A program made the translations under genes and the position numbers. A stretch of DNA of 64,000 bases from Candidatus Hinthialibacter antarcticus (GTDB lineage Bacteria; Hinthialibacterota; Hinthialibacteria; Hinthialibacterales; Hinthialibacteraceae): assembly GCA_030765645.1 (NCBI GenBank), contig JAVCCE010000011.1:248001-312000 (forward strand), read 5' to 3'. Numbering within the stretch: the stretch's first letter is position 1; the number at the start of each line of letters is the position of its first letter. This document shows positions 1 through 64,000 of the stretch, piece after piece. The notes below the pieces were generated by a model. It was not told the DNA's origin and made no database searches. It saw nothing but the letters and a program-made list of their open reading frames with translations.

Positions 1-1248
1 CTGATCGTACAAGCATCAACCCTAGGCTTATCGCGGCATGTATCCGCCAATGACAAAATCCAAGTCGGCTGTATCGGCGTGGGCCCGCGCGGCACGGACG
101 GACTGCGCGATTTACTGCGCAATGACAACTGCACTGTGACTGCGTTGTGCGACGTGAAGAGCAACGTGTTAAAAGAAAAGACCGACCTCGTCAACCAATT
201 TTATGACAACCAGGAATGCAAGCCCTACCATGATTTTCGCGAACTGGTTAAGCGAAAGGACATCGACGCGGTGTTGGTCGCGACCTGCGACCATTGGCAC
301 GTTTTGACCTCTCTCGCCGCCGTGCGGTCGGGCAAAGATGTGTATATGGAAAAACCGATGGGGCTTTCGCTGGAAGAAGATCAGGTCATGCGCGCCGAAG
401 TGCAAAAACACAAACGCATCTTTCAATTTGGAACGCAACAGCGCTCGGATGCACAGTTTCGACGCGCCTGTGAGATCGTACAAAACGGATTAATCGGCGA
501 GTTAAAAACCATTCGCGTGTGGTCGCCGGGCAGCGCATCGGGCGGCCCGACCCAGACGGCGCCCGTTCCGCAGTGGCTCGATTATGACCGCTGGCTCGGC
601 CCCGCCCCCAAGGTCCCGTATACGGAAAACCGCTGTTCGAATGAATGGTGGTGGTATATATCAGACTATGCGCTTGGCTTTATCGCGGGTTGGGGCATTC
701 ACCCGATTGACATCGCGCTGTGGGGCGGCGAAGGCAAATTCACCGGGCCGTGGACAATTGAAGGGACCGGTGAGTTTCCTAGCGAGGGCGTGTGCGACAC
801 CGCCATGCACTGGGACATTGACATTCAACTCGGCAGCGGCGTGAAACTCGAGTTCAAAGGCCCACGCATCCCTCAGGACTGGATCGAACGCTATGGCGAG
901 AACGAAGGCCACGGCACCGCGTTTGAAGGCAGCGAAGGCTGGGTGTACGTGCGGCGCGGCAAGATGGTTTGTTCGAGAGAAATCACCGACGCCGACATCA
1001 AGACGCCGCTCTATCAAAGCGCCAACCACGTTGGCAACTATCTCGATTGCGTACGGTCGAGAAAACCAACCATCAGCCCGGTCGAGGTTGCGGTGCAAGG
1101 CGACGCGCTCTGTCATGTGAGCGACATTGCCATTCGGTTGCAACGAAAACTGACGTTTGATCCATCAACAGAAACATTCATCAACGACGCCGATGCAAAC
1201 AAACGGCTAAAGCGCCCCATGCGGGCGCCTTGGTCATTGCAGGCCTAA
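1..1248 (+). CDS. Gfo/Idh/MocA family oxidoreductase, 5' end outside window
   Basis: NAD(P)-dependent sugar dehydrogenase family. The reading frame is open from base 1 and runs through a leader-like stretch (ending SANDKIQ) into the Rossmann nucleotide loop GVGPRG, so the true start lies upstream; the GTG at 79 sits inside the Rossmann fold and is not a credible start. The family EKP motif is intact (YMEKPM), and a WGIHPIDIALWG segment supplies the conserved His and Asp of the active site. The C-terminal region ends in the PMRAPWSL-type tail seen in exported paralogues, so a lost Tat leader is likely (inference). It is followed after 30 bp by a DUF1080 gene, a pairing associated with 3-keto-glycoside metabolism in other bacteria. 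The exact substrate cannot be read from sequence. Confidence 0.9.
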   Translation: MIVQASTLGLSRHVSANDKIQVGCIGVGPRGTDGLRDLLRNDNCTVTALCDVKSNVLKEKTDLVNQFYDNQECKPYHDFRELVKRKDIDAVLVATCDHWHVLTSLAAVRSGKDVYMEKPMGLSLEEDQVMRAEVQKHKRIFQFGTQQRSDAQFRRACEIVQNGLIGELKTIRVWSPGSASGGPTQTAPVPQWLDYDRWLGPAPKVPYTENRCSNEWWWYISDYALGFIAGWGIHPIDIALWGGEGKFTGPWTIEGTGEFPSEGVCDTAMHWDIDIQLGSGVKLEFKGPRIPQDWIERYGENEGHGTAFEGSEGWVYVRRGKMVCSREITDADIKTPLYQSANHVGNYLDCVRSRKPTISPVEVAVQGDALCHVSDIAIRLQRKLTFDPSTETFINDADANKRLKRPMRAPWSLQA

Positions 1249-1278
1249 ATCAAAGAAGAAATCATGGGAGAAGCAAGA

Positions 1279-2025
1279 ATGAAATTACGCTTTCGTTTTA
1301 CTTTCGCGATGATTATATCTCTCGTTTTATGCGTGGGCGCCTTTGCCGCTGACGACGAGGGGTGGATTCCACTCTTTAACGGCAAAAACCTCGACGGTTG
1401 GACGCCGAAAATAAAAGGCTACGACTTGGGCGACAATTTTGGGAATACCTTTTACGTCGAAGACGGCGTCATCAAAGTAACGTATGAGAAGTACGACAAA
1501 TTTGACAAGCGCTATGGACACCTGTTTTTTAAGGAACCGTTTTCTAGTTATAAGTTCCGCCTTGAATACCGCTTTGTCGGCGAACAGTGCAACGGCGGCG
1601 AAGGCTGGGCGCTGCGCAACAGCGGCATCATGCTGCATTGTCAGGACCCTGCGACAATGACCAAAGATCAGGATTTCCCTGATAGCATCGAAGTGCAACT
1701 GCTGGGCGGCAATGGTAAAGACGACCGCTCTACCGCCAATCTTTGTACGCCGGGAACGCAAGTGGTGATGGACGGCAAACTCATCAAACAACATTGCACC
1801 AACTCCGCATCCGAAACCTACCACGGCGAACAATGGGTGACTTGCGAGGTTGAGGTGCATGGCTCGGGCAAAATCATCCACAAAGTCAACGGCGAAAAAG
1901 TGATGGAATATGAGAAATCGCAAAAAGACGACGGGACGCTAATCGAAGGCGGCTATATTTCCGTGCAATCCGAAAGCCATCCCTGCGAATTTCGGAATAT
2001 CGAAATCCTGCCGCTCGACAAATAA
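1279..2025 (+). CDS. Exported DUF1080 (3-keto-disaccharide hydrolase-like) protein
   Basis: 248-residue protein with a Sec signal peptide (hydrophobic core roughly residues 8-22, ending near AFA-AD) and one DUF1080 domain, a concanavalin-like beta-sandwich that begins with the typical WIPLFNGKNLDGW. DUF1080 proteins are linked to hydrolysis or lyase cleavage of 3-keto-glycosides. The ATG at 1279 is preferred over the ATG at 1264 because GGGAG at 1266-1270 lies at normal spacing before it and because it puts the signal peptide at the N-terminus. It sits 30 bp after a Gfo/Idh/MocA gene and before a strong terminator, so the two likely form a transcription unit: oxidation of a sugar, then cleavage of the keto-glycoside (inference). 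Confidence 0.88.
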   Translation: MKLRFRFTFAMIISLVLCVGAFAADDEGWIPLFNGKNLDGWTPKIKGYDLGDNFGNTFYVEDGVIKVTYEKYDKFDKRYGHLFFKEPFSSYKFRLEYRFVGEQCNGGEGWALRNSGIMLHCQDPATMTKDQDFPDSIEVQLLGGNGKDDRSTANLCTPGTQVVMDGKLIKQHCTNSASETYHGEQWVTCEVEVHGSGKIIHKVNGEKVMEYEKSQKDDGTLIEGGYISVQSESHPCEFRNIEILPLDK

Positions 2026-2054
2026 ACGCAACGCATCAGACTGTGCACAGCAAT

Positions 2055-2083
2055 AACGCCCTCGCTTTGAGGGCGTTTGTTTT
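2055..2083 (+). terminator. Rho-independent terminator after DUF1080 gene
   Basis: A perfect 9-bp stem, AACGCCCTC (2055-2063) pairing with GAGGGCGTT (2069-2077), with a 5-nt loop and a T-rich tail TTGTTTT. It lies 30 bp beyond the DUF1080 stop codon and closes the first plus-strand transcription unit. Confidence 0.85.
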
Positions 2084-2121
2084 GGAAGGCCTTTTTCGCT
2101 TTCTATAAGGAGCCGGTCATT

Positions 2122-2214
2122 AATTCGCTGTAGGGGATTGGGTGAAGCCGCTTTCGTAGTCAGCGGCAAAAAGCCGCGACGGAGACAAGCGAAATCCAAC
2201 CCCGACAGCGAATT
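2122..2214. repeat. Palindromic intergenic repeat (second short repeat family, copy 1)
   Basis: Near-palindromic element of about 93 bp. The left arm at 2122-2141 (AATTCGCTGTAGGGGATTGG) is complementary, with few mismatches, to the right arm at 2196-2214. An inner perfect hairpin GCGGC-AAAAA-GCCGC lies at 2163-2177. The core 2150-2210 closely matches 6682-6742. It lies between the terminator at 2055 and the kdsD-like gene. REP-like or MITE-like origin is inferred; no coding potential is seen. Confidence 0.65.
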
Positions 2215-2249
2215 CAATAAAACGACAAAACACGAAAGCGCTTACACCC

Positions 2250-2846
2250 ATGAACATTATTGAACGAATGAAAGACATCATTCAAAAAGAAGCGCAGGCG
2301 GTCGCGTCGATTCAAGTCAATCACGAATTTGAACGCGCCGTGCTGACGATGAATGAATGTAAGGGTAAAATCCTCACCACCGGAATCGGCAAAGCCGGAT
2401 ATATCGCGCGCAAGTTCGCCGCAACGCTATGCTCCACCTGCACGCCCGCCGCGTTCATCCACCCCGGCGAAGCGGCCCACGGCGACCTTGGCTTAGTCGA
2501 TCATCAAGACTGCATCATCGCTTTTTCAACGAGCGGCAAATCCAACGAAGTGATTGAGATGCTCGAATTGTCGCGCCATCTCAATTTAAACCACATCATC
2601 GGAATCACTTCGCATCCTGATTCGGAGCTACGCAAGGTCAGCGAGATCATTCTCGACATGGGCGTTGTTGAAGAAGCCTGTCCTCTGGGGCTAACGCCAA
2701 CCACCAGCCTCGCGGTCATGTTGGCGATATCCGACGCGCTGGCGATTGCCCTGATGGAACTGAAAGGCGTCGGCAAGAAAGATTTCGGCCTACGCCATCA
2801 CGGCGGCTACTTGGGCCGCCGCGCGCGCACCGACAACATTACTTAA
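2250..2846 (+). CDS. kdsD: Stand-alone SIS-domain arabinose-5-phosphate isomerase (KpsF/GutQ family)
   Basis: 198-residue cytoplasmic protein of one SIS domain. It has the family signatures TTGIGKAGYIARKFAATL, the HPGEAAHGDLG loop and the FSTSGKSNE sugar-phosphate-binding segment. The family interconverts ribulose-5-phosphate and arabinose-5-phosphate for Kdo synthesis. The usual 320-residue enzyme carries two C-terminal CBS domains; this one stops after the SIS domain, as do known short forms, so regulation through CBS is absent. The C-terminal tail (GLRHHGGYLGRRARTDN) replaces the more usual HPGGxLGR. The gene is monocistronic and converges on the minus-strand esterase with only 2 bp between stop codons. 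Another SIS isomerase role is possible, but the GEAAHGDLG loop favours this assignment. Confidence 0.8.
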   Translation: MNIIERMKDIIQKEAQAVASIQVNHEFERAVLTMNECKGKILTTGIGKAGYIARKFAATLCSTCTPAAFIHPGEAAHGDLGLVDHQDCIIAFSTSGKSNEVIEMLELSRHLNLNHIIGITSHPDSELRKVSEIILDMGVVEEACPLGLTPTTSLAVMLAISDALAIALMELKGVGKKDFGLRHHGGYLGRRARTDNIT

Positions 2847-2848
2847 CG

Positions 2849-3760
2849 CTATTCTGGCAATTTGTAATCGCGCCACAACCAACGCAATGAATCGGGCAGA
2901 ATCGCGCCGCCGTGATTGCCGTTATGAGCGCCCTCGCCATAAACGAATTTATAATCGTAATCGCGAAACGCCAATGCCGCCGCCATCTGCTTATTGCCCA
3001 GCGGCCAGTTGCCATGCGCGTTGTCGAGGTCGTTGCTGCCGTCTTGAAGGAACACCCGAATCGGCAATTTTTCTTTATGCTTGCGAATCAGCGCTGGGTA
3101 GTTGTGCCCGCCGCGAATGTTGGTGAAACTGCCGACGTGGCTCAACACCTTACGAAACTGGTCGGGGCGTTCCCACGCAACAGTAAACGCGCAGATACCG
3201 CCGCTGCTGATTCCGCCGATGGCGCGGCCTTCGGGGTCGTCGATAATTTTGTATTGCTTTCGTACTTCGGGCAAAATTTCCTTCAGCAAAAATGTCGCAT
3301 AATCATCGCTCAACGTGTCATATTCAAAACTTCGGTTTTCGGGTTGCGGCCTCCAACCGGGATGTTCGGGCAGTTCTGTTTTTTTATGCCCGGGATCAAT
3401 AAACACGCCAATGGTCACCGGCATATCGCCTTTGTGAATTAAATTATCAAAAACAATCTGCGCATGAAAATCACCGCTGTCGTTCAAATAGGCATGACCG
3501 TCTTGAAACACCATCAACGCAGCGGGTTTGCTGCCATCGTACTGCGCGGGGACATAGACGTAGTAGCGCCGAATGGTTCCAGGGAACACGTTGCTGTCAT
3601 TCCATGTATACTCAATCACTTTACCCTGAGGAACGCCCTCCTGCCGCATGGAATCCGGGCCGTATGGATACCGCAGTTCAACCTGCGGCTCCTGCGCACA
3701 GACGTTATTCAACATTACTGTAACGACAAAAACGATTGCAATTCGACACTTTAAATTCAT
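2849..3760 (-). CDS. Exported Fes-like putative esterase (alpha/beta hydrolase)
   Basis: 303-residue secreted hydrolase of the putative esterase (enterochelin esterase-like) family. A signal peptide ends near NNVCA-QE. The nucleophile elbow is GGISSGGICAF and the C-terminal EGAHNGNHGG supplies the likely catalytic histidine. The start at 3760 is chosen because GGGAGA lies about 9 nt upstream and the signal peptide then begins directly; a longer frame to 3808 adds an unlikely extension. Paralogues in carbohydrate loci often remove acyl groups from plant or algal sugars, so a carbohydrate esterase role is plausible, but the substrate is unknown. The next minus-strand gene (DUF5060 glycosidase) ends 54 bp upstream, so the two may be cotranscribed. 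Confidence 0.85.
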   Translation of the reverse strand: MNLKCRIAIVFVVTVMLNNVCAQEPQVELRYPYGPDSMRQEGVPQGKVIEYTWNDSNVFPGTIRRYYVYVPAQYDGSKPAALMVFQDGHAYLNDSGDFHAQIVFDNLIHKGDMPVTIGVFIDPGHKKTELPEHPGWRPQPENRSFEYDTLSDDYATFLLKEILPEVRKQYKIIDDPEGRAIGGISSGGICAFTVAWERPDQFRKVLSHVGSFTNIRGGHNYPALIRKHKEKLPIRVFLQDGSNDLDNAHGNWPLGNKQMAAALAFRDYDYKFVYGEGAHNGNHGGAILPDSLRWLWRDYKLPE

Positions 3761-3814
3761 GCCTATAATCTCCCGATACGTATTATCAAAGCATGTTGAA
3801 TGTCTCAATGGATG

Positions 3815-5620
3815 TTATTTTTTTTTAATCAATACCGTCCAATCTTGAGTTGATTCATTCGGCGGCGTTCCAATCGACTGCTGGCCCGGGCCATTGATTT
3901 GGCTGACGGATCCCGTTTGTAATTTTCCGCCCTTGCGTGGATTAAACCATTTGACGCTAAAGGCGCCTTGATGGTCTTTCAGGTCTAAGGTTGTTTCGCC
4001 GCCGTTTTTCAAATAGACCACATAGATTTCTCCATCCTGGTAAAAACAGTAATCATCCTCAGCAGCAGTTAATTCATCTGCGCTTGTCATCGTCCAGAAT
4101 GGAACCTGTTGAGAATCAAAAAATTCCAGCGCATATCGGCACTGGTCCCAGAACAAGTCGCGTGAACGCCAATCCTCGCAGGTCAAGTCAGAATGGGGGT
4201 GTTTATAACCGAAATACCATTCGATCCCGGCGCCGCCCGCGAGCATGGTTCCCCACAAAGCGTTTTTGCGGGCATCGTTGTGCTCGGGGTCTTCACCATC
4301 CGTAAGTAATGAATGTGAGGCGTCGCCCGGTTCATCGCATGCGACCACCCAGGGCTTACCGGCCTTGGCGGATTTCCGAATCCAATTGAGCACCGCGCCG
4401 TGAACCTGGCTAAAGTCTGGTTTGTTGGTTTGAACCGAAGCGCCCGTAAGCGCCGACTGATCACCAAGCAAATCATCAAATGGCTGACCGTTATGAATCA
4501 CTATATTGTGTTGATACGGGTCGTGGTCGTGAAAATATTGCGCCATTGCGCGTCGTTCTTCTGTGTTTTGGCCTTCGTGGTTGCCCCATTTCCCATTTTC
4601 TTCACCCAGGTTCCAGTTCAAAGCGAGGTGATGGCTGAACCGGGCGATCAATTCGCGGTAATACAGTTTCCGTTCGACGCCTAAGGCGCCGCCGTCGAGC
4701 AGTTCCTGGTTTTCCGCTTCTTGCGTTTTAAAGTGAAGATACATGCCATTCTGCGTTCCATGCTCAAAAACGATTTCCCACTGATCCATTCTTGAAACAT
4801 CAATACGCAGCCGTTCGTCATAATCCGTATAAGGAAATACATTTTGATCATCGCCAATGATGTTAAGCGTTAGAAATGAAAAAACATTCATCCCCTCAGA
4901 GGCAAGATAGTTAATCGCGCCAATCAATCCTTTTCCCTTGCCGTCTTGCCAACTGGGGTCGCCGTTTTTCCAATCGCGAATGTGAGGCTCCCAGGTTTTG
5001 ATAAATTGATCTTTCTTACCGTCAGTCTTAAAATCGCCGTCAAAGTCAGCGTAAGAAAGCAGGTTTTCCGGCGCATCCGCGCCGCATTTTAAGAAATAGT
5101 CTTTCGTCCCTTCAAACTGAAGATGATGTTTGCCGACATAACTCAAGCGGCCCTTGGAACGAAAGTCGCGCCCGGTTTTATCGCTGGCGGTGATTGTGAC
5201 AACGCCAGTTTCTCCATCCATAAAGCCTGCGCTTTCACCAGCGTCAGGTTTTTCAGACACGGCAACATTATTTCCCTTACGAAACGAAACGCTGTACGTC
5301 CACGGCCCTATTGAATCGGGCGCGAAATGAACCCGCCAGATATTCCCCGATGTTGCGCTCGTGTTCGCGGCGTTTCCATCAGCAGCGAAATAACCGGGGA
5401 CAACATATTGGGAATCGCCTTTAGAGAAAGTCACATTGAGACGGTAGTCGGTAAACGGGTTCGGATTTGCATTTTCACTGGTCTCGGGGCCTTCAAATGA
5501 AATGGTCGCCTTATGCCAGGTTTTTAATTCACCGCTCACTTCGCCGCCAAAAGAAGCGACGCAAACATTCAGACAAATAGATAGAACCATCAATATGACT
5601 AAATTCGTTCGTACATTCAT
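3815..5620 (-). CDS. Exported DUF5060-containing glycoside hydrolase-like protein
   Basis: 601-residue secreted protein. After a signal peptide (ends near VCVA-SF) comes a DUF5060 Ig-like domain (about residues 30-130), then a TIM-barrel region of the DUF4038/DUF5060-associated glycosidase type. NWNLGEEN (with a probable acid/base Glu) and VVACDEPGDA (with a probable nucleophile Glu) mark the barrel. The C-terminal ~90 residues form a small beta domain like the collagen-binding module often attached to this family. The ATG at 5620 is preceded by GGAGG at good spacing; the in-frame GTG at 5635 is the poorer choice. It is probably cotranscribed with the downstream esterase at 2849. The exact glycan is unknown. 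Confidence 0.82.
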   Translation of the reverse strand: MNVRTNLVILMVLSICLNVCVASFGGEVSGELKTWHKATISFEGPETSENANPNPFTDYRLNVTFSKGDSQYVVPGYFAADGNAANTSATSGNIWRVHFAPDSIGPWTYSVSFRKGNNVAVSEKPDAGESAGFMDGETGVVTITASDKTGRDFRSKGRLSYVGKHHLQFEGTKDYFLKCGADAPENLLSYADFDGDFKTDGKKDQFIKTWEPHIRDWKNGDPSWQDGKGKGLIGAINYLASEGMNVFSFLTLNIIGDDQNVFPYTDYDERLRIDVSRMDQWEIVFEHGTQNGMYLHFKTQEAENQELLDGGALGVERKLYYRELIARFSHHLALNWNLGEENGKWGNHEGQNTEERRAMAQYFHDHDPYQHNIVIHNGQPFDDLLGDQSALTGASVQTNKPDFSQVHGAVLNWIRKSAKAGKPWVVACDEPGDASHSLLTDGEDPEHNDARKNALWGTMLAGGAGIEWYFGYKHPHSDLTCEDWRSRDLFWDQCRYALEFFDSQQVPFWTMTSADELTAAEDDYCFYQDGEIYVVYLKNGGETTLDLKDHQGAFSVKWFNPRKGGKLQTGSVSQINGPGQQSIGTPPNESTQDWTVLIKKK

Positions 5621-5789
5621 TTCTTCTTCCTCCACAAAGTATGAGCATCAATATATCAAACAAAATTGAAAAAATCACCTGTCTATACAAATAACGATCC
5701 TGGAAAAGCAGGTAAGAGGATATATTCTCGCCGCCGCCCGGCGTATAATATTGCCCAGTCAGTTCTATTTCACCGAAGGAGAATTTCCC

Positions 5790-6470
5790 ATGAAGAAGTA
5801 TGCCATTGCCGCACTGGTCCCCTGCCTTTGCTTGTCGTTGTTCGCATTAAACGCGACCGCCTCCCATCCCGACAGCAAAGACTGGCAGCCATTATTCAAG
5901 ACCGATTTATCCGACGCGATTTTCCCGGAAGGCGTTTGGACGGTTAAAGACGGCGTCTTCACCGCGAGCGAAGACCAAGCCCTGTGGAGCAAAAAAGAAT
6001 ACGACAATTACATTGTCGACCTCGAATTTAAAACCGCCGAAGGCACCAACAGCGGCGTCATCGTCCATTGCAGCGACATGGACAATTGGATTCCGAATTC
6101 CGTTGAAATCCAAATTGCCGACGACCACTCGGAAGAATGGGCCGACCATGACCGCACCTGGCAATGCGCCGCCATCTTTGGTCGCCTCGCCGCCAGCAAG
6201 AGCGTCGTCAAAAAGCCCGGCGAATGGAACCGCTACACTATCACCTGCCTTGATAACATGATCTACGTCATGCTCAACGGCGAAACCGTTACCGTTTGCG
6301 ATATGAGCAAATGGACGGATGCGAAGAAAAACCCTGACGGCAGCGAAATTCCCGCATGGCTCAGCAAACCAATGGCGACCTTGACCACCAAAGGCCACAT
6401 CGGCTTCCAGGGCAAACACGCGGGCGCCCCGATTTATTTCCGCAACATCAAAATTAAAGAACTCAAGTAG
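5790..6470 (+). CDS. Exported DUF1080 protein
   Basis: 226-residue protein with a Sec signal peptide (cleavage near NATA-SH) and one DUF1080 beta-sandwich beginning DWQPLFKTDLSDA. It differs from the classical NGKDLxGW start of the family, so it belongs to a more divergent branch. The ATG at 5790 follows GAAGGAGAA at ideal spacing; upstream in-frame codons to 5751 lack support. The gene is alone between the divergent DUF5060 glycosidase and a terminator. A 3-keto-glycoside hydrolase or a sugar-binding role is the family inference. Confidence 0.85.
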   Translation: MKKYAIAALVPCLCLSLFALNATASHPDSKDWQPLFKTDLSDAIFPEGVWTVKDGVFTASEDQALWSKKEYDNYIVDLEFKTAEGTNSGVIVHCSDMDNWIPNSVEIQIADDHSEEWADHDRTWQCAAIFGRLAASKSVVKKPGEWNRYTITCLDNMIYVMLNGETVTVCDMSKWTDAKKNPDGSEIPAWLSKPMATLTTKGHIGFQGKHAGAPIYFRNIKIKELK

Positions 6471-6494
6471 TTTCTGCTTGAATGGTATATGGAT

Positions 6495-6525
6495 AAAAGA
6501 GCGGGTTTCGGCCCGCTCTTTTTTT
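6495..6525 (+). terminator. Rho-independent terminator after DUF1080 gene
   Basis: An 11-bp perfect stem AAAAGAGCGGG (6495-6505) with CCCGCTCTTTT (6512-6522), continuing into a T tract to 6525. The mobile element copy A starts at 6528, directly after the T tract. Confidence 0.88.
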
Positions 6526-6527
6526 AT

Positions 6528-6677
6528 GGTTCTTCCGAAAACGGGGTACTTTTTTTTATAAATTGAATTGAGATTTCGCTGCATGTGGCATGGGTACAAC
6601 TTTGCTCGCCTCAATGCGGGCTTTCAGTCCCTTATGCACAGGCGCTTTCAGAGTTGCATCCATGTCTAATTTGGTTT
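6528..6677 (+). mobile_element. MITE-like element copy A, right end missing
   Basis: Starts with the left terminal repeat GGTTCTTCCG and follows the family consensus (poly-T tract, TTGAATTGAGATTTCGCTGC, the inner stem GGCATGGGTACAACTTTG and its partner) up to TTGGTTT at 6677. The right third with the terminal repeat GGATGAACC is absent, so this copy is truncated. It begins 2 bp after the T tract of the terminator of the preceding DUF1080 gene. No coding potential. Confidence 0.75.
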
Positions 6678-6681
6678 ACTG

Positions 6682-6742
6682 GCTTTCGTAACCAGCAGCA
6701 ATAAGTCACGCGAAGACAAGCAAAGCCCAACCCCAAAGCATG
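6682..6742 (+). repeat. Second short repeat family, copy 2
   Basis: Matches the core of the palindromic repeat at 2150-2210 over about 60 bp (shared blocks include GCTTTCGTA, GACAAGC and CCAACCCC). It adjoins the broken end of MITE copy A, suggesting that this insertion or a recombination removed the right end of copy A (inference). The rest of the gap up to 6875 holds only AT-rich sequence and a ribosome binding site. Confidence 0.6.
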
Positions 6743-6875
6743 ACTTGCATTTTCATCATTCATTGAAGCAATCATATTTCTCACATCTTCATCATTTCCG
6801 AATAGATTGACTCCATATATTTATGTTACGATGGCGGGAAATCGACTCCATGGAAACGCTACACGAGGTGAGACC

Positions 6876-9608
6876 ATGAACGACAAGAATTCGCTCCCCA
6901 TCGTTGAATGTTGCAGCGGCCCAGCAGACGACTGCAGCGTCAGCCGCAGAGATTTTCTAAAGACCACTGGTATCGGAACCGGCATTGCTCTTGCCGCGCC
7001 CGGCGCCAGCGCCCAGGTCGCCGTTAAACCAACCGCGAAACAAAAAAAGTTCCTCAATCAGTTCGACCAAAGCCCCTGGCCGATCTTGAAGCGCTACCCG
7101 CAAACTCATGTCGCCCGCATCGCCCTGCCGCTGGGCGGCATCGGAACCGGGACCGTCTCACTGGGCGGACGCGGCGACCTGCGCGACTGGGAAATCATGA
7201 ACCGCCCCGCCAAAGGCTTCACGCCAAAACGCGGCGACATCGCGCCGTTTTTTTCGCTATTTACCCGCGAGGCGTCAGGCGAAACGCAGACGCGAGTACT
7301 CGAAGGCCCGGTCGAAGCCTTTCTTTATGAAGGCAGCCACGGCAGCCCCATCCCCAATGACAACGTACCCCGCTTTAAAGAGTGTGCGTTCGCGACGGCC
7401 TATCCATTCGGGCAATGCGCCTTGTCCGACCCAAACATTCCCGTTGACGTTAAAATTATGGCATTTAATCCGTTCGTTCCTTGCGATGCTGAGGCAAGCA
7501 GCATCCCCGGCGCGGTACTACGATTTCGTTTGACAAACAAAACGAATAAACCTGTCTTCGCTTCCGTGTGCGGTTCGATTCCGAATTTCATCGGCATGGA
7601 CGGACGCGAACAACAGCGCGGCTGGGACGGCGATTTTATTCCAGTCGGCGCGAAAAAAAACAAAAATGAATTTAAAGAAACGCCGCCAATTCGAGGCGTG
7701 TTGATGACCACGAAAGGCGTGGACCCGAAATCAAACTGCTGGGGTTCAATGGCGCTGACCACGCCAGTGCTTGCAAATTCGACCTATCGCATCGACTGGC
7801 CTAACAAAGGCTGGGGCGCAACGCTGCTTGATTTTTGGGATGACTTCAGCGCAGACGGCAGACTCGACGAGCGTCCGGTCAGCGGCCATGACATGCCGAT
7901 CGCCTCGCTCACGTCTGAAATCGAACTACCGCCAAAAATGTCATGTGAAATGGAATTCTTTCTGACATGGCATTTCCCCAATCGCATTACCTGGACGCCG
8001 CGCGGCGGCGATCACGCCGACGCAGACATTATCGGCAACCATTACACAACACAATACGAAAACGCCTGGGCGGCGGCGGAACATCTCGCAAAGACGGTTG
8101 ATGCGTTTGAAAAAAAGACACATAACTTCGTCACAGCCTTTTGCGAAAGCGACCTGCCCGAAGTCGTCAAAGAATCGGCGCTGTTTAATCTGAGCACCAT
8201 CCGCTCGCAAACCTGTTTCCGCACGCCGGACGGGCGCTTCTATGGCTACGAAGGCTGCTGCAACACCCAAGGCTGCTGTCATGGCTCCTGTACGCACGTC
8301 TGGAATTACGAACAAGCCGTCGCGCACCTCTTCGGCGATTTAGCAATGACCATGCGGGAAGTCGAGTTCGCCCAGGCGACCAATGAACAAGGCATGATGA
8401 GTTTCCGCGTCCATTTGCCTTTAGAGCGCGCGCATCATTTTGGCAAAGCCGCTGCGGACGGACAGATGGGCTGCATCATGAAAATGTACCGCGACTGGCG
8501 CCTGTCGGGCAACGACGCGATGCTAAAAAAACTCTGGCCTCACGTTAAAAAGGCCATCGAGTTTTGTTGGATCAACGGCGGGTGGGACGCCGACCGCGAC
8601 GGCGTGATGGAAGGCTGCCAACACAATACGATGGATGTCGAATATTACGGCCCCAACCCACAGATGGGCGTCTGGTATCTGGGCGCATTACGCGCGGGAG
8701 AAAAAATGGCGAAGGCGCTGGGCCAGAATGATTTCGCCGCTGAATGCCGCCGCCTGTTTGAAAGTGGAAAAACCTGGCTCGACCAGAATTTATTCAACGG
8801 CGAATATTACATTCACCAGATCAAGCCTCCAGCAAGCCGCGATGACATCGCGCCGAGTTTGTTAATCGGCATGGGCGCCAAAGACGTCGCCAACCCTGAT
8901 TATCAATTAGGCGAAGGCTGTCTGGTTGACCAATTGGTGGGACAGTTCCTGGCGCACATCTGTGAACTGGGTTATCTCACCGACGAACAGCATGTCAAAA
9001 CCACGCTCGCCAGCATTATGAAATACAACTTCCACGCTGATCTCAGCGACCACTTCAACTGTATGCGCACCTTCGCTCTCGCCGACGAAGCGGCGCTGCT
9101 AATGGCAAGTTATCCCAAAAGCCGCCCGGAAAATCCGTTTCCGTATTTCACCGAAGCCATGACCGGCTTTGAATATACCGCCGCAATCGGCATGTTGTAT
9201 GAAGGCCAGACGGAAGAAGGCATGAAGTGCATTCAGGCGATTCGCGACCGCTATGACGGCTTGAAACGCAATCCCTTTAACGAAGCCGAGTGCGGACACC
9301 ATTACGCCCGCGCACTCGCCAGCTGGGCGGCGGTATTGGCGATGACCGGGTTTTCTTATTCTGCGCCAGAAAAACGTATCACCTTCGCCGCCGAATCCGG
9401 CAATCATTTCTGGGCGAACGGTTACGCCTGGGGAACCTGCAAAATCAAAAAATCGCGGTCAAATTGTGAAATTGAATTCACGGTTTTGCACGGAAATATA
9501 AAATTCAAAGATTTTGCGCTTCGCGACTTTGGCGCACACTCATTTGATGCAACGCTTGAACTCGCGCAAGGCGGTTCAACGTCATTGAGAATCCCAAAAT
9601 CCGTTTAA
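6876..9608 (+). CDS. Tat-exported GH116 beta-glucosidase-like enzyme (GBA2/DUF608 type)
   Basis: 910-residue protein. The Tat leader carries SRRDFLK at about residues 23-29. The GBA2 N-terminal beta-sandwich starts with IALPLGGIGTGTVSLGGRG and WEIMNRPAKG. The catalytic (alpha/alpha)6 DUF608 domain contains THVWNYEQAVAHLF (probable nucleophile Glu region) and QHNTMDVEYYGPN (probable acid/base Asp). GH116 enzymes hydrolyse beta-glucosides, beta-xylosides or glucosylceramide. The start at 6876 is supported by GAGGTGA about 6 nt upstream and by the Tat motif position. It is followed at 16 bp by a DUF5009 membrane protein, so an operon is likely. The sugar specificity cannot be assigned. Confidence 0.88.
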   Translation: MNDKNSLPIVECCSGPADDCSVSRRDFLKTTGIGTGIALAAPGASAQVAVKPTAKQKKFLNQFDQSPWPILKRYPQTHVARIALPLGGIGTGTVSLGGRGDLRDWEIMNRPAKGFTPKRGDIAPFFSLFTREASGETQTRVLEGPVEAFLYEGSHGSPIPNDNVPRFKECAFATAYPFGQCALSDPNIPVDVKIMAFNPFVPCDAEASSIPGAVLRFRLTNKTNKPVFASVCGSIPNFIGMDGREQQRGWDGDFIPVGAKKNKNEFKETPPIRGVLMTTKGVDPKSNCWGSMALTTPVLANSTYRIDWPNKGWGATLLDFWDDFSADGRLDERPVSGHDMPIASLTSEIELPPKMSCEMEFFLTWHFPNRITWTPRGGDHADADIIGNHYTTQYENAWAAAEHLAKTVDAFEKKTHNFVTAFCESDLPEVVKESALFNLSTIRSQTCFRTPDGRFYGYEGCCNTQGCCHGSCTHVWNYEQAVAHLFGDLAMTMREVEFAQATNEQGMMSFRVHLPLERAHHFGKAAADGQMGCIMKMYRDWRLSGNDAMLKKLWPHVKKAIEFCWINGGWDADRDGVMEGCQHNTMDVEYYGPNPQMGVWYLGALRAGEKMAKALGQNDFAAECRRLFESGKTWLDQNLFNGEYYIHQIKPPASRDDIAPSLLIGMGAKDVANPDYQLGEGCLVDQLVGQFLAHICELGYLTDEQHVKTTLASIMKYNFHADLSDHFNCMRTFALADEAALLMASYPKSRPENPFPYFTEAMTGFEYTAAIGMLYEGQTEEGMKCIQAIRDRYDGLKRNPFNEAECGHHYARALASWAAVLAMTGFSYSAPEKRITFAAESGNHFWANGYAWGTCKIKKSRSNCEIEFTVLHGNIKFKDFALRDFGAHSFDATLELAQGGSTSLRIPKSV

Positions 9609-9624
9609 TTGAAAGAGAAATGTT

Positions 9625-10818
9625 ATGCCGGAGCCTACAATCGTTCAGAAACCACAGCGCCTAGCGTCACTGGACGCATACCGCGGCATCGTCATGTTTT
9701 TAATGGTCGCAGAGGTGCTTCACCTCAGCCGCATAGCGGGCTATTTCCCCAACAGTTGGTTTTGGAACACTCTCAGTTTCCATCAATCTCACGTCGAATG
9801 GGTCGGATGTTCGCTGCATGACCTCATCCAACCTTCGTTCTCTTTTATGGTGGGCGTCGCGCTTCCCTTCTCCATCGCCAGCCGCCTCAAGAAAGAACAA
9901 TCCTGGCTGCAAATGAACCTACACGCCGTCTGGCGCGCCGTCTTGCTCATCTCTATAGGAATTTTCTTACGCTCACTTCATTCCTCTCAAACCTACTTCA
10001 CTTTTGAGGACACATTAACGCAAATTGGTTTGGGCTACTGGTTTCTCTTTCTGTTAGGCTTCACTTCCCTACGCGCACAAATTGGCGTTTTGGGCGCATT
10101 GCTGTTTGGCTATTGGCTTGCGTTCGCGCTATACCCGCTGCCGCCCGCAGGCTTCGATACCACCAGCGTAGGCGTTCCGGCGGATTGGTCGCATCAGTTA
10201 TCCGGCTTCGCCGCGCATTGGAACAAAAACACCAACTTCGCCGCTGGCTTTGAACAATGGTTCTTAAATCTCTTCCCGCGTGAAAATCCCTTTGTTTATA
10301 ACGGCGGCGGCTACTTAACGCTTAGTTTCATCCCGACGCTTGGCACCATGATTCTCGGACTGCTCGCCGGGCAAATCGTCAAAAAAGAAGCATCGCATCA
10401 ATCCAAAGTCGGGGCGCTAGTTTCAATCGGCTTTGCCTGTCTGGCGCTAGGCGTGTTACTGCACGCCTTCGGCCTATGCCCCATCGTCAAACGCATCTGG
10501 ACCCCGGCGTGGACGCTGTTCAGCGGCGGGTGGTGTTTTTTATTCCTAGCGTTTTTATATCAGCTGATTGACGTGTGGGGGACCAAATCATGGTCGTTTG
10601 TCTTTTTGATTTTCGGCATGAACTCGATCACGCTGTATTGCATGAGCTGGCTCATGGAAGACTTCATCCATGAAGCGTTTCAACGCCACTTAGGCCATGG
10701 CGTCTTCTTAATTTTTGGCGAGCCGTATCAAACCCTTGTCAGTGGATTCGCAGTGTTAGCAGTCTTCTGGCTCATTCTCTTTTGGATGTACCGCAACAAG
10801 TATTTGATTCGCATCTAG
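9625..10818 (+). CDS. DUF5009/DUF1624 membrane acyltransferase-like protein
   Basis: 397-residue integral membrane protein with about ten hydrophobic segments. It begins with [17 protein letters not shown], the hallmark of the heparan-alpha-glucosaminide N-acetyltransferase/NagX-like family that acylates sugars across the membrane. The catalytic-type His region [18 protein letters not shown] is present. It lies 16 bp after the GH116 gene and 37 bp before a hydrolase gene, consistent with one glycan-processing operon. Whether it transfers acetyl groups or only shares the fold is unknown. Confidence 0.8.
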
Positions 10819-10855
10819 CAATCTAACGTAGCGCGCAATGAAGGGGAAATTTGAA

Positions 10856-12601
10856 ATGAAAAATCTAAGCCTGAATATGTATATTCGCTTCTTTGCATTG
10901 ATTTGTCTCTTTGCATTGATTCCCGGCGCCGTCTGCTCTCAAGCAAACGACTACACCTTCAAAAAAAACGTAATGGTCGAAATGCGCGACGGCGTCAAAC
11001 TGGCGACCAATGTGTTTATCCCGAACGGCGACGGCCCCTTCCCTGTCATCTTGATGCGCTCACCCTACGGCAAAGGCGATGAAAACGGCGGCAATGGAAA
11101 GCGCTTCACCTCTCAGGGCTATGTATTTGTTTCGCAAGATTGCCGGGGAAAATTCGATTCCGAAGGAATCTGGGACCCGTTTCGTTATGACCGCGAAGAC
11201 GGCTTCGACACAGTAAAATGGGTCACGCAACAATCATGGTGCGATGGAAAAATTGGCACAGGCGGCGGCTCGTATGTAGGCTTCACTCAATGGTCGTCCG
11301 CGCCCGAAACCAGCCCGCTCTTGAGTTGCATGCTCCCGGTCGTTCCCTTTTCAGACGCCTACCTCGGAACCAATTACGTCCACGGCGCCTATCAGCTCGC
11401 ATTGACGATGGGCTGGGGAACCATGGTCTCGTTCAAGCCTGGAGAAACGCCGCCGCAAATTGATTGGGCGAAAGCGTATACCCATCTTCCGCTGCAAACC
11501 TGGGACGACGCCGTCGGCAAAGAAATCTTCTATCTTCGCGACTGGATTAAACACTCAACCTACGATGACTATTGGAAGCAACGCAGCATTACCAGCCAAT
11601 ATGAAGACATCACCGTCCCCATATTAAACATCGGCGGCTGGTATGACATTTTTGCCAAAATCGCTATCGAAAACATCGCCAGCGTCCGCCAGAAAAGCAA
11701 AGACCCCATGTCGCGGCGCAACGCGCTCTGCATCATCGGCCCCTGGGGGCACGGCGTCAATCAAACCAAAGTCGGCGACATTGACTTCGGCGAGGCATCC
11801 AAAATTGAAATGGGAAAAATTGAAGACGCCTGGTATTCGTATTGGCTCAAAGGCGAACAAACGGAAGCCAGCAACTGGCCGCCCTACCGCCTGTTCGTCA
11901 TGGGACGAAACGAATGGCGCAGCGCCAACGAATGGCCGCTGCCTGAAACCGTATGGACGAAGGTCTATCTCCACAGCAACGGCAGCGCGAATTCATCATC
12001 GGGCGACGGCGCCTTACGCTTCGAAAGCCCCAGTCAACAAACCACCGACGAGTTTACGTACGACCCAGAAAACCCTGTCCCAACCACAGGCGGCAACAAT
12101 TTAGTCGGCGCACCTATTGGGCCGTTTAATCAACAAGACGTTGAGAAAAGGACCGACGTGTTGGTGTATACCACAGGGCCGTTAGATCATGACCTCGAAG
12201 TTACCGGTCCGGTCACGATGACGCTGTTCGCCTCATCAACCGCAACCGATACCGACTTCACCGCCAAACTGGTCGACGTTCATCCTGACGGCAAGGCGTA
12301 CAACATTTGCGATGGAATCATCCGCGCCCGCTATCGCAATTCCGACACGAATCTCGAACTCATTGAGCCTGGAACCGTGTATGAATATGAAATTGACTTG
12401 TGGGTCACGTCAAACGAATTCAAGAAAGGCCACTGCATCCGCGTCGAAGTCTCAAGCAGCAACTTCCCGCGCTTCGACCGCAACCCAAACACGGGGCATG
12501 AATTTGGCGCTGATACGCAACTCATCAAAGCAACGCAGACAATCTATCACGACGCCGAACACCCGTCGCATATAGTTTTGCCGGTGATTCCAAGGAAGTA
12601 A
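10856..12601 (+). CDS. Exported CocE/NonD family hydrolase (X-Pro dipeptidyl-peptidase-like)
   Basis: 581-residue secreted protein. A signal peptide ends near GAVCS-QA. The S15-type alpha/beta hydrolase domain (about residues 30-330) has the nucleophile motif GGGSYVGFTQW and the GHGVNQT histidine region, and the C-terminal jelly-roll domain (about 360-575) is typical of X-Pro dipeptidyl-peptidases and cocaine-esterase relatives. AAGGGGAAA precedes the ATG at 10856. Members cleave peptides, esters or beta-lactam acyl groups; the substrate is unknown. The gene ends the GH116-DUF5009 operon before a shared terminator. Confidence 0.87.
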   Translation: MKNLSLNMYIRFFALICLFALIPGAVCSQANDYTFKKNVMVEMRDGVKLATNVFIPNGDGPFPVILMRSPYGKGDENGGNGKRFTSQGYVFVSQDCRGKFDSEGIWDPFRYDREDGFDTVKWVTQQSWCDGKIGTGGGSYVGFTQWSSAPETSPLLSCMLPVVPFSDAYLGTNYVHGAYQLALTMGWGTMVSFKPGETPPQIDWAKAYTHLPLQTWDDAVGKEIFYLRDWIKHSTYDDYWKQRSITSQYEDITVPILNIGGWYDIFAKIAIENIASVRQKSKDPMSRRNALCIIGPWGHGVNQTKVGDIDFGEASKIEMGKIEDAWYSYWLKGEQTEASNWPPYRLFVMGRNEWRSANEWPLPETVWTKVYLHSNGSANSSSGDGALRFESPSQQTTDEFTYDPENPVPTTGGNNLVGAPIGPFNQQDVEKRTDVLVYTTGPLDHDLEVTGPVTMTLFASSTATDTDFTAKLVDVHPDGKAYNICDGIIRARYRNSDTNLELIEPGTVYEYEIDLWVTSNEFKKGHCIRVEVSSSNFPRFDRNPNTGHEFGADTQLIKATQTIYHDAEHPSHIVLPVIPRK

Positions 12602-12652
12602 GCGATGAATCAGGCAGCAGAGACCTACTGAAGCCGGAGTACAACAATGCAA

Positions 12653-12692
12653 AAATCCCCCACCCGCTTTCGCGAATGGGGGATTTGTTTTT
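12653..12692. terminator. Bidirectional terminator between convergent genes
   Basis: A 10-bp stem AAATCCCCCA (12653-12662) with TGGGGGATTT (12677-12686), a T tract GTTTTT on the plus strand and an A tract AAAAA on the left side that gives a T tract on the minus strand. It lies between the CocE-like gene and the minus-strand Gfo/Idh/MocA gene and could serve both. Confidence 0.8.
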
Positions 12693-12705
12693 CCATTTAG
12701 ATCCG

Positions 12706-13959
12706 TTACGAAATCTTCGGCAGTTCCCACGGGGAACGGCGCGGGCGATCAATATACGTGTTCGCATCCTTGTCATCCACAAACTGCTCTTTGTCCGGGT
12801 TCCACTGTAACTTGCGGCGCGTCCAGCGGGCAATGTTCATCAAGTGGCAAACCGACGTCGAGCGATGAGCAATTTCCACGTCTGCAATTGGAAGTTCGCG
12901 GCTCTTGATGCAATCAATCCAGTTTTGCATGTGGTCGTTGCTGACATAAAGTGAATTGCCTGCGTCCGGCCCTACAGCCCCTAGCGATTTGGGGTTCACT
13001 TCAAAGCGTCCGCGATCCACTGTGATGCTTCCTTTTTCGCCGACGAACACTCCGCCGCCTTCCGGCGCGTTGCCGTCCATGTGCAAGACAACGCCGTTGG
13101 CGTATTTCATGTGAACGGGCGCATCAAGTTCGCGGTGGTTATCGCCCAGCCAAATTTCAACCGGGCCGGATTTTTCCATATCGAGTCCCCATTGAATAAT
13201 ATCCACGCCGTGCGCGCCCCAACCGGTCACTTCGCCGCCGGAATACGGCATGATCGAGATCCAACCGGGGTTGGCCCGCGGCGTATAGATATCGTCGTGA
13301 TAGGCGCGTTTAGGCGTTGGCCCCAACCACATATCCCAATCGAGCGATGCAGGCGGCGTATCTTCAGGGAACGGTTGGTCCCACGGGCTGGCATAGCGGT
13401 AGCCGTGTACTTCTTTGATCTTGCCGACGCGCTCCTGGCGGACTAATTCAATGCCGATGCGGCAGGCTTTCATCGAACGCTGTTGGCTGCCGCATTGAAC
13501 AATGCGTTTGTGTTTGCGCGCGGCTTGCACCATCACCCGGCCTTCTTGAATGGTCAGCGTCATCGGCTTTTCGCAGTAGACGTCTTTGCCCGCCATGCAG
13601 GCGTAGATCGAATTCAGCGCGTGCCAATGGTCGGGCGTTGCGACCAGCACCGCGTCCACTTCTTTCGATTCCAACATCTTGCGAAAATCTGTATAGAGTT
13701 TCCAGGGTTTTCTATTTCCCAACATCTCAATGCGCTCTTCGTTGACGTCGCTGAGCGCAACGATCTGCCCGCCTTTAGCGTTTTGCAGGTCTTTCATTAT
13801 TTGTTGTCCGCGACGGCCCGGGCCGATCACTCCAACATTGATGGTGTCATTCGGGCCGGACAAAACCCGCGAAGGCAAAACAAGCGGAGCCGCAATTGCA
13901 ACTGCTCCGGCGCTCTTTTGAATAAATGATCTGCGTGAAACCTGGTCCTTCGATTCCAT
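12706..13959 (-). CDS. Tat-exported Gfo/Idh/MocA family oxidoreductase
   Basis: 417-residue dehydrogenase. The Tat leader has SRRSFIQ, and the Rossmann loop is GVIGPGRRGQQ. The EKP motif is intact (VYCEKPMTL), followed by the RIVQCGSQQRS segment, and WGAHGVDIIQWG supplies the conserved His/Asp pair. GGAGGAGAG precedes the ATG at 13959 at ideal spacing, which excludes the 12-residue longer frame. Exported members act on sugars in the periplasm with tightly bound NAD(P). It is monocistronic and its 3' end faces a bidirectional terminator. Confidence 0.92.
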   Translation of the reverse strand: MESKDQVSRRSFIQKSAGAVAIAAPLVLPSRVLSGPNDTINVGVIGPGRRGQQIMKDLQNAKGGQIVALSDVNEERIEMLGNRKPWKLYTDFRKMLESKEVDAVLVATPDHWHALNSIYACMAGKDVYCEKPMTLTIQEGRVMVQAARKHKRIVQCGSQQRSMKACRIGIELVRQERVGKIKEVHGYRYASPWDQPFPEDTPPASLDWDMWLGPTPKRAYHDDIYTPRANPGWISIMPYSGGEVTGWGAHGVDIIQWGLDMEKSGPVEIWLGDNHRELDAPVHMKYANGVVLHMDGNAPEGGGVFVGEKGSITVDRGRFEVNPKSLGAVGPDAGNSLYVSNDHMQNWIDCIKSRELPIADVEIAHRSTSVCHLMNIARWTRRKLQWNPDKEQFVDDKDANTYIDRPRRSPWELPKIS

Positions 13960-14099
13960 CTCACTCTCCTCCTGAACACAGTTCCTATTGTTCACATCCC
14001 CCTACAAATAGCATGAATCGGCGGCAACGAAAACGGGGAAGCATCTAAAAACCAGTAAAATGTATATACATCTCGCATGTCTAGAAAAAGTAAAAAAAG

Positions 14100-14357
14100 A
14101 GTTCTTCCGGTATTTGGGTACTTTATCACAAATTGAATTGCGTTTTTTGACGCCTTTTCGTGAATTCTTGATCTTTTGCTGTATCAGGGGTACACCTCTG
14201 CTCACTTCGGTGCGGGCTTTCAAGCCCTTATGCACAGGCGCTCCCAGAGTTCCACCCATGCTTGATTGGTTTGTCAATTTTTGATACGCCGGGATATGTT
14301 TTCATAATCAAAATCATGACCATCCATCAATATAGGTACTCACTTACCGGATGAACC
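14100..14357 (+). mobile_element. MITE-like element copy B
   Basis: 258 bp, bounded by left terminal repeat (A)GTTCTTCCGGTATTTGGGTAC and right end GTACTCACTTACCGGATGAACC, which are imperfect inverted repeats. The internal stem-loop is present but diverged. Its right end is 8 bp from the stop codon of the minus-strand response regulator. Flanks (AAAAAAAG left, ATTTTTTA right) show no clear target duplication. It fills most of the gap 13960-14365; nothing else was seen there. Confidence 0.8.
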
Positions 14358-14365
14358 ATTTTTTA

Positions 14366-15178
14366 TCATAATCCGAATCTTTCGCGAATGATCTCATCGA
14401 CTTGATCAAACCGGGTAATAATTTTATTCACTATCGTGCGCATTTTCTCTACATTTTCGGCAATATTGAGCGACAAGATTTCTTCGCAATCGTTATTCAA
14501 TGTTCTTGCGCTCAGAGTTCCAAATTTCACTTTGAGCGTAATGATTTTGTCTTTAATTTCGAGTTCATCTTCTAAATTCGCCGCTTCTTTGAGTTGTTTG
14601 AGTAATACTTGGATATCCCCTAAGAAGTCAGTGAAGTATTGATTGAAGAGTTCACCGCCAACGATATTTTGCAGGGTGTATATCGCCCTCAACATTTCGG
14701 TATGTTCTTCTTGCCACTCAGCGTCGTCTTCATCTGGAATTGCAAGTTCCGGTAAATCATATAACGCAGCTAGGTTGTTGAGTTCTTGTTGAACGGTTTC
14801 ACGAATTTGCCTATTGGCGCGTTGCAGAAAGAGAACGCGATGACCCAAAATCAACCAATTAACGGGTTTTGATATAAAGTCAGTCGCTCCGGCTTCATAG
14901 GCATTTTTTATCGACTCGATGTCATCCAATCCCGTTAACATCAATACCGGAACCAGGCCTCCGTCAGGCAGGCTGCGTAAGCGGCGGCAGGCTTCATAGC
15001 CATCCATCTCCGGCATCATAATGTCGAGCAAAATCACATCGACAGTATTAGCAGCGAAGCGGTCCAACATCTCCTGACCCGAATACGCTTCGATCACGGT
15101 TAAATTGGCTTGCTCCAACGCGCGTCGCGCTAGCAATCGAAAGTTCGCATCATCATCAACGACTAGGACAGTTACCAT
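14366..15178 (-). CDS. Response regulator with receiver domain and degenerate HPt-like C-terminus
   Basis: 270 residues. The receiver domain (about 1-120) is complete: acidic D8-D10, phospho-acceptor D52 in VILLDIMMP, T82 and K104 in GATDFISKP. A linker follows, then an HPt-like helical domain (about 165-265). Aligned with the hybrid kinase encoded at 19059-21989, the HPt box [13 protein letters not shown] corresponds to KIITLKVKFGTLSA here, so the phospho-histidine is I213. The start at 15178 is preferred over the GTG at 15193 because GGTG lies upstream of the ATG. It is the sister of the regulator at 21979, which has the same layout and the same missing histidine. The target of the output is unknown. 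Confidence 0.85.
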   Translation of the reverse strand: MVTVLVVDDDANFRLLARRALEQANLTVIEAYSGQEMLDRFAANTVDVILLDIMMPEMDGYEACRRLRSLPDGGLVPVLMLTGLDDIESIKNAYEAGATDFISKPVNWLILGHRVLFLQRANRQIRETVQQELNNLAALYDLPELAIPDEDDAEWQEEHTEMLRAIYTLQNIVGGELFNQYFTDFLGDIQVLLKQLKEAANLEDELEIKDKIITLKVKFGTLSARTLNNDCEEILSLNIAENVEKMRTIVNKIITRFDQVDEIIRERFGL

Positions 15179-15590
15179 TTTTATATTCACCACTTGTTTT
15201 TAATCGTATTTCTTTTCTTTAAAGATAGCATAGTCTCCACGAAGAAAAACAATAAGTTACAAAAAACAAATTCACATAACATTTTCATTTCAATAATTTA
15301 CATTATAATCGTACAAATGCTTCACACTAATACCGTTGTGCTGCTGACTGCATTATTACTATCCATTTCTCGCAAAATTATTTACTTTTAGCACGGAATA
15401 TGCACTATTTCATTTCAACCATTCGCAAATTTATGGGTTCTTTTAACCTTTAATTATGATATAATAAAATCTTATTGTACCACCCTGACACGCTATACAA
15501 ATACACCCGTGTTTTTTAGTATATCATTATTTGGTTCAGAAAAAAATAAAAGAGCACCAAAATCAATTCGAAATGATGGATAATCTAACG
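15179..15590. other. AT-rich intergenic region between divergent genes
   Basis: About 410 bp of AT-rich sequence between the minus-strand regulator and the plus-strand receptor operon, so it must hold promoters for both. The best plus-strand -10 candidate is TATAAT at 15460-15465; no convincing -35 partner is visible. No gene, repeat or stable hairpin was recognised. Confidence 0.5.
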
Positions 15591-16301
15591 ATGAGACGAC
15601 TGTCTATTTTATTTGCATTGTTTGTGTTTGTTTCCCAGAGCGGTATGGCGCAAGAAGTTGACTTAGTTGAGTATTTTCGCTTTAACGATCCCCCCGTTGC
15701 TTCCGGTTATGTCGGCCAAACAACAGACGGCGCGTATGTCACACGATTTGAATACACGCCTGACTTTTCTTTCAATGGTTTCACCACGCTCAAACAAGAA
15801 CGCTTGAGCGGCCCCATCGTGGCTGAAAACAGCGTCAATACCAATTATTTTTTGGTCAGTGATACATCCTGGGACACAGTCGGCGTAGCATTTACTGCAG
15901 AAATCGGCAGTGCATCCTTCCCGATGGAACTCAAGTTTGATCCACCAATCTCCACCGCGCGGTTTGTTGCCATCGGCGACACCATAACTCAAACAGGAAC
16001 GTCTCTCGTGTTTTTGGCGGCAATCCCTGTTAATATCAATTTTAATGTAACAATGAATGTTCTGGGGTTTGAATCGCTCGAAACCCCACTCGGACAGTTT
16101 GACAATACATTGAAGATGGAACGCCTGGTCTCCTTCTCGATTCCAGGTCTAGAAGAACGGATCGAAACGACAGAATGGTATCACCCAAGCGTAGGCCTCG
16201 TTCGTTCAGACGCGATTGGCGGCGGCGACAGCCTGTCGATTCAACAAATTGAACCACCACTGGACACTGGAATCAGAAATTGGAAGTCTGCGCTCGACTA
16301 A
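15591..16301 (+). CDS. Exported protein of unknown function (DUF3108/TapB-like)
   Basis: About 236 residues with a signal peptide (hydrophobic LSILFALFVFVSQS, cleavage near GMAQ-EV). The rest is beta-rich; the ending WYHPSVGLVRSDAIGGGD resembles the WYAPGVGLVK pattern of DUF3108/TapB-like periplasmic proteins. The start is uncertain: in-frame ATGs occur at 15573, 15576 and 15591 and none has a strong ribosome binding site; 15591 puts the signal peptide first. It is the first gene of the receptor/kinase operon and overlaps the next frame by 22 bp. No function is assigned. Confidence 0.7.
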   Translation: MRRLSILFALFVFVSQSGMAQEVDLVEYFRFNDPPVASGYVGQTTDGAYVTRFEYTPDFSFNGFTTLKQERLSGPIVAENSVNTNYFLVSDTSWDTVGVAFTAEIGSASFPMELKFDPPISTARFVAIGDTITQTGTSLVFLAAIPVNINFNVTMNVLGFESLETPLGQFDNTLKMERLVSFSIPGLEERIETTEWYHPSVGLVRSDAIGGGDSLSIQQIEPPLDTGIRNWKSALD

Positions 16302-18415
16302 ATTCGTTGCGAAACGCTTGTAGAAAGAATTCGTTTATACCGAGTATAGGTTCTTTCTATTGGGCTTTCTATTGGGTATTCAATTTTCGTTTATCAACTC
16401 AACGAAGCATTTGTCTTGCCTTGTTTTTCTGTTCAATTACAGGAGAAGCGAATGAAAAGCCGTCCACCGAAAGTATGTCGCCACTTACACAATTCAGTTT
16501 AGAAGAATTATTAAATCTGCAAGTCACGACAGTTTCAAAAACAGCTGAAAACCAATTGGACGCCGCCGCCGCCATTTATGTGATTTCGCAAGAAGACATT
16601 CGACGCTCTGGCGTGACCAGCGTGGCGGAGGCGCTGCGCCTGTCTCCCGGTTTACACGTTGCGCGAATTGATTCCAACAAATGGGCGATCAGCGCCCGCG
16701 GATTCAACGACCGCTTCGGCAACAAACTGTTGGTGATGATTGATGGGCGCTCAGTCTATACGACGATGTTTTCCGGCGTGTATTGGGATATGCAAGATTT
16801 AATCTTAGACGACATCGACCGCATCGAAATCATACGCGGCCCCGGAGCAGCGCTATGGGGGGCCAACGCCGTCAATGGCGTCATCAACATCATTACCAAA
16901 AAAACCGCTGACACGCGCGGCGGGCTTCTCAGCGTGTTGGTGGGGACGGAAGACCAAAACATCACCCAGTTTCGATATGGCGCACCATTAGGCAGCGAAG
17001 CCGATTACCGATTGTACGGTAAATTTTTCGACCGCGACCATTTTTCAACGCGAAACGGCGACAACGCGGACGACGAGTGGAGCGGCGGGCGCGCCGGTTT
17101 CCGCATGGATTGGACGCCGTCGTCTCAAGACGCGGTAATGTTCCAAGGCAATCTCTATACGGGGGAATCTAAAACCGCCGAACAGCTGCCGTTTTCTACG
17201 CCGCCATACTTAGACCACTTTCTCGGCGACGATGACTATTACGGCGGGTATATTTTGGCCAACTGGGAACGACAACTCTACGATGAATCAAACATAAGCC
17301 TACAAACCTATTACGATCACGACCGCCGCGATAACGCATACGCCGACATCACCCGCCATATTTTTGATATTGATTTCCAGCATAATTTCCCATTGTCGGA
17401 CTGGCAAGAATTCAGTTGGGGACTGGGATACCGTCTCACTGCTGATGACATTGACGACACGATCCGTTATATGGCGTCGCCCGCGAGCCGAAACGACCAG
17501 TTATTGAATGCGTTCTTACAAGACAAAATCGAACTCATTGAAGATGAATTAACGCTCACGCTCGGCAGCAAATTTGAACACAATGATTATTCGGGCTTTG
17601 AAATCCAGCCGAGCGGCAGACTGCTCTGGTCGCCCAATGAACAGCACCGGCTGTGGGGCGCCATTTCTCGCGCCGTGCGTACGCCATCGCGCTTTGAACA
17701 TGACATCCGCTTTCCAATTTTGGCTACGCCTCCGTCAAGCGAAAGAAACCCGCTGCCCATTCCAGTGGTCGCGTATGTTCAAGGCGATGAAGATTTCGAT
17801 GCTGAAGACCTGCTTGCGTTTGAAATCGGCTACCGCTATCTGTTCAGCCAAAAATTGACCTTCGACGCAGCCGTGTTTTATAACCAATACACAGGTCTGC
17901 GTTCGGGTACGCCGGATGTGCTGACCTTATCGGATGACGGCCTCTATGGCGTGGCGCCTATTTTGGCGGACAACGACATGGATGGAGAAACCTACGGCGC
18001 TGAAATCGCGGTGGACTACGCCCCCGTTGAATGGTGGGCCTGGGCGCTCACCTATACCTGGATCGACATTCAACTGCATCTGCCGTCAGACAACCCAATC
18101 GTAGATGTGTTAAGCGATGAAAACGGAACGCCCCGCCATCAAGCCTCCTTGCGCAGTTCGCTTGATATCGGCGAGGAGATCGACTTTGACCTCTGGCTTC
18201 GTTACACCGACAAACTGCCGACGTATGACGTTCCGTCTTATTTTTCGTTGGACGCCCGCTTGAGTTGGTCGCCTGGCGATAATTTCGAGTTCGTACTCGG
18301 TGGACAAAACTTATTGAACGACAGTCATGTTGAATTTACGCGCTCGAATTTTTTCGCCGCGTTTCCGTCTGAAGTCGACCGTCAGGTATACGCAAAGGTG
18401 ACATGGACATTCTAA
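16280..18415 (+). CDS. TonB-dependent outer membrane receptor
   Basis: About 711 residues. An N-terminal hydrophobic leader (RSICLALFFCSIT) precedes the plug domain (FSLEELLNLQVTTVSK, VYVISQEDIRRSG-like start, EIIRGPGAALWGANAVNGVINIITK) and a 22-strand-type barrel that ends in the aromatic residue of VTWTF, as expected for BAM-dependent insertion. Such receptors import siderophores, cobalamin or glycans. The start is unusual: the frame opens with TTG at 16280 inside the preceding gene, with another TTG at 16307 and no ATG before the plug. It overlaps the YfiR-like gene downstream by 13 bp. Position next to a sensor kinase suggests ligand sensing coupled to uptake (inference). Confidence 0.88.
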   Translation: MEVCARLNSLRNACRKNSFIPSIGSFYWAFYWVFNFRLSTQRSICLALFFCSITGEANEKPSTESMSPLTQFSLEELLNLQVTTVSKTAENQLDAAAAIYVISQEDIRRSGVTSVAEALRLSPGLHVARIDSNKWAISARGFNDRFGNKLLVMIDGRSVYTTMFSGVYWDMQDLILDDIDRIEIIRGPGAALWGANAVNGVINIITKKTADTRGGLLSVLVGTEDQNITQFRYGAPLGSEADYRLYGKFFDRDHFSTRNGDNADDEWSGGRAGFRMDWTPSSQDAVMFQGNLYTGESKTAEQLPFSTPPYLDHFLGDDDYYGGYILANWERQLYDESNISLQTYYDHDRRDNAYADITRHIFDIDFQHNFPLSDWQEFSWGLGYRLTADDIDDTIRYMASPASRNDQLLNAFLQDKIELIEDELTLTLGSKFEHNDYSGFEIQPSGRLLWSPNEQHRLWGAISRAVRTPSRFEHDIRFPILATPPSSERNPLPIPVVAYVQGDEDFDAEDLLAFEIGYRYLFSQKLTFDAAVFYNQYTGLRSGTPDVLTLSDDGLYGVAPILADNDMDGETYGAEIAVDYAPVEWWAWALTYTWIDIQLHLPSDNPIVDVLSDENGTPRHQASLRSSLDIGEEIDFDLWLRYTDKLPTYDVPSYFSLDARLSWSPGDNFEFVLGGQNLLNDSHVEFTRSNFFAAFPSEVDRQVYAKVTWTF

Positions 18416-19062
18416 ACGCTATGCGCTCTTTCTACGGGGAATTCGCGCGACGCCTTTCCGGCGACGCAGCGGCGCCCGTGCGCCTAGCGCGTAGAACGTG
18501 GGGCCTTGCGGCGATTGCATTGATCGGGTTCAGCGTTTTCGCCCTGCCTCAGTCCGCGCAAAGCCAACGCGTCTATGATGAGTACGAAGTCAAAGCGGCT
18601 TTCATTTATAATTGCATGCTCTTTGTTGACTGGCCGAATGAAACCGATAACGAATCGAAAAAGCCTTACACAATTTGCATATTAGGCGAAGACCCATTTG
18701 GCAAATTTTTAAACACGATCGCCCGCACCAAAACCATTCAGTCGCGCCCCATCAAAATTCAGCGAATCAAATCGCTCGAAGAATTCAAGGACGCGCATAT
18801 TCTGTTCATCAGCAAAAACGAGCAACGAAACCTTAAGAAAATTCTTGAAACAGTCAGCGACAAGCCCATACTCACCATCGCTGATTTTTCGGGCTTTGCC
18901 GACAACGGCGGCGTGTTGGAATTCTTGCTGATTAACAACCGGGTCAATTTCCGGGTCAATGAAAAAACGGCGAACCAAGCGAAACTACGCATGAGCGCTC
19001 AGTTGCTCAATTTGGCGGTAGAAATTATTCGCGATCCTGAAGCAGAGGGTGCGTCCGAATGA
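18403..19062 (+). CDS. YfiR-family (DUF4154) periplasmic protein
   Basis: 219 residues with a late signal peptide ([21 protein letters not shown]). The mature part starts with [21 protein letters not shown] and contains the family segments [19 protein letters not shown] and [26 protein letters not shown] is the typical closing region. YfiR in Pseudomonas is a periplasmic regulator that restrains the membrane cyclase YfiN. Here it lies directly before a membrane hybrid kinase, with a 4-bp overlap, so it likely controls that kinase (inference). AAAGGTGAC before the ATG at 18403 supports this start, although it overlaps the receptor gene. Confidence 0.85.
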
Positions 19063-21989
19063 CAAATTTTGAAAATTTGCCTATACAGCGCAAATTGATT
19101 TCGATCATACTCCTCACCAGCACGATTGTTCTGGCTCTGGCTTCGTTTGCGTATTTGAATGTTGAAATCATTTCGTTCCGAACCAATCTTGTCGAAGAAA
19201 TCACCACTCTCTCGGATGTCATCGGCCAAAATCTCACAGCCGTCATCCGATTTGACCGTCCCGAAGAAGCCGAAGTCATTTTGCGATCCATTCAGACGGT
19301 GCCAAGCATCAATTCCGCCTGGGTCTATCGGACGGGGTCGAGCGCATTATTGGATACAGGCCCTGATGACGGCCCGCCAAAATTGTTCACGTCTTTTGAG
19401 GCAAGCGTCTCCGACCAAGCGGGGGTTTCAAATACCAAAATCATCGAACCGCCTCTTGAGATTCTTACAGCCGTTCAATCGGACCTAACCCGTCCCGGCA
19501 ATCACTTCGGTCTTCAAACTTTGCTTGTTTGGACCCCGGTCAAACTAAACGATCAGATTATCGGGACCGTCATCATTGAGTCATCTCTTGAAAATCTTTA
19601 TCTACGTCTCTTCTGGTTTTTGGCCTACATTCTCGGCATTTTTGTGATTGCGCTCGGCGCCGCCTATTTTGTCTCACGCCTCTTACAAGGCTTTATTTCC
19701 AACCCCATCCTGAAACTCAGCGATGCGATGGGGTCCATTTCACGCGACCATTCGTATACGGCCCGCATGGAAGGCCGCCGCGCTGATGAAATTGGCGTAT
19801 TAGAACGCGGCTTTAATGAAATGGTCGCGCAAATACAAAAACGCGACGACGCGCTGCAGCGCCATCGCGGAATGTTGGAACAACTCGTCGAGCAGCGCAC
19901 CGCCGAATTAACCAACACCAATCAGGAATTAGAAGAAACCGTCATCGAACTTCAAAACGCGAAAGACGCCGCCGAATCGGCCAATAAAGCCAAGTCGCAG
20001 TTTCTCGCAAATATGAGCCATGAAATTCGCACCCCGCTCAACGGCATCCTCGGGTCTCTTGATTTGCTGCGAGCAGGCGACATCAACACTCAACAACAGC
20101 ATCTGTTGGATATATCCCGCTATTCCGGCGATTCCCTGCTGCAAATCATTAATGACGTTTTAGATTTCTCCCGAATCGAATCGGGCAAGTTAAAGTTAGA
20201 AATTCTTGAAATCAATCTGTTGGAATTGATCGAAGACACCATCGACCAACAAGCGGAACGCGCCTACCGGAAAGGCCTGGAACTCACCAGTTATTTCCCG
20301 TCGCTCGCGCCCATCAAAGTGAAAACCGATCCGTTGCGTCTTCGGCAAATCTTATTGAACCTACTAAGCAACGCCGTGAAATTCACCGAACAGGGAGAAG
20401 TTTCGTTAAGCCTGGATGTGATCGAAGAAGACGCTGACTCCATACGAATTCGCTTTTTGGTCGAAGATACCGGCATCGGCGTTGACCCGGCGCTCAAGCA
20501 CCGCCTGTTTCATTCTTTCACGCGGGCGGATGAAACCACCACCCGTCGGTTTGGCGGGGCGGGATTAGGGCTGGCCATCTCAAAGCACCTAATCGAAATG
20601 CTGGGCGGCGTCATTGATTTTATTCCAAAAAATACAAAAGGCGCGACTTTTTGGTTTGAGATTCCGCTGCAACGCGGTCAAGAAAACGTATTGACTGACC
20701 GTCCCAGAACTTTCCAGGGCAAACGGGCTTTAATTATTGATCCAAACCCAAAAATCTGCCGAATGGTCAGTCATTGGCTGGATTACTATGGCGTTCATAC
20801 AGACTACACCCAAACCGACCTAGACGGTTGGAACCGAATCCAAAGCCAAATTGAAAAGCAGGCGCCGTATGATTTCATCTTTATTCCGTCTTCCTTACTC
20901 GAAAAGTTGAACCATGAAGTCACTCAGGCGTTCTTGAATCCACAGGCGCTAAATCCAACCGCCTTGATTGTTATGGCCCCAATGGGCAAAACGTATGACG
21001 CTGAATCTCTGCAAGAGTTTGCCTCATCAATAATTTTAGAAAAACCGATTCGCCAGTCGCGTTTGCTGAATGCGTTACACACGGCCATACAACCCACCGT
21101 CGAACCCGGTGAACCCACCACGGAAGATGTTGCAAATTCTCCGCCGGAACCCGCGCCGGCTCTCGGCATCGTCCTGTTGGTTGAAGACAACCGCATCAAC
21201 CAAACTATCATGAAGAAAATGATTGAGCATTTGGGGTATATCGTCCGCATCGCCTCCGATGGACAAGAAGCAATCAAACTATACAAAAGCGCACTGTTTG
21301 ACGTGATTTTAATGGATTGCCAGATGCCCGTCATGGATGGGTATCAAGCATCAACGAAAATACGGCAGATTGAAAACGAACCGGGAAACGACAGCCACAT
21401 TCCCATCATCGCGGTCACGGCGCACGCCATAAAGGGAGACCGGGAAAAGTGCATCGCTTCTGGCATGGACGACTATATCAGCAAACCATTTACCCTGGAG
21501 CAACTAGGCGAAAAACTCGAGCAATGGCTCTCTGCAAACCCGATGCAAATAGAGAAAGTCGCAAAAATTCTTCCAAACACGGAACCACCGCAAGAGCAAG
21601 AAAACGCCTCTGCGGCTCCTGAACCGCTTCATTTAGACCTTTCCATGTGGGCCAATATTGAAGCGCTACAATCAGGGCCAGACGACAACCTGTTGCATGA
21701 GGTTATGCAAAATTATCTAACGGACGGGCAAAGCAACCTTGAAAAATTAAACCAATCCATTGAAGAGCGAGATGCAAAATCTATTGAATTGATTGCTCAC
21801 ACATTTAAATCGAGCAGCGCCAACGTCGGCGCTATGCGTTTATCTTCTTTCTGTAAAGAACTAGAATTAAACTCACATGCGAATGAATTGGGCCAAGCAA
21901 CGCCTTTGTTTGAATCAATGCAAAATGAATTCGCCATTGTAAAGCATAAAATTTTAGACCAGTTAGAAAAGCGGGCCCATGCAAGATAG
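19059..21989 (+). CDS. CHASE8-type hybrid sensor histidine kinase with HPt domain
   Basis: 976 residues. Layout: transmembrane helix (about 12-32), periplasmic CHASE8-like sensor (about 35-185), second helix (about 187-210), HAMP, coiled coil, HisKA with [15 protein letters not shown], HATPase with NLLSNAVKF and [11 protein letters not shown], a degenerate receiver (about 548-685, phospho-acceptor replaced in FIFIPSSLL), a complete receiver ([32 protein letters not shown]) and a C-terminal HPt with the intact [13 protein letters not shown]. It is a full phosphorelay on one chain. It overlaps YfiR upstream by 4 bp and the response regulator downstream by 11 bp, so all are coupled in translation. 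Output probably passes to the stand-alone regulators or other receivers. Confidence 0.93.
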
Positions 21990-22842
21990 CCAAAACCAGA
22001 CATACAAAGCCTTGATTGCCGACGATGATGCAAGTTTTCGTTTTCTCGTCAAGAAAACTCTTAGCCAATCCGGGTTTGAATTGATTGAAGCCAGCGACGG
22101 AGAAGAGGCCGTCGAACTGCTCTATGAGCATCCCGTTGATATCCTGTTGCTTGACATTTCAATGCCCAAACTGGACGGCCTGGCAACCTGCCGTAAAATT
22201 CGCGACGCTGAGGACGGGACCCGAATCCCGATTGTCATCATCACAGGCGTTGACGATGTAGAAGCAATCAAAGATTCGTTTCGTGCAGGCGCGACAGATT
22301 TTATTGCGAAGCCCATTAACTGGCTGATTTTTGCCGAACGCATGCGTTTTATCATTCGCGCCAATCAAGAGCAACTGGCGTTTTTACATGATGACGAAAC
22401 GCAAGATGACCTGTTAAACCAAATTTCAGGGCTGCCTGACGATATTCAATTTTCTGAACCAGTCGATAAACACGTCTTATGGAACCTGCACCTGCTTGAG
22501 AGAGAAACGGGATCGGAATTTATCTCTCAGCTGGTCAAATCATACTTGAATGAACTCCCAGGCATGTTGAAACAAATCGACGACGCTTTCAACAACCGCC
22601 ACAAAAAAACCTTGCACGAAATCGTTATTCGCGTCAAAACAAAAAGTGAAATCCTCGGCGCCAAGTTAATGGTTGCCGTCGCTCGTGAAGTAGAGCATTC
22701 GATTCTCAGCGGACGCTTTCAATACGATCAAACAATACCAGAACGCTTTCAACAAGCGTTTGATTTGACCAAATCAACTCTACTGCAAACAGCGCAAGAC
22801 CTTATTTCTGGAAAAGAGGGCGAACCTGTCGATTTGGATTAA
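21979..22842 (+). CDS. Response regulator with receiver domain and degenerate HPt-like C-terminus
   Basis: 287 residues. The receiver (about 10-130) is intact with D15-D17, D59 (ILLLDISMP) and K111 ([14 protein letters not shown]). The C-terminal helical domain (about 165-280) aligns with the HPt of the upstream kinase, but the [13 protein letters not shown] box reads [13 protein letters not shown], placing I217 where the phospho-histidine should be. It overlaps the hybrid kinase by 11 bp. Same architecture as the product of 14366-15178. No DNA-binding or enzymatic output domain is seen, so the pseudo-HPt may be a docking or inhibitory module (inference). Confidence 0.87.
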
Positions 22843-22937
22843 TTCAATCATCGCTTAGGTTTTCCCCTTCACACCTCACACCGACGTAATATATCGTTAC
22901 TTCATTTCTATTTTAAAAAGTTTTTTTGAAATAATAC

Positions 22938-22966
22938 TTGACAAAATCACAAATCTATACTTAATT
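22938..22966 (+). promoter_or_regulatory. Putative sigma-70-like promoter of Hcp-like genes
   Basis: A perfect -35 hexamer TTGACA at 22938-22943 in an AT-rich stretch, followed after 17 nt by a weak -10 (TTAATT at 22961-22966). It is 40-70 bp upstream of the first Hcp-like gene and after the kinase operon, so the Hcp pair has its own promoter. The -10 match is poor. Confidence 0.5.
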
Positions 22967-23005
22967 GATAAAGTAATATAACTTAAACCAATCGGGAGAA
23001 GAGTT

Positions 23006-23578
23006 ATGAAGAGAACACCCAGATTTTGGAAGACGCTGAGCGCTATGGTTTTTGGCGCGGCACTCTGCTTGTGCGCCAGTTTTGACGCAAACGCAGCCGC
23101 TTATATCAAGTTTGATGGCATCGATGGCGAGTCGGTTGATGTGAAGCACGAGAAATGGATCAACATTCTCAGCTTTGAACATGCAATTCGATATGATCGA
23201 GACCAAGGAGACGCCAATCCAACGCGTCGCGGCAAGACTTCATTAAGTGATCTTACCTGTGTGAAAGAACTCGATAAATCGAGTCCGAAATTGGCCGAGA
23301 GCATACTCACGAACAAAGTCTTTCCCGAAGTGAAAATCGAAGTGACCAAACGCGGCGCAGGCGGCGAAAATCAGGCAGTCTATTTAACCTACGAACTGAA
23401 AAATGTAATCGTCACCAGTTATCAGTTCCAAGCGTCTGGCGACGGCGATGAACCTCCGGTTGAAGTCTTTTCTCTCAACTTCGAAGAGATCAAAGTGACC
23501 TACAAGGTCTTTGATGCGACTGGCGGCGCCAATGAAAGCGTCGAATATAATTGGAAAGTAGAAGAAGGCGTATCCTAA
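23006..23578 (+). CDS. Exported Hcp-fold protein (type VI tube protein-like)
   Basis: 190 residues. A clear signal peptide (cleavage near ANA-AA) is followed by AAYIKFDGIDGESVDVKHEKWINILSFEH, the N-terminal strand pattern of the Hcp1 family, and by a typical ending FSLNFEEIKVTYKVFDATGG. Hcp normally forms hexameric rings of type VI secretion tubes in the cytoplasm and lacks a signal peptide. No other type VI genes are present here, so this is an exported Hcp-fold protein of unknown role. GGGAGAAGAG precedes the ATG. A second paralogue follows after 11 bp. Confidence 0.83.
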   Translation: MKRTPRFWKTLSAMVFGAALCLCASFDANAAAYIKFDGIDGESVDVKHEKWINILSFEHAIRYDRDQGDANPTRRGKTSLSDLTCVKELDKSSPKLAESILTNKVFPEVKIEVTKRGAGGENQAVYLTYELKNVIVTSYQFQASGDGDEPPVEVFSLNFEEIKVTYKVFDATGGANESVEYNWKVEEGVS

Positions 23579-23589
23579 GGAGCCGAAGA

Positions 23590-24756
23590 ATGTTACGAAA
23601 CCGAACGGTTTTGCTGCTCCTGGGTCTGGCGCCTCTGTTTTTGTTGACGAGCTCGACTGCTCATGGAGCAGCGTATATCAAGTTTGACGGCGTTGACGGC
23701 GAGTGCCAAGACGCGAACCACAAAGGGTGGAGCGATATCCTCTCCGTCGAACACTTAATTCAGCATGTACAAATTGCGACGAGCGGACGGACGCTTGCGC
23801 AACATTTCGATCTGACGTTTACAAAAGAATTAGACAAAGCCAGTCCAAAACTGGCGGAAGCGTGTCTTAGAGGCAACAAGATCAAACGTGTTTTGATTGA
23901 GTTCCAATCGAACATTGATAATCCATTCATTTGGGAACGAATTGTTTTAGACAATGTTTTGGTCTCTCGTTATGAAATTCAAACGTCAGACGAAATTCCA
24001 CAGGAAAGTTTTTCATTAAACTATGAAAAGATTCATTGGCGATATGTTCCAATCAATGCAAATGGAAGCGGAGAGGCGCCGGTGACATTCGGCTGGGACC
24101 AGATCGCGAATGTCCCCTTTGACCCGGAACAGGCCGAACCAACGCCAACCCCGACTGTGAATCCAGTCGAACCAACGCCAACGCCGGTTACAAACCCGGT
24201 TGAACCAACGCCGACGCCAATTGTTGGGCCTATTGACCCAACGCCCACGCCGCCGACGCAAGGCAGCGTGACCATTGGCGGCGACTTGCTCAATCTCTAT
24301 GAAGACGAGTTTCGACAAAAGGCCGTTATCGTACGCGAGTTGAATTTGTCGCAAGACCCGCCGGGTATGTCGGACTTATTCAGCGAGCAATTTTATTCGA
24401 TGGCTTCCTTGCCGGGCGGCGGCGTGATTACCAACGTGAAAAAACGCAACCTTCAAGGATTCGACAACGCCGAAATTCCTGACGACGCCGATCTGTTGGT
24501 GCGAATCACGCCGGAAGGCGAGATGCTGCCGTTTGCGCAAATCAAATCGCCGGACGTTCTGCTTGACGGCGAGCCGATTCAAGACGGTGAATCCAAATTT
24601 TTGAATCTATCGTTTAATGGAAAAGATGAAATCAGCGTACTCATCCGCGTAAATGGTAAAAACAATCGAAGCAATAGTCCTTATGCAGCCGTTGTGTTAT
24701 TAAAAATCGTTGGGCCGTTTGACGCAGCCAGCGTCGGTTCGTTCCGCGTATATTAA
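23590..24756 (+). CDS. Exported Hcp-fold protein with Pro-Thr linker and unknown C-terminal domain
   Basis: 388 residues. Signal peptide (cleavage near AHG-AA), an Hcp-like domain (about 28-175) starting GAAYIKFDGVDGECQD, a linker of about 45 residues built from repeats of VEPTPTP/VNPVEPTPTP, and a C-terminal domain of about 165 residues (VTIGGDLLNLYEDEF to the end) not recognised. AAGGAG lies before the ATG at 23590, and earlier in-frame codons would overlap the previous gene. The tandem arrangement suggests duplication, with the second copy gaining an extension; a cell-surface or extracellular assembly is a plausible role (inference). Confidence 0.83.
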   Translation: MLRNRTVLLLLGLAPLFLLTSSTAHGAAYIKFDGVDGECQDANHKGWSDILSVEHLIQHVQIATSGRTLAQHFDLTFTKELDKASPKLAEACLRGNKIKRVLIEFQSNIDNPFIWERIVLDNVLVSRYEIQTSDEIPQESFSLNYEKIHWRYVPINANGSGEAPVTFGWDQIANVPFDPEQAEPTPTPTVNPVEPTPTPVTNPVEPTPTPIVGPIDPTPTPPTQGSVTIGGDLLNLYEDEFRQKAVIVRELNLSQDPPGMSDLFSEQFYSMASLPGGGVITNVKKRNLQGFDNAEIPDDADLLVRITPEGEMLPFAQIKSPDVLLDGEPIQDGESKFLNLSFNGKDEISVLIRVNGKNNRSNSPYAAVVLLKIVGPFDAASVGSFRVY

Positions 24757-24779
24757 CAAACGTATCTCAATGTTCATTC

Positions 24780-24818
24780 AACGCCGCTGAGTGTATAATA
24801 TTCAGCGGCGTTTTTTAT
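24780..24818 (+). terminator. Rho-independent terminator after Hcp-like pair
   Basis: Stem AACGCCGCTGA (24780-24790) pairing with TCAGCGGCGTT (24802-24812), an 11-nt loop and a T tract. It ends the Hcp-like transcription unit 24 bp after the stop codon. Confidence 0.87.
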
Positions 24819-24898
24819 ATCCACAACAATAGGCATTGATTCATCATCAAGATTTTGAAATGATTGTTTATCAAGAATGAAGAAGGAGTCGTTTTATT

Positions 24899-26368
24899 AT
24901 GCGTTTTGTTTTAACCATTACCATTGTGATTGCATTTAGTCTAATCTCAGCCTCGTCCGACGCTCAAACCAACCGGCCTACGCTTCCCGACCCCGTCAAG
25001 CAAACGCTGCAAACCCAGATGAAAGAGAATTTCAAACAGGCGTTAACTCAAAAAACAACATTTCAAGGCAAAGACGCTTACTATGTGCGAATTTCTCGTC
25101 CACAAAAGAAAACCAAGCATGTAATAATCGCAACCGACGGTTCGATGCTCGATCAATGGATCAGCGGTCAAATCCGCTTGCGCAATGGGCGCTTGATGCG
25201 GGATGACGATCCCTATTCGATCCGCACCGTGCATACCGCTGATATCGGAGACCCCAAACAACCCGTCTCGCATGTCTTTCAGCAATTTTTCAAAATGTCA
25301 GACGTTGGCGGCACCGCGCTTTCATTCGACTTATATGGTTTTGAAGACAATGGCGCAAAACTCAACGCCGACGCCGTCAAACGCGTTCAATTTATCATCG
25401 GTCAATTGGGCAATTACTGGACGGGCGGCGTCTGTCGCGTGTTAGGCCCTAACGCGCCCCAATCAGCGCAAGGCCGAAAACAGGCCGTTCAAACCGCTGC
25501 GAAAACATTTGCGAATGAGCCGTCCATCGCCTTTTGGATCGACGGCCCCGACGCCGAAACGCTGGGCAAAGAGTTCAAGCGCCTCGCGCCGGAAATCTGC
25601 GTCATCGCGCCCGGCGGCGACCTTGATCTCGTCTACGTTCCGCCAAAAGAGTCTCCCAAGAAAACAATATTGGTCGCAGGCAAAATGATCGAAACACGAA
25701 GCAATGTCCAATATATTTTGGCTGGCAGCGAACGCGACTTCGCCGCATTGGAAGCCGTCAATAAGTTCCCTGCGGAGTCGATGACCTTAAAACCGTCTAC
25801 CAATGGGCTAACTAAAAAAGAAATCGAAGAAGGCTTCGTCTCTCTCTTTGACGGCAAGACGCTCAACGGTTGGTCAGTCACAGGCGGCAATGAAGACGGC
25901 TTTGTCGCGAAAGGCAACGCCATCGAATGGGTCGAAACCGGCGCGGGCGCTCTGCAAAGCAACAAGCGCTACGGCGATTTTATCATTCGTTTGGAATACC
26001 GCATCGAGAAAAACGGCAACAGCGGGCTGCAACTCAGAACGCCGCGCAACAACCGCGCCTCACGCATCGGCTTTGAATTTCAGATGCTCGGCGACCACGG
26101 TCAGGAACCCAACAAAAACAGTACCGGCTCCATCTATGACGTGATTCCTCCATTAAAGAACGCCTCAAAGCCGTCGCCCGAATGGAACCAAGTTGAAATC
26201 ACGATGGACGGCCCGAAGATCAAAGCCTTCTTAAATGGGGAGTTAGTTCAAGACCTGAGTTTTGATGATTATGACGAACTAAAGTATCGCTTGCGCAAAG
26301 GCTTTATTCGCTTGACGGACCATAACAACTATGTTGCGTTTCGTAATATCCGCATCAAAGAGTTGTAA
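24899..26368 (+). CDS. Exported protein with unknown N-terminal domain fused to DUF1080
   Basis: 489 residues. Signal peptide (cleavage near SDA-QT). Residues about 25-300 form an alpha/beta region I do not recognise (contains HVIIATDGSMLDQW, ALSFDLYGFED and ICVIAPGGDLDLVYVP). Residues about 312-489 are a classical DUF1080 domain beginning FVSLFDGKTLNGW and ending NYVAFRNIRIKEL. GAAGGAG precedes the ATG at normal spacing. The gene has its own terminator. The fusion suggests that the N-terminal domain acts on or binds the same sugar as DUF1080 (inference). Confidence 0.85.
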   Translation: MRFVLTITIVIAFSLISASSDAQTNRPTLPDPVKQTLQTQMKENFKQALTQKTTFQGKDAYYVRISRPQKKTKHVIIATDGSMLDQWISGQIRLRNGRLMRDDDPYSIRTVHTADIGDPKQPVSHVFQQFFKMSDVGGTALSFDLYGFEDNGAKLNADAVKRVQFIIGQLGNYWTGGVCRVLGPNAPQSAQGRKQAVQTAAKTFANEPSIAFWIDGPDAETLGKEFKRLAPEICVIAPGGDLDLVYVPPKESPKKTILVAGKMIETRSNVQYILAGSERDFAALEAVNKFPAESMTLKPSTNGLTKKEIEEGFVSLFDGKTLNGWSVTGGNEDGFVAKGNAIEWVETGAGALQSNKRYGDFIIRLEYRIEKNGNSGLQLRTPRNNRASRIGFEFQMLGDHGQEPNKNSTGSIYDVIPPLKNASKPSPEWNQVEITMDGPKIKAFLNGELVQDLSFDDYDELKYRLRKGFIRLTDHNNYVAFRNIRIKEL

Positions 26369-26388
26369 TCAATTCAGACGCTAAACGA

Positions 26389-26420
26389 AAAAGGGATGGA
26401 GGCTTCTCCATCCCTTTTCT
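26389..26420. terminator. Terminator between DUF1080 fusion gene and rubrerythrin
   Basis: A perfect 13-bp stem AAAAGGGATGGAG (26389-26401) with CTCCATCCCTTTT (26406-26418), loop GCTT. It lies between two convergent genes and has A/T tracts on both sides, so it may act in both directions. Confidence 0.87.
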
Positions 26421-26440
26421 TATATCGTTATTAATTGCGA

Positions 26441-26941
26441 CTAGGCCGCTTCGACGAACTTGGCTTTCGGCGCGTTGCAGATTGGGCATTTGTCGGGCGC
26501 TTCGCCTAATTCAAGATTGCCGCACACCGGGCAGAGGAAGATCGACATGGAAGCCAGGTCTTTTCCTGCTTCGACGGCTTCGAGCGCTTGTTTGTATAAA
26601 TTGTGATGAATTTCTTCCGCCTCTAGCGCATGGCCAAAGCCGATCGCGGCGCGTTTGTTGCCTTCTTCTTTGGCGGCTGCAAGAAATCCTGGATACATTT
26701 CCTGAAACTCATAACGCTCGCCTTCGACGGCTTCTTTCAAATTGGCGAGGGTGTCTTTAACGCCGTCCATGGCGCGAAGGTGCGCATGAGCGTGGATGGT
26801 TTCCGCATCTGCGGCGGCGCGAAACAGTTTGGCGACTTGGGGGAATCCGTCGCTGTCGGCTTTTTGAGAAAAGGCGAGATAACGGCGGTTGGCTTGGCTT
26901 TCTCCTGCAAAAGCATCGGCTAGATTTTCATTGGTTCCCAT
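26441..26941 (-). CDS. rbr: Rubrerythrin
   Basis: 166-residue cytoplasmic di-iron peroxidase. The four-helix domain has the expected carboxylate/His ligands (GESQANRRY, AETIHAHAH, GERYEFQEMYP, EAEEIHHNLY), and the C-terminal rubredoxin-like domain has the two CxxC pairs (LCPVCGN and KCPICNA). It reduces hydrogen peroxide in anaerobes and microaerophiles. AAAGGAC precedes the ATG at 26941. A TATAAT -10 and a 15-bp palindrome are upstream, suggesting metal or peroxide-responsive control. Presence argues for an anaerobic or oxygen-sensitive lifestyle. Confidence 0.95.
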   Translation of the reverse strand: MGTNENLADAFAGESQANRRYLAFSQKADSDGFPQVAKLFRAAADAETIHAHAHLRAMDGVKDTLANLKEAVEGERYEFQEMYPGFLAAAKEEGNKRAAIGFGHALEAEEIHHNLYKQALEAVEAGKDLASMSIFLCPVCGNLELGEAPDKCPICNAPKAKFVEAA

Positions 26942-26995
26942 GATGTGCGTCCTTTCAGCTGTGGTGAAATCTGGTTCCAAAAACTGGAATCTTTT

Positions 26996-27015
26996 TAAGA
27001 ATCGTTCTTATTATA
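26996..27015 (-). promoter_or_regulatory. Promoter -10 and palindromic operator of rubrerythrin
   Basis: On the minus strand, -10 box TATAAT (27010-27015) abuts the inverted repeat TAAGAA-N3-TTCTTA (26996-27010), placed about where transcription would start. Overlap of a palindrome with the start site suggests a repressor, possibly of the Fur/PerR group by AT-rich dyad, but the sequence is not a canonical PerR box. No clear -35 was found. Confidence 0.5.
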
Positions 27016-27048
27016 GTACGCATTTTTCTATTTTGGGGAGGCGTACCA

Positions 27049-28788
27049 TTACGCCTTTTCCCAAGGCCAAGGTAAAACATTCGCCCGTTTGGCCCAGGCG
27101 TCCCACATCTGCTTCATTCTGGCGGCGCGTCCGGGATAAACGTCGATCAGGTTGTGCATTTCCGTCCGGTCGGTTGAGAGGTCATAGAGTTCCCAGGCGT
27201 CTTGATCTTCAGGAGTTACTTGAAGGTTGCGTTTTACCCGCGCGACCAGTTTCCAGTCGCCAACGCGGACAGCGCGGTTGCCTTCGTGCTCCCAATAGAT
27301 GGCTTCGCGCTCGAGAGGCTGACCGTCAAACGCGGGCAGCAGGCTGAGGCCTTCCATCGGCGTAATTGGATTGCCGTTGTATTCCGTTGGGTATTCCGCA
27401 TTGGCAACGTCAACGCAGGTCGCCATGATGTCAATGAGATGCCCCGGCTGCTCGCGTAGCGCGCCGTGATCGGTCACGCGATCCGGCCAATGGACGATCA
27501 GCGGGGTTGAAATGCCGCCTTCATGTTCCCAATGTTTATATAGACGAAACGGCGTGTTGCTGGCGTTGGCCCAGCCTTTTCCATAAGCGATATAGGTGTC
27601 AGCCGCGCCGGGCATGACGCCTTTTCCCGTCCGCACGGGACGCCCGTCACGCGTCACCTTGGGCTGCATGTCAGTTTGCAATTCCCCTAGCGCCATCGGC
27701 TTCAACATGACCGGTTCGGATGGATCAGGTTTTTCTGCGCTCCCGCTGCCATATTCTTCGGCGCATCCGCCGTTATCTTGCAAGAAAAAGACCAGCGTGT
27801 TGTCGAGTTCGCCATTGGCTTCGAGCGTATCAATGATGCGTCCGATTCCCTGGTCCATACAATCAACCATGGCGGCGTAAACTTCCATGCGGCGCGCATG
27901 CCATTCTTTCATGGGTTCGTCTTCCCAGGCGGGAACGCCTTCATCGCGCGGCGTCATTTCCCATTTTGGATCAATCAGCCCCAATTTGACCATGCGTTCA
28001 TGGCGCTCTTTTCGCAATGCGTCCCATCCGGCGTCATAGCGGCCTTTGTATTTGGCGATGTCCTCCGGCTTGGCGTGCATAGGCCAGTGCGCGGCGGTGT
28101 AAGAGACATACATGAAAAAGGGATTGTCTTCGCGGTGGTTTTCAATGAAGTGCGAAGCGTAGTCGCTAATCGCATCGGTATAATAAAAGCCGTCCCACGG
28201 AGCGATAAAGTTATTGTCGAGCGTGAGCGTATTCGGATCAAAAAAACTGCCCGCGCCGTGAATGGTTCCAAAAAAGCGGTCGAAGCCGCGTTGACGCGGC
28301 CAGTTGTCGCGCGAACCATCAGGTTTAATATTGGGCGTGACGTGCCATTTGCCTGACATATATGTTGAATACCCGGCGCCTTTGAGCGCTTCCGCGATGG
28401 TGACGCAATTCCGGTTCAAGTTTCCGCGATAGCCCGGCAGGTTACGGTCGGTCATCATGTGCCCGACGCCCGCCTGATGAGAATACAATCCCGAGAGCAA
28501 ACTTGCCCGCGTCGGGCAGCACCGAGCGGTATTGTAAAACTGCGTAAAGCGAACGCCCTTGCCTGCCAGGCGATCGAGATTCGGCGTGTGGATTTCGCTG
28601 CCGTAACATCCCAGATCAGAGAATCCCATATCATCCCCCATAATGAGAATGATATTGGGGCGCTTGGTCGATTCGGTCGATGTCACCCGCCGTTCTATAC
28701 CCGCGCAACTTGCGAGAGATAAAGCCGCAGAGCCAAGCCCGGCAGCGCTGGCGTTTTTCACAAACTTCCGTCTTGAAATGGGATTCAT
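27049..28788 (-). CDS. Exported type I sulfatase (arylsulfatase A-like)
   Basis: 579 residues. Tat leader SRRKFVK followed by a lipobox-like LASC, so it may be a Tat-exported lipoprotein. The alkaline-phosphatase-superfamily fold starts NIILIMGDDMGFSDLGCYG (metal ligands), with the formylglycine site RCCPTRASLLSG, the KWHV segment and FFLQDNGGCAEEYG. It removes sulfate esters from sulfated glycans. The ATG at 28788 is chosen for the Tat motif and AGGA upstream. No sulfatase-maturing enzyme is in the window. MITE copy C lies 78 bp upstream, so the promoter is between 28789 and about 28865 or inside the element. Confidence 0.93.
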   Translation of the reverse strand: MNPISRRKFVKNASAAGLGSAALSLASCAGIERRVTSTESTKRPNIILIMGDDMGFSDLGCYGSEIHTPNLDRLAGKGVRFTQFYNTARCCPTRASLLSGLYSHQAGVGHMMTDRNLPGYRGNLNRNCVTIAEALKGAGYSTYMSGKWHVTPNIKPDGSRDNWPRQRGFDRFFGTIHGAGSFFDPNTLTLDNNFIAPWDGFYYTDAISDYASHFIENHREDNPFFMYVSYTAAHWPMHAKPEDIAKYKGRYDAGWDALRKERHERMVKLGLIDPKWEMTPRDEGVPAWEDEPMKEWHARRMEVYAAMVDCMDQGIGRIIDTLEANGELDNTLVFFLQDNGGCAEEYGSGSAEKPDPSEPVMLKPMALGELQTDMQPKVTRDGRPVRTGKGVMPGAADTYIAYGKGWANASNTPFRLYKHWEHEGGISTPLIVHWPDRVTDHGALREQPGHLIDIMATCVDVANAEYPTEYNGNPITPMEGLSLLPAFDGQPLEREAIYWEHEGNRAVRVGDWKLVARVKRNLQVTPEDQDAWELYDLSTDRTEMHNLIDVYPGRAARMKQMWDAWAKRANVLPWPWEKA

Positions 28789-28865
28789 TTTTATATTCCT
28801 ACGTTTAAGAGATTCAATCCGAACACAATATAACACGAACGCAATCCACTCTAAACATGAATTAA

Positions 28866-29256
28866 GGTTCTTCCGAAAACTGGGTACTTTTTTATAAATT
28901 GAATTGAGATTTCGCTGCATGCGGCATCAATGTCATTGACTTAAGGGATGGCAAGCCAAGGCGTCGCGAAGTGAAGACAGCCCTTGATGCAACGAATCAA
29001 AAATATATCAGCTATGTAGGGGCGTAACGCGTTGCGCCCGAATCCCCCCTGTCGCTTTCAGCGCCATCCCCCCTTAAAAAGGGGGGGGGTAAAATGACAT
29101 TGGCTTCAGTGCGGGCTTTCAGGCCCGTTTGCACAGGCGCTTCCAGAGTTGCATTCATGCCTGATTTGGTTTGTCTATTTTTGATAAGCCGGAATACGTT
29201 TTCCTAAACAAAATTATTGCATCCATCAATGTAGGGACTCACTTACCGGATGAACC
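28866..29256 (+). mobile_element. MITE-like element copy C, with nested insertion
   Basis: 391 bp, bounded by GGTTCTTCCGAAAACTGGGTAC and GGACTCACTTACCGGATGAACC. The left arm of the inner stem is interrupted by a separate 175-bp insertion (28928-29102). The flanks TGAATTAA and TTAATTGA are not direct repeats. It occupies most of the gap between the divergent sulfatase and kinase genes (28789-29387). Confidence 0.78.
28928..29102. mobile_element. Nested palindromic insertion inside MITE copy C
   Basis: Bounded by a perfect 10-bp inverted repeat, CAATGTCATT (28928-28937) and AATGACATTG (29093-29102). It contains a 20-bp near-palindrome GGGCGTAACGCGTTGCGCCC (29020-29039) and a C-run/G-run palindrome (29068-29089). 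Absent from the other four MITE copies, so it arrived later. No coding capacity. Confidence 0.6.
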
Positions 29257-29290
29257 TTAATTGAACTCCGTCGGACTCAGGAATAGAGAA

Positions 29291-29350
29291 TTGATTCATT
29301 TTTCGATACATTGGTATATAAACGGTCATGTTTTTTTACTTAAACATGAC
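29291..29350 (+). promoter_or_regulatory. Promoter with palindromic operator upstream of the mannan operon
   Basis: -35 TTGATT (29291-29296) and -10 TATATA (29315-29320) with an 18-bp spacer, followed by a perfect 9-bp inverted repeat GTCATGTTT (29325-29333) / AAACATGAC (29342-29350). The palindrome sits at the expected transcription start, a typical place for a repressor operator. It is 38 bp before the kinase start codon and probably controls the ten-kilobase operon downstream (inference). Confidence 0.55.
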
Positions 29351-29387
29351 TCACAAATCTATATACATTTCAGGGAGAGTTTGTCCC

Positions 29388-30878
29388 ATGGCAGACAAAT
29401 GTTATTTAGGCGTAGATTTAGGAGCAGAAAGCGGGCGCGTGATGGCGGGCCTGTTTGACGGAAAAACGATTCGATTAGAAGAAATGCACCGTTTTTCCAA
29501 CGGGGCGACCTCGCTAGGCGGTTCGCTGCGCTGGAACGTACTCAACCTGTGGTCGGACATCAAGCGTGGACTTGCAGTGGCGGCGGAGCGCTACGGCGAC
29601 GGCATTGCGTCCGTCGGGGTCGATACCTGGGGCGTCGATTACGTCCTGCTTTCCAAGACCAACGAGATACTTGGTCAGCCCTTTCATTATCGCGATGACC
29701 GCAACATTGGCATGATGGAGTATGCGTTTTCAAAAGTCTCCCGTGAAGATATTTTCGCCGCAACTGGCGTTCAATTTATTGTTTTCAATACTCTCTACCA
29801 ACTCATCGCAACCCAAAAACAACATCCAGAATTACTTGACGCTGCTGACGCGCTGTTGATGATGCCCGACTTTTTTCATTGGTGCCTGAGCGGCGAGCGC
29901 AGCAGCGAGTTTACCGAAGCGACTACCTCGCAATGTCTTGACGCCGCGACGGGAGATTGGTCCTTTGATTTGCTGAACAAATTCGACATCCCGACAAACA
30001 TATTTCAACCAGCGGTTTCGCCTGGGACCAAAATTGGCGCCTTGCGCGATGACCTCGCCGCTGAAACTGGACTCAAGCGCATCGACGTCGTAGCGCCCGC
30101 GTCACACGACACTGGCTCCGCCGTCGCAGCGGTTCCGACGCGAAACACGGGCAAGCCCAACTGGGCGTATATCAGTTCGGGCACATGGTCGCTTGTGGGG
30201 GTTGAAGTGAAACCCGCGATTCTTTCGCCGGACGTATTAAAAGAAAACTTCACCAATGAAGGCGGCGTTGACGGCACTTATCGCTTACTGAAAAACATTA
30301 TGGGCCTCTGGTTGGTACAGCAATGCAAACGTGCATTTGAACGGCGCGGCGAAAATTACGATTACGCGCAACTCGCCCAAATGGCAAGCAAAGCGCCCGC
30401 ATTCCGTTCCATCGTTAATCCTGACGATCCGCGTTTTCTCAATCCAAGCGATATGACCGAAGCGATTCAAACCGTGTGTAAAGAATCCGGGCAGCCGGAA
30501 CCGGAGACGCCCGGTCAATTTGTTCGATGCGCACTCGAAAGTTTGGCGCTCAAATACGACGTCGTTATTCAAACCGCTGAGCGATTGACCGGACAAAGCG
30601 TTGAGGTCATCCACATCGTCGGCGGCGGCTGTCAAAACCAATTGCTCAACCAACTCACGGCGAACGCCTGTGGAAAACCCGTTGTCACCGGCCCGATTGA
30701 AGCAACCGTACTCGGTAACCTGCTGGTGCAAGCGCGCGCGTCGGGCGATCTTGGCTCACTGCAAGACATTCGCGACGTAGTGCGGGCGTCGAGCGAAATG
30801 GTTGATTATGAACCTACGCAGAGCGAAGCCTGGACGCACGCCAAAGAGCGCTTTCAAGCATTACTCAGTAACGCATAA
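29388..30878 (+). CDS. rhaB: FGGY-family carbohydrate kinase, rhamnulokinase-like
   Basis: 496-residue cytoplasmic kinase. It has the N-terminal phosphate motif [12 protein letters not shown], the WGVDYVLL and HYRDDRN substrate-region motifs, [26 protein letters not shown] and the C-terminal [17 protein letters not shown] adenosine motif. These match rhamnulokinase (L-rhamnulose to L-rhamnulose-1-phosphate), and less closely fuculokinase. GGGAGA precedes the ATG at 29388. No rhamnose isomerase or aldolase gene is in the window, and the following genes serve mannan use, so its sugar may differ. It is the first gene of the operon. Confidence 0.82.
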
Positions 30879-30897
30879 AAAATTTCAGGAGACGAAC

Positions 30898-31704
30898 ATG
30901 CACCGTTTTGGAATCTCACTCATTACTCTTTTACTGCTAACGGTTTCATTTTCACACGCCCAGACGCCCGGCGAACAAGTCGAGATGAAAACCGGGCTGC
31001 ACTACAACTATTTGCTCCATCTGCCCGCCAGCTATGACGAAAACAATCCGCCGCCGTTTATTTTGTTTCTTCACGGCGCGGGCGAACGCGGCAGCAATTT
31101 AAGCTCAGTCGCCGTACATGGCCCGCCCAAACTCACCACCAACGTCCGCTATCTGGAACGGCGGTTCGAGTGGAGCGAGTTTCCCTTCGTGGTGGTTTCG
31201 CCGCAATGCCCGACAGGCGAGTGGTGGCAGAATGAACACCTGATCGAGTTGATGAATGAAGTCATGCAAACCGTCAACGTCGATCAAAGCCGCATGTATA
31301 TGACCGGGCTTTCGATGGGGGGATTTGGAACTTGGAGTTTCGCCAGCGAATATCCAAACTTCTTTGCGGCGATTGTCCCCATCTGCGGCAGCGGCGACGC
31401 GCCGGGCTGGAGCGGTCTGCGTACGTATACGCAGTTGGATATCCCCAAAGCAAAAATCGAACAACTGGTCGGCATCCCGGTGTGGGCGTTTCACGGCGAG
31501 AGCGATACCGTCGTCCCCATTAACGAACAACGCCAGACCATCGAAGCATTTCAAGCCGCAGGCGGCGACGCGCAATTTACGACATACCCCGGCGTTGGCC
31601 ATGATTCATGGACAACCACTTATAACAATAAAGATGTCTATGACTGGTTACTGTCGCATCAAAAGAAACAGGCGTCAGTGAACACCGCTGAAAAAAACCG
31701 TTAG
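30898..31704 (+). CDS. Exported alpha/beta-hydrolase (esterase/phospholipase-like)
   Basis: 268 residues. Signal peptide (cleavage near SHA-QT), oxyanion segment LFLHGAGERGSN, nucleophile elbow TGLSMGGFGTW, and C-terminal GVGHDSWT with the catalytic His; HGESDTVVP supplies the Asp. It resembles the esterases found beside polysaccharide-degrading enzymes and may deacetylate acetylated mannan (inference). CAGGAGA precedes the ATG at 30898, 19 bp after the kinase gene. Confidence 0.87.
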   Translation: MHRFGISLITLLLLTVSFSHAQTPGEQVEMKTGLHYNYLLHLPASYDENNPPPFILFLHGAGERGSNLSSVAVHGPPKLTTNVRYLERRFEWSEFPFVVVSPQCPTGEWWQNEHLIELMNEVMQTVNVDQSRMYMTGLSMGGFGTWSFASEYPNFFAAIVPICGSGDAPGWSGLRTYTQLDIPKAKIEQLVGIPVWAFHGESDTVVPINEQRQTIEAFQAAGGDAQFTTYPGVGHDSWTTTYNNKDVYDWLLSHQKKQASVNTAEKNR

Positions 31705-31739
31705 GCTTATTCTCGATTTTTATTTTGGGAGGCGCACCG

Positions 31740-33569
31740 ATGGACCTACAACTACACCCGGTTGATATTGGCATCATCATTTTATACATTGCGTTGACCA
31801 TTGGTTTAGGATTTTGGATCTCCCATCGCGCCTCGAAGAACCTCGAATCGTACTTTCTCGGCGGCAAGACCATGCCCTGGTATGTGCTGGGCATTTCAAA
31901 CGCGTCCGGCATGTTTGACATCACCGGCACCATGTGGCTGGTTTCGATTTGTTTTGTTTACGGCCTCAAGAGCGCATGGCTGCCCTGGCTGTGGCCCATC
32001 TTCAATCAAGTTTTCCTCATGGTGTTTATGAGCGCCTGGCTGCGCCGCTCGAACGTGTTGACTGGCGCCGAGTGGATCACAACCCGTTTCGGAAAAGGGA
32101 CGGGCGCGAACCTGGCGCACATCAGCGTGGTCATTTTCGCTCTGGTCAGCGTGATCGGCTTTTTGGCGTACGCATTCGAAGGCATCGGCAAATTCGCTTC
32201 GATCTTTCTTCCCTGGGACCTGCCGCCGGAAGCCTACGCCGTCATCATTCTCGGCATAACCACGCTGTACGTCGTCAAAGGCGGAATGTTCAGCGTGGTG
32301 GTAACGGAAGTGTTGCAATTTTTCATCATGACGTTCGCATCAATTGCTGTGGGCATCATCGCTATGATGAGGGTCTCGCCCGAAATGCTTGATGCGGTGT
32401 TGCCTGCAGGTTGGAAGAACGTCTTCTTCGGCTGGAAGATGGATATGGATTGGAGCCAGACGCTCGGCTCCGTCAACACGGTGATACACGAAGATGGATA
32501 CGAACTCTTCACCATTTTCTTTATGATGATGGTGTTTAAAGGCGTGTTGGTCAGCCTCGCCGGCCCGGCGCCAAACTACGACATGCAGCGCGTACTCGCC
32601 ACCCGCAGTCCGCGCGAAGCCAGTATGATGAGCGGCTTCGTCAGTTTGGTGCTGTTCTTCCCGCGCTATATGATGATTGCTGGTTTGACAGTACTCGCGC
32701 TGGGTTATTTCATTCCCGAAATGGCGCAAATGGAAAAACTCGACACGGAATTAATTCTTCCCTACACCATCAAAAACTTCATCCCGGTTGGACTGATGGG
32801 CATTCTGATTGCAGGCTTGCTCTCCGCCTTCATGTCAACTTTCGCCGCGACGGTAAATGCCGCTCCCGCGTATCTGGTGAATGACATTTATAAGCGCTAC
32901 ATCAATCCAAACGCCGAACAAAAAGTCTATATACGGATGAGTTATATCTCGTCTGTCGCCGTCGTCGTGGTCGGCATCGGCTTCGGCTTCATCATCGGTT
33001 CGATTGACGACATCACCAAATGGATAGTCAACGCGCTGTTCGGCGGCTACGCGGCGGCGAACATTCTCAAATGGTATTGGTGGCGCTTTAACGGCTTCGG
33101 CTATTTCTTTGGCATGATTACAGGCATCGCGGCTTCGCTGGTTTCGCCCATTATTATGAGCGCCTACTTCCCCGGCGTCAGCGATCTGTATGCGTTTCCG
33201 GCGTTGCTGTTGGTATCAGGCGTTGGCTGCATTCTCGGCAGTTTATTAACGCCTGCTGAAGACGACGAAATTCTCAAATCATTTTACAAGCGGATTCGTC
33301 CCTGGGGCTTTTGGGAACCCATCTATGCCAAGGTCAAACAAGACGATCCCGACTTCAAAAAGAACACCGATTTCTGGCGCGACATGTTCAATATTCTCGT
33401 AGGCATGATCTGGCAAATTTCAATGGTGGTGATGCCGATTTATCTGGTCATTCGCGAATGGCAAAGTTTCGGGGTTGCTCTGGCAGCGTTTGTTGTTACG
33501 ACCACGATCTTGAAATTGAACTGGTATGACAAGTTGGAAGATGATACGCCCGAACCAGCGCAAGTATAA
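31740..33569 (+). CDS. Sodium:solute symporter (SSS family), probable oligosaccharide importer
   Basis: 609-residue inner-membrane protein with about 14 predicted helices in the LeuT-fold SSS pattern. It starts VDIGIIILYIALTIGLGFW, with the ESYFLGGKTMPW loop, ITGTMWLVSI and the AGLLSAFMSTFAATVN sodium-site region. GGGAGG precedes the ATG at 31740. In Bacteroides fragilis a symporter of this type lies beside the mannobiose epimerase and GH130 genes, so import of mannobiose with sodium is the likely role (inference). Confidence 0.9.
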   Translation: MDLQLHPVDIGIIILYIALTIGLGFWISHRASKNLESYFLGGKTMPWYVLGISNASGMFDITGTMWLVSICFVYGLKSAWLPWLWPIFNQVFLMVFMSAWLRRSNVLTGAEWITTRFGKGTGANLAHISVVIFALVSVIGFLAYAFEGIGKFASIFLPWDLPPEAYAVIILGITTLYVVKGGMFSVVVTEVLQFFIMTFASIAVGIIAMMRVSPEMLDAVLPAGWKNVFFGWKMDMDWSQTLGSVNTVIHEDGYELFTIFFMMMVFKGVLVSLAGPAPNYDMQRVLATRSPREASMMSGFVSLVLFFPRYMMIAGLTVLALGYFIPEMAQMEKLDTELILPYTIKNFIPVGLMGILIAGLLSAFMSTFAATVNAAPAYLVNDIYKRYINPNAEQKVYIRMSYISSVAVVVVGIGFGFIIGSIDDITKWIVNALFGGYAAANILKWYWWRFNGFGYFFGMITGIAASLVSPIIMSAYFPGVSDLYAFPALLLVSGVGCILGSLLTPAEDDEILKSFYKRIRPWGFWEPIYAKVKQDDPDFKKNTDFWRDMFNILVGMIWQISMVVMPIYLVIREWQSFGVALAAFVVTTTILKLNWYDKLEDDTPEPAQV

Positions 33570-33588
33570 TTCACCCGGGAGAAACGCC

Positions 33589-35391
33589 ATGAAACGCTTC
33601 TTGTTCTTCGTCTGCATCACCTTTTCGCTCAGCGCATCGGCTGACTTTGAGCATTTCATCACCCGCGACGGCGACAAACTCATGGACGGCGTCCGCGAGT
33701 TTCGATTCATTTCATTTAATATTCCCAATCTGCATTATGTTGAAGACGACCTGCGGTTTGACCGCAAAATGCCGTTCCGCTTCCCTGACGATTACGAAAT
33801 CAATGACGCATTGCAAAGCATTGAGCAGATGGGCGGGCAGGTCGTCCGAACCTATACCCTGCCCGTCTACAAACCCAGCGAACCCGCAGGTACGCCCAAG
33901 TACGTCCTCGGCCCGGGCCAGTTTAATGAAGAAGCGTTTAAAACACTCGACCGCGTGTTAGCGGCTGCGAACCAAAATAACATTCGCCTCATCATCCCTA
34001 TTGTCAACAATTTTCAATGGTGGGGCGGCGCGGTCGATTACGCAGCCTTTCGCGGCAAGCAAAAAGACGACTTTTGGACGGACCCGCAACTCATCGAAGA
34101 CTACAAACAGACCGTGCATTTTTTACTGACGCGAGTGAATACCGTTACCGGCGTCGCCTACAAAGACGACAAGGCCATCCTGGCTTGGGAAACAGGCAAC
34201 GAAACTCAGTGTCCCCATTCATGGACGAAACAAATTACCGCATACATGAAATCGCTCGATTCAAACCATCTGGTTTGCGATGGTTTTTATACTTCCGTGC
34301 TGCGCGATGATTCGATCAACGATCCGAATGTCGATATCGTCCAGACGCACCATTATGAAATTGACGCCCGCGACATGATCGACCATATTCGCCAGAGCGC
34401 AAACATGGCGCGCGGCAAAAAGCCTTACATGCTGGGCGAGTTCGGCTTCATCAGCACCAAAGCCACCCGCGCCGTGTTAGACGCAACCATAGATGAAGGC
34501 CTTTCAGGCGCTTTGATTTGGAGCCTGCGCCATCATCACCGCGAGGGCGGCTTCTTTTGGCATTCAGAACCGTCGGGCGGCGATTTTTTCAAAGCCTATC
34601 ATTGGCCGGGGTTCCAAAGCGGCGAGATATATGATGAAAAAAATTTGATGGCGATGGTGAGAGAGAAGGCGTTTGCCATTCAGGATTTAAAATTGCCATC
34701 CCTCCAAACGCCTCAGCCTCCTCGCTTGCTGCCGATTCAACAACCGTCGGCGATCTCGTGGCGCGGGTCGGTCGGCGCGGAGGGATACGACATCGAACGC
34801 GCTCAATCAAAACGCGGCCCCTGGACGGTCATCGCGCAAAATGTGTCTGACGCAAAACTGCAATACCGTCCTCTGTACAATGATAACAGCACGACAATCG
34901 GCGAACAGTATCTCTATCGCGTTCGCGCGCGCAACGCCGCTGGGATTTCACTACCAAGCAACATTGTCGGCCCGGTCGAAGCAACCCATCACATCTTCAT
35001 TGATGAATTTCAAAATGAATCGTTGTTGTTCTATAAGAAAGGCAAAACATATCTCGCCCAAAATGAAGCGCGGCGCCACAAAGAAGATATCCACCGGCTG
35101 CACGGCGAAGACGGCGCCTGGATTCTTTACAAGACGGACGCGCCGATGATTGGTTATGCGATTTATGTGTTTCTCAATGATGATGAATCCGGGTTGATGA
35201 TGTCTATTTCGCAAGACGGACGCGCCTTTCAACCCGTCCAACCCCAGCGCATCGACTACAGCAGCGAAGAAGGCGAATACGGCTATCTTGACCCCGTGCT
35301 GTATACATCATCTATTGATGCGCAATATTTGAAAATTGAATTCAAAGGCAATGTCGCGTTATCGCGGGTAGAAATCGGTTATGCCAAATGA
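33589..35391 (+). CDS. Exported GH5-like endo-beta-mannanase
   Basis: 600 residues. Short signal peptide (cleavage near SASA-DF), a (beta/alpha)8 catalytic domain (about 20-390) with the acid/base Glu in AWETGNE (E205) and the nucleophile Glu in YMLGEFGF (E284), then a fibronectin-III-like domain (about 405-490) and a C-terminal beta domain. GH5 mannanases of subfamily 7 carry this layout. GGGAGA precedes the ATG at 33589. It overlaps the epimerase gene by 11 bp. It would cut mannan outside the cytoplasm to oligosaccharides for import. Another GH5 activity cannot be excluded. Confidence 0.85.
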   Translation: MKRFLFFVCITFSLSASADFEHFITRDGDKLMDGVREFRFISFNIPNLHYVEDDLRFDRKMPFRFPDDYEINDALQSIEQMGGQVVRTYTLPVYKPSEPAGTPKYVLGPGQFNEEAFKTLDRVLAAANQNNIRLIIPIVNNFQWWGGAVDYAAFRGKQKDDFWTDPQLIEDYKQTVHFLLTRVNTVTGVAYKDDKAILAWETGNETQCPHSWTKQITAYMKSLDSNHLVCDGFYTSVLRDDSINDPNVDIVQTHHYEIDARDMIDHIRQSANMARGKKPYMLGEFGFISTKATRAVLDATIDEGLSGALIWSLRHHHREGGFFWHSEPSGGDFFKAYHWPGFQSGEIYDEKNLMAMVREKAFAIQDLKLPSLQTPQPPRLLPIQQPSAISWRGSVGAEGYDIERAQSKRGPWTVIAQNVSDAKLQYRPLYNDNSTTIGEQYLYRVRARNAAGISLPSNIVGPVEATHHIFIDEFQNESLLFYKKGKTYLAQNEARRHKEDIHRLHGEDGAWILYKTDAPMIGYAIYVFLNDDESGLMMSISQDGRAFQPVQPQRIDYSSEEGEYGYLDPVLYTSSIDAQYLKIEFKGNVALSRVEIGYAK

Positions 35392-36631
35392 AATGCTGAA
35401 AGCACTCAGCAAGCGGATCGAGTCTGAACTGAATGGCAATATCATTCCCTTTTGGCGCGACCGCGTGATTGATTTTCAGCGCGGCGGGTTCATCGGGCGA
35501 ATGACAAGCGACGGCGTGATTGACGCCGAGGCGCCCAGAGGGCTGATCCTTAATGCGCGCTTACTGTGGTCATACAGCGCGACATATCGTTTCAATTTCA
35601 ATCCCGCATTGTTGGAACTCGCCGAACGCGCTTATGAGACGCTGGATCGCCATTTCTGGGACCACGCCTACGGCGGATGCGTCTGGTTGACGGACGCTGC
35701 GGGCGCTGTGTTGGATGACAAGAAAAAGTGCTACGGTCAGGCGTTCTATCTCTATGCGCTTGCGGAATATTATGCCGTCACAAAAAACGCCGCTGCACTC
35801 GACCGCGCTTTTGAACAAGTCGAATGGATCGAGCGTTGCTTTTATGATCCTGCTTACGGCGGTTACTTCGAAGTCTGCAACCGCGACGGTTCGCTAGCGG
35901 ACAACTCACGCCTCAGCGAACGCGACCTCGACGCGAAAAAGTCGATGAACAACCACCTGCACTTGCTCGAAGCCTACTCAAACCTATTTCGCATCACAGG
36001 CGACGCATTCATCGAAACGCAATTACGCGCATTGATTGATCTTTTCACTCAGCGCATTATCGACCAAAATTCTTACCACATGGTTCCATTTTTTGATGAA
36101 GCATGGACGCCCGCTTCGTCGGCGTATACCTTCGGACACGACATCGAAGCCAGTTGGCTGCTTTGGGAAGCTGCAGAGGTTTTGCATGACAGACCGCTGC
36201 GAAATGCGCTTCGCCCGTTCGTGATGGACCTTGCAGAGCGCACCCTCACAGAAGGCGTCAGCCCGCAAGGCGGCCTCTATAATGAAGCTGAGGACGGGCG
36301 CATCATCGACGCGACGTATGATTGGTGGCCTCAAGCGGAAGCCGTGGTCGGATTTTTAAATGCGTATCAAATCAGCGGCGACCAACGCTACGCCTGGGCG
36401 GCGTGGGACGCCTGGGATTTTATCGACCGCCATTTCATCGACCGTGAGCATGGCGACTGGCATTGGCGCGCCGCGCTGAACGGCGAAGTTGACTCGCGCT
36501 ACGATAAGGTATGCGAATGGAAAAGCCCCTACCACAGCGCCCGCGCCTGCATCGAAGCGCTGCGCCGCATTCAAGGATTACTCCAAAAAGGAGCCGCAAA
36601 TGAAAGAAGCCAAATTCAAAAAGACGCTTAA
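35381..36631 (+). CDS. AGE-family epimerase (mannobiose/cellobiose 2-epimerase-like)
   Basis: 416-residue cytoplasmic (alpha/alpha)6-barrel. It has the family histidines in KKSMNNHLHLLEAY, FGHDIEASWLLWEAA, DWWPQAEAVVGFL and HGDWHWRAALNG. With GH130 next to it, conversion of mannobiose to 4-O-mannosyl-glucose is the best assignment. It overlaps the GH5 gene by 11 bp and the GH130 gene by 32 bp. No strong ribosome binding site is seen, so translation is probably coupled to the upstream gene. An N-acylglucosamine epimerase role is the alternative. Confidence 0.87.
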   Translation: MPNEMLKALSKRIESELNGNIIPFWRDRVIDFQRGGFIGRMTSDGVIDAEAPRGLILNARLLWSYSATYRFNFNPALLELAERAYETLDRHFWDHAYGGCVWLTDAAGAVLDDKKKCYGQAFYLYALAEYYAVTKNAAALDRAFEQVEWIERCFYDPAYGGYFEVCNRDGSLADNSRLSERDLDAKKSMNNHLHLLEAYSNLFRITGDAFIETQLRALIDLFTQRIIDQNSYHMVPFFDEAWTPASSAYTFGHDIEASWLLWEAAEVLHDRPLRNALRPFVMDLAERTLTEGVSPQGGLYNEAEDGRIIDATYDWWPQAEAVVGFLNAYQISGDQRYAWAAWDAWDFIDRHFIDREHGDWHWRAALNGEVDSRYDKVCEWKSPYHSARACIEALRRIQGLLQKGAANERSQIQKDA

Positions 36632-37790
36632 ATTATTAATTGCAGAACACGAAGAATTAATCAAACGCAAAAACGAAATCCAACGTAGCGGCCCGCGTAT
36701 TTTTGTTCGATACAAATATCCGGTGTTGACCGCCGCCCACGCGCCGCTGCATTGGCGCTACGACTTCAATTACGAATCCAATCCCTACTGTATGGAACGC
36801 ATGGGGATCAACAGCGCGTTCAATGCAGGCGCGATTGAATTCGACGGCAAGATGTGCGTGATGGCGCGGGTTGAAGGCTACGACCGCAAGTCGTTTTTCG
36901 CGCTTGCCGAAAGCAAAAACGGCGTTGACCGCTTTCGCTTTTGGGACGAGCCGATTGAGATTCCAGAGATCGACGAACGCGAAACCAACACCTACGACAT
37001 GCGGCTGGTTCAACATGAAGACGGCTGGATTTACGGCATGTTCTGTTCGGAACGCCACCATGAAACCCAGCCCGGCAACCTCTCCGCCGCCATCGCCAGT
37101 TGCGGCCTGGCCCGCACCAAGGACTTGAAGAATTGGGAGCGCTTGCCCAATCTAAAAACCGAGGCCGACCAACAGCGCAACGTCGTACTGCACCCCGAAT
37201 TCATTGACGGCAAGTACGCTTTCTATACCCGCCCATTGCGCGATTTCGCCGCGACCGGCTCCGGCGAAGGCGTAGGCTGGGGTTTGTGCGATAGCATGGG
37301 AAACCCTGTCATCGAAAATGAAACCATCTTTCACGGAGGCGCCTATCACACCATCAAAGAAGGCAAAAACGGCCAAGGCCCCGCGCCCATCAAGACGCCG
37401 GAAGGCTGGCTGCATCTCATGCACGGCGTACGCGACACGGCGGCGGGAATGCGCTATGTGTTGTATCTATTATTGACTGATTTGAATGACCCCACCAAAG
37501 TGCTCAAAGAACCGGGCGGCTATCTGCTTGCGCCCGAAGGCGAAGAGCGCGTCGGCGACGTGTCGAACGTCGCGTTCTCGAACGGGTGGATCGCCCGCGA
37601 AAACGGCGAGGTGTTTATGTATTACGGTTCGTCCGACACTCGACTGCACGTCGCGGTCAGCACGGTAGACCGGCTGCTGGATTACTCCTTCAATACACCG
37701 GAAGACGGGTTGCGTACATTTGTTTGCGTTCAGCAACGGAAACGCCTAATTGAATCCAATCGAAAAATCATGAAGGAACTCGGCCTGTGA
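36600..37790 (+). CDS. GH130 beta-mannoside phosphorylase (4-O-mannosyl-glucose phosphorylase type)
   Basis: 396-residue cytoplasmic five-bladed propeller enzyme. The conserved NTYDMRLVQHEDGWIYG holds the catalytic Asp. The N-terminal helix and the HWRYDFNYESNPYCMERMGINSAFN start are those of GH130 subfamily 1. It would split mannosyl-glucose with phosphate into mannose-1-phosphate and glucose. AAAAGGAG precedes the ATG at 36600, and the gene begins inside the end of the epimerase gene. It overlaps the GH1 gene by 4 bp (GTGA). Confidence 0.92.
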   Translation: MKEAKFKKTLKLLIAEHEELIKRKNEIQRSGPRIFVRYKYPVLTAAHAPLHWRYDFNYESNPYCMERMGINSAFNAGAIEFDGKMCVMARVEGYDRKSFFALAESKNGVDRFRFWDEPIEIPEIDERETNTYDMRLVQHEDGWIYGMFCSERHHETQPGNLSAAIASCGLARTKDLKNWERLPNLKTEADQQRNVVLHPEFIDGKYAFYTRPLRDFAATGSGEGVGWGLCDSMGNPVIENETIFHGGAYHTIKEGKNGQGPAPIKTPEGWLHLMHGVRDTAAGMRYVLYLLLTDLNDPTKVLKEPGGYLLAPEGEERVGDVSNVAFSNGWIARENGEVFMYYGSSDTRLHVAVSTVDRLLDYSFNTPEDGLRTFVCVQQRKRLIESNRKIMKELGL

Positions 37791-39169
37791 AACAATTTCC
37801 CGACAATTTCACCTGGGGCGCGGCGACCTCCTGTTATCAAATCGAAGGCGCTTGGCAGGAAGGCGGCAAAGGCCCCTCGGTGTGGGACGGTTTTGTCCAT
37901 ACGCCCGGCAAGACGCTCAACGGCGAGACCGGCGACGTCGCCGCCGACCACTACCACCGTTGGCGTGAAGACGTCGCGCTGATGGCGCAGATGGGTCTCA
38001 AAGCCTACCGCTTTTCCATCTCCTGGCCGCGCATCCAACCCACCGGACGCGGCGACGCCAATCGTGAAGGCATCAAGTTTTATTCGGACTTAATTGACGC
38101 GCTACTCGAACACAACATCACGCCGTGGGCGACCCTGCATCATTGGGACATGCCGCTGGCGCTGCAAATGGAATGCGACGGCTGGCTGAATCCCGACTCG
38201 GCGAAATACTTTGCTGAATACGCGGCAATCTGCTTTGAGCATCTTGGCGACCGCGTCAAACATTGGATCACCCTCAACGAACCTTGGTGCACAGCCATTC
38301 TCGGTTTTGGACAGGGCGTATTCGCACCGGGACGCATATCAAACACTGAACCCTACATCGTCGCGCATAATCTCTTGCGGGCGCACGCCTATAGCGCCGA
38401 TATTTATCGCTCACGTTTCCAAGATGCGCAGAAAGGCGTCATCGGCATCGCCAACAATTGCGACTGGCGCGAACCGAAGACTGGTTCCGATCAAGACCAG
38501 GCCGCAGCGCAACGGGCGCTTGAGTTTTTCCTTGGCTGGTTCGCCGACCCGTTATACTTCGGCGACTATCCAGAAGTCATGCGCGAGCGGGTCGGCGAAC
38601 GCCTGCCGCAATTCACGGACGAAGACCGCGACAAGGTCAAAGGTTCCACCGATTATTTCGGCCTCAACCACTACACCACCCTCTACGCTGAACACGCCGA
38701 ACTCGACCAACTCAATACGTTAGACGCGGAAAGCAACGGTGGGCTGCTCGAAGACCAATGCGTCAATATGTGCGCCGATCCATCCTGGAAAACCACTGAC
38801 ATGGGCTGGGCGATTGTTCCCTGGGGCTGCCGCAAGTTGCTCGAATGGACCGACCAGCGTTATGGCAAGCCGGAAATCTATCTCACCGAAAATGGCTGCG
38901 CGGCGCCGGATACAGTCATCAATGGCGCATTTGACGATCAGGCTCGCATTGATTTTCTCAACGGATATTTAAACGAGTGCCATGCGGCTATCGAAAAAGG
39001 CGTCAACCTGAAGGGATATTTCGTCTGGTCGCTGATGGACAACTTCGAATGGGCGCTAGGCTATTCAAAGCGCTTTGGTATGATCCACATCGATTACAAC
39101 ACGCTGGCGCGAACGCCCAAAGCCTCGGCGGAGTGGTACCGAAAAGTAATTCAGAATAACGGAGTTTAA
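37787..39169 (+). CDS. GH1 beta-glycosidase
   Basis: 460-residue cytoplasmic enzyme of normal family length. Acid/base E165 in WITLNEPW, nucleophile E368 in IYLTENGC, substrate-binding QIEGAW and NHYTT. It starts with GTG overlapping the GH130 stop codon. GH1 enzymes act on beta-glucosides, beta-galactosides or beta-mannosides; here cleavage of oligosaccharides left over from mannan or glucomannan is expected (inference). Confidence 0.93.
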   Translation: MKQFPDNFTWGAATSCYQIEGAWQEGGKGPSVWDGFVHTPGKTLNGETGDVAADHYHRWREDVALMAQMGLKAYRFSISWPRIQPTGRGDANREGIKFYSDLIDALLEHNITPWATLHHWDMPLALQMECDGWLNPDSAKYFAEYAAICFEHLGDRVKHWITLNEPWCTAILGFGQGVFAPGRISNTEPYIVAHNLLRAHAYSADIYRSRFQDAQKGVIGIANNCDWREPKTGSDQDQAAAQRALEFFLGWFADPLYFGDYPEVMRERVGERLPQFTDEDRDKVKGSTDYFGLNHYTTLYAEHAELDQLNTLDAESNGGLLEDQCVNMCADPSWKTTDMGWAIVPWGCRKLLEWTDQRYGKPEIYLTENGCAAPDTVINGAFDDQARIDFLNGYLNECHAAIEKGVNLKGYFVWSLMDNFEWALGYSKRFGMIHIDYNTLARTPKASAEWYRKVIQNNGV

Positions 39170-39175
39170 CGCATC

Positions 39176-40405
39176 ATGAATTCACGTGAACGAATTCTAT
39201 CAGCATTGCATCATACCGAAGCCGACCGGATTCCCGTCGATTTTTCTTCGCACCGTTCGTCAGGCATCAGCGCCATTGCGTATCGGAAATTACGTAAACA
39301 TCTCGGCCTGCCAGAGAAACCAGTTCGCGTATACGACTTGATTCAACAACTGGCGCTGGTCGATGATGACGTGCTCGACTGGTTTGGAACCGACGCGGTT
39401 GAGTTAGGCCGCGCCTTCGCGATGGACGGTTCGATCTGGGCGGACTGGACGCTGCCGGACGGCTCGCCCTGTCTCGTCCCCAACTGGCGCATTCCACAGC
39501 GGGAAGACGACGCCTGGGTAATCTATTCAGATAGCGGGCGGCCAATTGGCCGAATGCCCGACGGCGCGTTGTACTTTGAACAGTGTTATTACCCCTATCA
39601 CCAAGACGACCAAGGCGATCTTGCGATAGGCTTTCAGGACAACATGTGGGCGGCGGCCCCGTCTCCGCCCGGGCCAATGGTAGAGGGCGCAGAAGGACGA
39701 AAGCGGTTGCGTGAAACGGCGAAACAATTTCGCCAATCAACCGACCGCGCCATCGTCGCCTTGTTTGGAGGCAACCTGCTCGAGACCGGACAAATGATGT
39801 ACCGCGCGGATACGTTCTTCCTGTTGCTGGCGGAAAATCCAAAACAGGCGCATGATTTTCTTGACCGTCTGCTGGAACTGCATTTGAAAAATTTATCGGC
39901 GTTTCTTGACGACGTTGCGCCCTTTGTCGACATTGTCTTGTTCGGCGACGACCTCGGGATGCAAAGCGGCCCGCAGATTTCTCCACGAATGTACCGTGAG
40001 TTTTTTAAGCCGCGTCATCAACAATTATGGTCGCGCGTTAAAGAGAAAAATTTATCGGTCATGCTGCATTGCTGCGGCGGGGTGCGTCCTTTATTGCGCG
40101 ATTTGATCGATGCGGGTTTAGATGCGATTAATCCTGTTCAAGTCAGCTGCAACGGCATGGGCTTACGCGAATTAAAAAAAGATTTTGGAAATGATCTCTG
40201 CTTTTGGGGCGGCGGCTGCGACACCCAGCGCATCCTGCCAAACGCGAAGCCGCAAGAAATACGCGAGCACGTTCTCAACGCCATCGAGATCATGCAGCCC
40301 GGCGGCGGGTTTGTCTTTCAGCAGGTGCATAACATCCTGGCGGATTCACCGCCTGACCATATCGCCGCCATGGTAGACGCTCTGCATGAGGCCAATGCAA
40401 AATAA
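39176..40405 (+). CDS. Uroporphyrinogen decarboxylase family protein (MtaA/CmuA-like)
   Basis: 409-residue cytoplasmic TIM-barrel. Starts NSRERILSALHHTEADRIPVDF, as typical of UroD-family corrinoid methyltransferases and their many uncharacterised relatives. The HCCGGVRPLLRDLIDAGLDAINPVQ segment with its Cys/His pair resembles the zinc-binding region of MtaA. It follows the GH1 gene by 6 bp and closes the sugar operon. A role in a sugar operon is unexplained; such paralogues are common in PVC-like genomes. It is probably not a haem-synthesis enzyme. Confidence 0.82.
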   Translation: MNSRERILSALHHTEADRIPVDFSSHRSSGISAIAYRKLRKHLGLPEKPVRVYDLIQQLALVDDDVLDWFGTDAVELGRAFAMDGSIWADWTLPDGSPCLVPNWRIPQREDDAWVIYSDSGRPIGRMPDGALYFEQCYYPYHQDDQGDLAIGFQDNMWAAAPSPPGPMVEGAEGRKRLRETAKQFRQSTDRAIVALFGGNLLETGQMMYRADTFFLLLAENPKQAHDFLDRLLELHLKNLSAFLDDVAPFVDIVLFGDDLGMQSGPQISPRMYREFFKPRHQQLWSRVKEKNLSVMLHCCGGVRPLLRDLIDAGLDAINPVQVSCNGMGLRELKKDFGNDLCFWGGGCDTQRILPNAKPQEIREHVLNAIEIMQPGGGFVFQQVHNILADSPPDHIAAMVDALHEANAK

Positions 40406-40416
40406 AAATGTCGGGA

Positions 40417-41457
40417 TTATCGAATTTCAGGCAAACGGAATAAGCGGATTTCGTGGGTTTCATCTTCAGCGGCGACTTCGGCGTACACCCAAAGTTCGTC
40501 GCCGACTTCGAGCCAGTGCGAATAGCGAAAGGTCGAGAAGTGTTGATTGGGCGTACTGCTCTTCAACAACGGCGCATCCGGCGTCAGATCAATCATGCGG
40601 TGCAAGTCAAAGGTGAACGCCAAACCCGTCTGCACATTATAAACCGGGTCAAACCAGTTCACGCTTGATCCCTCATAAACAAATAGCCATCCCGCTCCAA
40701 TTGGAAGCAATGACGAGGGTCGGACAAAAAAGTCATGCCAGCCGATCAGTTGCATCACCGATTGATGCGGATCGCCCACGGGCGCCCAGGTCTCACCGTC
40801 GCCGCTGGAGAAGTGATAGATGCGCTCGTTGCGCCGCATGTAGCCAATCAAATAGGCGTGATAAGCGCCGTCGGCGTAAGCGATGACCGGGTCTTTATAT
40901 TCGACGGGGATTACATCGCGTTCGTATTCTTTCTTAATTGGCGATATAACGACTCGCGCCGTTGAAGGATCAAACTGATCGGGCCGTTCGGCGTCATCAA
41001 ACTTGATGATGCTCCAGGGGCCGCCTTGCCAGGGGCCGCAAGCGTACAACTTCCATTTTTTTGTATGAGGATCGCGCAACAACGCGGGTCGCTCGAAGCC
41101 TTTCATCGGCAGGTCTTCCGCCAGAATCGAGAGCGCTTTTTCAAAATGCACGCCGTCGTCGCTTCGCAATATACGGATTTCATACCCGCGCAGCCCACGC
41201 GGAAACTCGGCGGACCGCATTCGGCACGCCAACCAGAACACGCCGTCTTCACCGCGCACAACCGACGGCGCCCCCGCCCACCATTCCGGTTCGAGTTTGT
41301 CGGGGCGCAAAATCACATCATAGGTTTCAAAGTGTTTTTGAAGCGAAGCAAATTCGTGATCGGGGAGATCGAGAGCGGCGGCATGATGCGCATAAAACAA
41401 ACAGAGAAAAAGCACAGCATGAAAATGCAATAGATATTTTTGGATACGAAAAAACAT
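40417..41457 (-). CDS. Exported beta-propeller protein, GH43/GH130-like
   Basis: 346 residues. Signal peptide (cleavage near AAA-LD) and a five-bladed-propeller-type repeat pattern: EPEWWAGAPSVVRGEDGVFWLACR, GFERPALLRDP, EYKDPVIAYADGAYHAYLIG. The Asp and Glu positions resemble those of GH43/GH130 enzymes, but the family is not certain. AAGG lies upstream of the ATG at 41457. It converges on the mannan operon and is followed on the same strand by an ABM-domain gene 14 bp upstream. Function: probable secreted glycosidase. Confidence 0.75.
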   Translation of the reverse strand: MFFRIQKYLLHFHAVLFLCLFYAHHAAALDLPDHEFASLQKHFETYDVILRPDKLEPEWWAGAPSVVRGEDGVFWLACRMRSAEFPRGLRGYEIRILRSDDGVHFEKALSILAEDLPMKGFERPALLRDPHTKKWKLYACGPWQGGPWSIIKFDDAERPDQFDPSTARVVISPIKKEYERDVIPVEYKDPVIAYADGAYHAYLIGYMRRNERIYHFSSGDGETWAPVGDPHQSVMQLIGWHDFFVRPSSLLPIGAGWLFVYEGSSVNWFDPVYNVQTGLAFTFDLHRMIDLTPDAPLLKSSTPNQHFSTFRYSHWLEVGDELWVYAEVAAEDETHEIRLFRLPEIR

Positions 41458-41471
41458 AAACGATGACAGCC

Positions 41472-41774
41472 TTATCCGTTTTCTCCATTTTGGATGCGCG
41501 ACAAAATCCGTACGGTTTTTGATTCAATCCACGGCTGAACGGTCTGGTCGAATGCAGCGAAGTGGTTGGTTTTGGTATGCGCCTGAAACGCTGACTCATT
41601 TGCATAGACTTCATACAAAAATATTTTGTTGGGATGATCGGGTTCAATGCAGACGTCAAATTGCAAGCATTCAACCTCACGCTCGATTGAATTTTTCGCT
41701 TGCGTCTTGACCGCATCAAGCAACGGCGCTTCACATCCTGCTTTGCTTTCAAATTCAACGACAACAACAAACAT
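41472..41774 (-). CDS. Antibiotic biosynthesis monooxygenase (ABM) domain protein, YgiN-like
   Basis: 100-residue dimeric ferredoxin-like fold. The pattern FLYEVYANESAFQAHTKTNHFAAF and NSIEREVECLQFDV is diagnostic. Relatives are quinol monooxygenases or, in sugar loci, proteins such as LsrG. GGGAG precedes the ATG at 41774. It precedes the propeller gene on the same strand with 14 bp between, so they are likely cotranscribed. The substrate is unknown. Confidence 0.83.
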   Translation of the reverse strand: MFVVVVEFESKAGCEAPLLDAVKTQAKNSIEREVECLQFDVCIEPDHPNKIFLYEVYANESAFQAHTKTNHFAAFDQTVQPWIESKTVRILSRIQNGENG

Positions 41775-42138
41775 GAAAAGACTCCCCTGACTTACGATTC
41801 GTACGCCAAACACAACATGCAATATATTGAATCTATCGACATTAAATAATAAAAGGAATTACTTATCTACCAAAAAAAACTCAATTTCACAAGCCTATCA
41901 AAAATTACAGATTGGTCTCCGGGAAGAAATGGCGCATAAAAATCAATATAATAAACTAAAATTGTCAAGAAAATAATTTAACTGTCTTCGTTTTACTGTT
42001 AAGATAATACAAAATAACGATAACTATTTATAAACTTATTACTATATATTCATCTTTCGGAATACATTGATTTCATCCCGGGGATTGCTGTATCCTCTTT
42101 TTACTGGGAACAAGGTAAAAACGAACAGAGGGAGCACC
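41775..42138. other. AT-rich intergenic region with putative promoter
   Basis: About 360 bp between divergent genes, strongly AT-rich, without gene or repeat. A possible plus-strand promoter is TTGATT (42067-42072) with TATCCT (42091-42096) at an 18-bp spacer, about 43 bp before the next start codon. It would drive the redox array downstream. Confidence 0.4.
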
Positions 42139-42297
42139 ATGGAAAACCCAGTCAATCGACGCGGATTTATTCGCAATACCGTATTATCAACCTCTATTGA
42201 CGCTGCCGTTCCATCAGCGTCCGCGAACCAATCCGTCATGTCGCAATCGAATGGTATTCCGACCGGCAAAATCGTGCGCATAAACAAACAAGGATAG
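42139..42297 (+). pseudogene. Tat-leader stub, remnant of a tandem paralogue
   Basis: A 52-codon frame with a good ribosome binding site (GAGGGAG). It encodes a Tat leader NRRGFIRN and then GIPTGKIVRINKQG, which matches the leader plus the P-x-GKI/GKL segment of the three full paralogues that follow (for example VNRRGFIKK and FPVGKLGDL), but stops before the barrel. It is best read as a collapsed first copy of the array. It could instead work as a translated leader, since the next gene starts 5 bp after its stop and uses its AAGGA as binding site. Confidence 0.65.
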
Positions 42298-42302
42298 TTC
42301 GA

Positions 42303-43325
42303 ATGAGCCATGACAACGTAGACCGACGTAAGTTTCTGCAAAAAACCGCTATCGCAGCAGGCGCCATGGCTGGCTTAAGTTTGGAAGAGAAAACGCTGAT
42401 GGCAAATGCCGATACGCCTCAGCAAACGCAGGCCGCTCAAATTGACGGCGCGTTGCCTCAAGGCAAAATCGGCGACGTATCCATCAGCCGGTTGATCTGC
42501 GGCGGAAACCTGATCGGCGGTTACGCCCACGCGCGCGACCTCATCTATGTTTCGTCTTTGTTGAAAAACTATTTCAGCGAAGAAAAAATATTTGAAACCT
42601 TGGAACGCTGCGAAGAACACGGCGTCAACACCATCGTCACCAATGTGAATCCGCGCAGCAACGACTCGCGCACCACTAACATTCTCAGCAAATATTGGAA
42701 CGAACGCGGCGGCAAAATTCAATGGCTGGCGCAATGCCATCCCGATTCAAAAGATATTGACGCCGTGGTCAACATCGCCGTCGATAACGGCGCGACCGGC
42801 GCCTTTCTCATGGGCGGCGTCGGCGACAACTGGACCAAACACGAGCGCGTCGACCTGATCGGCGAGGCCGTCAACAAATTCAAACAAAACGGCCTGATCG
42901 CAGGCGTTGCGGGCCATTCGCTGCAAGTGCCGATGGCGTGTGAAGCGGCGGGCGTCGGTAATGATTTTTACGTCAAGACCTTTCATCATGACAAATACTG
43001 GTCGGCGACGCCCGAAGAACACCGCATGGATTTCAACGTCGACGTCAAACGCCATCAAGACCACCGCAAAGACCACGATAATATCTGGTGCATTAACTCA
43101 ACCGAAACCGCCGCGTTTATGGCGAAAGTCGAAAAACCCTGGATCGCGTACAAAGTCATGGCCGCCGGGGCCGTTCATCCCAGCGACGCATTTAAGTTCG
43201 CGTATGAAAACGGGGCCGACTTTATTCTGGCGGGCATGTTTGATTTTCAAGTGACAGAAGACGTTATCATTGCGAAGAATATTTTATCGCAGCCGCTGCA
43301 ACGCCAGCGGCCTTGGCGCGCATAG
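42303..43325 (+). CDS. Tat-exported aldo/keto-reductase-like protein, tandem paralogue 1
   Basis: 340 residues. Tat leader DRRKFLQK, then a TIM-barrel resembling aldo/keto reductases at its start (GKIGDVSISRLICGGNLIGG). The usual FDTAxxYG with catalytic Asp and Tyr is replaced by HGVNTIVTNVN, so normal AKR catalysis is unlikely. The barrel ends with the array signature ADFILAGMFDFQVTEDVIIAK and RPWRA. Several His/Cys/Asp residues (for example KTFHHDKYW) are shared with its neighbours. The role is unknown; sugar binding or isomerisation are possible. Confidence 0.82.
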   Translation: MSHDNVDRRKFLQKTAIAAGAMAGLSLEEKTLMANADTPQQTQAAQIDGALPQGKIGDVSISRLICGGNLIGGYAHARDLIYVSSLLKNYFSEEKIFETLERCEEHGVNTIVTNVNPRSNDSRTTNILSKYWNERGGKIQWLAQCHPDSKDIDAVVNIAVDNGATGAFLMGGVGDNWTKHERVDLIGEAVNKFKQNGLIAGVAGHSLQVPMACEAAGVGNDFYVKTFHHDKYWSATPEEHRMDFNVDVKRHQDHRKDHDNIWCINSTETAAFMAKVEKPWIAYKVMAAGAVHPSDAFKFAYENGADFILAGMFDFQVTEDVIIAKNILSQPLQRQRPWRA

Positions 43326-43336
43326 GGAGAAACCAA

Positions 43337-44341
43337 ATGAATAAGAAATCCGAAGTTGACCGCCGCCGTTTTATCACAACATCCATCGCCGCTTCCGCGC
43401 TCGCAGCGGGCGTAAGTTTTGAAGAGCAGAGTCTCGCGCAAGCCGCCGAAGCGCCATCGCGCCCTAAAGGCGACTCCAAGGGAATGAAGTACGGCAAGAT
43501 TGGCGATCTGGAAATCAGCCGTTTGTTTTGCGGCGGCAATCTCATCGGCGGTTGGGCGCACAGCCGCGATTTGATCTATGTGTCGGATCTCGTCAAAGCC
43601 TATCATAGCGACGAAAAAATCATGGACACCTTCGAACTCGCCGAAGAATACGGCGTCAACACGGTCTTGACCAATCCCGTCTCCGACAAAGTCATCAATC
43701 GCTATTGGGATGAACGCGGCGGCAAGATTCAATGGATATCCGACTGCGCGTCCGGTAAGACCATCATCGAAGGCATCCAGCGTTCCGTCGACAGCGGCGC
43801 CCATGCGGTTTATGTACAGGGCGGCCTCAATGACAAGGCGGTTCTCGACGGACAAATTGATCTGGTCGGCGAAGCGTTAGCGTTTATTCAGGAGCAGGGC
43901 GTTCCCGGTGGATTAGGCGCGCACAGTCTTGAGACGGTTAAGGCTTGCGTCGATGCGGGCTTTAAGCCTGATTTTTGGGTCAAGACGATTCACCCCGACT
44001 TGTATTGGTCGGCCACGCCCAAAGAAAACCGTAAGGATGATTGCTGGTACGGCGGCAACCAACTCGACCATGATGAATTCCATGACAACATCTGGTGCCT
44101 CAATCCAGAAGAAACCATTGATTACATGAAATCATTAGAGACGCCCTGGATCGCGTTCAAAGTTATGGCGGCGGGCGCCGTCAGACCGCAGCAGGGCTTC
44201 CAATACGCATTTGAAAGCGGCGCTGATTTCGTCTGCGCCGGAATGTTTGATTTCCAACTGGTCGAAAACGTCATCATCGCCAAGGGAATTTTGAACAATC
44301 CCGAACTCGAAGCCAAACGCCCGCGCGCTTGGATGGCGTAA
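43337..44341 (+). CDS. Tat-exported aldo/keto-reductase-like protein, tandem paralogue 2
   Basis: 334 residues. Tat leader DRRRFITTS, GKIGDLEISRLFCGGNLIGGWAHSRDLIYVS, and the shared KTIHPDLYWSATP and CAGMFDFQLVENVIIAK. As in paralogue 1, the AKR tetrad region (YGVNTVLTNPVS) lacks the catalytic Asp/Tyr. AGGGAGA precedes the ATG at 43337, 11 bp after paralogue 1. Divergence from its neighbours is considerable, so the duplication is old. Confidence 0.82.
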   Translation: MNKKSEVDRRRFITTSIAASALAAGVSFEEQSLAQAAEAPSRPKGDSKGMKYGKIGDLEISRLFCGGNLIGGWAHSRDLIYVSDLVKAYHSDEKIMDTFELAEEYGVNTVLTNPVSDKVINRYWDERGGKIQWISDCASGKTIIEGIQRSVDSGAHAVYVQGGLNDKAVLDGQIDLVGEALAFIQEQGVPGGLGAHSLETVKACVDAGFKPDFWVKTIHPDLYWSATPKENRKDDCWYGGNQLDHDEFHDNIWCLNPEETIDYMKSLETPWIAFKVMAAGAVRPQQGFQYAFESGADFVCAGMFDFQLVENVIIAKGILNNPELEAKRPRAWMA

Positions 44342-44351
44342 GGAGATATTC

Positions 44352-45296
44352 ATGAAGATCAACGTCAACCGCCGGGGATTCATCAAAAAATCCATGATCG
44401 CTACTGCCGCGACTTTGGGAACCAGTTTTGAAGAGAAAGCCCTTCTCGCCAAAGAACCCGGCCCTGCGCCCGACGCATGGGAGGGCGAGTTCCCCGTCGG
44501 GAAACTTGGCGACCTCAATGTAAGCCGCCTGATCTGCGGCGGAAATCTCATCAGCGGGTTCGCCCATAGCCGCGACTTGATCTATGTCTCGTCGCTTTTA
44601 CAAAATTATTTCACAGACGACAAAGTATGCGAGACGCTGGCGCAATGCGAAGAAAATGGAATCAATTCCGCCCTGCTTCGGGTGGACGACCATACCGTTC
44701 GTATTCTCAACAGATATTGGGACGAGTGGGGCGGACAAATGCAATGGATCGCCCAAGCCAAACTAGCGGGCAATGATCATAAAGCCGATTTCAATAAAGC
44801 CATCGACAACGGCGCCCAAGCCGTCTTCGTACACGGCGGCGTCGGCGACAGTTGCGTCGAAAACAAGCAGGTCGATCTCGTCGCCGAAGCGGTCGATTTC
44901 ATCAACAGCCAGGGCGTGGTCAGCGGCGTCGCCGGACACAAACTCGAAACCATCAAAGCCTACGAAGACGCCAAACTCAACAACGGCTTTTACATGAAAA
45001 CGCTCAACGCAAAGAACTACTGGTCGGCGGGCCCCATGCCGCGTAACGACAGCGTGTGGGCCGAGACGCCTGAAGAGACCATCGCATACATGAAAAGCAT
45101 CAACAAACCCTGGATCGCATATAAGGTGCTGGGCGCGGGCGCCATTCATCCCAAAGAGGGATTCAAATACGCCTACGAAAACGGCGCCGACTTTATTTGC
45201 GCCGGGATGTTTGATTTTCAAATTACCGAAGACGTCATCATTGCCAAAACGCTATTAACCAGCAACCTCAAACGCGAACGCCCGTGGGTGGCTTAG
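44352..45296 (+). CDS. Tat-exported aldo/keto-reductase-like protein, tandem paralogue 3
   Basis: 314 residues. Tat leader NRRGFIKKS, GKLGDLNVSRLICGGNLISGFAHSRDLIYVS, KTLNAKNYWSAGP and ICAGMFDFQITEDVIIAK, ending RERPWVA. It is the shortest of the three because a loop between the YWSA and DNIW-like regions is reduced. AAGGAGA precedes the ATG. The AKR catalytic region is missing (NGINSALLRVDD). It lies 39 bp before the Gfo/Idh/MocA gene. Confidence 0.82.
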   Translation: MKINVNRRGFIKKSMIATAATLGTSFEEKALLAKEPGPAPDAWEGEFPVGKLGDLNVSRLICGGNLISGFAHSRDLIYVSSLLQNYFTDDKVCETLAQCEENGINSALLRVDDHTVRILNRYWDEWGGQMQWIAQAKLAGNDHKADFNKAIDNGAQAVFVHGGVGDSCVENKQVDLVAEAVDFINSQGVVSGVAGHKLETIKAYEDAKLNNGFYMKTLNAKNYWSAGPMPRNDSVWAETPEETIAYMKSINKPWIAYKVLGAGAIHPKEGFKYAYENGADFICAGMFDFQITEDVIIAKTLLTSNLKRERPWVA

Positions 45297-45335
45297 CGTA
45301 CCGCTATTTGAACTTACTTCAGGAGAACCGACATC

Positions 45336-46667
45336 GTGACAGTTGCAAAACCACTTGACCGCAGACGCTTCATTCACTCGGCGGGTGCCGTTAGTGCGCT
45401 CGCGTTATCCAACCGCTCCATCGCGCAAGCCAACGATACAATCAACCTCGCCGTCATCGGCGTCGGGACGCAAGGCCAGGAACTCACCAACGCCTGCATG
45501 AAAATCCCCGGCGTACGCATTCAGGCGATTTGCGACATTTGGGAAACCTACAACCTAAATAAAACATCGCGCATCCTCGAAGGCTTCAACCAAGAACATA
45601 CAACCTATACCAATTACAAAGACCTGCTTGAAAAAGAAAGTGGACTTGACGCCGTCATCATTGCAACGCCGGATTTCTGTCACGCCGAACAAACGGCCGC
45701 GTGCCTGAACGCCGGGCTGCACGTCTATTGCGAAAGTTTGATGTCGAACACCATCGACGGCGCCCGCAGCATGGCGAACGCCGCAAAAGACAGCGGCAAC
45801 TTATTGCAAATCGGCCACCAGCGCCGTAGCAACCCCTATTACCACTATTGCTTCGACCACCTCATCAACGAAACCAAACTGCTGGGCAAACTCACCGCCA
45901 GCAATAGCCAATGGAACCGCCCCGTACAAACGCCGCGCGGCTTCCCCCGGCGCTTTCCGGTTGAAGACGCCGTGCTTAAAGCAAACGGCTATTCGTCAAT
46001 GCAGCAGTTTCGCAATTGGTCGTGGGCGCGCGAACTGGGCGGCGGCCCGGCGGCGGAACTCGGCTCGCACCAGTTTGACGTGATGAACTGGTATCTCGAG
46101 ACAACGCCGAAATCAGTCCTCGCGACTGGCGGCGTCGAATATTACGACGACGGTGCGCACGAATGGTACGACACGCTGATGGCGGTGTTTGAATATGAAA
46201 CGCCGAAAGGCACCATCCGCGCGTTTTATCAAACGTTGAGTTCAAACAGCAACTTCGGCTACTTTGAAAATTTCATGGGCGATGAAGGTACGCTTTACGT
46301 CTCCGAAGCGGCGGGTCGCGTTAAAGTCTACCGCGAGCCGAACGCGCCTGATTGGGAAAAGTGGGTCAAACTCAACATTTTGAAATCACCGGTCGCGCCG
46401 CCTAAGGAAGAAAAGAAAGAAGAAAGCGAATCGGTATTAGACATTAAAGAATCCGTCATCCCGCCGACGTACGATGTTCCGGTTGAATTCAGCGATCCCG
46501 TCTATCAACCGCACTTACAGAATTTCATCTCCGCCATGAAAGGCGAAGCCAAACTGGCTTGCCCGGCTGAGATCGCATTCGCCGCGACCGTGATGACCAT
46601 CAAACTTAACGAAGCAGCGCAAAAAAGCGAAAAGACCGAATTCAAACCAGAAGATTTTATCGTATAA
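45336..46667 (+). CDS. Tat-exported Gfo/Idh/MocA protein lacking the EKP lysine
   Basis: 443 residues, GTG start with AGGAGAA upstream. Tat leader DRRRFIHS, Rossmann loop GVGTQG (42-47). Where the family has EKP, this protein reads YCESLMSNT (E133-S134-L135), so the lysine used in catalysis is absent. The later region QIGHQRRSNPYYHYC and GSHQFDVMNWYL keep the fold signatures. It lies 39 bp after the AKR-like array and 7 bp before the cytochrome gene. It may bind a cofactor or sugar without normal dehydrogenase chemistry, or use a different residue (inference). Confidence 0.88.
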   Translation: MTVAKPLDRRRFIHSAGAVSALALSNRSIAQANDTINLAVIGVGTQGQELTNACMKIPGVRIQAICDIWETYNLNKTSRILEGFNQEHTTYTNYKDLLEKESGLDAVIIATPDFCHAEQTAACLNAGLHVYCESLMSNTIDGARSMANAAKDSGNLLQIGHQRRSNPYYHYCFDHLINETKLLGKLTASNSQWNRPVQTPRGFPRRFPVEDAVLKANGYSSMQQFRNWSWARELGGGPAAELGSHQFDVMNWYLETTPKSVLATGGVEYYDDGAHEWYDTLMAVFEYETPKGTIRAFYQTLSSNSNFGYFENFMGDEGTLYVSEAAGRVKVYREPNAPDWEKWVKLNILKSPVAPPKEEKKEESESVLDIKESVIPPTYDVPVEFSDPVYQPHLQNFISAMKGEAKLACPAEIAFAATVMTIKLNEAAQKSEKTEFKPEDFIV

Positions 46668-46674
46668 ACACACA

Positions 46675-48591
46675 ATGAAAATTCATCCGTGGTTATTCAC
46701 TATAGTAGCGTGTCTGACGTCCGTGTGTTTTTCGCTGGCGCCGCTCTCTCAAGAAACACAGGATTGGATCGGCGACCGCGACGACGGCAGCCGCGCCATG
46801 CCGGTGCATAACATTCCGCTGCTTGATGAAGAAGGCATGGAACTCTTGCCGGACGATGAATTCCCGGTTCCCTTCTCGGTCAAGCAAACATGCGGAAAAT
46901 GCCACCAATACGAACGCATCACTCAAGGCTGGCACTTTAGCGCCGCCATTGAGAGCGCATCGCCCGGGCGCCCGGGTCACCCTTGGATTTATGTTGACCA
47001 CGATACGGGGACCGTCCTGCCGCTTTCCTATCGCGAGTGGCAAGGCGCGTTCACGCCAAAAGAAGCAGGCCTCAACGACTGGCAATTTATCAAGCGGTTT
47101 GGACGACACTGGCCCGGAGGCGGCGTAGGTGAATGGCAGTCGCTTGACGCGCAAGATTTGGTCATGCGTAAGTTTGTCTCCGGCCCGCTAGACGCAAACT
47201 GCCTCGCCTGCCATGACGCGAATCCGGCGCACGATCAAGCGGAATACGCCAACCAGATTGCGCGCGAGAATTTCCGCTGGGCGGCGGCGTCAACCTCTTC
47301 GTTTGCCATTGTATCCGGCGCGGCGGCGGATATGCCTGACGCGTATGACTACCTCATGCCCGAACCGCCCAATGATCCAAAACTAATTGAACCGGGCGTT
47401 GAATACAAACAGGGAATCTTCGACGCCAAGAAGCGCGTCTTTTTCGATATCAAAAAGCAAATCCCCAATGAACGTTGTTATTATTGCCACACCTCCGTCG
47501 ATCTCGATGCGCTTCCCGCCAGCGGTTACAACCGCGAACAAGACGTACATATCGCGGCGGGCATGTCATGCGTCGATTGCCACACCAACGGCGTCGATCA
47601 CGACATCGTTCGCGGCTATCCCGGCGAGTCGGTAGTCTCAAACAACCCGCTTGCTGGTGCGCTGACGTGCGAAGGCTGCCACATTCAACATAACGGTGCG
47701 TCAACGCCGACGGCGGGGCGCTTCACGGCGCCGCTGCCAGAGCACAAAGGCATCCCGCCGGTTCATTTCGACAAACTCGCTTGCACCGCCTGCCACTCCG
47801 GCCCCTGGCCCGACGAACGCGCGCACCGCTTCAAAACATCGCTCGCGCATGGCCTGGGAATGCACAAAATCAACCACGACCCTGACGCGCTTCCTCATAT
47901 CTACGCGCCTGTCTTCGCCAAAGGCTTCGACGGAAAAATCGCGCCGCACTACGCACTGTGGCCGTCGTATTGGACGACTTACAATCGGGACAACGATGAG
48001 ACATATTTATTGACACTCGATCAAATAAAAAGCCATGTTGGTGACTTGGACAATAAATTCCGAGAACAAGTGCAAGATCGTTGGGGCAACATAGACAACC
48101 AGCTCATTACCAATGTGTTTGATTCCATCCGAGTGGAGAATAGTGAAACGAATACATGGCCTAATTTGATTAGCGGAAGCAGGAAATATTCCTTGACGGA
48201 TACACCGCCAAAATTGTTTACAGGCAACCAGTCTGAACCCTACCTCTGGCCGATGGGGCATGACGTTCGCCCCGCCGCGCAATCGTTAGGCGTTCGCGGA
48301 TGCGATGATTGCCACAGCCAAGGCGCCGCTTTCTTTACTGGCGCGTTGCCCGTTGACGGGCCGTATGTTGACGAATCTTATTCTGAAATTCAAATGATCG
48401 CTTTGATGCAAATCGACCAACCGTATACGCATTTATTCAATCAATCATTTGGGATGAGGCCTTTGTATAAGTGCATCATTTCCGTATGCGCCGTCATCAT
48501 CGCGTTGATTGGCCTCGCGTATATTGTTCGCCTCATCCAACGCGCGATGGACCGGACGAATACGATTCTCGATGACGAGTTGGAGGATTGA
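46675..48591 (+). CDS. Seven-haem membrane-anchored cytochrome c
   Basis: 638 residues. Signal peptide, then seven CxxCH sites (CGKCH, CLACH, CYYCH, CVDCH, CEGCH, CTACH, CDDCH), and a C-terminal transmembrane helix (ISVCAVIIALIGLAYIV) with a cytoplasmic tail. It faces the periplasm and carries electrons to or from the membrane. It is not one of the well-known NapC/NrfA families; long stretches between haem sites suggest enzyme-like domains. It is closely linked to the 4-helix membrane protein and ApbE downstream, as in electron-transfer modules. Confidence 0.88.
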   Translation: MKIHPWLFTIVACLTSVCFSLAPLSQETQDWIGDRDDGSRAMPVHNIPLLDEEGMELLPDDEFPVPFSVKQTCGKCHQYERITQGWHFSAAIESASPGRPGHPWIYVDHDTGTVLPLSYREWQGAFTPKEAGLNDWQFIKRFGRHWPGGGVGEWQSLDAQDLVMRKFVSGPLDANCLACHDANPAHDQAEYANQIARENFRWAAASTSSFAIVSGAAADMPDAYDYLMPEPPNDPKLIEPGVEYKQGIFDAKKRVFFDIKKQIPNERCYYCHTSVDLDALPASGYNREQDVHIAAGMSCVDCHTNGVDHDIVRGYPGESVVSNNPLAGALTCEGCHIQHNGASTPTAGRFTAPLPEHKGIPPVHFDKLACTACHSGPWPDERAHRFKTSLAHGLGMHKINHDPDALPHIYAPVFAKGFDGKIAPHYALWPSYWTTYNRDNDETYLLTLDQIKSHVGDLDNKFREQVQDRWGNIDNQLITNVFDSIRVENSETNTWPNLISGSRKYSLTDTPPKLFTGNQSEPYLWPMGHDVRPAAQSLGVRGCDDCHSQGAAFFTGALPVDGPYVDESYSEIQMIALMQIDQPYTHLFNQSFGMRPLYKCIISVCAVIIALIGLAYIVRLIQRAMDRTNTILDDELED

Positions 48592-48593
48592 CC

Positions 48594-49025
48594 GTGTCGC
48601 TTCGCTTCTTCCAAGGGGCCGCTGCGTTGGCGCTGGTCATAGGCCTTGTTCTTCTCACACTGACAGCAGCGCCGTCGATCCTGCACGGCGCCCAATTATC
48701 CGGCTATGGCCTGATTGCCCATATCAGCCTGTCGCCTATTTATGTCATTGCATTTCTGGCCTACATGTTCATGTCGTCTCCACGCTTGGATGCGCTTCAA
48801 TCAACCACACTCAAATCACTGTTATCATTTTTATACTTGCTCGCGCTCGCCTCAACATTCGCCGCCATTGCGATCATCCCACTCACCATGCTGCCGCTGG
48901 TTTCGACGGACTGGCTTGAATGGCTGCTGCTCATGCACCAACGCTGCGCCATCGTGATGGTCGTTAGCGTATTGATCTACCTATCCAGTTACAGCCTGTC
49001 GCGCAGCCGTTTCTTTCAGGAGTAA
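48594..49025 (+). CDS. Four-helix membrane protein, possible cytochrome b-like partner
   Basis: About 143 residues with four hydrophobic helices. Histidines lie near membrane helices (GLIAHISLSP and LLLMHQRCAIV) and could bind haem b, but no family is recognised. The GTG at 48594 is chosen because GGAGG ends 7 nt before it; the alternative TTG at 48588 is too close. It starts just after the cytochrome stop codon. It may link the seven-haem cytochrome to the quinone pool (inference). Confidence 0.65.
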   Translation: MSLRFFQGAAALALVIGLVLLTLTAAPSILHGAQLSGYGLIAHISLSPIYVIAFLAYMFMSSPRLDALQSTTLKSLLSFLYLLALASTFAAIAIIPLTMLPLVSTDWLEWLLLMHQRCAIVMVVSVLIYLSSYSLSRSRFFQE

Positions 49026-49068
49026 TCTGATTTCCGCCCCAATCAACGGTTCACCATGGCGTGATAAT

Positions 49069-49944
49069 TTGTTGCGCTATGCGCATGACGCCATGGCGAC
49101 GCGCTTTGAGATATTGCTCTTACATGATGACGCCCAATACGCGCGCCAGGCCGCTGAAGCCGCCTTTTCAGAACTCGACCGTCTCGAACAAACGCTAAGC
49201 CGATACATCGAAACCAGCGACATAACCCGCATCAATCGCTTAAAGCCCGGCGAACAGTCCCGTATCGGATTAGACGTATTCGCTTGTCTAAAAGAGTGCC
49301 TGGAACTTTACGTCGAAACCGAAGGCGCATTCGATGTTGGCATAGGCGAACTGATCACCGCATGGAAAAGTGCAACGCCTGATGAAGAAACAATAAATTG
49401 CATATTAAAAAACGGCGGGATACAAAACATCCAACTTCATGCAGACCCGCCAGCAGTAAGCCGATCAGAAAACTCAATTACGATTGACCTGGGCGGCTAT
49501 GGCAAAGGCTATGCGCTAGACCGCATGGCGGAGATATTGCGGGAATGGGATGTGGAATGCGCATTACTCCACGGCGGCATGAGCACCGCGCTCGCGCTTG
49601 AGTCGCCGCCAAACGAAACGGGATGGCCCATTACCATCAGCCATCCCGTCAGTCAAAAAAATATAAAAACGCTTCATCTTTCAAACGCTGCATTCAGCGG
49701 CTCCGGCCTGCAAAAAGGACCGCACATTATTGATCCCCGCACGGGCCAACCCGCCGACCACCCGATTGCCGCCTGGGTGCTGACGAAACGCGCCGCCCGC
49801 GCCGATGCGCGATCAACCTCTTTTATGATGATGAACCCTGATGAGATAAACGCATGGATCCAAAACCATACCGATGAACAGGGCGCCACACTCGACGCTG
49901 ACAACCAATTGCTTTGGTTCCCAACTACAGACCAAAGCGCATGA
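49069..49944 (+). CDS. apbE: ApbE, FAD:protein FMN transferase
   Basis: About 291 residues. It has the N-terminal HDAMATRFEILL, the flavin motif ITIDLGGYGKGYALDRM, the HIIDPRTGQPA segment and the C-terminal ARADARSTSFMMM metal site. It attaches FMN to threonine residues of exported or membrane proteins. The start is unusual: the frame opens upstream with ATT at 49030 or CTG at 49027 after AGGAG (49018-49022), while the first standard start codon in frame is TTG at 49069. No FMN-bind protein is seen in the window, so its target is elsewhere or unrecognised. Confidence 0.9.
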   Translation: MLRYAHDAMATRFEILLLHDDAQYARQAAEAAFSELDRLEQTLSRYIETSDITRINRLKPGEQSRIGLDVFACLKECLELYVETEGAFDVGIGELITAWKSATPDEETINCILKNGGIQNIQLHADPPAVSRSENSITIDLGGYGKGYALDRMAEILREWDVECALLHGGMSTALALESPPNETGWPITISHPVSQKNIKTLHLSNAAFSGSGLQKGPHIIDPRTGQPADHPIAAWVLTKRAARADARSTSFMMMNPDEINAWIQNHTDEQGATLDADNQLLWFPTTDQSA

Positions 49945-50479
49945 TGTCGCCGTTGGAAGCGACGCCGTTTGAAACATCAAATGGCGCCAGGTCCTGCCCC
50001 ACTGCCGCCTCGAAGTCGCCGTCGGGGCCGTAACTCATCAGCGCCCAAATTTTGTTGGGGCGTCCCTGGTTAGGGAAATGTTTGCCAAGACCGTTGGGCG
50101 TACGATAATTATCGGCAAACGCCGGGTCCCAATAGGGGTAGGTGTTAATCGGATCTAATGGGTTCGATTCTTCTTCTGTTAAGAGCGTATTAAATTTATC
50201 TTCTGGAATCGACGACATATACGATACAGGCGTCGTCAAGACAACCAACCGCTGGAAACGCGTCCGTTGCGTTCCATCCGCTGAAGTAAACGGATACGAG
50301 TTGTTATCTAACCGGTATTGTTCTATCGCAGTTCCCAGGTTGCGCATATCGGCTTGTGCGCCTGCGATTTTGGCGCGTATCTGCGCGTTTAAAAAATTGG
50401 GGACGGCAATTGCAGCGAGGATGCCAATAATGGCGACGACAATCAACAATTCAATCAATGTAAAACCATGCGATTTCAT
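49925..50479 (-). CDS. Prepilin/type II secretion pseudopilin-like protein
   Basis: 184 residues. Type III leader KSHG followed by FTLIELLIVVAIIGILAAIAVPNFLNAQ, cleaved between Gly and Phe, then a C-terminal globular domain (DMRNLGTAIEQYRLDNNSYP, a GspG-like start). Length and motif are as in the many pseudopilins encoded singly in PVC-type genomes. AAAGGC precedes the ATG at 50479. It overlaps the convergent apbE gene by 20 bp. Role: minor pilin or pseudopilin; no assembly genes are nearby. Confidence 0.9.
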   Translation of the reverse strand: MKSHGFTLIELLIVVAIIGILAAIAVPNFLNAQIRAKIAGAQADMRNLGTAIEQYRLDNNSYPFTSADGTQRTRFQRLVVLTTPVSYMSSIPEDKFNTLLTEEESNPLDPINTYPYWDPAFADNYRTPNGLGKHFPNQGRPNKIWALMSYGPDGDFEAAVGQDLAPFDVSNGVASNGDIMRFGL

Positions 50480-50587
50480 ACAAAGATGCCTTTCATATCC
50501 GAATTTGCTCCACACCTAATGAATAGCGCAAGCGGAGCATTACCGTCTATGAAATTGATAAAATTGTCAGAAAAAAATGAAAATTAA

Positions 50588-50821
50588 GGTTCTTCCGTTA
50601 ATTGGATACTTTTTTTATACATTGAATTGAGATTTCGCTGCATGTGGCATGGGTACACCTCTGCTCGCTTCAGTGTGGGCTTTCAGGCCCTTATGCACAG
50701 GCGCTCCCAGAGTTGCACCCATGCCTGAATTGGTTTGTCAATTATTGATACGCCGGGATATATTTTCGGAATCAAAATCATGACCATCCATCAATGTAGG
50801 TACTCACTTACCGGATGAACC
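50588..50821 (+). mobile_element. MITE-like element copy D with 8-bp target duplication
   Basis: 234 bp, the cleanest copy. It is bounded by GGTTCTTCCGTTAATTGG and CTCACTTACCGGATGAACC, and flanked by identical AAAATTAA at 50580-50587 and 50822-50829. The inner stem GGCATGGGTACACCTCTG (50646-50663) pairs with CAGAGTTGCACCCATGCC (50708-50725). The right copy of the duplication contains the stop codon of the adjacent sulfatase. It fills most of the gap 50480-50825. Confidence 0.85.
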
Positions 50822-50825
50822 AAAA

Positions 50826-52250
50826 TTAATTACGGTCCGGGTGCGTCCCCCACTCATTGCGCCGCGCCGGGTCAAAATCGGGATTATTTTCAGGCATTTG
50901 CGCGTGAATTGATTCGCGCCAACGAATCAATTTTTGATGCAGTTGTTTTGTGATTTCCGGTTTTTCATTCGCAAGATTTTTTGATTCGCCCATATCATTT
51001 TTTAAATCATATAATTCTAAATGGCCGTCTTCAAAAAATTCAATCAATTTATATTTCCCGTCGCGAACCGCGCTTGCCGGCGACGAATGATGATAGATTG
51101 GATAATGCCAGAAGATCGGGCCGCGTTTCTTTTTCTCTCCCTTTAACCAGGGCATTAAACTCACGCCGTCTAAGTCGCTTTGTTTGTCGACGACGCGTTT
51201 CTCCACGTCCAAAAACGTCGGATAAAAATCTACGCTGCTGACAGGCTCATTACATTCGCTGCCCGGTTTTACGGCGCCCGGCCAACGCACGATCAACGGA
51301 ACGCGTATCCCGCCTTCATACAAAGTTCCTTTTTCATCCCGCAACGGTGCATTGGTTGAAACAATCGGGCCGATGCCCTGAAAATGCTGGCGTAAGCCGC
51401 CGTTGTCTGAAAAGAATATGACCATTGTATCGTCCGCAAGTTTCAAATCATCCAAGGTATCCAGTACGCGCCCCACGCTTTGGTCGACGTGTTCCATCAT
51501 GGCTGCATAGATTGGATTATTCACGCCGTCTGCGGGTTTATCTTTTTGTTCGTATTTGCGAATCAATTTTTCCCGCGCCTGCAATGGAATGTGTACGGCG
51601 TAATGATGAAGGAATGCACAGAACGGCTTGTCTTTGTGGTCTTGAATGAACTGTACGCAGCGGTCGGTTAAAACTTCAGATTGATAGTCTTCTTTGGTGA
51701 TATCCGTTTCCGGCGTCGTTCGGAAATTAAAATGCGCACCGCCAGTCACCAGCATTTCGTCAAAGCCCTGACGGTCAGGAAAATGCTCACGCCCGCCCAG
51801 ATGCCACTTACCGAACACACCCGTTTTATAGCCAGCCGATTGCATGGCTTCGCCCAGGGTGATGATTTCTAACGGCAGGTGTTGCGTACGGTTTTTTGGG
51901 ACGCGCAGTTTTTCATACGGACGCCAATGTCCAGTTATAAAATCAATGACGCCCACATGCGCGGGGTATTGCCCCGACATAATGCTGGCGCGGGTCGGCG
52001 AACAGACCGGACAGGCGGCGTACGCATCGGTGAATCGCATTCCCTGCGCGGCGAGGCGGTCGATATTGGGCGTTTCATGGAATTTGTGTCCATAACATCC
52101 GAGGTCGGCCCAACCAAGATCGTCGATTAAGATAAAGACAACATTGGTCTTTGTATCTTGCGCATTGGCGGCCCGCCCCCACGAAGAACAAGCCGCGCCT
52201 GCGGCTAGCGCTCCAAGTTGAAATAACGCATTTCGACGATCAATCTTCAT
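50826..52250 (-). CDS. Exported type I sulfatase
   Basis: 474 residues. Tat-like leader DRRNALFQ with a cleavage region near ANAQ, metal-site start VVFILIDDLGWADLGCYG, formylglycine site CPVCSPTRASIMSG, GKWHLGG and FFSDNGGLRQ. It removes sulfate from glycans. GGGAGTGA precedes the ATG at 52250. Its stop codon lies inside the right target duplication of MITE copy D, so the element inserted at its 3' end. Confidence 0.93.
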   Translation of the reverse strand: MKIDRRNALFQLGALAAGAACSSWGRAANAQDTKTNVVFILIDDLGWADLGCYGHKFHETPNIDRLAAQGMRFTDAYAACPVCSPTRASIMSGQYPAHVGVIDFITGHWRPYEKLRVPKNRTQHLPLEIITLGEAMQSAGYKTGVFGKWHLGGREHFPDRQGFDEMLVTGGAHFNFRTTPETDITKEDYQSEVLTDRCVQFIQDHKDKPFCAFLHHYAVHIPLQAREKLIRKYEQKDKPADGVNNPIYAAMMEHVDQSVGRVLDTLDDLKLADDTMVIFFSDNGGLRQHFQGIGPIVSTNAPLRDEKGTLYEGGIRVPLIVRWPGAVKPGSECNEPVSSVDFYPTFLDVEKRVVDKQSDLDGVSLMPWLKGEKKKRGPIFWHYPIYHHSSPASAVRDGKYKLIEFFEDGHLELYDLKNDMGESKNLANEKPEITKQLHQKLIRWRESIHAQMPENNPDFDPARRNEWGTHPDRN

Positions 52251-52484
52251 GGTTCACTCCCCAAAAATAATCAATGATCCAGCGACACTAACCATTTCAT
52301 TTCAGACGAAATTTGTCTAGCCTTTTAGCGCTTTCAACTTTATGAAGAATGAGAAAATCACTTCGCCTCGCGCCGACTCACGTAAGAAAAGTCTCGCCTG
52401 ATTTTGCATCGCCCCAGGCGCCGTCAATGTTCTGTAGAGAACGATTCGATAGCGATCTAGTAATATTCAGAACAGAATATTTAT

Positions 52485-52635
52485 GGTTCTTCCGTAAAAT
52501 GGATACTTTTTTTTCGCTGCATGTGGCATGGGCGCAACTCTGCTCGCTTCAGTGCGGGCTTTTAGGCCGGAATGCGTTTTCGGAACCAAAACCATGCTCA
52601 TCCAACAATGTAGGTATTCACTCACTGGATGAACC
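52485..52635 (+). mobile_element. MITE-like element copy E, internally deleted
   Basis: 151 bp, bounded by GGTTCTTCCGTAAAATGG and CTCACTGGATGAACC. The left inner stem arm is present (GGCATGGGCGCAACTCTG), but the right arm and flanking parts are missing. Flanks ATATTTAT and ATTTTTAT differ at one base, a probable decayed 8-bp duplication. The right end is 4 bp from the stop codon of the S9B peptidase gene. The rest of the gap 52251-52484 shows no gene. Confidence 0.75.
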
Positions 52636-52639
52636 ATTT

Positions 52640-54937
52640 TTATTTTCCCTCTGTAGTCACCAAATCACTTTTTAATTCCCGTTCAAAAAAATCAAAGATG
52701 CGCTGAAACAAATGATAGCGCCGCGCATCGCCGCCGATGCTGTGGTCGCGTTGCGGATAGATATAAAGTTCATACTCTTTGTTGGCTTCGATGAGCGCAT
52801 CCACCAGTGAATAAATATTTTGAATGTGCACATTGTCGTCTGACACGCCGTGCGCCAAAAGCAACGAACCTTCTAAACCGTCGGCAAAATTGATGGGGGC
52901 CGCATCGTGATAGCCGTCTTTGTTTTCATCGGGCTGTCCCATATAGCGCTCGGTGTACACCGTGTCATACAGCAGCCAATCGGTCACAGGCGCGACCGCC
53001 GCCCCGGCGCGAAACAACCCCGGCTTCATTAACATCGCCGCGCAAGTCATAAAGCCGCCGTTGCTCCAGCCCCAGATTCCCATACGCTCGCCGTCGACGT
53101 AAGGCTGCGTCTTGAGATGCTCGACCAGTAGTTCTAAATCCTGCAGCGGCTTGTCCGCCGCATTTTTATGAATTCCCTCGATCCATTCGCGCCCGCGTCC
53201 GTAGGTTCCCCGCGTATCGAAACCGACATAGATATAGCCTTGGTTGACAAAGGCCATGTCTTGCGAGCCGGTATATCGGTTTTTCACGACCTGCCCCGCC
53301 GGGCCGCCGTAGACGTTTACGATCACGGGATACTTTTTGTTTGGATCAAAATCAAAAGGCTTCAACACGCTCGCGTAATAGTCCAAACCGTCCGGCGATT
53401 GAATGGAAACAATCTCTTTTGATTTGATGCGCCACGGCGCATAGTCTTGCGGCGTGCGTTCGCCCATTTTACGAATCACGTTTCCGCTATTATCAATAAT
53501 CTGAATGCAGCGCGGCGTTGCCGTGTTGGAATAATCATCAATGGCGAAACGGTGGTCCGCAGACCAATTCACGTTGTGAGCGCCGGGTTCATGGGTCAGC
53601 AGGCGGGGCTTGCCGCCGCTGAGCGAAACCGAATAGGCGTGTTGTTCAATCGGCGTTTCTTTATTGGCGACGAAGTAAGCGCGCTTGTTCTTTTCATCGG
53701 TTCCGAATGATGTGCTCCACGGGTTTGGGTCAACCTCCCAGGCGCCGCGCGTCAACTGGCGCAGTAATTTTCCCTGGTTGGAATATAAATAGAGATGGCT
53801 AAAGCCGCTACGTTCTGAGAACCAGAGGAACGCGTCTTTTTTCTTAAGAAAAAACGGCTTGCCATGAGAGGAAACCCACTCGTCGTCGGTTTCTTCGAGG
53901 ATAGTCTTGCATTCTCCGCTGCGTAAATCCACAAACAGCAACCGCAGCATCGTCTGTTTGCGGTTCACCACTTGCACCGCCAACGTCTCGCCGTCCGGCA
54001 GCCATTCAACGCTGCATATATATTCGTAGGGTTCGCCGAGATCGACCCAGCGCGTCTCGCGGGCCGAGAGCGAAACCACTCCCAGCCTCACGCTTGGGTT
54101 GACCGTGCCCGTTTTGGGATAACGCATCTCGCGGGTCTGCGGGACGGGCTTGGAAAAATCGGTCACGGGATAAATTGAAACTTCGCGTTCATCAAATTGC
54201 AGATACGCAAGCCGGTCGTTGTTGGGCGACCATTCAAAAGCGCGCCATCCACTGCGGTTGTGAATTTCTTCCCAATACACCCACGACAGGCGCCCGTTCA
54301 AAATGCCGTCGCCGCCGTCTTCGGTCAGACGAATCTCTTTCTTCTGATTGCGGTCAAACGCATATAAATCACCCGTGCGGGTGTAGGCGGCGTAGCGCTC
54401 ATTGGGCGAATCGGTCGCATCCTTTTTTTCTCCTTCCGGCAATTCGGGCCGCGTTTCTTCATTCAGCAAATTCTCTTTGAAGTTCCACACATACCGCTTG
54501 CCTTCAACGCTCAAACGTAGATCATTGGTCAACTTGCGCCAATTAAACCAGCCGATTTTCTTAATCGCCGTCACGTCGTCAGGAACCGTAGCGCGTTGTT
54601 TTGAAACGGCAATCGACGCGCCTTTGGGATGAGACGCCAGCGCAACAATCGCGTCATGCACCGCGAAGGGAGACACGACAAACGGCGTCGCATCCTTGGC
54701 GGGATCATAGATCACCAGATGCGGCGCTTCGGTCACGGATGAAACCAGATACGCCAGATGGTGGCCTTCGGGCGACCATTGCAGCGAACGCGGAAGATGA
54801 GGCGCAATCGGCTTTACGCCGGCTTCGTCCCGTTTATAAAGATAATCAAGATTAATATCTTTGAATGGCTCTTCTTGCGCGAATGTGAAAAGAGGAAATG
54901 CAACAAGCAGACATAAACACCAATGCAAATTACGCAT
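52640..54937 (-). CDS. Dipeptidyl peptidase IV (S9B family), exported
   Basis: 765 residues. Signal peptide (cleavage near FA-QE), a beta-propeller domain with the family LSWVYWEEIHNR Glu motif that binds the peptide N-terminus, and a C-terminal alpha/beta-hydrolase domain with nucleophile GWSNGGFMT, Asp in SDDNVH and His in RDHSIGG. It removes Xaa-Pro dipeptides from the N-terminus of peptides. GGAGAA precedes the ATG at 54937. It lies 26 bp after the glutaminyl cyclase gene on the same strand. Confidence 0.95.
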   Translation of the reverse strand: MRNLHWCLCLLVAFPLFTFAQEEPFKDINLDYLYKRDEAGVKPIAPHLPRSLQWSPEGHHLAYLVSSVTEAPHLVIYDPAKDATPFVVSPFAVHDAIVALASHPKGASIAVSKQRATVPDDVTAIKKIGWFNWRKLTNDLRLSVEGKRYVWNFKENLLNEETRPELPEGEKKDATDSPNERYAAYTRTGDLYAFDRNQKKEIRLTEDGGDGILNGRLSWVYWEEIHNRSGWRAFEWSPNNDRLAYLQFDEREVSIYPVTDFSKPVPQTREMRYPKTGTVNPSVRLGVVSLSARETRWVDLGEPYEYICSVEWLPDGETLAVQVVNRKQTMLRLLFVDLRSGECKTILEETDDEWVSSHGKPFFLKKKDAFLWFSERSGFSHLYLYSNQGKLLRQLTRGAWEVDPNPWSTSFGTDEKNKRAYFVANKETPIEQHAYSVSLSGGKPRLLTHEPGAHNVNWSADHRFAIDDYSNTATPRCIQIIDNSGNVIRKMGERTPQDYAPWRIKSKEIVSIQSPDGLDYYASVLKPFDFDPNKKYPVIVNVYGGPAGQVVKNRYTGSQDMAFVNQGYIYVGFDTRGTYGRGREWIEGIHKNAADKPLQDLELLVEHLKTQPYVDGERMGIWGWSNGGFMTCAAMLMKPGLFRAGAAVAPVTDWLLYDTVYTERYMGQPDENKDGYHDAAPINFADGLEGSLLLAHGVSDDNVHIQNIYSLVDALIEANKEYELYIYPQRDHSIGGDARRYHLFQRIFDFFERELKSDLVTTEGK

Positions 54938-54963
54938 GACAATTCATTCTCCAGAGATTTTAT

Positions 54964-55797
54964 TTACCGTACCAACGGCCAATCCGCCATGTGTGATTGC
55001 AGCGAAGGTCGCGCAATTTCAAAAAGTTTGGGCCAGCGTTTTCCGGTAATGAATATGCGCCCGTTCATGGCGTCATAGGCGATACCGTTCAGTACATCCG
55101 TCAGCGGGGTTTGCTCATTCGGCGCAAGCAAGCCGCTTGCATCAATCCAACCAATCACCTGACCGTCTCTGGGGTCGATTCGCGCAATACGGTCGCTCAT
55201 CCACACGTTCGCCCACACTTCGCCTTCGATCCACTCTAACTCGTTGAGACGCGTGACGGAGGCGGCGCCTTCTTTCACGGTTACGCTGCGCAATAAATCA
55301 AACGTATCCGGGTCGCGAAAGTATAAGGTTGAACTTCCATCGCTCATAATGAGCGATGCTCCGTCGCTGGTCAGCCCCCAGCCTTCGGTTTCATACGATA
55401 ATTCACCGATGAGATCAAATGACGTTTTGTCAAAAACCAATGCCGTGTGCTCGCGCCAGGTCAATACAATAATTTTGTTTTCAACCACCGCGCAGCCTTC
55501 GCCAAAATAGCGTCCCTCTATATGAATCTGTTTAATCACTTCGCCCGTGTAAACGCTGACGCGGCGCAGAGTCGATTCGCCATACTGCCCGGTTGTTTCA
55601 ATCAATGAATCCTTGTCCCACAATAAACCTTGGGTAAACGCATTTGCATCATGCGGAAACGAATTCACCACATCGACGGGCGCCGTCTCTGCGCAATAAA
55701 CAAAGGCGCAAAACGAAACGGCAACGAAAAATACAATTGGATAAATGCGGTTGATAATCATCATTTTTGTCATCATAACGCCGTCGGGATGAATCAT
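54964..55797 (-). CDS. Glutaminyl-peptide cyclotransferase (plant-type beta-propeller), exported
   Basis: About 277 residues. A hydrophobic signal segment (YPIVFFVAVSFCAFVYC), then the five-bladed-propeller repeats of the plant/bacterial family: VVNSFPHDANAFTQGLLW, IHIEGRYFGEGCAVV, ELEWIEGEVWANVWMSD and LNGIAYDAMNGRIFITGKRWPKLFEI. It converts N-terminal glutamine to pyroglutamate. The start is uncertain: ATGs at 55797, 55776, 55773 and 55764 are in frame and none has a strong ribosome binding site. Probable operon with the S9B peptidase. Confidence 0.88.
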   Translation of the reverse strand: MIHPDGVMMTKMMIINRIYPIVFFVAVSFCAFVYCAETAPVDVVNSFPHDANAFTQGLLWDKDSLIETTGQYGESTLRRVSVYTGEVIKQIHIEGRYFGEGCAVVENKIIVLTWREHTALVFDKTSFDLIGELSYETEGWGLTSDGASLIMSDGSSTLYFRDPDTFDLLRSVTVKEGAASVTRLNELEWIEGEVWANVWMSDRIARIDPRDGQVIGWIDASGLLAPNEQTPLTDVLNGIAYDAMNGRIFITGKRWPKLFEIARPSLQSHMADWPLVR

Positions 55798-55932
55798 GAA
55801 ACCGTTTCAAAATTCGCGGCGGCTTTTCCCTGCGTGAAATCTGTTGTTTAATAACGAACTGGTTTGCGCCTTATCCGGTTTTTCCTCTTCGATCTTTCAT
55901 CCGCAGACCAGAAATTTCGAGGAGGAAGATAT

Positions 55933-57132
55933 ATGCGCTGGATACTACTTTCCGCTGTTTTGCTGTTCCCGTCAATTACGCTCGCAGGATCATTAGGAGA
56001 AGGGACGCCCGAATTTCGCGTCCGCGACGGCTATCACGTCAGTTTGGCTTCGCTGCAGTTGCCCGAAGCGCGATTCATTGAATTTGACGACAAGGGGACG
56101 CTCTATGTCAGCGCGCCGCGCAAAGGCGAAATTTATTCCTTGCGAGATGATAACAACGACGGCGTCTATGAACAAATCGGGACATTCATCTCAGACAAAA
56201 AACTCGTACATGGAATGCACTTCTACAAAGGCTGGCTCTGGTTCACCCAATCGCAGGGCGTCTTTAAAGGGCGCGATACCAACGGCGACGGCGCGGCGGA
56301 TGAGGTCGTCACCATTATCCCCGACGGCGAATTGCCCGGCGGCAAAGGCCATTGGTGGCGCGCCATCTACGTCACCGACGACGGCTTCTATACATCTGTC
56401 GGCGATGAAAGCAACTTCACCGACCCGCCCGACGCGGAGCGCACCAAACTTTGGTTCTACAGTCTCGACGGTAAAACCCGCGAGCAAATCGCCAGCGGAA
56501 TCCGTAACACCGAAAAGTACCTCTACCGCCCTGGAACCACCGAACTATGGGGCATCGACCATAACAGCGATTGGTTTGGCGAACCCATCGGCGAAAACAA
56601 AGACAAGCAGGCGATCACCGATTACAACCCGCCCTGCGAACTCAACCATTACGTCAAAGACGGCTTTTACGGCCATCCGTATCTGGTCGGCGACGTGGTA
56701 CCGCGATTGGAATTTCTAGAGAAGCCCGACCTACTCGATCTCGCGCAAAAGACGATTCCGCCCGCATGGAAATTCGCCGCTCACGCCGCGCCCAACGGCT
56801 TTGCGTTTCTTGAAACCAACGCTCATTTTCCCAAAGACCATGTCGGCGACCTGTTCGCCGCCAGCCACGGTTCCTGGAACCGCACCACCAAAGTGGGCTA
56901 TTCCATTGACCGTATTTTATTCGACGACTCAAACGGAAAACCTTACGGTATGTTGCGCATCGTGAGTACGCTAAAATCTGACAACGAGCCGAGAGATGAC
57001 CGTTCCGGCATTATGGCCCGGCCCGTCGATTGCGCCGTGGCGCCGGATGGCACGATCATTTTCAGTTGTGATTACACTAACACGCTCTACCGAATTTCAT
57101 ACACCGGCGGCGATGCGAAAATTGGACAATAA
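55933..57132 (+). CDS. Exported sorbosone-dehydrogenase-like (PQQ-type propeller) protein
   Basis: 399 residues. Signal peptide (cleavage near TLA-GS), then a six-bladed beta-propeller of the glucose/sorbosone dehydrogenase family: FRVRDGYHVSLASLQLPE, GKLVHGMHFYKGWLWF-like, GHWWRAIYVTDDGFYTSVGDESN, GTTELWGIDHNSDW. Members oxidise sugars or aldoses with PQQ. GAGGAGGAAG precedes the ATG at 55933. It overlaps a monohaem cytochrome gene by 20 bp, so electrons likely pass to that protein. No PQQ synthesis genes are here. Confidence 0.85.
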   Translation: MRWILLSAVLLFPSITLAGSLGEGTPEFRVRDGYHVSLASLQLPEARFIEFDDKGTLYVSAPRKGEIYSLRDDNNDGVYEQIGTFISDKKLVHGMHFYKGWLWFTQSQGVFKGRDTNGDGAADEVVTIIPDGELPGGKGHWWRAIYVTDDGFYTSVGDESNFTDPPDAERTKLWFYSLDGKTREQIASGIRNTEKYLYRPGTTELWGIDHNSDWFGEPIGENKDKQAITDYNPPCELNHYVKDGFYGHPYLVGDVVPRLEFLEKPDLLDLAQKTIPPAWKFAAHAAPNGFAFLETNAHFPKDHVGDLFAASHGSWNRTTKVGYSIDRILFDDSNGKPYGMLRIVSTLKSDNEPRDDRSGIMARPVDCAVAPDGTIIFSCDYTNTLYRISYTGGDAKIGQ

Positions 57133-57721
57133 CCGAACCACTACTTTGCGAACTCTCTGTTTTATCTTATTCAGCGGCGCTGTGTGTTGCTTGAGTTTCA
57201 TCTCATGCCAACATGCAGCGCCACCCAATAAACTTCAACCCGCCGTCGAGCCTCTTTCATTTCATCCCATCGAATATTTTGAATTTAACTGCGCCCGCTG
57301 CCACGGTTCGTACGGCTCCAGCTACGGCGACACATTCGGCGAAGGCATGACCGACGCAGAGTTAATCGAATTTGTTGACGACATGGCCGCCGGGCCGGGC
57401 CAGGCGCCAATCGAAGGCGCCGAACTTAATGCCCAAGTCGCTTTCCACCGCAGTTTGGTCAAAGACTTGCCCTTCATCGCCTGGACGGGCTGGGACGGAG
57501 AAACACTGTCGGGCGAAGTGACGGCAGGCTCAAGCGTCACGGTGAAAGTTGGAAACGAAATACTTGATGCTACCGTTAGAGACGAGAAATGGAGCCTGAA
57601 TTCGACACAATTAAAACCAATTTTAGGCAGCCTCGTTATCACTGCGGAGCGCAATGGCGCAACCTCTCAATTGAAATTATCAGAGAGCGCTTTTAACCAC
57701 GCATCAGAATTGCCCCAATAA
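57113..57721 (+). CDS. Monohaem cytochrome c lipoprotein
   Basis: 202 residues. Lipobox-like leader (CCLSFISC), one haem site CARCHG, and a C-terminal beta domain (GWDGETLSGEVTAGSSVTVKVG) after a helical cytochrome-like part. It begins within the end of the sorbosone-dehydrogenase-like gene with ATG at 57113 and is probably translationally coupled. It may accept electrons from the PQQ-type protein (inference). The normal distal Met ligand could be M in GEGMTDAEL or MAAGPG. Confidence 0.78.
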   Translation: MRKLDNNRTTTLRTLCFILFSGAVCCLSFISCQHAAPPNKLQPAVEPLSFHPIEYFEFNCARCHGSYGSSYGDTFGEGMTDAELIEFVDDMAAGPGQAPIEGAELNAQVAFHRSLVKDLPFIAWTGWDGETLSGEVTAGSSVTVKVGNEILDATVRDEKWSLNSTQLKPILGSLVITAERNGATSQLKLSESAFNHASELPQ

Positions 57722-58128
57722 TCGAATTCATTTTTAATCCGTTCGATTATTGAGAAAGCCCACTCAACTTAATTCATATCAACAACTTAATTATTCTGAT
57801 TCAAGGCTTATTCAATTTCACCACTCCATTCAAATGAAATTCTAACAATTTAGAGTTGTATTATGTTATAGATAATGTTATATTAATCCGTAATTCGTTT
57901 AAGTAAGCCGATGTATTTTATTTATTGTGTCGTGCGGTTGAGGGAAAATGCAGTATGGGATCGAGAACCTGTGCGTCAAAATCCCGAATATTGCAGGCGC
58001 AAATGGTTCGCCGCTTCACTCGCATCTGATGCAACAACAAAGGGCATTGCTGTAATACGACTCGTTCTCATCAGGGATGAACCAGAGCGAAGCCGAAGCA
58101 ATAGCAATTTCAGAACGCGAGGCGAGAA
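57722..58128. other. Intergenic region before PhcB-like gene, no gene seen
   Basis: About 400 bp, AT-rich in its first half. It holds small frames without ribosome binding sites or recognisable products. A plus-strand promoter must lie here, but no candidate is convincing. No repeat or hairpin was recognised. Confidence 0.45.
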
Positions 58129-59505
58129 ATGTCAAATTCCAGTTCTACAAAATTCAACAATCTTCCACAAGCGAATTCATTTCTACGCGATTTCACATTG
58201 GATCCGCCATTGATTGCACTTTCAAAAGACCAAGAAGTTCCAAAAGCGCAACCTGCTAATTCAAGCGATATCTTAGGCTTGCTGTCTCAGTTGCTAAAAA
58301 CCGTTGTCCAGGAGCAAATCTCCCAAACGCTGCAATCGCAAGTGGAGGGGGTTCGCCCAGAAGATAAAGCCCCGGTGAATGGAACGGCGGCGCAATCGAA
58401 CAGTACAACGAACGATGTTTTTTTTACTGCGAGCGCCGCAGCCTTCTCTGGTGAGAAACAACAGTTTGGAGAGTCGCGGCCCCTGCCAGACATTTTCTTC
58501 CATACGCAGGAATGGCGCGCACTCAATGAAGGCATCGAACATTGCAAGGCCGCGTTTTTTAACCTGTCCCATGAAGTACAAAATGACCTGAGCGGTGAAA
58601 ACAACGGCGCCTTGCAAGAAAAATGTTACGCCATACTCGATGCGCTAAATCTGCAATTGCAAGAAGCGGAACGGTTGCTTGAGAGTTCGAAGCATAAAGA
58701 CGAAGGCTGGGGATACATCTTTAAAGAAATATATCCATTTTTTATGCGCAGCCGCTTTGCGGAACGCTCCTACTTTAAGCCGAAAGGATACGCCGGCGAT
58801 TTTTTAATGATTGAAATGCTGTATCACAATCTAGCCGACGGCGATGGCCGAATCGGAAAAATGGTTGATAGCTGGTGTTTAGACACCGCCACCGCGCGGG
58901 CCGTCCGCGGGAGAAGAAAACTCCTCAAACAATTGCTGCATAAATTCTGCGATTTACGAAAAGACTCTCCCGACCCGATCCGACTGTTAAATCTGGGCTG
59001 TGGCTCAAACCGCGAGTTGTTTGATTTTCTCAAAGATTGCGATTACACCGAAAAAATTGAAGCGACTTGCGTCGATACTGACAAAGACGCGCTGCTCTTC
59101 ACCAACCAGCGCGTAAACCGTTTTCACCATCGCGCTTCGATTCGGTTATTAGACGACAATGTCGCGCGTTGGTCGGTCGGTCGCAGCCGCTATCAATACT
59201 TGCAGCAAGACATTATTTATTCGTCTGGACTAACGGATTATTTTGGAACGCGTACCTTCCGCGCACTGGCAACGCGCTGTTACGACCACCTGAAACCCGG
59301 CGGGGTCTTAATCATCGGCAACTTCGGCCCGGCCAACCCTCATAAGACATTCATGGATTCCATTATCCGCTGGCGATTAATTCATCGCAGCGAAGAAGAA
59401 CTCAAAGAACTCTTTGAAGATACGCCTTTCAGTACGCGGGTGAAGGTCATTTCGGAACCCCAATCAATCAACCTGTTCGCGGTTGCGCACAAACCGATGG
59501 ATTAA
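58129..59505 (+). CDS. PhcB-like SAM-dependent methyltransferase (fatty-acid methyl ester synthase type)
   Basis: 458 residues. The first ~110 are low-complexity and rich in Ser, Asn and Gln. A helical region (about 125-200) precedes the core with SYFKPKGYAGDFLMIEMLYHN, RKLLKQLL, the SAM loop LLNLGCGSNRELFDFL, and VDTDKDALLFTN. This matches the PhcB family that in Ralstonia makes the 3-hydroxy-fatty-acid methyl ester signal. GAGGCGAGAA precedes the ATG. It converges with a hybrid sensor kinase, and FadL-type and HD-GYP genes follow. The lipid substrate is not established. Confidence 0.8.
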   Translation: MSNSSSTKFNNLPQANSFLRDFTLDPPLIALSKDQEVPKAQPANSSDILGLLSQLLKTVVQEQISQTLQSQVEGVRPEDKAPVNGTAAQSNSTTNDVFFTASAAAFSGEKQQFGESRPLPDIFFHTQEWRALNEGIEHCKAAFFNLSHEVQNDLSGENNGALQEKCYAILDALNLQLQEAERLLESSKHKDEGWGYIFKEIYPFFMRSRFAERSYFKPKGYAGDFLMIEMLYHNLADGDGRIGKMVDSWCLDTATARAVRGRRKLLKQLLHKFCDLRKDSPDPIRLLNLGCGSNRELFDFLKDCDYTEKIEATCVDTDKDALLFTNQRVNRFHHRASIRLLDDNVARWSVGRSRYQYLQQDIIYSSGLTDYFGTRTFRALATRCYDHLKPGGVLIIGNFGPANPHKTFMDSIIRWRLIHRSEEELKELFEDTPFSTRVKVISEPQSINLFAVAHKPMD

Positions 59506-59536
59506 ACGATAGCGAACCTCGAGCGGCGGTCGCCGT

Positions 59537-61465
59537 TTAAATCAACGCGCCGTCTAATATGTCGCGAACTTTTTGAGTGAGGGAATGTGCGGTAAAGGGT
59601 TTATCCAACAGCGTAACCCCCTTGTCTAAGATGCCATGATGTGAAATCGCGTCGTCCGTATAACCGGACATATAGAGGACTTGTATTTGTGGACGCATCG
59701 CCAACACCGTGCGCGACAACTCCGCGCCGCTCATTTGCGGCATGATAACGTCAGTCAGTAAGAGATCAATTTTGCCGGAAAACGTCTTGCATATTTCTAA
59801 CGCATCATGACCGGATTGAGCGTCGAGAATTTCATACCCGTTTTCATGCAAAATTTCTCTGGCGATCTTTCTCACCGGCTCATCGTCTTCAACCAGCAAA
59901 ATCGTCTCCTGGCCTTTTTGTAGTTCGCCGACGGCTTCTTGTTCACGTCCATTGCCGTTCCCATTTTGATAGCAGGGCAAATAGACTTTGAATGCGGTCC
60001 CTTTTCCGATTTCACTATAAACCGTAACCGCCCCTTCGCTTTGCCGGACAATCCCGTAGACGGTTGAAAGCCCCAAACCGGTCCCCTTGCCCACATCCTT
60101 AGTTGTGTAAAACGGCTCAAAGATGTGAGACTGTATCTCTTTGTCCATGCCCTCTCCGGTGTCGCTCACAGACATCAAAACATAGTCGCCCTCCCGCAAC
60201 GAACCTTCGCGGCTGACGGTTTGTTGACGGTCAAAATACACATTCCGGGTTTGGATGGTGATATACCCGCCTTTGGGCATCGCATCCCGGGCATTCACCA
60301 CCAAATTCATTACCACTTGCTCAATCTGGCTGGGATCGGCTTTCACCTTACCCAGGTTATCTGAGAGATTGATTCCAAGTTCGATATCTTCTCCGATCAA
60401 GCGTTCCAACAAGTCGCTCATACTGGATATGACTTCGTTCAGATCGAGGTCGCATGGCTGCAACATTTGCTTTCGGCTGAAGGCAAGCAATTGACGAATC
60501 AGCGCAGCCGCCCGTTCGCTTGCGTGGCGAATTTCGATGATTTTTTTCCGGTATGGGTTCTCTTCTTCCATCCGCATCAGCAATATATCGCCGTTCACTT
60601 TAATGACGGTCAGAATATTGTTGAAATCGTGCGCGACGCCGCCAGCCAAACGCCCAATCGCTTCGAGCTTTTGCGACTGGACTAGCTGTTCTTCTAACTT
60701 GTCTTTCATCTCTTCTACAAGTTTTTTTTCTTGCAGATTTTCAATCAAATCGCGGTGTTTGCGCGCAAGAGTAATTTCAAGCATCTCATTTGAGCGCTGC
60801 AATTCGCGCTTGGCGCTTTCTAACTCGATGCGCGATTTGTATTCACGAAAGCGTAAATTGGAACCAACAGCAGACGCAATGATAATAATGAACAATGAAG
60901 AAACCACAAACGAATTGTTCGACAAAAACAGACGGTACATGGTGATCGCGGGGTCATTCGGCGCCGCTAACGTCGGGTCGAATTTATACGGCGCTGTCGG
61001 GTCGAGAATCATCACTCCAAGTAAGTAAATCAAATATAAGCCGACGCAATGCAACGTAATCGTACGCACTTGCAGCGGATACAAAACGCCAAATGCAACG
61101 AAGACGAGGTTTAAACCCGCGTAATAGGGAGAGGCGTATCCTCCCACGTCCCATATCATACGGATGATGCAAAACCCGACGATATAATACCCGATGATGG
61201 CGAGAGTCGCGCTATGAACACCCAGGTTCCATCGGCGGTTGATAATAAAAATGACGATGCAACTGACCGACGCGATCAGGCGATACTGCAAAAATTGAAA
61301 AAATAAATCAGGGTATAACAGCGCATCGACGACGCTGAACATGGGTACCAAAATCACGCCGATGAGCGAGAGTTTATCGACCAAGATTCGCGTAAGCGAT
61401 TCTTGGTCTTTGCGAAAATTCGCAAAGATGGTTTCGTCGTAGGTTCGCTTTGTCGGTTCTGCCAT
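59537..61465 (-). CDS. Hybrid sensor histidine kinase with six-helix membrane sensor
   Basis: 642 residues. The N-terminal ~205 residues hold six hydrophobic helices (about 32-50, 60-76, 86-106, 115-130, 135-153, 184-203), with no large periplasmic domain, as in the PhcS/CqsS/LqsS autoinducer kinases. A coiled coil leads to HisKA with LAGGVAHDFNNILTV (H279), HATPase with NLVVNARDAMPKGG and GKGTGLGLSTVYG, and a C-terminal receiver (LLVEDDEPVR, LLLTDVIMPQMSG, LLDKPF). Small hydrophobic signals bound within the membrane are a plausible input (inference). Convergent with the PhcB-like gene. Confidence 0.92.
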   Translation of the reverse strand: MAEPTKRTYDETIFANFRKDQESLTRILVDKLSLIGVILVPMFSVVDALLYPDLFFQFLQYRLIASVSCIVIFIINRRWNLGVHSATLAIIGYYIVGFCIIRMIWDVGGYASPYYAGLNLVFVAFGVLYPLQVRTITLHCVGLYLIYLLGVMILDPTAPYKFDPTLAAPNDPAITMYRLFLSNNSFVVSSLFIIIIASAVGSNLRFREYKSRIELESAKRELQRSNEMLEITLARKHRDLIENLQEKKLVEEMKDKLEEQLVQSQKLEAIGRLAGGVAHDFNNILTVIKVNGDILLMRMEEENPYRKKIIEIRHASERAAALIRQLLAFSRKQMLQPCDLDLNEVISSMSDLLERLIGEDIELGINLSDNLGKVKADPSQIEQVVMNLVVNARDAMPKGGYITIQTRNVYFDRQQTVSREGSLREGDYVLMSVSDTGEGMDKEIQSHIFEPFYTTKDVGKGTGLGLSTVYGIVRQSEGAVTVYSEIGKGTAFKVYLPCYQNGNGNGREQEAVGELQKGQETILLVEDDEPVRKIAREILHENGYEILDAQSGHDALEICKTFSGKIDLLLTDVIMPQMSGAELSRTVLAMRPQIQVLYMSGYTDDAISHHGILDKGVTLLDKPFTAHSLTQKVRDILDGALI

Positions 61466-61586
61466 TTTAAATCACTTGCTCCACAGCGAACATTGTATGA
61501 ATGCTGCTACCAAAATCCCCTTTGGTTCAACGCACTTGATTCGTCAGGCATTCATGGCGAATCGGCGCATCATTATCAGTTCCGCG

Positions 61587-62813
61587 TTAAAAGCGAAAAT
61601 TAAGTCCAATACCCGCCAGCCAAACATCAGAGTGGATGTCGCCGCTAGAAGGCCGGCTGAGGTCGAACCCGACATTTCGGTCGCCCCAAGCATACGCCAA
61701 ACTCACATCAATCGTCATCCATTCGGTCGCCTCGTAGGCAAGCCCCGTGCTCACAATCCAACCCGGCGTATCGGGAATCGAAGGGATCAACACATCGTCT
61801 GGCATGGCGGACGACAACCACCCGGCGCCGTGTTTCCAAGTTAATTGGTCGGTTACTTTAATGAAGTTGCCTGCATGAACGCTCCATACGCTTTTCCAGT
61901 ATAACGGCAGCGAAGCGTCAGGCGCGTTTTCATAATGAAACGAAAACAAATCGCTTTGTTCATAATCCGTATAGGTCGCGTCAACGGCGCTTGTCCACCA
62001 ATCGCTAAATTCATACGCGACCCCAACGCCAACGCGCTGCGGGATATCCACTTCTGACGAAAAATCGTCGCTGGTCACGCCAAGCGCCGCAGGTAAAGAA
62101 GAATGCCCATCCAAATCAACCGAGGAGGGAAACGAATATTTTACGCCAAGGCTCCAGGGGCCGGGGCGCCACAAAGCGCCGATGCTGCCGCTGACGCCGA
62201 ATCCGTCCGCTTCGCCGGAGTTATGGCCTAAATACGTCCCGCCTACAATCACGGGCAAACGGTAGGTCAAGTCAAAATAATCAATGTTGAGCGTTGCGCC
62301 GACTGAAAACTCATCATTGAATTGATACGCCGCCGCAATCGAAGTTTGAAGGTCAGACAACTCGGTGTTGTAACCAGGAAACGTAACGGTCAAATCCCGA
62401 AAGTCTGATGCTAGCCCATAGGGCACGGAAAGTTGGACCGCCACGATCCAATTCTCATCAATCCGCCATCCCAACGCAAATTCAGGAAACTGAAAATTTT
62501 CATCCCGCGCATCAAAATGCGATCCGCCTAACAAGCCGTGCTGGTCATACGAAAAATCCGTCCAGACGCTCACATCGCCAAGAAACAACTCGACGCCGTC
62601 AACCGTCACCAAAGCGGCAGGATTTAACGACGCGTTGAATGGGCCTGGATTTACGCCGGAGTGATCTCCTGCGCCAGACGTCGCAAGACCCATTGGAGAG
62701 GTGCTTCCTAAGCGGTTCAATAATCCTGCGGACGCATCCATCGACGCAAACAAACAAAGCAACCCAAGATAGCCCCCCGTGATCGCCCAACACACAGACC
62801 GTTGCCTTTTCAT
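61587..62813 (-). CDS. FadL/OmpP1/TodX family outer membrane transporter
   Basis: 408 residues. Signal peptide (cleavage near ASA-GL). The mature N-terminus has the FadL hatch-like segment (GLATSGAGDHSGVNPGPFNASLNPAAL), then repeated beta-strands with alternate aromatic ends (FALGWRID, VAVQLSVPYGLASDF, VDATYTDYEQ) and the terminal strand LAGIGLNFRF. FadL proteins move long-chain fatty acids and other hydrophobic molecules across the outer membrane. AAGGGTG precedes the ATG at 62813. It lies between the six-helix kinase and the HD-GYP gene on the same strand. Confidence 0.88.
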   Translation of the reverse strand: MKRQRSVCWAITGGYLGLLCLFASMDASAGLLNRLGSTSPMGLATSGAGDHSGVNPGPFNASLNPAALVTVDGVELFLGDVSVWTDFSYDQHGLLGGSHFDARDENFQFPEFALGWRIDENWIVAVQLSVPYGLASDFRDLTVTFPGYNTELSDLQTSIAAAYQFNDEFSVGATLNIDYFDLTYRLPVIVGGTYLGHNSGEADGFGVSGSIGALWRPGPWSLGVKYSFPSSVDLDGHSSLPAALGVTSDDFSSEVDIPQRVGVGVAYEFSDWWTSAVDATYTDYEQSDLFSFHYENAPDASLPLYWKSVWSVHAGNFIKVTDQLTWKHGAGWLSSAMPDDVLIPSIPDTPGWIVSTGLAYEATEWMTIDVSLAYAWGDRNVGFDLSRPSSGDIHSDVWLAGIGLNFRF

Positions 62814-62894
62814 TGTTGTATTCACCCTTCATGGTATTTGAAACGACGGAGGAAACATGGTTGAAGTTTCCATCCGTCCAATCGTACGAATGAT

Positions 62895-64000
62895 CTAAAC
62901 GTAGAGTTGTTGCCGTTCGTTATCCCAAGAGCCAATGAAGCCAATATTTTCATCTTGGTTTTCATTGAAGCGCTCCATGACGGCTTCGATGGTATCAACC
63001 TCGCGAAGAAACGTATCGACGATATCCGGGTCGAACTGCCTGCCCTTTTCATCTTGAATAATCGCCAATGACTCATCAATGGAATAAGCGTCCTTGTAAG
63101 ACCGCTTGCTCACCAATGCGTCAAATACATCAACAACCCTCACGATGCGGGCCGATAATGGAATCGAATCTCCTGTAAGCCCTTCTGGATAACCGCTGCC
63201 GTCCCAATCTTCATGGTGATAACGAGCGATATTTTCTGCAATTTTGATTAAGTCAGACTTGGAGTTGGATAATATCCGCGCGCCGATCTCTGAGTGCGTT
63301 CGCATAATGGCCCACTCGTCTTCCGTCAGCGGGCCGGGTTTTTCTAAGATCGATTCGGGAACAGCAATCTTCCCTATGTCATGGCAGATTGCGCCGATCC
63401 GAATCATGTGAACGCGCGACTCTTCGATGCCATAGGCGCGGGCTACACATTCGGCAAAACGACTGATGCGCGTCAAATGCGCCCCCACGATCCCTTCTTT
63501 ATACTCAGCAGCCATCGACAAGCGTATTAGCATTTCTTCATGCGTATCGCGTAATTCAACCGTCCGTTCGAGCACCTTCTGTTCAAGTAGGTCGCGGTCG
63601 CGAAGAATGAGGTCGTGATAGTGTTTTAATTTGAGGAGGTTTTGGGCGCGAATCAACAGCTCGGTTGCATCAATGGGCTTGTTGAGAAATTCGTCTCCAC
63701 CCGCTTTCTTACATAAAATGCGGGATTCATAATCATATTGTCCTGTAACAAAAATGATGGGGATGCTCATCGCCTTGGGGTTTTCTTTCAAACGGCGGCA
63801 AACTTCAATCCCGCCAATTTGGGGCATAACAACATCGAGAATGATCAAATCGGGGGGATCATCTAAAACAAAATCAAGGCAGGCTCTACCATCGTTTACG
63901 CAGACTACGCGATAGCCGTCTGATTCCAATAAATCTTGAATCGCCATGCAGATGTCGGGATTATCATCTACAATGAGTATTGATTTTTGCGCGCCGCAAT
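62895..64000 (-). CDS. Response regulator with HD-GYP c-di-GMP phosphodiesterase domain, 5' end outside window
   Basis: The receiver domain begins before the ATG at 63947: the frame stays open to the window edge and reads KSILIVDDNPDIC just ahead, so the true start is outside. Receiver residues include LIILDVVMP and the KP of FLNKPID. The HD-GYP domain has HDIGKIAVPESIL and HHEDWDGSGYPEGLTG, with the His/Asp metal site and the GYP motif. It hydrolyses cyclic di-GMP. About 80 bp upstream of the FadL gene on the same strand, so it may be in one operon and act as output of the nearby kinase (inference). Confidence 0.93.
   Translation of the reverse strand, partial: CGAQKSILIVDDNPDICMAIQDLLESDGYRVVCVNDGRACLDFVLDDPPDLIILDVVMPQIGGIEVCRRLKENPKAMSIPIIFVTGQYDYESRILCKKAGGDEFLNKPIDATELLIRAQNLLKLKHYHDLILRDRDLLEQKVLERTVELRDTHEEMLIRLSMAAEYKEGIVGAHLTRISRFAECVARAYGIEESRVHMIRIGAICHDIGKIAVPESILEKPGPLTEDEWAIMRTHSEIGARILSNSKSDLIKIAENIARYHHEDWDGSGYPEGLTGDSIPLSARIVRVVDVFDALVSKRSYKDAYSIDESLAIIQDEKGRQFDPDIVDTFLREVDTIEAVMERFNENQDENIGFIGSWDNERQQLYV

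Follow-up and report, generated by a model that had tools for sequence, protein, structure and literature searches.

A candidate Sec-exported, two-protein Hcp system independent of type VI secretion in Candidatus Hinthialibacter antarcticus

The window analysed here, a 64,000-nucleotide stretch of the genome of Candidatus Hinthialibacter antarcticus, contains two adjacent forward-strand genes encoding Hcp-fold proteins with predicted export leaders. The first, Hcp1 (23006–23578, starting at ATG 23006), is a short protein of 190 aa in which a leader spanning approximately residues 1–30 precedes a mature domain of approximately residues 31–190; its putative signal peptide, MKRTPRFWKTLSAMVFGAALCLCASFDANA (23006–23095), was recognised by inspection, with predicted cleavage at ANA^AAY. 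The second, Hcp2 (23590–24756), is a 388-aa protein that matches Pfam T6SS_HCP and has orthologues in two related genomes, G001 and G004. Its most likely start is ATG 23590, located 11 nt past the Hcp1 stop with an AAGGAG ribosome-binding site ahead of it; an upstream TTG at 23551 is less likely. From the N-terminus, Hcp2 consists of a signal peptide, MLRNRTVLLLLGLAPLFLLTSSTAHG (23590–23667; also by inspection, with a predicted cleavage site), an Hcp domain (23668–24114) whose extended-loop (L2,3) region has 32 residues versus 36 in Hcp1, a proline-rich linker of EPTPTP repeats (24136–24261), and a C-terminal tail domain of 164 aa (24262–24753) with no match to a known fold. The two genes form a bicistron that is ended by a strong terminator-like hairpin on the same strand (24780–24812; 15 pairs, then a T-run). 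No convincing sigma-70 promoter was found directly ahead of Hcp1, and Hcp1 and Hcp2 are the only PF05638 matches in the genome.

Upstream of the pair (16280–22842) lie genes for a TonB-dependent receptor, a YfiR/HmsC-like protein, a hybrid kinase with CHASE8 and Hpt domains, and a response regulator; their ends overlap, and they are likely to form a translationally coupled sensory operon. The next gene past the terminator (24899–26368) encodes a 3-keto-disaccharide hydrolase domain and was not encountered next to the pair in relatives. An earlier note on this DNA had suggested a possible tie between the Hcp proteins and the adjacent receptor operon, which our comparisons do not support. Among 14 species of the phylum, the pair is present in three genera of one family (G000, G001 and G004), that is, in half of the six genera sampled from that family, with Hcp1 orthologues in the two other genera at 52–54% identity; the two genes are always adjacent and in constant order, and their neighbours differ. 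Because G001 and G004 retain the pair beside other genes, the link to the TonB/YfiR/kinase operon is unsupported, and we reject it; the pair also has its own terminator and is separated from the upstream response regulator by 163 nt, and no third gene recurs beside it among loci of different phyla.

Assignment to the Hcp family is supported by several lines of evidence. Both proteins cover the full Pfam T6SS_HCP profile (E 1.9e-35 and 122 bits for Hcp1, E 1.7e-27 and 97 bits for Hcp2, with a cut-off of 23.5 bits) and exceed the TIGR03344 cut-off, and the solved structures closest in sequence are themselves Hcps, 1Y12 for Hcp1 (E 1e-19) and 4W64 for Hcp2 (E 3e-21). An AlphaFold2 monomer model of mature Hcp1, built on 31 sequences, has a mean pLDDT of 89 and a TM of 0.85 to 1Y12, in agreement with the fold originally suspected. 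Signal peptides were called by inspection together with comparison to the N-termini of cytosolic relatives. Each leader passes from a basic to a hydrophobic segment and then to an AxA/AxG motif, ending immediately before 'AAYIKFDG', and since the cytosolic relatives begin with 'M-AAYIKFDG', at the very point where the leader would be cut, we interpret both leaders as Sec signal peptides. The initial description of two signal-peptide-bearing Hcp proteins is thus borne out. Hcp1 resembles the Hcp (TssD) of type VI secretion systems (T6SS) in its full-length domain, its fold, its core motifs and the length of its L2,3 region. It differs in that Hcp1 and Hcp2 have Sec-type leaders, as judged by inspection, whereas T6SS Hcp is cytoplasmic and leaderless, in that Hcp1 is paired with a tailed, exported Hcp2, and in that the tss genes searched for are missing from its genome.

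No TssC/VipB, TssK or gp25/TssE was found in the whole genome (5.15 Mb, 96.5% complete), in a search that consisted of these three components; this fits the earlier claim that no T6SS is present. Contractile injection systems and phage tails have tubes with a fold related to Hcp, from which Hcp1 and Hcp2 are distinguished by their leaders and by the absence of a gp25-type baseplate gene from the genome. The gp25 search was positive in two control genomes, and its blank here therefore argues against other contractile injection systems too; a hidden T6SS or eCIS in this genome was rejected on the absence of VipB, TssK and gp25. VipB was likewise absent from G001 and G004 and from the Nitrosopumilus, Dehalococcoidia and Thermoplasmatota genomes in which it was sought, and from all tested Verrucomicrobia genomes but one, the exception being a MAG (G386, locus L024) that has both an exported Hcp pair and VipB; the same search detected VipB in two T6SS controls.

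These data bear on the proposal that Hcp1 and Hcp2 are orphan or evolved Hcps of a T6SS that resides elsewhere or was recently lost, and that their leader is mistaken for a signal peptide. Pirellulales and Desulfobacterota supply the closest cytosolic relatives, Hcps with approximately 50% identity, and some of these adjoin T6SS genes, which speaks for the proposal. However, besides the missing VipB, TssK and gp25 and the lack of VipB in G001 and G004, the leader ends exactly where the cytosolic relatives start and leaders are present on both members across phyla, and we regard this explanation as highly improbable. Export of Hcp1 and Hcp2 and their independence from a T6SS are, on the basis of sequence, well supported.

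Scanning genome contigs for Hcp relatives yielded 74 loci, among which are Hcps that bear a leader or a membrane anchor, as called by inspection. Bacterial examples come from Verrucomicrobia, Dehalococcoidia/Chloroflexota, Bacteroidia, an Acidobacteria MAG and a Sumerlaeaceae MAG, and archaeal examples from Nitrosopumilus, Woesearchaeota and Thermoplasmata. Most of these genomes are MAGs, so misbinning of single short contigs is possible; the genes flanking the Nitrosopumilus locus look archaeal, and one Thermoplasmatota Hcp locus sits on a 406-kb contig. A two-gene cassette, in which a short exported Hcp is followed directly by a longer, tailed and exported Hcp, recurs in Nitrosopumilus (L025) and at several Verrucomicrobia loci, and Hcp1–Hcp2 conforms to this arrangement, including the lack of VipB. 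Other architectures were also encountered. In genome G013 an Hcp domain lies within a prepilin-like protein with a DUF1559-type N-terminus (L019:4150–5640), and two more exported Hcp-like proteins occur together on another contig (L020:2780–3968, minus strand); in a different phylum, a genome without VipB encodes an exported Hcp whose C-terminal tail is of the FlgD-Ig/T9SS type (L018:6847–7815).

Among 113 sampled genomes of the order of Luteolibacter, 21 have an Hcp: 11 with adjacent pairs (15 pairs altogether), seven with a single Hcp near VipB, and three with weak or partial matches. VipB is present in none of the 11 pair genomes and in all seven of the single-Hcp genomes (Fisher p ~3e-5), although the genomes are related and the counts are thus not fully independent. 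Thirteen of the 15 pairs are intact with a leader on each member. One Verrucomicrobia pair (L156, G428) has an in-frame TGA in the first Hcp gene and an intact partner, and G425 (L163) encodes two adjacent leaderless short Hcps without VipB, an orphan pair of a different type. With fold, missing core genes and VipB-less genomes of the same arrangement in agreement, the part of the earlier note that saw the Hcp fold reused outside the cytoplasm without a T6SS is well supported, and its extension to the receptor operon is not.

In the Hcp tree, first members cluster with the Hcps of Pirellulales and Desulfobacterota (support 94, not starred), and the Hcp2 of the window groups with its relatives in the phylum at full support, from which it follows that the Hcp duplication is older than the split of the genera. 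As the tree is weakly resolved and needs about seven changes between exported and non-exported states, export has perhaps been gained or lost several times; since the second genes, too, are spread over more than one clade, the pairs may have multiple origins. A single origin for all exported Hcps was considered and is unsupported on so weak a tree. A phage or plasmid origin was rejected also, as only T6SS-like Hcps at less than 60% identity were recovered (approximately 28–35% among the matches listed).

The L2,3 loop was measured as the region between two conserved anchors. In B. pseudomallei Hcp1, mutations in this loop block the stacking of rings (PMC4650826). T6SS Hcps have 34–38 residues in this region and first members have a median of 35; Hcp1 of the window keeps the T6SS length. 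Comparing the members of 22 pairs, the second has the shorter region in 18, an equal one in three and a longer one in a single case (Wilcoxon p ~1e-4, with the pairs being non-independent), and within the Hinthialibacter family the shortening amounts to only 1–4 residues. This pattern suggests that the second member may terminate or cap a stack of rings.

The earlier note had also drawn attention to the linker and extra domain of Hcp2, both of which are confirmed; PTPTP repeats make up the linker, and the domain of 24262–24753 has no Pfam or NCBIfam match, for which reason a role as a toxin was rejected. A model of the tail built on three sequences is only fair (pLDDT 79), and a fold search with it returned nothing significant (best E 0.014, TM ≤0.36 among the matches listed). 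The tail is also found C-terminally, behind PTP-rich linkers, in two other proteins of the phylum (L098:1492–1983, minus strand, and L099:1276–1782), of which one carries TSP3-like repeats (G008) and the other a metalloprotease-like region (G004:C40). Its occurrence in such proteins marks it as a reusable C-terminal module of the phylum, one that plausibly serves surface display, sorting or anchoring. In other lineages, modules of the TSP3, legume lectin, SdrD_B or cadherin/Ig kinds are carried by the second members, and in Nitrosopumilus an archaeal-type tail; judging from their domain content, the tails are lineage-specific surface modules.

Such tails admit another view of the Hcp domain, namely as a mere stable beta-barrel of secreted adhesin-like proteins that are monomeric or weakly associated and build no ring or tube. 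The ordinary adhesin modules on second proteins accord with it, as does the presence of Hcp domains in the prepilin-like and FlgD/T9SS-type-tailed proteins. It accounts poorly, however, for a bare first protein that consists of the Hcp domain alone and keeps a stacking loop of T6SS length, and the strict short-then-long order suggests that the two proteins are partners; we consider this view rather unlikely.

We favour instead a T6SS-independent, Sec-exported two-protein Hcp system in which Hcp1 provides a ring or tube and Hcp2 a cap or tether for surface display or adhesion, and give it a probability of about one half. Mature Hcp1 would assemble into hexameric rings, stackable through the L2,3 loop of T6SS length; Hcp2, with its usually shortened loop and its tail on a proline linker, would be incorporated as a capping or basal ring that tethers or displays the assembly at the cell surface. 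The product would serve as a scaffold for adhesion or binding, not as a tube for injection; that it assembles into rings, is capped and adheres is an inference. Several observations weigh against this reading: the tail of Hcp2 has no recognisable function and only a fair model, the loop is hardly shortened in the Hinthialibacter family, the pairs may have multiple origins, locus L024 lies in a MAG with VipB, and half of the sampled genera of the family lack the pair. Alternatively, exported Hcp rings could serve outside the cytoplasm as chaperones or carriers whose lumen holds small secreted proteins or ligands, with Hcp2 as the anchor. There is precedent in the binding of cargo effectors by T6SS Hcp through a fit to the inner ring (PMC8262886), but no conserved cargo gene was found beside the pair, and we think this improbable.

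Two kinds of previously recognised Hcp approach the system proposed here. Evolved Hcps (Hcp-ET; PMC8262886) have a C-terminal extension after the Hcp domain, as does Hcp2, which differs in having a leader, an extension without a recognised toxin, and no T6SS in its genome. PEP-CTERM-bearing Hcp genes were noted and then dropped from the tree in the same study (PMC8262886); they show that exported Hcps were already present in databases, although no two-gene system was described for them there, and profile searches with Hcp1 and Hcp2 gave no match to a PEP-CTERM motif. In open-access PMC we found no publication on an exported Hcp pair, and nothing describing such a system in the literature on exported or Sec-dependent, archaeal, or Planctomycetes and Verrucomicrobia Hcps.

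The recurrence of the exported pair in unrelated bacteria and an archaeon suggests that a tube protein has taken on a role in an extracytoplasmic structure. Two Thermoplasmatota loci (L068:7800–12155 and L066:617–5161) encode an exported protein of about 1,450 aa with eight to nine Hcp domains in tandem, which might constitute a ring or stack in one chain. As a broader and more tentative proposal, which we hold to be somewhat less probable than not, the Hcp tube protein may form a surface organelle in bacteria and archaea without T6SS, made of stacked rings with a tailed cap or anchor and represented in Thermoplasmatota by the single-chain version. The cassette is carried by a cultured bacterium, Luteolibacter marinus, in which these ideas can be tested directly.

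Annotation as Hcp is routinely taken as a sign of a T6SS, and Hcp1 and Hcp2 are so named with no such system to serve. If the exported proteins do form rings or tubes, they would represent a new type of surface structure derived from the tail-tube fold, archaea included, and would bear on the relation between the parts of the T6SS and stand-alone Hcp proteins.
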